Part shown: positions 1 to 22,938 of the stretch, in pieces | Position numbering within the stretch: the first letter of the stretch is position 1 | Layout of the letters: each line of letters begins with the position of its first letter | DNA from: a virus | Length of the DNA: 22,938 nucleotides | Virus record (IMG/VR): IMGVR_UViG_3300032241_000076 | Coordinates: 1-22,938 of that record | Direction: 5' to 3' (one strand) | The notes under the pieces: generated by a model | Databases searched by the model: none | What the model saw: the letters and a program-made list of their open reading frames with translations, nothing else | What the model was told of the DNA's origin: nothing | Translations under genes and position numbers: made by a program

Positions 1-348
1 TGTCATTGGGTCTGTAACAACGTAAAGGTAATGTGTACCTGCGTTCAATGGAAGGTAAGTTTTCTCTAATGAGAGTGAGTTACCAACTAATGAAGAACCA
101 GGATCAGCAACACGGATACCAACAATAACACCTACTGGTAATGAAGCACCTGCTACTGTACCTGACCATTTTGTTACATATGGAACGCCATTAGCGTCGC
201 CACCTGCTGCTGACATAACGATGTCACCGATAGCATAAGTGTTTGAAGCGTCACTTGCAACTGCAAATAACGTAGCACCTTGGCTGTATGGTGAACCGTC
301 AGTGTTTTGAATCGGGCTTAGGCCCTTAGGACGATTGATGTTCGCCAT
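1..348 (-). CDS. phage structural (head) protein, N-terminal part, cut by window edge
   Basis: The first 116 codons are present and the frame runs off the left edge. The N-terminus MANINRPKGLSPIQNTDGSP is followed by a Gly/Ala/Ser/Val-rich beta-type sequence with an 'AIGDIV' segment and 'DANGVPYV'. This pattern is familiar from short structural or head-decoration proteins found near the major capsid gene in podovirus-like phages. That assignment is from family memory, not from a search. The start is supported by GGAG placed 8 nt upstream. It is the last gene visible in the leftward head module, after the scaffold and a 166-residue protein. It could instead be an unusual major capsid N-terminus. 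GC content appears a little higher than in its neighbours, as expected of a highly expressed virion gene. Confidence 0.6.
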   Translation of the reverse strand, partial: MANINRPKGLSPIQNTDGSPYSQGATLFAVASDASNTYAIGDIVMSAAGGDANGVPYVTKWSGTVAGASLPVGVIVGIRVADPGSSLVGNSLSLEKTYLPLNAGTHYLYVVTDPMT

Positions 349-365
349 TTATAAAACTCCTTTGG

Positions 366-866
366 TTAGTTTGAATATTTGATACCTTCATGTGGTGTAT
401 AGAAACCTTCTGCAGACGTACCGTCTTTAGTATTTCTTCCACCTCGGATTGCATCATCAATTAAATTGTTCTTAGCTTGTAATGCTGCTTGATCTTCTTC
501 ATACCACTCTTGCTTAATCTTCATCAAGTAACAATATAAAGGACCACCATCAGCGGTTCTTCCTACAAGCCATCTTACCTTATCTCCTAGATCAGTGTTA
601 CGAGATACTACGTTCTCTTTAACACCGCCAACTTCCTCGGGAGTAACAAACTCATAACCACCGTCTAAAGCGTCTGCTATACGACCATTTTCGTCATTAA
701 AACCGTGTAGGTGATAACCATCAATGGTATAGTTTATAGTTAGCTTTCCTTGTGTTCCATTGAACACGTTTCTTTTACGTTCCTGTGAAGGACGTTCAGA
801 ATTGTTACGAACTTGTTTCTCTAATGCCTTTTCTCTTTTATCTTCTGGTGTATCTGCTACTGCCAT
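366..866 (-). CDS. conserved phage protein of unknown function, head module
   Basis: This 166-residue soluble protein has a charged N-terminus and a central stretch with 'YHLHGFNDENGRIADALDGGYEFVT' character, here only in part. Then come 'NTDLGDKVRWLVG' and 'LYCYLMKIKQEWYEEDQ'. Proteins with this pattern occur between scaffold and capsid genes of many podophages; their role is not known to me. The start has a good ribosome site (GGAG, 7 nt upstream). It lies between the scaffold-like gene and the structural gene at the edge, in the same leftward transcript. A role in head assembly or in the virion is inferred from position only. Confidence 0.7.
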   Translation of the reverse strand: MAVADTPEDKREKALEKQVRNNSERPSQERKRNVFNGTQGKLTINYTIDGYHLHGFNDENGRIADALDGGYEFVTPEEVGGVKENVVSRNTDLGDKVRWLVGRTADGGPLYCYLMKIKQEWYEEDQAALQAKNNLIDDAIRGGRNTKDGTSAEGFYTPHEGIKYSN

Positions 867-876
867 AATTTTCTCC

Positions 877-1722
877 TTATTCCCAATCGTAATTATCTAC
901 ATATTCTTGTTTAGTTTTAAATAAGCCTTGCTTAATAAACTTATCACAAGCTGCTTTAGCTTCAGGTGGTAATGCGTCATACGACTTCTTACCTCCACTT
1001 CCGTTTGCTCTTACATTTCCTGTTGAATCAACTGCACTGCCTCTTGCTTTTTTACCTAGAGAAGTTTTCTCTGGGAAGTAGTTAGCAATACGTTCATCCA
1101 ATTTATCTAGGAATGCTCGTCCAGATAAAGACGGGAATTGTCTTCTTAGTGAAACACCAAGAGCATTAGAGATCTCTGTCATTTCAGGATCTTGATTAAA
1201 CCATGTATTACGTTCTAACCAAGAACCAATATCAGGATCTATCTCTTGAGGTGCAGATACTTGTGGAGGAGGTTCTTTAGACTCCGCTTTAGCTTCTGCT
1301 TGTGCTTCTTTAATCTTATCAAGTTGATCATCTATATCTACTACTAGATCACCATTGCCCTCAGCAATTGCTGTTTTCTTCTGAGCTTTAAGTTCAATGA
1401 TTTGGGCTTGTAATTCTATTTGTTTACGTTCATAAGCTTCCTTCTGGAACTTCTTGAACTCTTCGACTGATGCTTTAATCTCATCAATCTCTTTAACCTT
1501 CTCATCAAGCTTCTTCATAAGTGTTTCATTATTCTTACGAAGGATAGGATTAATTTCCTTACCACGCTTAACAAAGGTATCTGCATCTACCCAATCATTC
1601 TCGGACCCCCTAAACTCTTCTTTAGGAACCCAACCGAAAAGCCTTGCTTCTTTCTCAACAGTTTCATTAGCAGCCGGAGCTGGTTCTGATTGCTGTTGAT
1701 CTTGTACTTGATCTTCTGCCAT
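877..1722 (-). CDS. scaffold-like capsid assembly protein
   Basis: The 281-residue protein is highly charged. Its N-terminus is rich in Gln, Glu and Ala. A short conserved-looking 'LFGWVPKEEFRG' segment follows at about residues 29-40. A long Lys/Glu-rich predicted coiled coil covers about residues 65-150, and a basic C-terminus follows. This composition and its position after the portal fit an internal scaffolding protein that guides procapsid assembly and is then released. The assignment rests on composition and gene order. The ribosome site is weak (AGAAAG-like). The gene starts 2 bases after the GroES-like gene ends, so translation is probably coupled. A tail or minor head protein is less likely. 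Confidence 0.65.
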   Translation of the reverse strand: MAEDQVQDQQQSEPAPAANETVEKEARLFGWVPKEEFRGSENDWVDADTFVKRGKEINPILRKNNETLMKKLDEKVKEIDEIKASVEEFKKFQKEAYERKQIELQAQIIELKAQKKTAIAEGNGDLVVDIDDQLDKIKEAQAEAKAESKEPPPQVSAPQEIDPDIGSWLERNTWFNQDPEMTEISNALGVSLRRQFPSLSGRAFLDKLDERIANYFPEKTSLGKKARGSAVDSTGNVRANGSGGKKSYDALPPEAKAACDKFIKQGLFKTKQEYVDNYDWE

Positions 1723-1724
1723 CT

Positions 1725-2051
1725 CTAATCTTTCTCGTGTGTTGCCACAACGTCTAAATCGTTAATCACTCGATACTCTTTACCATCTTTAGTTTCATTA
1801 CCCTTATAGATGAGTCCTGAGTATTTACCAAAGGTAATGAAGTCTCCAATCTTACACCATGGATCTTTTTGATCGGCATAAGCTGTTGTTCCCATCGCTA
1901 CCACTGTACCACGGATCTGGGCTAACTGCTCCCTATCCTTTTGTTGACCTACAGATATGATAATACCACTCTCGGATACTTCTTCTACTTCCTCAGGTAA
2001 TACTAACAATCTATGACCAACGGGATTTATCCCACTAGTATTTATTGTCAT
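1725..2051 (-). CDS. GroES-like co-chaperonin (Cpn10 fold)
   Basis: This 108-residue protein begins with 'GINPVGHRLLVLPEE', then 'SESGIIIS', 'RGTVVAMG', 'KIGDFITFGKYSG' and 'RVINDLDVVA'. These are the beta-barrel landmarks of Cpn10/GroES in the right order. The segment between 'ESGIIIS' and 'RGTV' corresponds to the mobile loop that contacts GroEL; here it reads 'VGQQKDREQLAQ'. Phage co-chaperonins such as T4 gp31 replace host GroES to fold the capsid protein. The position directly upstream of the scaffold gene suits that role. The gene overlaps the preceding small gene by 17 bp and has GGAG 6 nt before the ATG. A fold-level call is secure; the in vivo client is inferred. Confidence 0.85.
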   Translation of the reverse strand: MTINTSGINPVGHRLLVLPEEVEEVSESGIIISVGQQKDREQLAQIRGTVVAMGTTAYADQKDPWCKIGDFITFGKYSGLIYKGNETKDGKEYRVINDLDVVATHEKD

Positions 2052-2292
2052 CTCTCGCTCCGTTAACTAAGTCTTCATATGTCAAATCTAACAAATGAAG
2101 TATTGCATTACATCTACCTTTTGCTTCTTCTACATTCTCCACGTTACCGCGGACAATCATTTCCTTCATGTACTCTCTATCTTGCGATAGGGCCTTGAGG
2201 AGTACCTTGGTAGCTGGGTGCTGCTGCCATTCCTGAAACTCCTGGAGGGTTAGCACCTGGTTGTTGAGTAATACTGTTGAGTCTATCTGCAT
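2035..2292 (-). CDS. small conserved phage protein overlapping the portal 3' end
   Basis: This is an 85-residue acidic, helical protein with 'LTLQEFQEWQQHPATKVLL', 'ALSQDREYMKEMI' and 'EEAKGRCNAILHLLDLTYEDL'. Similar small proteins follow the portal gene in other phages; no function is known to me. The ATG at 2292 is chosen because GGAG lies 9 nt upstream; a GTG six bases further upstream would sit too close to that site. Its first 116 bp lie within the portal gene in another frame, where the portal encodes a Pro/Gly/Ala-rich tail. It also overlaps the GroES-like gene by 17 bp. Position suggests a head or portal accessory role (inference). Confidence 0.65.
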   Translation of the reverse strand: MQIDSTVLLNNQVLTLQEFQEWQQHPATKVLLKALSQDREYMKEMIVRGNVENVEEAKGRCNAILHLLDLTYEDLVNGARDDNKY

Positions 2293-4285
2293 CTTCACTT
2301 TCTCCTATTGATCCCATTGCTTTTGACATTATTTCAATAGAACGTAAGATACCATCTTGATGTGCTCTTGCTGCTCCTATTTGAGCTTCTAGCATTGCTA
2401 TCTTGTGACCTTCTTGTACTCCACCAGCTTGCTCTATTGCTAGAACAGCTTCTGCTTCCATCTTCATTATCTTAGCTCTATTTACTTCTGCTTCTTGTGC
2501 TAACTTCATCATAGCAAGTTTCATCTTCAATTGCATGTCTGCTTGCTTGATCTGCACTTTCATTTGCTCGACTTGTACCTTCGGATTAGGTGCTGGTTGT
2601 ACAGCATTTGGTCCGTTAGGATCGGGCAATATCTCGTCGATGTTATTTACCTTCATTGCTTCAAGGTATCTAACTAAAACATTATGTATATTAAATCCAG
2701 GAGCTGATAACGCTAATTCACGTAATGCAGTTGCTTGCATTAAACGTTGAGTATCAGTGATCACATGTGGATCTGCTGCTGGATGTAATGATGATTCAGA
2801 TTGACTGTAATCAGATGCTAATACTGAACCTTGATTGTAATCATGTTCAGGTGGTAAGTATAACTGATTAAGTCTATATATTCTTCTTAACTCTTCTTTA
2901 AGTGATCTGTAGATACGTTTAAAGATACCTGCAAATACTTTACTACCTTGTTCAGCCATCGTTTGTGATGTAGCTGCAGGTGTATTCTGACCTACATTCT
3001 CACCAACCATAATATCGGTTGCACCAATAATACGTTCACCATAATTAATTAATGTAGTAAGTAATGTAAATAGTACTTGACTAGGTTCTCTTACCGGTAG
3101 AGGAACGATACCTTTTGCGAGATCTTCACCAGTAGAATCAACGTGCTTCCATTCGAGAGGAGCAAAATTATAGTTCCCGCCACGTACTTTAATGCCGCGG
3201 GATAAGAAGCCTCCTGCAGTTGTAGCCATAGTACCGGCATCAATAAGCTGATTAATAATAGTATTAATAGATTCATTTGTAGGTCCTAATAGAATACCAA
3301 AACCAATATCATAGAAACCACCATCTGGTGATGGAATAAATGAATACTTAGTAAAGTAAGTTTCAGGTTTAATAGCAATGATTTCATCATCACTATTACG
3401 TTTAATAGAGTCTTCAAAGTAATTAGCTACAATACGAACTACTTTGCTAGTCTCTTTATGAACAGTTATAACATATGGCTCTTTAAAACCATCACCATCG
3501 AGGTCTTCCCAACGATGTTGTTCAAGGAATTCATACGGTGTAGCAGGATCAAACGTAGGTTGATCTACACCTTGAGCCCTGTTTTGGGTATTAGTTAAGT
3601 TGTCTTGTGGTAATGCTTGAGGAATAGACAGGTCTATGTCACGCCATAAACCCCTTCTCTGTCTACTGAGAACGTCATTCTTTGATAAGTACAACACATG
3701 TGTCTGTCTTGTACAATCACTTAAGTTCTTTGTCCAGTATGAAACAACAAAATCTTTAGCTAAAATGTTCTCAGAGATTGGATGATCATTATCAAAATCC
3801 CAATATGTCTTCTTAAAAGCACAACCAACAATAGGAACTGTGATAAGAACCTTATCCATTTCCTGTTCCCAGTTCTCATCTTCTTCCATGAGCTGGTATG
3901 ACATATGTTTTTCTACACGTTTAGTCTTAGCTACTAAATCTTTATCATTAGCCATCTCAGTAGATGTATCAATCTTTACTAAATCACCTGATGGTATAAG
4001 AGCTGGGTATGCTCTACTATGGAATTGTAAAGCAGCCATAGTGATAAGAGGAAACTTAACATTAGAAGCACCAGACCATGGGAATGATTTAGCTTCTGCA
4101 ACTTGAAGAGCTAACTTCATAGCTTCTTCTACACGCTTCTCCCATTGACTACGAGATTCTTTGTCTATATTAAATTCGTATGTTACGTTGTAACCAATAT
4201 GATTAAGCTCCTCATCAGTTAACATCTCAGCAATGTTAGGTGAAGTTAAAAGCTTTTCAGTCTTAATTTTAGTTTCTAATTCCAT
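2177..4285 (-). CDS. portal (head-tail connector) protein
   Basis: The 702-residue protein sits directly after TerL, the usual place for the portal. It carries a P22-podovirus-like N-terminal region: 'WEKRVEEAMKLALQVAEAKSFPWSGASNVKFPL' character, then 'ENWEQEMDKVLITVPIVGCAFKKTYWDF' in part. A central region has 'FGILLGPTNESINTIINQLIDAG'. The C-terminal third is a long Met/Lys/Gln/Ala-rich coiled coil, about residues 580-660, ending in a Pro/Gly-rich tail. Portal dodecamers form the DNA entry channel and dock the terminase. The gene starts 3 bases after the TerL stop codon with only a weak ribosome site, so coupled translation is likely. The last 116-120 bp are shared with the next gene in another frame. 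Confidence 0.88.
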   Translation of the reverse strand: MELETKIKTEKLLTSPNIAEMLTDEELNHIGYNVTYEFNIDKESRSQWEKRVEEAMKLALQVAEAKSFPWSGASNVKFPLITMAALQFHSRAYPALIPSGDLVKIDTSTEMANDKDLVAKTKRVEKHMSYQLMEEDENWEQEMDKVLITVPIVGCAFKKTYWDFDNDHPISENILAKDFVVSYWTKNLSDCTRQTHVLYLSKNDVLSRQRRGLWRDIDLSIPQALPQDNLTNTQNRAQGVDQPTFDPATPYEFLEQHRWEDLDGDGFKEPYVITVHKETSKVVRIVANYFEDSIKRNSDDEIIAIKPETYFTKYSFIPSPDGGFYDIGFGILLGPTNESINTIINQLIDAGTMATTAGGFLSRGIKVRGGNYNFAPLEWKHVDSTGEDLAKGIVPLPVREPSQVLFTLLTTLINYGERIIGATDIMVGENVGQNTPAATSQTMAEQGSKVFAGIFKRIYRSLKEELRRIYRLNQLYLPPEHDYNQGSVLASDYSQSESSLHPAADPHVITDTQRLMQATALRELALSAPGFNIHNVLVRYLEAMKVNNIDEILPDPNGPNAVQPAPNPKVQVEQMKVQIKQADMQLKMKLAMMKLAQEAEVNRAKIMKMEAEAVLAIEQAGGVQEGHKIAMLEAQIGAARAHQDGILRSIEIMSKAMGSIGESEDADRLNSITQQPGANPPGVSGMAAAPSYQGTPQGPIAR

Positions 4286-4288
4286 TAA

Positions 4289-5800
4289 TTAATACCCTGT
4301 TATTTGAGAACGTCCATCCAATTGTACACTCTTACGAGCCTGTTGGTATTCATACTCTTCCTCCTCCTCAGGAGTATCAGCATTCTGTACCTGGTCTATA
4401 ACTAGACCTAACCAAGCTAATGCGTCTACTTGGTCATCATGTCTTGCTTTAGGAAACCTAACCATTTCTTCTTCTAGGTCAGGATACCACGGTGTTGATT
4501 TATCAAACCTAACACCTCCTGCTTTAAATCTTGCCTGGAAGCTTCTTGCTCTTGATTGCTTATCTTTAAGAGGAGCTTTAGGTAGTAGACTCATATACGT
4601 CTGTCTAGCTATTTGTTCTCTTCTTAAAATAGGCCCAATAGCTTTCTCAATAACACCCTTCTCTGTTACAAAGTATTGAGGATCATATCTCTTCTGTACT
4701 GAAAACATTTCATCAACAATCTCTAGAGCGTCCCAACGACCTCTACGAATGTCAACTATGTTTAATATGCCGTCTGAATCAATACCGCCAATAGCAATGA
4801 CAGTATAATCGCTCCTGTCTCTTGTACTAATAGCAAAGTCGATTGCAGCGTAATAAATAAGTTTCTTTTCTTTAGTAGCGATTGCATCTAATGTAAACTT
4901 TGGTATCTCAATAAAATCGGTTCGTTTAAAATATGATGTAGATTCATCCACTGGATAGTTTAACATCTCTTGAGCATACACATCAGGCATACCCTGTTTA
5001 GTGTAGTCATCTTTTAGCTTTATAAAGTCTTTGGCATTATATCTATCTGCCCAAAGAATTTGACTATAGTCTTCTGAGTGAGCTCTATATCGTATAGATC
5101 TCCACTCTACATTCTTACGAGTTGAATATGTTCTTAATGGTTCATGTCTAATATAGTCACCATCATACTCTGGTGGCATTAAACGATTTAGTAGTGAGTC
5201 TAGATGTAAAATAGTACCTACAATTCTAACTACACCATGCTTTGCCATAGAACGTAATAGCGCAGCATAAAACCATCTTCTTAACTTCTCACGTCTATCT
5301 TTAGAAGCTACCTGTTCATCACCTTCTAAGTCGTCACAGATAATTAGATCTGGACGTTTCTGATCCCATTTAAGACCCCGAACTCTTTGTTCGGCACCTC
5401 GACATAGAACTCTGAATTGTTCTCCGTCTTGAAATTCTACAATGATATCTGTCTGTGAATCTTTAACCAGTTCTTTAATCTGAAAAAGATTGATGAGGTC
5501 ATCATTGTTAATAAGCTCATCTTTAATATCACTGAGGAAGTTAATAGCTTGATTCTCAGTGTCTGATACAATTAATGCAAACTTTCTATCTCTAAATAAA
5601 AGAGCAGCGAGCAAGTAAGCGTGAGTGATTGCTGTCGATTTCCCGTGGCCGCGGGGTGCCGCAATTGCTACTTGTTGATTATCGCTGCAACAGAGATCCC
5701 ACCACTCCAAGTGGCATTGCGGAGTGGGGGTTGAACCATCGTATCTCTTTGCTAAACATGCCCCGGCAAAACCGTGGATCATGTCTGGTGTTAACTTCAT
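4289..5800 (-). CDS. terL: terminase large subunit (DNA packaging ATPase/nuclease)
   Basis: This 503-residue protein has all the motor landmarks. Walker A is 'PRGHGKST' at residues 49-56. Walker B is 'DLIICDDLE' at 151-159. The C-terminal RNase H-like nuclease has its first acid in 'YYAAIDFAIS' (D321) and late acids in 'ARHDDQVDALAWLG' (about 455-459). TerL packages concatemeric DNA into the procapsid and cuts it. The gene overlaps the upstream HNH-like gene by 4 bp (ATGA) and precedes the portal gene, the canonical packaging order. I see no frameshift or missing motif. Confidence 0.95.
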   Translation of the reverse strand: MKLTPDMIHGFAGACLAKRYDGSTPTPQCHLEWWDLCCSDNQQVAIAAPRGHGKSTAITHAYLLAALLFRDRKFALIVSDTENQAINFLSDIKDELINNDDLINLFQIKELVKDSQTDIIVEFQDGEQFRVLCRGAEQRVRGLKWDQKRPDLIICDDLEGDEQVASKDRREKLRRWFYAALLRSMAKHGVVRIVGTILHLDSLLNRLMPPEYDGDYIRHEPLRTYSTRKNVEWRSIRYRAHSEDYSQILWADRYNAKDFIKLKDDYTKQGMPDVYAQEMLNYPVDESTSYFKRTDFIEIPKFTLDAIATKEKKLIYYAAIDFAISTRDRSDYTVIAIGGIDSDGILNIVDIRRGRWDALEIVDEMFSVQKRYDPQYFVTEKGVIEKAIGPILRREQIARQTYMSLLPKAPLKDKQSRARSFQARFKAGGVRFDKSTPWYPDLEEEMVRFPKARHDDQVDALAWLGLVIDQVQNADTPEEEEEYEYQQARKSVQLDGRSQITGY

Positions 5801-6057
5801 TTCTTCTTGTTTTGTTTCTCACCGGGCTTATGACCATTATCTGATCTATTAGCACTACGGCTACGAACTCTTGTGTTACTAAGAGACTTAGATCCACCAC
5901 AACGTAAAGGTGTTTTATGATCTACATCTTTACCTGGTTGACCTTTAGCACGAGATGCTTTGTTTCTAGCTGCACGTTCTTTCTTAGCTTTAGGGCTAGA
6001 ATGGTGAGCTGCATACTCAGCTTTATAGTCTCGTTTGTAGTTAGCTGAACTAGGCAT
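5797..6057 (-). CDS. small basic HNH-like protein
   Basis: This 86-residue, strongly basic protein contains 'DVDHKTPLRCGGSKSLSN' followed by 'RVRSRSANRS'. That is the core of a compact HNH-type motif (D-H ... N ... N-R), although the paired zinc cysteines of many HNH enzymes are absent. Small HNH-like proteins next to terminase genes assist packaging cleavage in several phages (established for other families, inferred here). The gene shares one base with the end of the upstream gene and 4 bp with terL. Whether it is catalytic or only a DNA-binding remnant cannot be told from sequence. Confidence 0.65.
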   Translation of the reverse strand: MPSSANYKRDYKAEYAAHHSSPKAKKERAARNKASRAKGQPGKDVDHKTPLRCGGSKSLSNTRVRSRSANRSDNGHKPGEKQNKKK

Positions 6058-6296
6058 TATTTACATCCCCATCTTGCACGGGCTGCTTTACCACGTTCAC
6101 CTGTCCAACTTTTACTACGTGCACAGAATGACTTGTGTCTAGGGTTAGAACTATCTTTAGTAGGTGCTTTTAAATTAGAACCAGTAGCTTTATTGTACTT
6201 AGCACGTCCTTTAGCAGTAAGACCACTTCCTTCTTTAACAGAAAGTTTCTCACCACGTCCTACAGATAGATTAGGCCCTTTCTTACGCGTTGCCAT
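6057..6296 (-). CDS. small basic phage protein, DUF6321-like
   Basis: This 79-residue, Lys/Arg/Gly-rich protein has 'SGLTAKGRAKYNKATGSNLK' and 'RHKSFCARSKSW...ARARWGCK'. This matches my recollection of the DUF6321 family, common next to terminases in marine T7-like phages. Two or three cysteines near the C-terminus could bind metal. Function is unknown; the basic character suggests nucleic acid binding. Its ATG overlaps the TAA stop of the upstream Lys-rich gene (TAATG), and its own stop overlaps the next start, so the genes are tightly coupled. Confidence 0.7.
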   Translation of the reverse strand: MATRKKGPNLSVGRGEKLSVKEGSGLTAKGRAKYNKATGSNLKAPTKDSSNPRHKSFCARSKSWTGERGKAARARWGCK

Positions 6297-6445
6297 TAGT
6301 AACCCTTTTTAGGTTCTTTCTTCTTATCGGCTTTAGCAGCTGGTTTAGATTTCGCTTTCGCTTTTGATGCTGGCTTCTTCTTGGAATCCATCATGTCTTT
6401 CTTCTTCTTCTTGTCTTCCATTTTGTCTTTCATCATTGTAGCCAT
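6296..6445 (-). CDS. Lys/Met/Ala-rich 49-residue basic protein overlapping terS
   Basis: This short ORF encodes a Met- and Lys-rich N-terminus, runs of KKKK, and an Ala-Lys-Pro repeat region resembling histone H1 tails ('KPASKAKAKSKPAAKADKKK'). The start has a strong ribosome site, GGAG 7 nt upstream. The first 101 bp lie inside the 3' end of terS in another frame, where terS encodes a Glu-rich tail. The stop overlaps the next start (TAATG). No family is recognised. A DNA-binding or condensing role is a guess from composition. The site, coupling and clean start make it likely to be translated. Confidence 0.55.
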   Translation of the reverse strand: MATMMKDKMEDKKKKKDMMDSKKKPASKAKAKSKPAAKADKKKEPKKGY

Positions 6446-7049
6446 CTTCTATCTCCTTAAAAGTTGTTGTGGGTATTGCTTCTACTTCCTTTGCACCTGC
6501 AAACTTCTCAAACTGCTCTGCAAGAAGACGAAGTCTATCATCTACTGCTAGCTTAGTTGTGATACTCGTTGGTTCACCGCGGATCAACTGTCTACGGTTA
6601 ACTAAATTGTTAAATAGGTTAGAAAGGATCTTAGTGTCTACAGGTTTACGAACAAACTTAGACTTTCTAACATCCCAAAGGTAATCACCGTTTTCTAGTC
6701 TCTCTTCTATGTGAGTAAGACTCTTGTCTAGAACTGAGCTGATTCTTGAACCTAGCTTCTCGTTCTGTTCAACGTATACCTTCTTTTGAATTTCATTCCA
6801 CCAAGGCTCTTCTTTCCATTCACGAAGAAACTTAGCTGGTACTTTAGTGAGTTTAGATACTTCGTCTATATCTCCATAGACGCAATAGAGTGTACAGGCA
6901 TCAATTTTGGTTTGCTGTGGAAACCAATTAGGATTGTGATGTGCTGCTTTAAGAGGTCGTCCTCTTCTAGGACTTGTGTTTATTTCTTTACCATCATAGA
7001 AATAATCACTTGACACTTCTTCAGTTTTCTGTTCTAAATCTTCGCTCAT
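6345..7049 (-). CDS. terS: terminase small subunit
   Basis: This 234-residue protein begins MSEDLEQ. A helix-turn-helix-like segment ('YCVYGDIDEVSKLTKVPAKF' and the following 'LREWKEEPWWNEI') covers about residues 50-85. A helical middle follows, then an acidic Glu-rich tail. Such HTH proteins bind pac/cos DNA and feed it to TerL, and the gene is near the start of the packaging module. An ATG 18 nt upstream exists in frame, but it overlaps a strong promoter's -10 region. I therefore place the start at 7049, where the predicted transcript begins exactly on the ATG. No Shine-Dalgarno sequence precedes it, so the message is probably leaderless. Its last 101 bp overlap a Lys-rich ORF. Confidence 0.75.
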   Translation of the reverse strand: MSEDLEQKTEEVSSDYFYDGKEINTSPRRGRPLKAAHHNPNWFPQQTKIDACTLYCVYGDIDEVSKLTKVPAKFLREWKEEPWWNEIQKKVYVEQNEKLGSRISSVLDKSLTHIEERLENGDYLWDVRKSKFVRKPVDTKILSNLFNNLVNRRQLIRGEPTSITTKLAVDDRLRLLAEQFEKFAGAKEVEAIPTTTFKEIEDGYNDERQNGRQEEEERHDGFQEEASIKSESEI

Positions 7050-7055
7050 AGTATA

Positions 7056-7084
7056 ATTATACCACAAGCTTTAAGAAATGTCAA
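7056..7084 (-). promoter_or_regulatory. sigma-70-type promoter for terS and the head module, leaderless layout
   Basis: Read on the minus strand: TTGACA (7084-7079), a 17-nt spacer ending in TGG, and TATAAT (7061-7056). Both boxes match the sigma-70 consensus in every position. Six bases separate the -10 from the ATG at 7049, so transcription should begin on or next to the start codon. Confidence 0.85.
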
Positions 7085-7101
7085 GGACTATTTGTAAGGA
7101 A

Positions 7102-7173
7102 CTATTTGTTCATTACGTACATTGTAACTTCAAAACCAAATCTCATTTCAGTAGCTGCTGGTTTAGTCCACAT
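7102..7173 (-). CDS. pqqA: PqqA, pyrroloquinoline quinone precursor peptide
   Basis: A 23-residue ORF begins MWTKPAATEMRF and continues GFEVTMY, then four residues to the stop. This is the PqqA pattern: an N-terminal W-x-K-P, an arginine before the core, and E-V-T-x-Y, with the glutamate (residue 15) and tyrosine (residue 19) that PqqE cross-links and that become the PQQ skeleton. The usual length is 22-26 residues. The start has AAAGGAG 6 nt upstream, so translation is well supported. No pqqB-E genes are in the window, so any function would need the host pathway. A -10 box lies about 50 bp upstream. It is separated from terS by that gene's own promoter. A chance match is unlikely given the full-length similarity. 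Confidence 0.85.
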   Translation of the reverse strand: MWTKPAATEMRFGFEVTMYVMNK

Positions 7174-7220
7174 GTTAATCTCCTTTAAAAGTTAATGTAA
7201 AGTTTTCACTCTACCTTAAT

Positions 7221-7249
7221 ATTATACTCCAATGAATGAAAACAGTCTT
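7221..7249 (-). promoter_or_regulatory. probable promoter for pqqA
   Basis: On the minus strand a perfect TATAAT (7226-7221) is preceded at 17 nt by AAGACT (7249-7244), a weak -35. The predicted start, near 7214, leaves a leader of about 40 nt before the pqqA ATG, including its ribosome site. The weak -35 may indicate activator use or simply a weak promoter. Confidence 0.45.
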
Positions 7250-7286
7250 GCGTATTTTCATGAAAGACAGGTAATTTATATTTCTC

Positions 7287-7315
7287 TTGACAAGATCTAT
7301 AATATGTGTTAAAAT
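7287..7315 (+). promoter_or_regulatory. sigma-70-type promoter facing the AT tract and structured RNA
   Basis: TTGACA (7287-7292), a 17-nt spacer, and TAAAAT (7310-7315). The -35 is perfect and the -10 has five of six matches. Predicted transcription starts near 7322 and runs rightward through the A/T-only tract into the structured RNA, with no ORF in between. Confidence 0.75.
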
Positions 7316-7316
7316 C

Positions 7317-7406
7317 TATTAATTATTAATTATATTAATTATAATTATATTTATATATAATAATATAATATAATAATAATATAATAATATTAATATAATA
7401 ATAATA
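7317..7406. other. 90-bp A/T-only tract, candidate DNA unwinding element or replication origin
   Basis: Every base from 7317 to 7406 is A or T, made of irregular TAATA/TTAATTA repeats. It lies immediately downstream of a strong promoter in the divergent region between the two transcription arms. In T7 the primary origin is a promoter followed by an AT-rich stretch where transcription opens the duplex for priming. The arrangement here is analogous, but with a host-type promoter. It could also simply be an unstructured 5' leader of the RNA downstream. No iteron-like exact repeats are evident. Confidence 0.45.
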
Positions 7407-7410
7407 GTAA

Positions 7411-8322
7411 TCACGTAAAAGAGACCCATAGTGATGACTGAGGACGAAGTCCGAAGTCTAGTGATCCGCACTTAGTTAAGACGAGGACCATGATCAATAA
7501 GAGCCCCGTAAGGGTGTCCGTCGTTAAGTCCTACTAGGCTTAATTGTAAAAACTATTATAAATATAGGGAAGTGCATCCCACACAAACTCATGCATGTAA
7601 CATTGCTCCCCGTGGGGGCCCCTAGCTGACCCTCAATTAGTGTTAATATAATTAATCATTATCCATGGGGACGATGATTAATGGGTGTATGACACCATCC
7701 TAATCAATCAATAACTTACATCACACTAATTATAAGTATTACCCCTCATAAAACATACCTCTAATTCTAATTTTAAGACACTTTAAAAGCATTATCTTTT
7801 GTAACTGATATCAACCCATCAGCCCACTTCGTAGTGTTCGTTTAAACTCAATAGTTACCTTGTTGTGATACTTCAGATAAGACTACACTATCGTTAGTCT
7901 GATCTTTGATCACAACGAACTTAATGTATAAATTAATCCTCGGACATATAACTCTAACATAAGTAATTATTCAATCCTTATCCCTTTCTTTGTGTCGGAC
8001 ATAACCAAAAAGCGTCCGCCACGGTTTGCTGTATAACTTCTCAGGATTGCCTAATTACTAAGTTAGAGATAATATCTCAACGAGGAGTGCCGACCTCAAG
8101 GTCGTTAATTTATGTTATATATATATGAGTCAACCATGGATTGTATGGGATAATAGAACTATTAAGACTGCAAGGAATTGTTGCCTGTAACAAAAAGCAT
8201 TACAATAGCAATCATCGGCAATCAACAATACCTTTTGGGCTGAAGCCAGCCAAGAACTAAATAACCACAAATTCTTTACGCCAGACCCGCCCTGTTTATT
8301 TGCACGCGTTGCGTGCTTTTTT
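7411..8322 (+). ncRNA. large structured noncoding RNA, candidate GOLLD/ROOL-type
   Basis: About 910 nt without a credible gene, much less A/T-biased than its flanks and dense in perfect helices. Local examples: 7436-7458 (GGAC/GTCC nested in GAC/GUC); 7476-7527 with a GUAA-capped CCC/GGG stem at 7505-7514; 7605-7619; 7651-7682 (9 bp); 7684-7696; 7862-7869 with 7909-7916 enclosing 7880-7900; 7992-8022; 8062-8081; 8091-8104; 8177-8229; 8235-8253. Longer pairings include 7458-7462 with 7533-7537, and 7635-7643 with 7723-7731 closing a multi-stem junction. A possible terminal helix joins 7414-7419 (CGUAAA) to 8275-8280 (UUUACG). It ends in a strong intrinsic terminator and has an upstream promoter. 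Size, phage context and terminator suit GOLLD or ROOL RNAs, which form multimeric cages. Membership is not proven by reading alone; it may be a new class. Confidence 0.65.
8302..8322 (+). terminator. intrinsic terminator of the structured RNA
   Basis: A perfect 6-bp GC-rich stem GCACGC/GCGTGC with a GTT loop (8302-8316) is followed directly by six T residues (8317-8322). This is a classical rho-independent terminator on the plus strand. The minus strand has no matching T tract. Confidence 0.9.
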
Positions 8323-8349
8323 ATATGTGTAAACAATTTAATTTAGTTA

Positions 8350-8378
8350 TTGACTTCTTAATAGTTCTATTATAGTAT
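8350..8378 (+). promoter_or_regulatory. probable promoter of the right arm
   Basis: TTGACT (8350-8355), a 17-nt spacer, and TAGTAT (8373-8378); an overlapping TATAGT (8371-8376) gives 15-nt spacing. It lies just after the RNA terminator and before the first small gene at 8446. The structured RNA and the rightward genes therefore appear to be separate transcription units. Confidence 0.55.
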
Positions 8379-8445
8379 TAATCCAAGGGTAGGACTCATA
8401 TATATATAAACCCTTATATTCTAACAATCTTTTTAAGGAATCAAT

Positions 8446-8547
8446 ATGAAAAATGATAAAGTATTAATTATTATATTCACTGTTTTATTAGTTTATTTTA
8501 TTCACTGTTTTAATTATGCATTACATCATTCAACTTTATTAAATTAA
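8446..8547 (+). CDS. 33-residue single-span membrane peptide
   Basis: The ORF has a short Lys/Asp-containing N-terminus and then a hydrophobic segment, 'VLIIIFTVLLVYFIHCF' (residues 6-22), long enough for one membrane span. AGGA lies 6 nt upstream of the ATG. It is the first gene of the right arm, where phages often keep small host-takeover or lysis-regulating proteins. No family is recognised. AT-rich sequence readily makes hydrophobic ORFs, so certainty is moderate. Confidence 0.5.
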   Translation: MKNDKVLIIIFTVLLVYFIHCFNYALHHSTLLN

Positions 8548-8549
8548 TT

Positions 8550-8648
8550 ATGAATAATAAATATTTAATATTCAAAGCAATAAAAGAATTAATGAGATAT
8601 AATGTCTCGTTAGTAAGTGAAGTAAAAAGTAGTAAGTTTGTAGTTTAA
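8550..8648 (+). CDS. 32-residue hypothetical protein
   Basis: The ORF starts 2 bases after the preceding stop codon and has no clear ribosome site, so it would depend on coupled translation. The sequence is short and mildly basic (MNNKYLIFKAIKEL and onward), predicted helical. No family is recognised. It could be a chance ORF in AT-rich DNA; the tight spacing is the only positive evidence. Confidence 0.3.
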   Translation: MNNKYLIFKAIKELMRYNVSLVSEVKSSKFVV

Positions 8649-8675
8649 TTTTAATCATTTAAGGAGTAATCAATT

Positions 8676-9206
8676 ATGGCAACATTAACAGATATTTCAG
8701 TAGTTCCAGGTTCAGTTAACTTAGCATCAGCAATAGCTAACACTTTCAAAGTGTTTGATATTGAACAGTGCAAAGAAGGTTTAGGCTTAATGTTCGAGTC
8801 TTTACCAGACGATAACTTAACAGAGTATTCTAAAACACAGCAAAACACCAGCTATACATGCCAAGCATTAGTTCTAAACGCTATGGCAAATGGTCTAGAC
8901 TACTCACTCAAGACTACCTTCAAAGCTCTTGATAAACTTACTGCAGAGATTGACGAACATTCTAAAGGCAATACCGAGACAGAGTTCTGGAATGTTCGCG
9001 GTGAACAATTACTTGAACGACTAGCGGTCATTGAACATAACATTGATGCACTTGAACAAGTGTTTCACATGATTAAGAAATACTATGCTCAATCCACTGG
9101 CAATGAATGGACACCTTATGTGGCACCAAGTAAGAATGCTGGTGTTACTGCAACTGCAGTAGAGTTACAAGCAACACTTGCTAGATTGAAAACTCGCAAG
9201 GCTTAA
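8676..9206 (+). CDS. hypothetical early-region protein, helical
   Basis: This 176-residue protein is acidic and mainly helical, with a C-terminal 'LQATLARLKTRKA'. The start is well supported by GGAG 9 nt upstream. It is followed after 18 bp by a strong terminator stem, so it closes the first right-arm transcript. Its codon use and steady composition indicate a true, probably well-expressed gene. I recognise no domain. Position at the start of the rightward arm suggests an early host-interaction or structural role, but this is only inference. Confidence 0.7.
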   Translation: MATLTDISVVPGSVNLASAIANTFKVFDIEQCKEGLGLMFESLPDDNLTEYSKTQQNTSYTCQALVLNAMANGLDYSLKTTFKALDKLTAEIDEHSKGNTETEFWNVRGEQLLERLAVIEHNIDALEQVFHMIKKYYAQSTGNEWTPYVAPSKNAGVTATAVELQATLARLKTRKA

Positions 9207-9224
9207 GTAACATATAATGAAGAT

Positions 9225-9258
9225 AGCTCTATCATAGAAATGTGATAGAGCTTTTCTT
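9225..9258 (+). terminator. intrinsic terminator after the first right-arm gene cluster
   Basis: A perfect 10-bp stem AGCTCTATCA/TGATAGAGCT (9225-9234 and 9243-9252) with an 8-nt loop is followed by TTTCTT. It isolates the 8446-9206 genes from the lysis cluster. Confidence 0.85.
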
Positions 9259-9275
9259 CGTTGCTACGAAATGAC

Positions 9276-9350
9276 GCAATCGCATGTAGCGATTGCATTA
9301 TTATATAAACCCATGCTCTGAACTACTATCATCTATCGCGCGGGGGTTTA
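9276..9350 (+). promoter_or_regulatory. structured leader upstream of the endolysin gene
   Basis: Two perfect helices lie in the 133 bases between the terminator and the endolysin start: GCAATCGC/GCGATTGC (9276-9283, 9289-9296; 5-nt loop) and TAAACCC/GGGTTTA (9306-9312, 9344-9350) enclosing 31 nt. No convincing promoter is seen between them and the gene, so they may act on read-through RNA, for stability or timing of lysis gene expression (inference). Confidence 0.4.
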
Positions 9351-9391
9351 CGGCAGGTCTTAATATTGGGCACTTTTACAGGAGTCGTTCT

Positions 9392-9778
9392 ATGGATATG
9401 CAATCATTCGAAGTTAATGTAGCTTGTATGGCCACAGCTATTTATGCTGAAGCTAATACACAATCATTAGATGCTAAATATGGTGTTGGTTATGTTATAC
9501 TTAATCGACTTAAATCTAAAAGATATGGCGCAGACATATGCGAAGTTGTCTACAATAAAGGACAATTCGAAGGAGTTCGTGACATTGCCACAGGTAAACA
9601 TATTGGGCCGACTAAATGTGATTTGCTTAAAACAGAGCTTATTGCAATCAATATTATTACACACAAAGCTATAAATCCTGTGTCAAATGCTTTATACTTT
9701 CATGATGACTCAATTAAATCTATGTCTCATGCATGGGGTAAAAAGACTACTAAAATTGATAACCTAATATTTTATTAA
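9392..9778 (+). CDS. SleB-type cell wall hydrolase (endolysin)
   Basis: This 128-residue protein matches the Hydrolase_2/SleB lytic transglycosylase-type domain: 'MATAIYAEANTQS' with the expected catalytic glutamate, 'GVGYVILNRLKSKRYG', 'VVYNKGQFEGV' and the late 'ALYFHDDS...SHAW...NLIFY'. Such enzymes cut the glycan strands of peptidoglycan and serve as endolysins in many Gram-negative phages. The ATG at 9392 is chosen because GGAG lies 7 nt upstream; a longer in-frame ORF to 9293 has no ribosome site and overlaps the leader helices. No signal peptide is seen, so a holin would be needed for release. A one-span membrane protein lies 360 bp downstream. Confidence 0.85.
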   Translation: MDMQSFEVNVACMATAIYAEANTQSLDAKYGVGYVILNRLKSKRYGADICEVVYNKGQFEGVRDIATGKHIGPTKCDLLKTELIAINIITHKAINPVSNALYFHDDSIKSMSHAWGKKTTKIDNLIFY

Positions 9779-9787
9779 GGAGATGTT

Positions 9788-9958
9788 ATGATTAACGATC
9801 TAAAGTTGTATAATACAGAAACACTTCATGAGTTATATGCATTAGCTTTCTGGAAAGTTTATAACAAGTTTCCAGATAACAATTATAATGTAACTCGTTC
9901 TTATTTAATTCATAAAATCAATAGCTTATCTTATAGGCTAGAAAGTAAAGGTGAATAG
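9788..9958 (+). CDS. 56-residue hypothetical protein
   Basis: The ORF has a strong ribosome site (AAGGAG overlapping the endolysin stop region, 6 nt before the ATG). The sequence is aromatic-rich and helical, with 'ELYALAFWKVYNKFP' and 'YLIHKINSLSYRLESKG'. Its stop is one base before the next ATG, so it is part of the lysis-cluster operon. No family is recognised. Confidence 0.6.
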   Translation: MINDLKLYNTETLHELYALAFWKVYNKFPDNNYNVTRSYLIHKINSLSYRLESKGE

Positions 9959-9959
9959 T

Positions 9960-10148
9960 ATGGGTAATATGTATGATAATATTGACGACCATGACCAAAC
10001 CAACGGTCAAATCGATCAAGAAGAAGCTTGGTTCTATCATATTATTGGTGAGTTTCAAGACTGCATTGATAAATATGGTTGTGCTTTTGTATTAAGTAAA
10101 TTAGATAATAATGTTAAACAATTAATCAAGGAGAAAATAAATGTGTAA
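9960..10148 (+). CDS. 62-residue acidic hypothetical protein
   Basis: The chosen ATG is one base after the upstream stop; a GTG at 9951 in the same frame is an alternative but lies inside the previous gene. The N-terminus is Asp/Asn-rich and the remainder helical ('EAWFYHIIGEFQDCIDKYG', 'FVLSKLDNNVKQLIKEK'). It overlaps the next gene by 8 bp. No family is recognised. Confidence 0.55.
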   Translation: MGNMYDNIDDHDQTNGQIDQEEAWFYHIIGEFQDCIDKYGCAFVLSKLDNNVKQLIKEKINV

Positions 10149-10287
10149 TTGCGATTCTGATTTAAATTGTGTTCCAAAGTATAAAAGACAATATAATTGG
10201 GTAGATAAAGTCTTTCTTACTCTTGTGTTTACAACTGTTGTTTTATGTTTGTTTGGTATTAGTATTTGTTTGTATAAAATGTTATAA
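10141..10287 (+). CDS. 48-residue Cys-rich one-span membrane protein, holin candidate
   Basis: The N-terminus has three cysteines in ten residues (MCNCDSDLNC). A basic stretch follows, then one hydrophobic span 'VFLTLVFTTVVLCLFGISIC' (about residues 24-43) and a short Lys-containing tail. GGAG lies 7 nt before the ATG. It is the last gene before a stem-loop terminator and shares the operon with the endolysin, which lacks its own signal peptide. A holin or other lysis accessory role is inferred from topology and place; no family match is claimed. Confidence 0.55.
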   Translation: MCNCDSDLNCVPKYKRQYNWVDKVFLTLVFTTVVLCLFGISICLYKML

Positions 10288-10291
10288 TCGC

Positions 10292-10341
10292 ACTCTAGAT
10301 TGCATCGCGTATCCCATACGCTCTGACAATCATAGAGTTTT
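10292..10341 (+). terminator. stem-loop terminator after the lysis cluster
   Basis: ACTCTA-GATTG pairs with CAATC-A-TAGAGT (10292-10302 with 10327-10338, one bulged A), enclosing a GCGTAT-CCC-ATACGC hairpin (10307-10321). It ends in TTTT. The T run is short, so it may be leaky. It lies five bases after the last lysis gene and 27 bp before the amidoligase start. Confidence 0.6.
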
Positions 10342-10368
10342 CTGTAATCAATCTTAAGGAGTCAAGTT

Positions 10369-11919
10369 ATGAAACCATATAGTATTAATGATTTCGCTCA
10401 TAAATTCTATATGTTCAATTGGTCTCATCCTGACATCAGGCAGACTTATTGGACTAAAGAAGACAATGAATGGGATCGAGAAGTAGGTGATGTAGTTAGA
10501 AAAACCTTTACACTTACAACGCTTTGGTATAAAGACGAGCGTGTTTTACAATTGTATACTAACGATCCTAACAATGGTAATCGTAAATTGAATGTATACA
10601 ATTACTTTCGTGATGCAGCATTTGCAACTGGTCTTACAACTTTCTCAAGTTATAAAACTACTGCAACTACTATCATCGACTCACTTTATAACATAGCCAA
10701 TCGTCCTAGCTATTACAATAAAAATGGCACACTTAAGAAAGGTTTCTTTGGTGCATTGCGTAGACGACTTCGTTCAAATACATTACGACCATCGTGGCTA
10801 ACTCAAGACATGCTTAACAAAGCTACAGAATTAAGCTGTCTTAACGATGATCTGTCTACTGAAGATTATCTAAACTTTCATGACATTCCGTCTTGGACTT
10901 ATTACAAAGATCCATTAACTAATGAATATTATGTTGACGGTTCTCAACGACGAGTTAGAATTGGCAATTTAAATTGGGTTCATATTCATCGTAGAACTAA
11001 TCCAAATGAATATGGTTATACATTTGATGAACGTAATGATATATGGCTTAGACCTATTCAGTTTTATCACAATGGTAATGTATATAATCGTGACGAAGTT
11101 AACATTGTAGAATGTTCACAATGTGGTCACGAAACTGTTGACGAACTATGTGTTGATGGTGTATGTCATAACTGTCTTGATGCATCGTTTAAGATTCATA
11201 ACTATTCAACTCGTGTTGAAAGTATGCTTAAATTCAAAGCTACACGCGTTAGACCTAATACAGTTTATTTAGGTTGTGAGCTTGAATACGAAACAAACAA
11301 TCGTAATCGTGCACAGTTAGGTGTTGGTAAGTTATTACATGGTCATGCACTTATGAAGTCTGACGGTTCTATTAAGAACGGCTTCGAGATTGTAACATGT
11401 CCTGCAACACTTGACATTCATCTTGATGTGTTTAAGAAGTTTTATGACAACATTCCACCTGATCTTAAGACAGAAAAGAATGTAGGTATGCATGTTCATA
11501 TCAGTCGTAAACCTTTATCTTACTTAACAATTGGTAAGTTAACTGAGTTCTTAAATCGTTTAGATAATAAACAATTCATACATTACATTGCAGGTCGCAT
11601 AGATAATTCCTATGCTCGTATGAATGATGAACGTACTGTTACATTTCCAATAAGAAATAAACATGGTGGTGACAGATACAATGCATTAAATCTCAACAAC
11701 GAAAACACTATCGAAGTTAGATTGTTTGCAACACCAATGAACTACAAAGAGTTTGCAATGCGACTACAGTTTGTTCAGGCTTTAGTTGACTATTGTAGCC
11801 CAGCTCAAAGTAGTTTGATGTTAAAGAAACAAACTCATTACGAAGCATTTATGGGTTGGTTATCTAGTAGAAGACGTATGTTCCCTGAACTTAGTTATCA
11901 TTTAAAGGAGTTTAATTAA
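10369..11919 (+). CDS. COOH-NH2 amidoligase (Amidoligase_2-like) with zinc ribbon
   Basis: This 516-residue protein has three parts. Residues 1-245 have no domain I recognise and are rich in aromatic and charged residues. At 249-269 a zinc ribbon is formed by C249-x2-C252 and C266-x2-C269. Residues 298-480 are an amidoligase of the glutamine synthetase/gamma-GCS-like fold: 'YLGCELEYE' (E304, E306), 'LMKSDGSI' (D332), 'GFEIVTCPA' (E340), 'GMHVHIS' (H375, H377) and 'TIEVRLFATP' (E449, R451). These are the metal- and ATP-binding positions of the family, which joins a carboxylate to an amine. The ribosome site is GGAG. It heads an operon with a glutaminase-type amidotransferase and an ATP-grasp ligase, so the three probably act in one pathway. 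The substrate is unknown. Confidence 0.85.
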   Translation: MKPYSINDFAHKFYMFNWSHPDIRQTYWTKEDNEWDREVGDVVRKTFTLTTLWYKDERVLQLYTNDPNNGNRKLNVYNYFRDAAFATGLTTFSSYKTTATTIIDSLYNIANRPSYYNKNGTLKKGFFGALRRRLRSNTLRPSWLTQDMLNKATELSCLNDDLSTEDYLNFHDIPSWTYYKDPLTNEYYVDGSQRRVRIGNLNWVHIHRRTNPNEYGYTFDERNDIWLRPIQFYHNGNVYNRDEVNIVECSQCGHETVDELCVDGVCHNCLDASFKIHNYSTRVESMLKFKATRVRPNTVYLGCELEYETNNRNRAQLGVGKLLHGHALMKSDGSIKNGFEIVTCPATLDIHLDVFKKFYDNIPPDLKTEKNVGMHVHISRKPLSYLTIGKLTEFLNRLDNKQFIHYIAGRIDNSYARMNDERTVTFPIRNKHGGDRYNALNLNNENTIEVRLFATPMNYKEFAMRLQFVQALVDYCSPAQSSLMLKKQTHYEAFMGWLSSRRRMFPELSYHLKEFN

Positions 11920-11920
11920 T

Positions 11921-12859
11921 ATGTGTATCGCAATTTATAAACCGGAAAGTAAAGTATTATCACAAGAGACACTCAAAGAGTGTTATGATTCTAACCCAGA
12001 TGGTGCAGGCTTTATGTATGCACAGGGTAAGAAGTTACATATTGAAAAGGGTTTCTTTAGCTATGATTCATTCTATCAAGCTTATAAAGAACATGAAAGT
12101 AAACAAGCAGTATTACATTTTAGGATTAAAACTCATGGTAAAATTGATACAACAAATTGTCATCCCTTTGCAGTTAATAGCTCAATTGGCTTTGTCCATA
12201 ACGGCATTATATCTGGTTTCGGTGATACTAATCATAGCGATACCATTGGATTTAACAATGCAATTCTTCAACCGCTTGTTAACAAGTGGGGTAACCTTGC
12301 TTTGTTCCAAGACCCAGTAATCAATCTTATCGAAGGTCGTATAGGTTATAGTAAGCTTGTCTTCCTTGACCGACATGGCAATCATAAGATTATGAACGAA
12401 GGTAAAGGTGTTTGGGATGATGGTGTTTGGTATAGTAACGATAGTTACAAACCATATGTTGCACCTGTATCTACATACAAACCTAAAGCTTATAGTTGGG
12501 ACAATACTGATTGGATTAATGATTACAGTAAAGGTTATAAACCTTCAAAGACTGTAGCACCAATCAAGCGTAAGTATGGCGTTATGGTTGGTGACATGGT
12601 TGAGTTACTTGAAGAAATTAAAGATGACTCTACTAACAAAGTATACGAAGCTGGTGAACTATTTGAAATCGTTGCAGTCAATAAAGATTTCACTGCTGAC
12701 TTAATGTATGAGAATGAGAAAGGTGATCCAGAGTTTATTTATAATATCCCTTATCATTCTCTTAACTTTGTAGATGACTTTGAAGATGATACACTTGACC
12801 CTGTAGGTGCACCTGAGTATCATAGCTTCTCTTCACCTTCATTACTCAAAGGATACTAA
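11921..12859 (+). CDS. class II glutamine amidotransferase
   Basis: The 312-residue protein starts MCIAIYKPE, giving Cys2, the N-terminal nucleophile of Ntn-type glutaminases after Met removal. Other family marks are 'HFRIKTHG' (R68, about 66-73), 'CHPF' (80-83), 'GFVHNGIISG' (90-99) and 'SDT' (106-108). This domain releases ammonia from glutamine for a partner synthetase. Residues about 219-270 look like a small beta-barrel ('GVMVGDMVELLEEI...AGELFEIVAV'), and an acidic tail follows. The gene starts one base after the amidoligase stop with GGAG inside that gene's end, so expression is coupled. No synthase domain is fused, so the ammonia acceptor must be another protein, most simply one of its two neighbours. 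Confidence 0.88.
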   Translation: MCIAIYKPESKVLSQETLKECYDSNPDGAGFMYAQGKKLHIEKGFFSYDSFYQAYKEHESKQAVLHFRIKTHGKIDTTNCHPFAVNSSIGFVHNGIISGFGDTNHSDTIGFNNAILQPLVNKWGNLALFQDPVINLIEGRIGYSKLVFLDRHGNHKIMNEGKGVWDDGVWYSNDSYKPYVAPVSTYKPKAYSWDNTDWINDYSKGYKPSKTVAPIKRKYGVMVGDMVELLEEIKDDSTNKVYEAGELFEIVAVNKDFTADLMYENEKGDPEFIYNIPYHSLNFVDDFEDDTLDPVGAPEYHSFSSPSLLKGY

Positions 12860-12860
12860 T

Positions 12861-13613
12861 ATGACTCTTAAACTATTTCCTTACAATCAATACAGTCTGT
12901 CTGCTAAACAATTAGCTAGACGACTTAAAGTATTAAGAGTAAGACCTACATACGATGCAAAGCGTCGTGATGTAATTGTTAATTGGGGTGCTTCGAAACC
13001 ACCTCAATTCAAGTCTATGCCACATGATCTTAATAAACATGTGGCTATAGCATTAGCATGTGATAAGCTTAAAACCTTTGAGACTCTGTCATTGCAAGGG
13101 TTCGAACAGATCCCGCAATATGTAACCAACAAACAAGATGCAGAGTCTCTTATTGAACAAGGTAATACATTATATTGTCGCACTAAACTTAATAGCCATA
13201 GTGGTAACGGTATTATTATTTGTAATGACATAAATGAATTACCTAACTGTTCATTGTATACTGTCAAAGCTAATCACAAACATGAGTATCGTGTTCATGT
13301 ATTCAAAGGGGAAATATTATATGTGCAACAAAAGAAAAAGGTTCTCGGTTCTAACATCCGTTCTACTGGGATTCGCAATCGGGGTAACGATTGGGTCTAT
13401 TGCAAACCTACTGATCACCCTAGCGAGCTACTACTATCATCGTGCGTTCGTGCCGTTCAATTACTCGGGCTTGATTTTGGGGCCGTTGATATTGGCCATC
13501 GCGTTAGAGACAATAGATTCTTCGTGTTCGAAATCAACACAGCACCAGGATTAATTGGAACAACGCTTGACAAATATGCTCAAGCAATTTATAATTACTA
13601 TAGGAGTCTATAA
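12861..13613 (+). CDS. ATP-grasp ligase (RimK/D-Ala ligase-like)
   Basis: The 250-residue protein has the ATP-grasp signatures: a Gly-rich loop 'SHSGNGIII' (about 112-120), 'HEYRVHVFKGEILYVQQKKK' (141-160), and the metal-binding end 'LDFGAVDIG' (D210) and 'FFVFEINTAPGL' (E224, N226). These enzymes form acylphosphates and ligate amines, as RimK does to protein C-termini. The ATG at 12861 has AAAGGA 6 nt upstream; an upstream in-frame extension into the previous gene lacks a ribosome site. It completes a cassette with the amidoligase and glutaminase. A perfect promoter sits inside its last 50 bp. The substrate cannot be read from sequence. Confidence 0.85.
   Translation: MTLKLFPYNQYSLSAKQLARRLKVLRVRPTYDAKRRDVIVNWGASKPPQFKSMPHDLNKHVAIALACDKLKTFETLSLQGFEQIPQYVTNKQDAESLIEQGNTLYCRTKLNSHSGNGIIICNDINELPNCSLYTVKANHKHEYRVHVFKGEILYVQQKKKVLGSNIRSTGIRNRGNDWVYCKPTDHPSELLLSSCVRAVQLLGLDFGAVDIGHRVRDNRFFVFEINTAPGLIGTTLDKYAQAIYNYYRSL
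13567..13595 (+). promoter_or_regulatory. consensus sigma-70 promoter for the replication module
   Basis: TTGACA (13567-13572), a 17-nt spacer, and TATAAT (13590-13595), both perfect. It lies inside the ATP-grasp coding end. A start near 13602 would place the next gene's GGAG almost at the 5' end of the message, giving a very short leader. Confidence 0.8.
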
Positions 13614-13615
13614 TT

Positions 13616-13921
13616 ATGTTTCAAATAGGTGATAAAGTTAGTTTTCATGGTCTTGAAGAAGACTTTGATTGGGTCAATGATGTTGAAAGATACCTTGATG
13701 ATCTTACTATGTATGAAATAAAAGAAATAAAAGATGATAAAACTATTGGTGTTTTAAATGATTCAGGTAATTTAGTATATGCTGATATAGATGATTATCA
13801 AATTTATACTTACGAATCTTTAAGACAATTATTAACATCAAGAAACCATCAGTATGCAGCTATTTGTAACAAAGTTAGACAGCTCTATCGTAAACAAGAG
13901 TTTCAATTTAAAGGAATATAA
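13616..13921 (+). CDS. hypothetical protein, first gene of the replication operon
   Basis: This 101-residue protein has an acidic N-terminal half that looks like a small beta-barrel ('FQIGDKVSFHG', 'MYEIKEIKDDKTIGVLND', 'YADIDDYQIY'). The C-terminal half is a basic helix ('LRQLLTSRNHQYAAICNKVRQLYRK'). GGAG lies 9 nt upstream. Barrel plus basic helix would suit nucleic acid or polymerase contact, but no family is recognised. It is directly behind the strong internal promoter and likely early. Confidence 0.65.
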   Translation: MFQIGDKVSFHGLEEDFDWVNDVERYLDDLTMYEIKEIKDDKTIGVLNDSGNLVYADIDDYQIYTYESLRQLLTSRNHQYAAICNKVRQLYRKQEFQFKGI

Positions 13922-14143
13922 ATGAGATGCGTAGCCTGTAACAAAGCTTTAAACGATTATGAATCTACACGCAAGTCGGCAACGACTGGCGAGTATCTAG
14001 ACTTGTGTAATAGTTGTTTTCATGCTATAGATCAAGACATTGAAGCTATTTCTAGACCTGATCTAATTGATGAAGAATCATTTGATGATGATGTCGAACT
14101 TGACGACTTACAAGGAGATGTATTTGATGCCATCAAAGAATGA
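13922..14143 (+). CDS. small zinc-ribbon protein
   Basis: The 73-residue protein starts MRCVACNKALNDYESTRKSA and has a second pair in 'LCNSCF', giving CxxC-x(n)-CxxC, a zinc ribbon of about 30 residues. A strongly acidic tail ('EESFDDDVELDDLQGD') follows. Proteins of this type occur just before the primase in marine T7-like phages; their role is unknown to me. AAAGGA precedes the start, which abuts the upstream stop. It overlaps the next gene by 17 bp. Confidence 0.7.
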   Translation: MRCVACNKALNDYESTRKSATTGEYLDLCNSCFHAIDQDIEAISRPDLIDEESFDDDVELDDLQGDVFDAIKE

Positions 14144-14330
14144 TATAACTGGTGATAAGATTCAAACTAAAGGTATATTATCTAAAGAAGGTGAAGCTAA
14201 TTGGGATAAAATCTTTGGTAAGAAAAAGAAGGATGACACACGACTGTCAGAGCAGCCAGTGGCTGATATGCAGTCTGTGGAAGACGAGATTGATGTTAAA
14301 AGATTAACTGATGCATTTAATGGATTATAA
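14127..14330 (+). CDS. small conserved phage protein
   Basis: This 67-residue protein starts MPSKNDITGDKIQTKG and includes 'NWDKIFGKKKKDD'. The 'NDITGD' opening and the F-G-KKK core recur in marine T7-like phages next to the primase (from memory). Start 14127 is chosen because AAGGAG lies 9 nt upstream; longer in-frame versions lie inside the zinc-ribbon gene without a ribosome site. Function unknown. Confidence 0.7.
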   Translation: MPSKNDITGDKIQTKGILSKEGEANWDKIFGKKKKDDTRLSEQPVADMQSVEDEIDVKRLTDAFNGL

Positions 14331-14332
14331 TA

Positions 14333-15019
14333 ATGTCATTTATTAAACATATGCCTTGTAGTAATTGTGGTAGTAAAGATAATTTAGCAGAGTATGTAGA
14401 CCATTATTATTGTTTCGGGTGTGGACATTGGAAGTCTAAGAATGATATTACATCTATTCGAAACCGATTGCAGAGCGAACACGCGATGCTATCGGATGAG
14501 ATTAATATTAATATCACTGATAACATTCCAATTGAAGCCATGAAATGGCTTTTGCAATATGGAATTACTAAAGCTGACATAGATCACTACCACCTTGGGT
14601 GGTGTAATGATCTTAACATATTGGTTTTAGTTAATACGCCAAACTATTATCAGGGAAGATCTTTTACAACTGGAGTTAAATATAGATCTAAAGGTAAAAA
14701 GCCCTTGCTTTGGTATGGTAATGGTGATATACTAGTATGTGTAGAGGATGTAATTAGTGCTATTAAAGTTAGTAAAGCTAACCCAGATGTAACAGTCACA
14801 CCTCTATTGGGTTCAAGTATATCCCTAGAACTTACACAAACCATTCTAGAACGATTTAAAACTGTTAGGGTATGGTTGGATAGGGATAAAGCAATTGATG
14901 CCGTTAAACAGGCTAGAAGTTTAAAAGAAAAAGGTATTGATGCTGAGGTCATAGTATCACCTAATGATCCTAAAGAATATTCTACAGGAGAAATAAATGA
15001 ATGGTTGAGAAACAGATAA
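14333..15019 (+). CDS. DNA primase (zinc ribbon + TOPRIM), T7 gp4-like N-terminal part
   Basis: This 228-residue protein has a zinc ribbon (C9, C12, C27, C30) for template recognition. A TOPRIM domain follows with E138 in 'DILVCVED' and D183/D185 in 'VRVWLDRDKA'. In T7 these domains are fused to the helicase in gp4; here the helicase is a separate gene that overlaps this one by 19 bp. The primase would lay down lagging-strand primers. The 'TPLLGSSIS' segment between the acids is as in phage TOPRIM primases. All catalytic residues are present. Confidence 0.88.
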   Translation: MSFIKHMPCSNCGSKDNLAEYVDHYYCFGCGHWKSKNDITSIRNRLQSEHAMLSDEININITDNIPIEAMKWLLQYGITKADIDHYHLGWCNDLNILVLVNTPNYYQGRSFTTGVKYRSKGKKPLLWYGNGDILVCVEDVISAIKVSKANPDVTVTPLLGSSISLELTQTILERFKTVRVWLDRDKAIDAVKQARSLKEKGIDAEVIVSPNDPKEYSTGEINEWLRNR

Positions 15020-16239
15020 TTAAATTGTTCTGTGAAGACAAAGAAGTCTTTACAAAGTATTATAAGTATGTTAACATTAATTATATTAAAACTAATTATA
15101 ATAATATATATAAATTATTTAATATAATAGATTTATATTATAATAAATATAATACTATTAATAATATAACTATAAATGAATTAGATATATATTATAATAG
15201 TAATTATTTATTAAAAGATAATGAAAGAAAAGAATTAACATCTCTTCTTGAAGAGATATATAATCAAGACATTAATGTAGATTCTGTCATTGGGTTGCTA
15301 GAAGAGCACAGACGACGCTCTCTTGCAGGCAAAGTCGCTATCATGGCATTAGATGTTGAGTCTGGTAAAAAGTCTACTGAAGATTTACTTGAACTGTTTA
15401 ATGACTTTGAACATCAAGAAGTTGAATCAGAAGGCATTACCCCTGTCAATATGAACTTAAAGGAGTTATATGATACACAAATTCAAACGCCAGGTCTACG
15501 ATGGCGTCTTAACTTTCTTAATAAAAGTCTTGGGTCTCTTCGCAAAGGTGATTTCGGCTTTATCTTTGCTAGGCCTGAAACAGGTAAAACTACATTCCTT
15601 GCGAGTGAAGTTACTCACATGGTCAGTCAAACTAATGGGCATGTGTTATGGTTTAACAACGAAGAGCAAGGAAATAAAGTCGGAATACGGGTGTTCCAAG
15701 CTGCATTGGGACTTAACACAGGAGACTTGTTTCGCAACGTTGAAAGCAAACAAGACCAATACGAAGTGCTCACTGGGAATAGAATCATCATCCTTGATTT
15801 CGAAGACTCAAGTAGCAAATCTAGAATAGAAGCAGTGCTTAAACAATATAACCCTGCGTTGATTATCTTTGATCAAATAGATAAGATTCGTGGGTTCAAA
15901 GGAGAACGTAATGACCTTGAACTTAAACAAATATATCAATGGGCTCGTGAGATTGCTAAGACGTATGCTCCGGTCATCGCGGTATCACAGGCAAGTGGGG
16001 AGGCAGAGGGAAAACTATTTCTAACAATGGATATGGTTGACGGATCTAAGACTGCTAAACAAGGTGAAGCTGATTGGATACTAGGCATTGGTAAAGAACA
16101 AGACAATACAAGTCGCACTAGATACTTTAACATAAGCAAGAATAAACTTATAGGTGATGCAGATACTAGTCCTGACTTACGTCACGGTTCATCACAAGTA
16201 TTAATTAAACCTGAAATTGCTCGCTATGAAGATATCTAA
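15001..16239 (+). CDS. replicative DNA helicase (DnaB/T7 gp4 RecA-type)
   Basis: The 412-residue protein has Walker A 'RPETGKTT' (191-198), Walker B 'LIIFDQID' (287-294), and a later 'MVDGSKTAKQGEADWILGIG' segment typical of the hexameric helicase core. Residues 20-75 are unusually rich in Asn, Tyr and Ile and come from a stretch of extremely A/T-rich DNA. This N-terminal part may be the primase- or loader-binding region. GGAG lies 10 nt upstream of the chosen ATG, inside the primase gene. It should unwind the fork with the separate primase. Confidence 0.9.
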   Translation: MVEKQIIKLFCEDKEVFTKYYKYVNINYIKTNYNNIYKLFNIIDLYYNKYNTINNITINELDIYYNSNYLLKDNERKELTSLLEEIYNQDINVDSVIGLLEEHRRRSLAGKVAIMALDVESGKKSTEDLLELFNDFEHQEVESEGITPVNMNLKELYDTQIQTPGLRWRLNFLNKSLGSLRKGDFGFIFARPETGKTTFLASEVTHMVSQTNGHVLWFNNEEQGNKVGIRVFQAALGLNTGDLFRNVESKQDQYEVLTGNRIIILDFEDSSSKSRIEAVLKQYNPALIIFDQIDKIRGFKGERNDLELKQIYQWAREIAKTYAPVIAVSQASGEAEGKLFLTMDMVDGSKTAKQGEADWILGIGKEQDNTSRTRYFNISKNKLIGDADTSPDLRHGSSQVLIKPEIARYEDI

Positions 16240-16369
16240 ATGGACAAGATGGATATTACTAGATTGGGATAATACAATCATAAGATGGTTTGACTACCCA
16301 GCTACAGGAACCATTCTGTATAAAGAACCTAAGATTAACTTAAATGAAATAGAGGAGTGTTTATTTTGA
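16226..16369 (+). CDS. 47-residue hypothetical protein
   Basis: The ORF begins inside the end of the helicase gene (14-bp overlap) and has several tryptophans ('KWTRWILLDWDNTIIRWFDY'). Its last codons contain the GGAG that serves the next gene. Its own ribosome site is not obvious, so translation would be coupled to the helicase. No family is recognised; the filled spacing is the main argument that it is real. Confidence 0.5.
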   Translation: MKISKWTRWILLDWDNTIIRWFDYPATGTILYKEPKINLNEIEECLF

Positions 16370-16521
16370 ATGAGTTTGATGAAGTACTTAAAGCTAGACC
16401 TGATTTGACTAGAGCAGATCTATATGATATAATAGATATTATGGACATCAATGATACATTAATTGATGCAGTCAATAAATTCTATCCACTCAATAAAGGA
16501 ACCGGAGATTGCGCAGCCTAA
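16366..16521 (+). CDS. 51-residue acidic protein with TTG start
   Basis: The frame starts at TTG (16366) with GGAG 8 nt upstream and encodes a helical acidic protein ('NEFDEVLKARPDLTRADLYD', 'INDTLIDAVNKFYP'). The ATG at 16370 is in another frame and stops after 12 codons, so TTG is the better start. It overlaps the previous gene by 4 bp and the polymerase gene by 13 bp. No family is recognised. Confidence 0.55.
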   Translation: MNEFDEVLKARPDLTRADLYDIIDIMDINDTLIDAVNKFYPLNKGTGDCAA

Positions 16522-17681
16522 TCTTAGATGTAGAAACAACCATTAGCAGTAAAGGTAATCCATTTGATGAAAGGAATAAACTCTGTTATGTTGGTCTCTA
16601 TAGCGATAGTCAGCATTACCTTTTTGATATTGATTATAGCGGAAGTCCTAACCGATCTGGACTTGACACTATACAAAAACTCATTGACAGCCACGATACT
16701 ATTGTTGGCTTTAACCTCAAATTTGACTTGCATTGGATAAGAAAATATGGAATCAATATTATGGGGAAGCGTGTTTGGGATTGTCAGTTGGCACATTTTA
16801 TTTACACTGGACAACAAACACCCTATCCCTCTTTGGATGGAGTTGCTGCTTACTATAACTTGGGTTCTAAGCTTGACGTTATTGCTAGTGAGTATTGGAA
16901 GAATGGTATAGACACACCTGAGATTCCAAAGGATCTTCTTGAAGAATATCTTATACAAGATTTGCGTTTAACGCAACAAGTGTATGATAAACAGATGGAA
17001 GAATTTGCGTCTGCTGCAAAACAGATGCAACGATTAATTAGTTTACATAACCAAGATTTATTGGTCTTAGAGGAGATGGAATACAATGGTATTATCTATG
17101 ATGAAGACGGATGTAATGAAGGAGCTAAAGATCTTTCTACTAGCATTGCGAGTATTGATAACGAGCTTTACTCGTATCATATGCTTCCTGAGTTTAATCC
17201 CAGCAGTACTGAGCACGTATCTACTCTCTTATATGGGGGCATTATTAAATACAGGCGTAAGGAAGTTGTCGGAGTATTTAAAACTGGAGCCCGTAAAGGT
17301 CAAGAGAAAGAACAATGGAAAGATTACGAACAAACGTTTGAAAGATTAGTTACACCACTTAAAGGATCTGAACTAGAGAAAGAAGGTTTTTACTCTATTG
17401 ATGATCAGACGTTAAAGAGTCTTAAGTTTAAAACTAACAAAGCTAAAGAACTTGTAGAACTTATATTAGCTAGGGCAATCTTAAGTAAACGATTGACTGC
17501 TTACTATGAAGGTTTACCTGAACTAAGAAGTAAAATGAACTGGCCGTTTGGAAAGTTACATGGGGTTCTTAATCAATGTGTTGCTAAGACTGGTAGGTTG
17601 TCATCAACCAAACCTAACTTACAAAACTTTGATGGAGAAATTAAACAACTATTTGGGAGTAGGTATGCTGTTACAAGCTGA
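16509..17681 (+). CDS. family A DNA polymerase, N-terminal part: 3'-5' exonuclease and thumb
   Basis: The 390-residue protein starts with TTG (AGGA 8 nt upstream). The proofreading exonuclease is complete: Exo I 'LILDVETT' (D7, E9), Exo II 'TIVGFNLKFDLHWI' (N69, D73), Exo III 'YLIQDLRLT' (Y147, D151). The thumb/palm entry 'GRLSSTKPNLQNFDGEIKQL' follows near the end. The ORF stops a few codons after 'FGSRY', exactly where motif A should begin. The rest of the enzyme is in the next, overlapping ORF in the +1 frame. Together the two make one T7-like polymerase; alone this part could only be an exonuclease. Confidence 0.88.
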   Translation: MRSLILDVETTISSKGNPFDERNKLCYVGLYSDSQHYLFDIDYSGSPNRSGLDTIQKLIDSHDTIVGFNLKFDLHWIRKYGINIMGKRVWDCQLAHFIYTGQQTPYPSLDGVAAYYNLGSKLDVIASEYWKNGIDTPEIPKDLLEEYLIQDLRLTQQVYDKQMEEFASAAKQMQRLISLHNQDLLVLEEMEYNGIIYDEDGCNEGAKDLSTSIASIDNELYSYHMLPEFNPSSTEHVSTLLYGGIIKYRRKEVVGVFKTGARKGQEKEQWKDYEQTFERLVTPLKGSELEKEGFYSIDDQTLKSLKFKTNKAKELVELILARAILSKRLTAYYEGLPELRSKMNWPFGKLHGVLNQCVAKTGRLSSTKPNLQNFDGEIKQLFGSRYAVTS

Positions 17682-18384
17682 CGCAAAAGCTTTAGAGTGG
17701 GTCTGTGCTACATACCTATCACAAGATCAAACTGCTTTAAAGGAGATATGGGATGGAACTGATCAGCATAGCGATAATCAACTTAGGTTTGGGCTTCCTT
17801 CTAGGATCATTGCTAAGACATTTGTTTTCAGACTCATCTACGGAGGTAGTGCTTACAGTTATGCTCATGACGTTAATTTTACTGGTGTATCTACATCTGA
17901 ATCTTTCTGGCAGAATGTTATAGATGAGTTCTATAGTAAGTATGAAGGTCTTGCTTATTGGCATAAAGAAGTTGTCGCTACGGCTATGCGAGACCGACAA
18001 CTCATCATGCCAACTGGTAGGATATATAAGTATGAGCCGGAAGTAAAGTACGGCAAAGTCAAGTGGCCTCGCACTAAGATTCTAAACTATCCAGTTCAGG
18101 GTCTTGGTGCTGACTTGATGGCAATAGCAAGAGTGTCTTTATCTAATAGGCTTAAAGATAAAGATGGAGTTAAACTAATTAATACTGTTCATGATTCAAT
18201 TATACTTGACTTTGATTCTAAAGTATGGGATAATAATAGTATAGTTAGTTTAGTTAATAAGTGTTTTACAGATGTTCCGACTAACTTTAAGAAGTTGTTT
18301 GGAGTAAACTTTAACCTTCCCATGAGGGTAGAATGTCAAGTAGGGCCTAATTGGGGTAACATGGAGATAGTGAATGTTAATTAA
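17665..18384 (+). CDS. family A DNA polymerase, C-terminal part: palm and fingers
   Basis: The 239-residue protein begins MLLQADAKALEW, which is motif A (D6, E11). The O-helix is 'RIIAKTFVFRLIYGGSA' (R47, K51, F55, Y59), so the position equal to E. coli Pol I 762 is Phe, and an Arg replaces the usual Gly after it. Motif C is 'INTVHDSIILD' (H176, D177). GGGAG lies 5 nt before the ATG, so independent translation is plausible. The 17-bp overlap with the exonuclease part, and the cut between 'SRY' and motif A, mean the two halves must reassemble, be joined by frameshifting, or reflect a sequencing indel. Confidence 0.88.
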   Translation: MLLQADAKALEWVCATYLSQDQTALKEIWDGTDQHSDNQLRFGLPSRIIAKTFVFRLIYGGSAYSYAHDVNFTGVSTSESFWQNVIDEFYSKYEGLAYWHKEVVATAMRDRQLIMPTGRIYKYEPEVKYGKVKWPRTKILNYPVQGLGADLMAIARVSLSNRLKDKDGVKLINTVHDSIILDFDSKVWDNNSIVSLVNKCFTDVPTNFKKLFGVNFNLPMRVECQVGPNWGNMEIVNVN

Positions 18385-18895
18385 TATTATTGATGTAGGA
18401 CAACCTAATACACACGCTGCTAAGAATGGCCGTAATTACCAATCAATTGAGGTAACTTACAAAGCAGAGAATGGACAGGTTGCTAACAAGAAGTTAATGT
18501 CCTTTAGTAATCCTAGTGTGTTTAATCACATTAAAGGTTTATCAAAAGGTGCTACACTTAACGTAACAACAACTAAAGATGCCAATGGTTATTGGCAATG
18601 GACTGGTATTGGAGGAGATAACGAAGTGGCTGATACAACACAATCTAAACCTGCATCAGGTGGTGGTAGAGTAACTGGTAGTAACTATGAGACTAAAGAA
18701 GAACGTGCCGCCAGGCAAGTCTATATCATTCGTCAGAGCAGTATTTCCTCTGCAGTTGAATTCTTAGGTTCTGGTAAAACTGTTGATGAAGTGTTAGCAG
18801 TAGCTAAACAGTTTGAAACTTATGTGTTTGCTAAAGACGCTAATCCAACTAAAGAAGTTAACTTCGATGACCTCGAAGATGACATCCCTGTTTAA
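18374..18895 (+). CDS. phage ssDNA-binding protein (OB-fold)
   Basis: This 173-residue protein has a beta-rich N-terminal half ('YQSIEVTYKAENGQ', 'KKLMSFSNPSVFNHIKG', 'NVTTTKDANGYWQWTGIG') of the OB-fold type. A Gly/Ser-rich linker and a helix follow, then an acidic tail 'VNFDDLEDDIPV'. Acidic C-termini of T7 gp2.5-like and SSB proteins contact the polymerase and helicase. GGAG lies 9 nt upstream and the gene overlaps the polymerase gene by 11 bp. The fold call is by pattern, without an alignment. Confidence 0.75.
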   Translation: MLINIIDVGQPNTHAAKNGRNYQSIEVTYKAENGQVANKKLMSFSNPSVFNHIKGLSKGATLNVTTTKDANGYWQWTGIGGDNEVADTTQSKPASGGGRVTGSNYETKEERAARQVYIIRQSSISSAVEFLGSGKTVDEVLAVAKQFETYVFAKDANPTKEVNFDDLEDDIPV

Positions 18896-18905
18896 GGAGT
18901 AACAA

Positions 18906-19199
18906 ATGAAGAAATGGTTAATAGCATTATTAATATTAATTCCAGTAGCCGCTATTGCGGTTGACAAATTCCTGCATTATAAATTTAATGATGCTGTTGT
19001 CATTTCTATATCTAATATACCTTGTCCTTTCAAAGAGATTAGCCAAGAGTTTCCACTAGCAGTGGTGGCTAATCGAATTGATGGGGAAAGACTATTGGGT
19101 TGTTTTAAACATGATAACGATAATATTATTATTCAATGGGTTCATGGTGATCAAACCACTATCCCAGCTAACGCATTCCTTGTAAAGCCTACACTATGA
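18906..19199 (+). CDS. small membrane-anchored or exported protein
   Basis: The 97-residue protein opens with a Lys-Lys-hydrophobic stretch, 'MKKWLIALLILIPVAAIAVD', either a signal peptide or one membrane anchor. The rest, about 75 residues, is soluble with two cysteines ('IPCPF', 'LGCFKH') that could form a disulfide in the periplasm. AAGGAG precedes the start. It lies between replication genes and overlaps the exonuclease start by 4 bp. No family is recognised; superinfection exclusion or envelope action is possible but unproven. Confidence 0.65.
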   Translation: MKKWLIALLILIPVAAIAVDKFLHYKFNDAVVISISNIPCPFKEISQEFPLAVVANRIDGERLLGCFKHDNDNIIIQWVHGDQTTIPANAFLVKPTL

Positions 19200-19921
19200 A
19201 AGCCCTAATTGATGCTGACATAGTTGCTTACAGGATAGCTTGCACCTGTGAAGAAGATGATGCTCAGGACTTTGTATTTGCTAGAGTAGAAGATCTTGTA
19301 GATTCTATTCTTGTTAATACTGAAGCATCTGAGTATCATCTATTCCTAACGGGTAAAGATAACTTTAGGTATACTATATACCCCGAATACAAAGCTCATA
19401 GACCAAAAGATAAACCTTTCTGGTTAGAGCAGATCAGACAATATCTTATTGCTACATTCAATGCAGAGATTATTAATGATCAAGAGGCTGATGATGCATT
19501 GGGCATCAATCAGACGGAAGACACTGTTATATGTTCTATTGATAAAGACTTGCTTATGATACCAGGTCGTCACTATAACTTTGTTAAAGATGAGTGGACA
19601 TTTCAAACAGACTTTGATGCTGTTAAACATTTCTATATGCAATGTCTTACAGGTGACAGAGCCGACAATATTAAAGGTATTGAAGGTATTGGTCCTAAGA
19701 AAGCACAACGCATATTAGATGATTGTTATACTGAACAACATATGTTTAATGCCGTAAGAGATGCTTATAGCAATGATGAAGAGTTTATTATGAATGCTAG
19801 AGTGTTATGGATTAGACGTAAACCTAACGAAGATTGGAGAGATATATTCAATGCCCTTATTCAAGAGCAAGCTGGAGGAGAAGGTTTGGGAACAGCTAAA
19901 GAAGAAATACCCAAGAGTTAA
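19196..19921 (+). CDS. 5'-3' exonuclease, FEN/T7 gp6-like
   Basis: The 241-residue protein has PIN/FEN active-site acids: 'MKALIDADIVAY' (D6, D8), 'YKAHRPKDKPFW', 'DQEADDALG', 'VICSIDKDLLMIPG' and 'LTGDRADNIKGIEGIGPKKA'. The last is the metal-binding acid plus the helix-three-turn-helix that grips DNA. These enzymes degrade host DNA and remove primers in T7-like phages. The gene overlaps the next nuclease gene by 71 bp. All key residues appear present. Confidence 0.9.
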   Translation: MKALIDADIVAYRIACTCEEDDAQDFVFARVEDLVDSILVNTEASEYHLFLTGKDNFRYTIYPEYKAHRPKDKPFWLEQIRQYLIATFNAEIINDQEADDALGINQTEDTVICSIDKDLLMIPGRHYNFVKDEWTFQTDFDAVKHFYMQCLTGDRADNIKGIEGIGPKKAQRILDDCYTEQHMFNAVRDAYSNDEEFIMNARVLWIRRKPNEDWRDIFNALIQEQAGGEGLGTAKEEIPKS

Positions 19922-20234
19922 ATACGAACCTGATAAGTTTAAGTATACTCAACCAGCTAAAGAAAGAACTTATAATCCAGACTTTAAAACTGGTGCACGT
20001 AAGATATACATAGAAGCAAAGGGTAAGTTAGATTTAGATACAAGACAGAAGATGATATGGTTTAGAGAATCCAATCCTGATATAACTATTATCTTTTTGT
20101 TTATGAACTCTGATAACAAACTCACTAAGAAAAGTAAAACAACTTACGGTAAATGGGCCACCGACAACGGCTTTCTTTGGTTAGACTTTAGAAAGGATTG
20201 GTTAAATGATTATAACAAACTGTGTGCAAAATAA
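19851..20234 (+). CDS. endonuclease I, T7 gp3-like Holliday-junction resolvase
   Basis: This 127-residue protein has 'LEEKVWEQLKK', 'RTYNPDFKTG' (D44), 'KIYIEAKGKLD' (E55, K57) and 'YGKWATDNGFLW'. It matches phage endonuclease I: a PD-(D/E)XK nuclease with the expected spacing of Asp, Glu and Lys. It resolves branched DNA before packaging and helps break host DNA. The start at 19851 has GGAG 11 nt upstream; a longer in-frame version lies inside the exonuclease gene without support. It sits next to the exonuclease, its usual partner, and overlaps the next gene by 29 bp. Confidence 0.88.
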   Translation: MPLFKSKLEEKVWEQLKKKYPRVKYEPDKFKYTQPAKERTYNPDFKTGARKIYIEAKGKLDLDTRQKMIWFRESNPDITIIFLFMNSDNKLTKKSKTTYGKWATDNGFLWLDFRKDWLNDYNKLCAK

Positions 20235-20400
20235 AGATGGCTCTTTAGACTTTGACTTTCATGTTGATGCTAATGAAGCTTCTTTTCTTATGGACTTCTC
20301 TATCAAAGAATTAGTACGTAGAGGTGTTATAAGTGTTGCTACTGATATGGCTGAACAAGAGCTAGATCTATTTAAACAAGAAGGGGGTAATGTAAATTGA
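20206..20400 (+). CDS. 64-residue conserved phage protein
   Basis: An acidic, helical protein with 'FHVDANEASFLMDFSIKELV' and 'VISVATDMAEQELD'. Small proteins of this kind are frequent downstream of endonuclease I in T7-like phages; no function is known to me. AAAGGA lies 8 nt before the ATG. It overlaps its neighbours by 29 and 4 bp. Confidence 0.65.
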   Translation: MIITNCVQNKDGSLDFDFHVDANEASFLMDFSIKELVRRGVISVATDMAEQELDLFKQEGGNVN

Positions 20401-20597
20401 GTAAAGGTAATTCACCAGCATTCCCATCTAAAGACTCTAAAGGTCAAATCTGGACAGGTCTTAACCTTAGAGACTACATAGCTTTAGAAGCTATGCATGG
20501 TCTTCTAGAAGCTGATCACGTTAAACGTGATGACATCCCTGCTGAAGCCTACCGGCTTGCAGACATGATGCTTGATGAAAGGTCTAACTACCAATGA
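20397..20597 (+). CDS. 66-residue hypothetical protein with TTG start
   Basis: The frame starts at TTG (20397), overlapping the previous stop codon (TTGA). A GGGGG ribosome site lies 9 nt upstream. The sequence 'AFPSKDSKGQIWTGLNLRDY' and 'ALEAMHGLLEADHV...ADMMLDER' resembles a widespread short phage family of unknown function. The tail overlaps a tiny hydrophobic ORF by ATGA. Confidence 0.65.
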   Translation: MSKGNSPAFPSKDSKGQIWTGLNLRDYIALEAMHGLLEADHVKRDDIPAEAYRLADMMLDERSNYQ

Positions 20598-20644
20598 TCT
20601 TTGTTGCTTTGATTGCTTTATTATTAATTACATGGGCATTATAA
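20594..20644 (+). CDS. 16-residue hydrophobic micropeptide, tentative
   Basis: The ORF MIFVALIALLLITWAL is entirely hydrophobic. It is joined to the upstream gene by an ATGA overlap and to the downstream gene by a TAATG overlap, the same coupling used by neighbouring real genes. A weak AAAGG lies 11 nt upstream. It could be a membrane micropeptide or merely a coupling device that carries ribosomes to the next start. Chance cannot be excluded at this length. Confidence 0.35.
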   Translation: MIFVALIALLLITWAL

Positions 20645-20829
20645 TGGCTAAACTACTATCATCATTTTACTGGGTCAAAGTTAGATACGAGAAAGAATTA
20701 CGTGTCAAATGTCCTAATGAACATATTGCAAAAGACAAAGCAATGCATGACTTTATTAATGGTTTGCCAGGCATTAGTGCCGATGATTTAAGAATTATTC
20801 ATGTTGAACAAAGTGAGGATCGTAAATGA
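20644..20829 (+). CDS. 61-residue hypothetical protein
   Basis: Starts MAKLLSSFYWVKVRYEKELR and continues with a helix and 'FINGLPGISADDLRIIHVEQ'. The start at 20644 overlaps the preceding micro-ORF stop; a longer in-frame version to 20572 covers the end of the previous gene and has no clear ribosome site. It overlaps the next gene by 4 bp. No family is recognised. Confidence 0.55.
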   Translation: MAKLLSSFYWVKVRYEKELRVKCPNEHIAKDKAMHDFINGLPGISADDLRIIHVEQSEDRK

Positions 20830-21572
20830 GTAAGATATTACTATTAGATATTGAAATGGCTCCTAATGTAGCCCACGTGTGGGGTATATGGGATCAAAAC
20901 ATTGGTATCAATCAATTACAAGAGTCATCTTATGTTATGTGTTATGCCGCTAAATGGTTAGGTGATAAAAAGATGATATTTGACTCTGTTAAGAAATCAG
21001 GTGAAAAGAAGATGCTACAAGGTATTCATAAGCTTCTTGACGAAGCTGATGCTGTAATCCATTACAATGGTAAACGGTTTGATATACCTAGCCTTAACAA
21101 AGAGTTCTTATTGCATGGTATGTTTCCACCAGCACCATTTAAAGAGATTGACTTATTAACTGTAGCTAAAGGTAGATTTAGATTTGTATCTAACAAACTA
21201 GACTATGTAGCACAGTCATTAGGTTTAGGTAAAAAGACTGAACATAGTGGTCATGAATTATGGGTACAATGTATGGCAGGTATTCCTAAAGCTTGGAAGA
21301 CTATGGAAGAGTATAACAAGAATGATGTTATCCTTTTAGAGAAGGTTTATGAACGCTTTAAACCTTGGATTAAAAACCATCTTAACCGTAACTTAGTTGA
21401 AAATACTGACTTATGTTGCCCTACATGTTCGTCTAATAACTTCCAACGTAGAGGGTTTAATATGACTGCAGCAGGTAAGTATCAACGTTATCAATGTCGT
21501 ACATGTGGTAACTGGTTTAGGGATAATAAGAATCTTAAACCTAAAGGTTCAACAAAACTTGTAAATGTTTAA
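20826..21572 (+). CDS. DnaQ/RNase H-like 3'-5' exonuclease with C-terminal zinc ribbon
   Basis: The 248-residue protein has DEDD-type motifs: 'ILLLDIEMAP' (D8, E10), 'AVIHYNGKRFDIPSL' (N81, D86) and 'YNKNDVILLEKVY' (D167). A zinc ribbon, C198-x2-C201 and C224-x2-C227, lies at about residues 196-230. It would act as a stand-alone ribonuclease or deoxyribonuclease on single strands. The polymerase already carries its own proofreading domain, so this is probably for primer, RNA or host nucleic acid processing (inference). The start overlaps the upstream stop (ATGA). Confidence 0.8.
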   Translation: MSKILLLDIEMAPNVAHVWGIWDQNIGINQLQESSYVMCYAAKWLGDKKMIFDSVKKSGEKKMLQGIHKLLDEADAVIHYNGKRFDIPSLNKEFLLHGMFPPAPFKEIDLLTVAKGRFRFVSNKLDYVAQSLGLGKKTEHSGHELWVQCMAGIPKAWKTMEEYNKNDVILLEKVYERFKPWIKNHLNRNLVENTDLCCPTCSSNNFQRRGFNMTAAGKYQRYQCRTCGNWFRDNKNLKPKGSTKLVNV

Positions 21573-21587
21573 AAAGAATGGTATAAT
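21559..21587 (+). promoter_or_regulatory. extended -10 promoter, leaderless layout, for the nucleotide module
   Basis: TTGTAA (21559-21564), a 17-nt spacer ending in TGG, and TATAAT (21582-21587). The -35 is weak (four of six) but the TG extension compensates. Six bases separate the -10 from the ATG at 21594, the same layout as the terS promoter. Confidence 0.7.
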
Positions 21588-21593
21588 ATTAAT

Positions 21594-21872
21594 ATGGACT
21601 TTAAAACAGGATCACATAATTATGGTAAATCAGGGGCAGGTATGAGTAAAGCACAATTTCCAGAACTAAAGAAAGCTATAGAAAAACAAGTAGCAGGTAC
21701 ACATTACAAGAAGTTTGTAATACAACCTGTTGAATTTATAACTAAAAATGATATACCTTATATTGAAGGTAACATCATTAAATACATATGTAGATGGCGT
21801 GATAAAGGTGGTATAGAAGACCTTGATAAAGTTATTCATTATGTAGAACTACTTAAAGAATTGAAGACATAA
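21594..21872 (+). CDS. DUF3310 protein, putative phage nucleotide kinase-like
   Basis: The 92-residue protein contains 'KQVAGTHYKKFVIQPVEFIT', then 'EGNIIKYICRWRDKGGIEDL' and 'KVIHYVELL', the hallmark DUF3310 core found in many phages and often annotated as a nucleotide kinase without proof. The ATG at 21594 begins exactly at a predicted transcription start. An alternative in-frame ATG at 21642, 16 codons later, has a GGGGCAGG sequence directly before it. That could be the start on longer transcripts. It stands next to ribonucleotide reductase, which suits a nucleotide role. Confidence 0.8.
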   Translation: MDFKTGSHNYGKSGAGMSKAQFPELKKAIEKQVAGTHYKKFVIQPVEFITKNDIPYIEGNIIKYICRWRDKGGIEDLDKVIHYVELLKELKT

Positions 21873-21873
21873 T

Positions 21874-22032
21874 ATGTTAACGTTAGAAGAACTAAAAGAG
21901 AAGTTAGCAGAACAGATTGATGAAGTAACTCTTTTAGATATACTAGGTATTACATCATATGACCTTGTTGAAAGGTTTGAAGATATAATAGAAGATAAAT
22001 TTGATAAACTAGAGAAAGAAATAGATGGCTGA
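21874..22032 (+). CDS. 52-residue acidic helical protein
   Basis: The gene starts one base after the DUF3310 stop and encodes a Glu/Leu/Asp-rich helix ('LTLEELKEKLAEQIDEVTLL', 'YDLVERFEDIIEDKFDKLEK'). Short proteins ending in such 'DLVERFEDRIEDK' stretches are frequent in phages of this type; function unknown. It overlaps the reductase gene by 8 bp. Confidence 0.65.
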   Translation: MLTLEELKEKLAEQIDEVTLLDILGITSYDLVERFEDIIEDKFDKLEKEIDG

Positions 22033-22938
22033 TAAACTCAGTGATTATGGACGCTTTATCCATAAGAGTAGATATGCTCGCTACTTAGAAACAGAGCAAC
22101 GTCGTGAGTCTTGGGAAGAAACAGTAGCAAGACTAATGGTTTATGTACAGTCTAAAGTACCTGAGTTAACTACAGATCCTATCTATAAAGATAAGTTAAC
22201 TGAGTTACATAATGCTATTCTTAACCTAGAAGTAATGCCTAGTATGCGTCTTCTAATGACTGCAGGTGAAGCTTGTGATAGAGATAACATCTCTGCTTAC
22301 AATTGCTCTTACCTTGCTATCAATAACAAACGAGCTTTTAGTGAAGCTCTATACATTTTAATGAATGGTACTGGTGTAGGATTCTCATGTGAAAGACAAG
22401 AGATTAATAAACTACCTACGTTACCTGAACGTTTCAAGGAGGTAGATGATGTCATCGTTGTCGGAGATAGCAAACTTGGTTGGGCTAAAGCATTTAAAAA
22501 GCTCTTGTCCTCATTGTGGGAAGGAGATATCCCCAGAGTCGACTATTCTAAAGTTAGACCCGCAGGTTCAAGGCTTAAAACCTTTGGAGGCCGTGCTAGC
22601 GGTCCAGACCCGTTGCGAAAACTGTTTCAATTTACTGTGGATACCTGTAAAGGAGCTGCAGGAAGAAAACTAAACAGTTTAGAAGTACATGACATCATGT
22701 GTATGATTGGTGAGATTGTTGTAGTAGGTGGTGTAAGACGATCTGCTCTAATCTCTTTGAGTAACTTAACAGATAAAAGGATGCGAGATGCAAAATCAGG
22801 AGCTTGGTATAACGATCACCCTTACCGAGGACTTGCCAACAACAGTGTGGCCTACACCGAAAGACCCGATTCTGAAACTTTCATGGAAGAATGGCTCGCT
22901 TTGGTTAAGTCCAAATCAGGTGAACGAGGAATCTTTAA
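22025..22938 (+). CDS. nrdJ: class II (adenosylcobalamin-dependent) ribonucleotide reductase, N-terminal part
   Basis: At least 304 codons are present; the frame runs off the right edge at 'SGERGIF'. Diagnostic segments: 'MPSMRLLMTAGEA', 'AYNCSYLAINN' (C94, one of the active-site redox pair), 'ILMNGTGVGFSCE' (112-123), 'DSKLGWAKAFKKLL', 'RVDYSKVRPAGSRLKTFGGR', 'GAAGRKLNSLEVHDI' and 'VVVGGVRRSALISLSNL'. This is the monomeric B12-dependent type, which makes dNTPs without oxygen or a second subunit. The thiyl-radical cysteine and C-terminal pair lie outside the window. It needs host cobalamin. The start codon overlaps the upstream gene and has only a weak AGAGAAAG site. Confidence 0.92.
   Translation, partial: MADKLSDYGRFIHKSRYARYLETEQRRESWEETVARLMVYVQSKVPELTTDPIYKDKLTELHNAILNLEVMPSMRLLMTAGEACDRDNISAYNCSYLAINNKRAFSEALYILMNGTGVGFSCERQEINKLPTLPERFKEVDDVIVVGDSKLGWAKAFKKLLSSLWEGDIPRVDYSKVRPAGSRLKTFGGRASGPDPLRKLFQFTVDTCKGAAGRKLNSLEVHDIMCMIGEIVVVGGVRRSALISLSNLTDKRMRDAKSGAWYNDHPYRGLANNSVAYTERPDSETFMEEWLALVKSKSGERGIF

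What the first reader, a model, noticed from the sequence alone, without database searches (positions are those of the whole stretch)
7102..7249. A phage-borne pqqA precursor gene with its own ribosome site and -10 box
A 23-codon ORF, far below normal gene-calling limits, encodes a peptide with the full PqqA pattern (W-x-K-P start, E-V-T-x-Y core). AAAGGAG lies at ideal spacing and a TATAAT lies upstream. PqqA is the ribosomally made substrate of PqqE/PqqD. Phage copies would raise precursor supply for PQQ, the cofactor of methanol and glucose dehydrogenases, during infection. No other pqq gene is in the window, so it would act as an auxiliary metabolic gene relying on host PqqB-E. It also hints that the host makes PQQ, possibly a methylotroph (speculative).
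Basis: partly seen in the sequence, partly recalled or inferred. Interest (0 to 1): 0.88.

Follow-up and report, generated by a model that had tools for sequence, protein, structure and literature searches.

The report
Phage copy of a PQQ precursor gene
A virus of methanol-eating bacteria carries its own 23-residue gene for the peptide from which these bacteria build the cofactor PQQ, and the same tiny gene, usually missed by gene finders, turns up in many different viruses of these bacteria, including ones already grown in the laboratory.

Summary
Window 7102-7173 (minus) encodes MWTKPAATEMRFGFEVTMYVMNK, a full-length PqqA (Pfam PF08042, E 6e-11; NCBIfam TIGR02107, E 2e-10). The peptide is identical, 23/23, to chromosomal PqqA copies of Methylophilaceae (methylotrophs). 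The window phage is a cousin of cultured OM43 phages MEP401/402 (helicase 62% identical), so the guessed methylotroph host is well supported. The gene is selected as a protein: 13 of 23 codons vary only synonymously among phage relatives, residues 11-23 never change, and the ribosome site and TATAAT box are conserved. 13 of 14 relatives of at least 30 kb carry pqqA, at several different genome positions. At least 119 IMG/VR contigs and nine cultured methylophage genomes hold it; it is not annotated as pqqA in any record I opened, and PHROGs gave no match. None of 50 pqqA-bearing contigs has pqqE or a PQQ alcohol dehydrogenase over cut-off, so it must use host PqqB-E. All 120 host-family genomes searched carry 1-12 pqqA copies. 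A phage pqqA was reported before (Lake Baikal, 2020). Best reading: a stand-alone precursor-supply auxiliary gene. The benefit itself (more PQQ) is untested.

The parts
7102..7173 (-). pqqA coding sequence, MWTKPAATEMRFGFEVTMYVMNK, ATG to TAG; the Glu15 and Tyr19 that PqqE would join are intact
   Evidence: identical to Methylophilaceae chromosomal PqqA; purifying selection
7180..7186 (-). Shine-Dalgarno sequence AAAGGAG, six bases before the ATG
   Evidence: sequence; AAGGA invariant in seven relatives; all 134 phage copies have a Shine-Dalgarno-like site by a loose test
7174..7220 (-). leader between the -10 box and the ATG; identical in L126 and L128 from GTAGAGTGAAAAC onwards
7221..7226 (-). 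likely -10 box TATAAT of the pqqA promoter, no clear -35
   Evidence: TATAATA invariant in seven relatives; not found by the two-hexamer scan
7056..7084 (-). separate consensus sigma-70 promoter TTGACA-17-TATAAT between pqqA and the next gene, so the next gene need not be read from the pqqA promoter
   Evidence: 12 of 12 match; conserved in relatives
6345..7049 (-). next gene of the leftward packaging module (unknown protein, starts MSEDLEQ), the neighbour of pqqA in this phage lineage

Best explanation
The ORF is a working pqqA gene used by a tailed phage of a Methylophilaceae methylotroph as a stand-alone auxiliary metabolic gene. During infection the phage makes extra PqqA peptide from its own promoter and ribosome site. 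Host PqqD presents it to host PqqE, which joins Glu15 to Tyr19; a host protease, PqqB and PqqC finish PQQ, which loads methanol dehydrogenase and keeps methanol oxidation (energy and carbon for nucleotides) running during infection. PqqA is the only part of the pathway consumed one for one, so a single 72-base gene can top up flow without carrying the enzymes. Shown here: identity, intact crosslink residues, selection on the protein, spread across phage lineages, absence of other pqq genes in the phages tested, presence of PqqE in host-family genomes. Inferred: expression in infection, processing by host PqqE, gain in PQQ, gain in phage yield.
For: Family hits. Peptide identical to host chromosomal PqqA; the pattern for MRFGFEVTMYV in genomes of 84,980 species returned Methylophilaceae or loosely named MAGs (Betaproteobacteria, Nitrosomonadales, Pseudomonadota, proteobacterium) among the rows shown. 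Helicase 62% and amidoligase 36% identical to cultured OM43 phages MEP401/402, which also carry pqqA. In the TerL relatives 13 codons vary only synonymously; amino-acid differences over pairs 123 against 585 expected. 13 of 14 TerL or amidoligase relatives of at least 30 kb have it, at different loci, so it is retained although moved. Nine cultured methylophage genomes have it. 50 pqqA-bearing viral contigs: none with a PQQ alcohol dehydrogenase, none over cut-off for PqqE. Hosts: 120 of 120 genomes with 1-12 copies; in complete genome LSUCC0665 three copies lie away from pqqCDE, so loose pqqA copies are native to the host family. In a Hyphomicrobium strain with five pqqA copies, two rise with PQQ production (PMC9851590).
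Against: No expression or PQQ measurement. In Acetobacter, extra pqqAB raised PQQ only 29% whereas pqqABCDE raised it eightfold (PMC7936290), so precursor alone may do little where enzymes limit. Hosts already have several copies. One 41.9 kb relative lacks the gene and circular MW202796 gave no hit, so it is not essential.
Confidence: 0.65

Rival explanations
1. Maintenance rather than boost: the phage copy only replaces host pqqA mRNA lost during host takeover, keeping the PQQ level constant. This is a variant of the best explanation with the same chemistry.
For: Own -10 box and ribosome site; hosts use several loose pqqA copies, suggesting high continuous demand.
Against: Nothing here separates it from a boost; no data on host mRNA decay in these phages.
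Confidence: 0.22
2. Decoy: phage PqqA competes for PqqD/PqqE, or is kept as a peptide ligand that slows host PQQ synthesis or another radical SAM enzyme, redirecting resources.
For: PqqA binds PqqD/PqqE directly as a peptide (PMC10906245); the phage carries no other pqq gene.
Against: Glu15, Tyr19 and the whole of residues 11-23 are invariant in the TerL clade and identical to the host substrate; a decoy would be expected to lose a reactive residue in some lineage. The relatives found by HMM and read keep both residues, though the DNA-pattern searches could not have seen forms without them.
Confidence: 0.08
3. Neutral hitchhiker: a recently picked up host pqqA without function in the phage.
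For: The peptide is identical to host copies.
Against: The closest host copies found still differ at 6 of 72 bases; strong purifying selection over the clade; retained at different positions in 13 of 14 long relatives.
Confidence: 0.03
4. Assembly artefact or host contamination.
For: Metagenomic contig of 22,938 bases.
Against: The same order pqqA - ORF6345 - TerL occurs in other contigs, L124-L130 and L134; cultured phage isolates also carry pqqA.
Confidence: 0.01

Closest known systems
PqqA of Methylophilaceae chromosomes (PF08042 / TIGR02107)
   Same: Identical 23-residue peptide, loose single gene with its own ribosome site, away from pqqCDE in the complete genome looked at
   Different: Here it sits in a phage genome, between the packaging genes and the intergenic region before the replication module
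PqqA of Lake Baikal T4-like methylophage population VP_266 (PMC7678222)
   Same: Phage-borne pqqA, methylotroph host
   Different: There it was reported with a phage methanol dehydrogenase in a T4-like genome; here a smaller MEP401-like phage without any PQQ enzyme found in the 23 kb held
pqqA in cultured phages Venkman, P19250A, MEP301, MEP401/402, Melnitz (found here, not annotated as such)
   Same: Same peptide family, 77-96% identical
   Different: Other phage lineages and other genome positions; a phage pqqA is not mentioned in the main text of the four OM43 phage papers searched (PMC8163748, PMC8024684, PMC10580990, PMC9004378)
Metabolic genes of cyanophages such as psbA (comparison from own knowledge)
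   Same: Phage version of a component of the host's energy pathway that works with host machinery
   Different: Here the supplied part is a peptide substrate of a cofactor pathway

Membership tests
PqqA (PQQ precursor peptide) | Profile match over the curated cut-off | tested here: met
   PF08042 42.4 bits (cut-off 21.1), TIGR02107 40.4 bits (cut-off 20)
PqqA (PQQ precursor peptide) | Glu and Tyr in E-x-x-x-Y spacing, the residues that PqqE joins | tested here: met
   E15-V-T-M-Y19; invariant in the TerL clade
PqqA (PQQ precursor peptide) | Crosslinked by PqqE with PqqD | not testable with these tools
   needs an in vitro assay
Phage auxiliary metabolic gene | Encoded in a phage genome, not host contamination | tested here: met
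   TerL, portal, DnaB helicase and DNA polymerase A on the same contig; same order in other contigs
Phage auxiliary metabolic gene | Homologous to a host metabolic gene | tested here: met
   identical to Methylophilaceae PqqA
Phage auxiliary metabolic gene | Kept by selection in the phage | tested here: met
   pN/pS 0.09 in the TerL clade
Phage auxiliary metabolic gene | Alters host metabolism in infection | not testable with these tools
   needs an infection experiment
Phage-borne PQQ operon | Other pqq genes or a PQQ dehydrogenase present | tested here: not met
   none among the window ORFs scanned with Pfam; 0 of 50 pqqA-bearing viral contigs over cut-off (many are fragments)

The most novel reading that the evidence does not exclude
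A stand-alone pqqA is a near-standard, repeatedly acquired gene of phages of methylotrophs: different methylophage lineages converge on supplying only the consumed peptide of a host cofactor pathway, making PqqA dosage a control point of methanol oxidation in infected cells.
Probability: 0.45. Interest if true: 0.72.

Novelty: new member of a known kind. Interest (0 to 1): 0.6.

Why it matters
Methylophilaceae (OM43, Methylopumilus, Methylophilus) are important consumers of methanol in oceans and lakes. If their phages routinely carry the PQQ precursor gene, viruses act on the first step of that flux through a gene so short (72 bases) that annotation misses it. Nine cultured methylophage genomes already hold it, so the question can be tested in existing phage-host pairs. 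It also shows that metabolic genes under about 30 codons are a blind spot of phage annotation: PHROGs gave no match, and two records opened here carry a hypothetical protein called on the opposite strand over it.

Tried and rejected
'Acinetobacter phage MD-2021a' hits were rejected: that record shows a pqq operon beside polyphosphate kinase, i.e. it looks like bacterial chromosome. Grouping contigs by shared proteins gave one giant cluster and could not count lineages; counting neighbouring-gene contexts gave 81 distinct contexts among 119 copies with both flanks, a crude figure because short ORFs are included. Rfam gave nothing credible. Host pqqA next to methanol dehydrogenase genes was looked for by eye in a few loci and not seen, without a family search of those neighbours. 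Artefact and contamination were considered and rejected. Several searches failed on argument limits and were repeated.

Full report
WHAT IS THERE. The ORF at 7102-7173 on the minus strand reads MWTKPAATEMRFGFEVTMYVMNK. It matches Pfam PqqA over the whole profile at E 6.4e-11 and NCBIfam TIGR02107 at E 1.8e-10. The motif is absent from 300 shuffled windows. AAAGGAG lies six bases before the ATG.

THE PHAGE. The window is a complete IMG/VR record of 22,938 bases, probably a fragment of the genome. It holds a large terminase, SU10-type portal, Cpn10, DnaB helicase, DNA polymerase A, exonuclease, endonuclease I and part of a B12-dependent-type ribonucleotide reductase. pqqA sits at the head of the leftward packaging module, next to about 1.5 kb without convincing genes that separates it from the rightward module. 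The helicase is 62% identical to those of OM43 phages MEP401 and MEP402 and the amidoligase 36%; the terminase is closest to an uncultured phage, MW202796 (74%). So the host is very likely a Methylophilaceae methylotroph.

RELATIVES. Other contigs with terminases 84-99% identical (L124-L130, L134) carry pqqA at the same place. Others carry it elsewhere in the genome, for example downstream in the structural region (L164) or far upstream (L157). Over all TerL and amidoligase relatives searched, 13 of 14 records of at least 30 kb have a PqqA hit over the cut-off; the exception, a 41.9 kb record, has none even at E 10 with TIGR02107. The gene is therefore retained but moves.

SELECTION. In the TerL-selected set of 18 sequences (13 distinct), 18 of 23 third positions vary against 5 first and 3 second positions; 13 codons vary only silently; residues 11-23 are invariant; amino-acid differences over pairs are 123 against 585 expected for random placement. 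pN/pS is 0.09 in that clade. In seven close relatives the TATAATA box, AAGGA and ATG are invariant while many bases between change. A perfect TTGACA-17-TATAAT promoter lies between pqqA and the next gene, so pqqA looks like a unit of its own, although no terminator was found after it.

SPREAD. tblastn found it in nine cultured methylophage genomes: Venkman, P19250A, MEP301, MEP401, MEP402 and four Melnitz strains. In Venkman, P19250A, MEP301 and MEP401 no gene is annotated there; in Melnitz-1 and in the uncultured MW202481 a hypothetical protein is called on the opposite strand. The only megablast match of 12 kb of Venkman to MW202481 is an 85-base stretch that is pqqA and the bases just before it. 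PHROGs gave no match.

HOST SIDE. The pattern for MRFGFEVTMYV over one genome for each of 84,980 species returned records titled as Methylophilaceae genera or as loosely named MAGs (Betaproteobacteria, Nitrosomonadales, Pseudomonadota, proteobacterium) among the rows shown (capped list). The window peptide occurs unchanged in many of them. All 120 family genomes searched have 1 to 12 PqqA copies. Five of six host genomes have a PqqE over cut-off; the sixth is a 0.9 Mb OM43 assembly (AG-390-L14), possibly incomplete. In complete genome LSUCC0665 pqqE, with pqqD-like and pqqC-like genes beside it, is at 765 kb and the pqqA copies at 52 and 875 kb. So loose pqqA copies occur normally in the host family and the phage gene looks like one more.

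MECHANISM. PqqE joins Glu and Tyr of PqqA held by PqqD, then protease, PqqB and PqqC finish PQQ (PMC10906245). The phage peptide has both residues and the host sequence around them, and none of 50 pqqA-bearing phage contigs brings PqqE or a PQQ alcohol dehydrogenase over cut-off. The economical reading is supply of the one consumed component. Caution: in Acetobacter extra pqqAB gave only 29% more PQQ against eightfold for the whole cluster (PMC7936290), so the gain may be modest, or may be maintenance while host transcription fails.

NOVELTY. A phage pqqA was described in 2020 for Baikal population VP_266 (PMC7678222), and a 2026 reservoir study lists viral pqqA among phosphorus-cycle genes (PMC13188868). 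The main texts of the four OM43 phage papers searched do not mention a phage pqqA; PMC10580990 lists amidoligase and GATase of the MEP401/402 group as auxiliary genes but not pqqA. So the kind is known; the breadth, the stand-alone form and its presence in cultured phages appear undescribed in the open papers held here. Papers outside that library were not searched.

Noticed in passing
16509-17681 and 17548-18384 (+): DNA polymerase A is split over two overlapping ORFs in different frames (profile positions 43-132 and 153-380). MEP401 and MW202796 also list two separate DNA polymerase genes, so the split may be a feature of the family rather than a sequencing error.
   Followed up: partly
10369-13613 (+): Three adjacent genes: amidoligase (Amidoligase_2), class II glutamine amidotransferase-like protein, and a protein of the PHROG named ribosomal protein S6 glutaminyl transferase; looks like a peptide or cell-wall modification cassette.
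   Followed up: partly
7049-7084 (-): A perfect TTGACA-17-TATAAT promoter ends six bases before the ATG of the next gene, so its transcript would start at or next to the start codon (leaderless mRNA).
   Followed up: no
7320-8670: About 1.3 kb without convincing genes, with a very AT-rich stretch at 7320-7410, perfect inverted repeats (8150-8167 with 8356-8373; 8115-8131 with 8393-8409) and a small hairpin near 7436-7458 (GACTGAGGACGAAGTCCGAAGTC) of which a similar form is seen in relatives; possible replication origin or structured RNA, no credible Rfam hit.
   Followed up: partly
1725-2051 (-): Phage-encoded Cpn10 (GroES-like) co-chaperonin.
   Followed up: no
Host genomes, e.g. G085 and G146: Methylophilaceae chromosomes carry up to 12 pqqA copies, and the 1.2-1.3 Mb streamlined genomes mostly keep two or three; why a streamlined genome keeps several copies is unexplained.
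   Followed up: partly
CAKLQF020000010.1 (L338): A record filed as Acinetobacter phage MD-2021a looks like bacterial chromosome with a pqq operon.
   Followed up: yes
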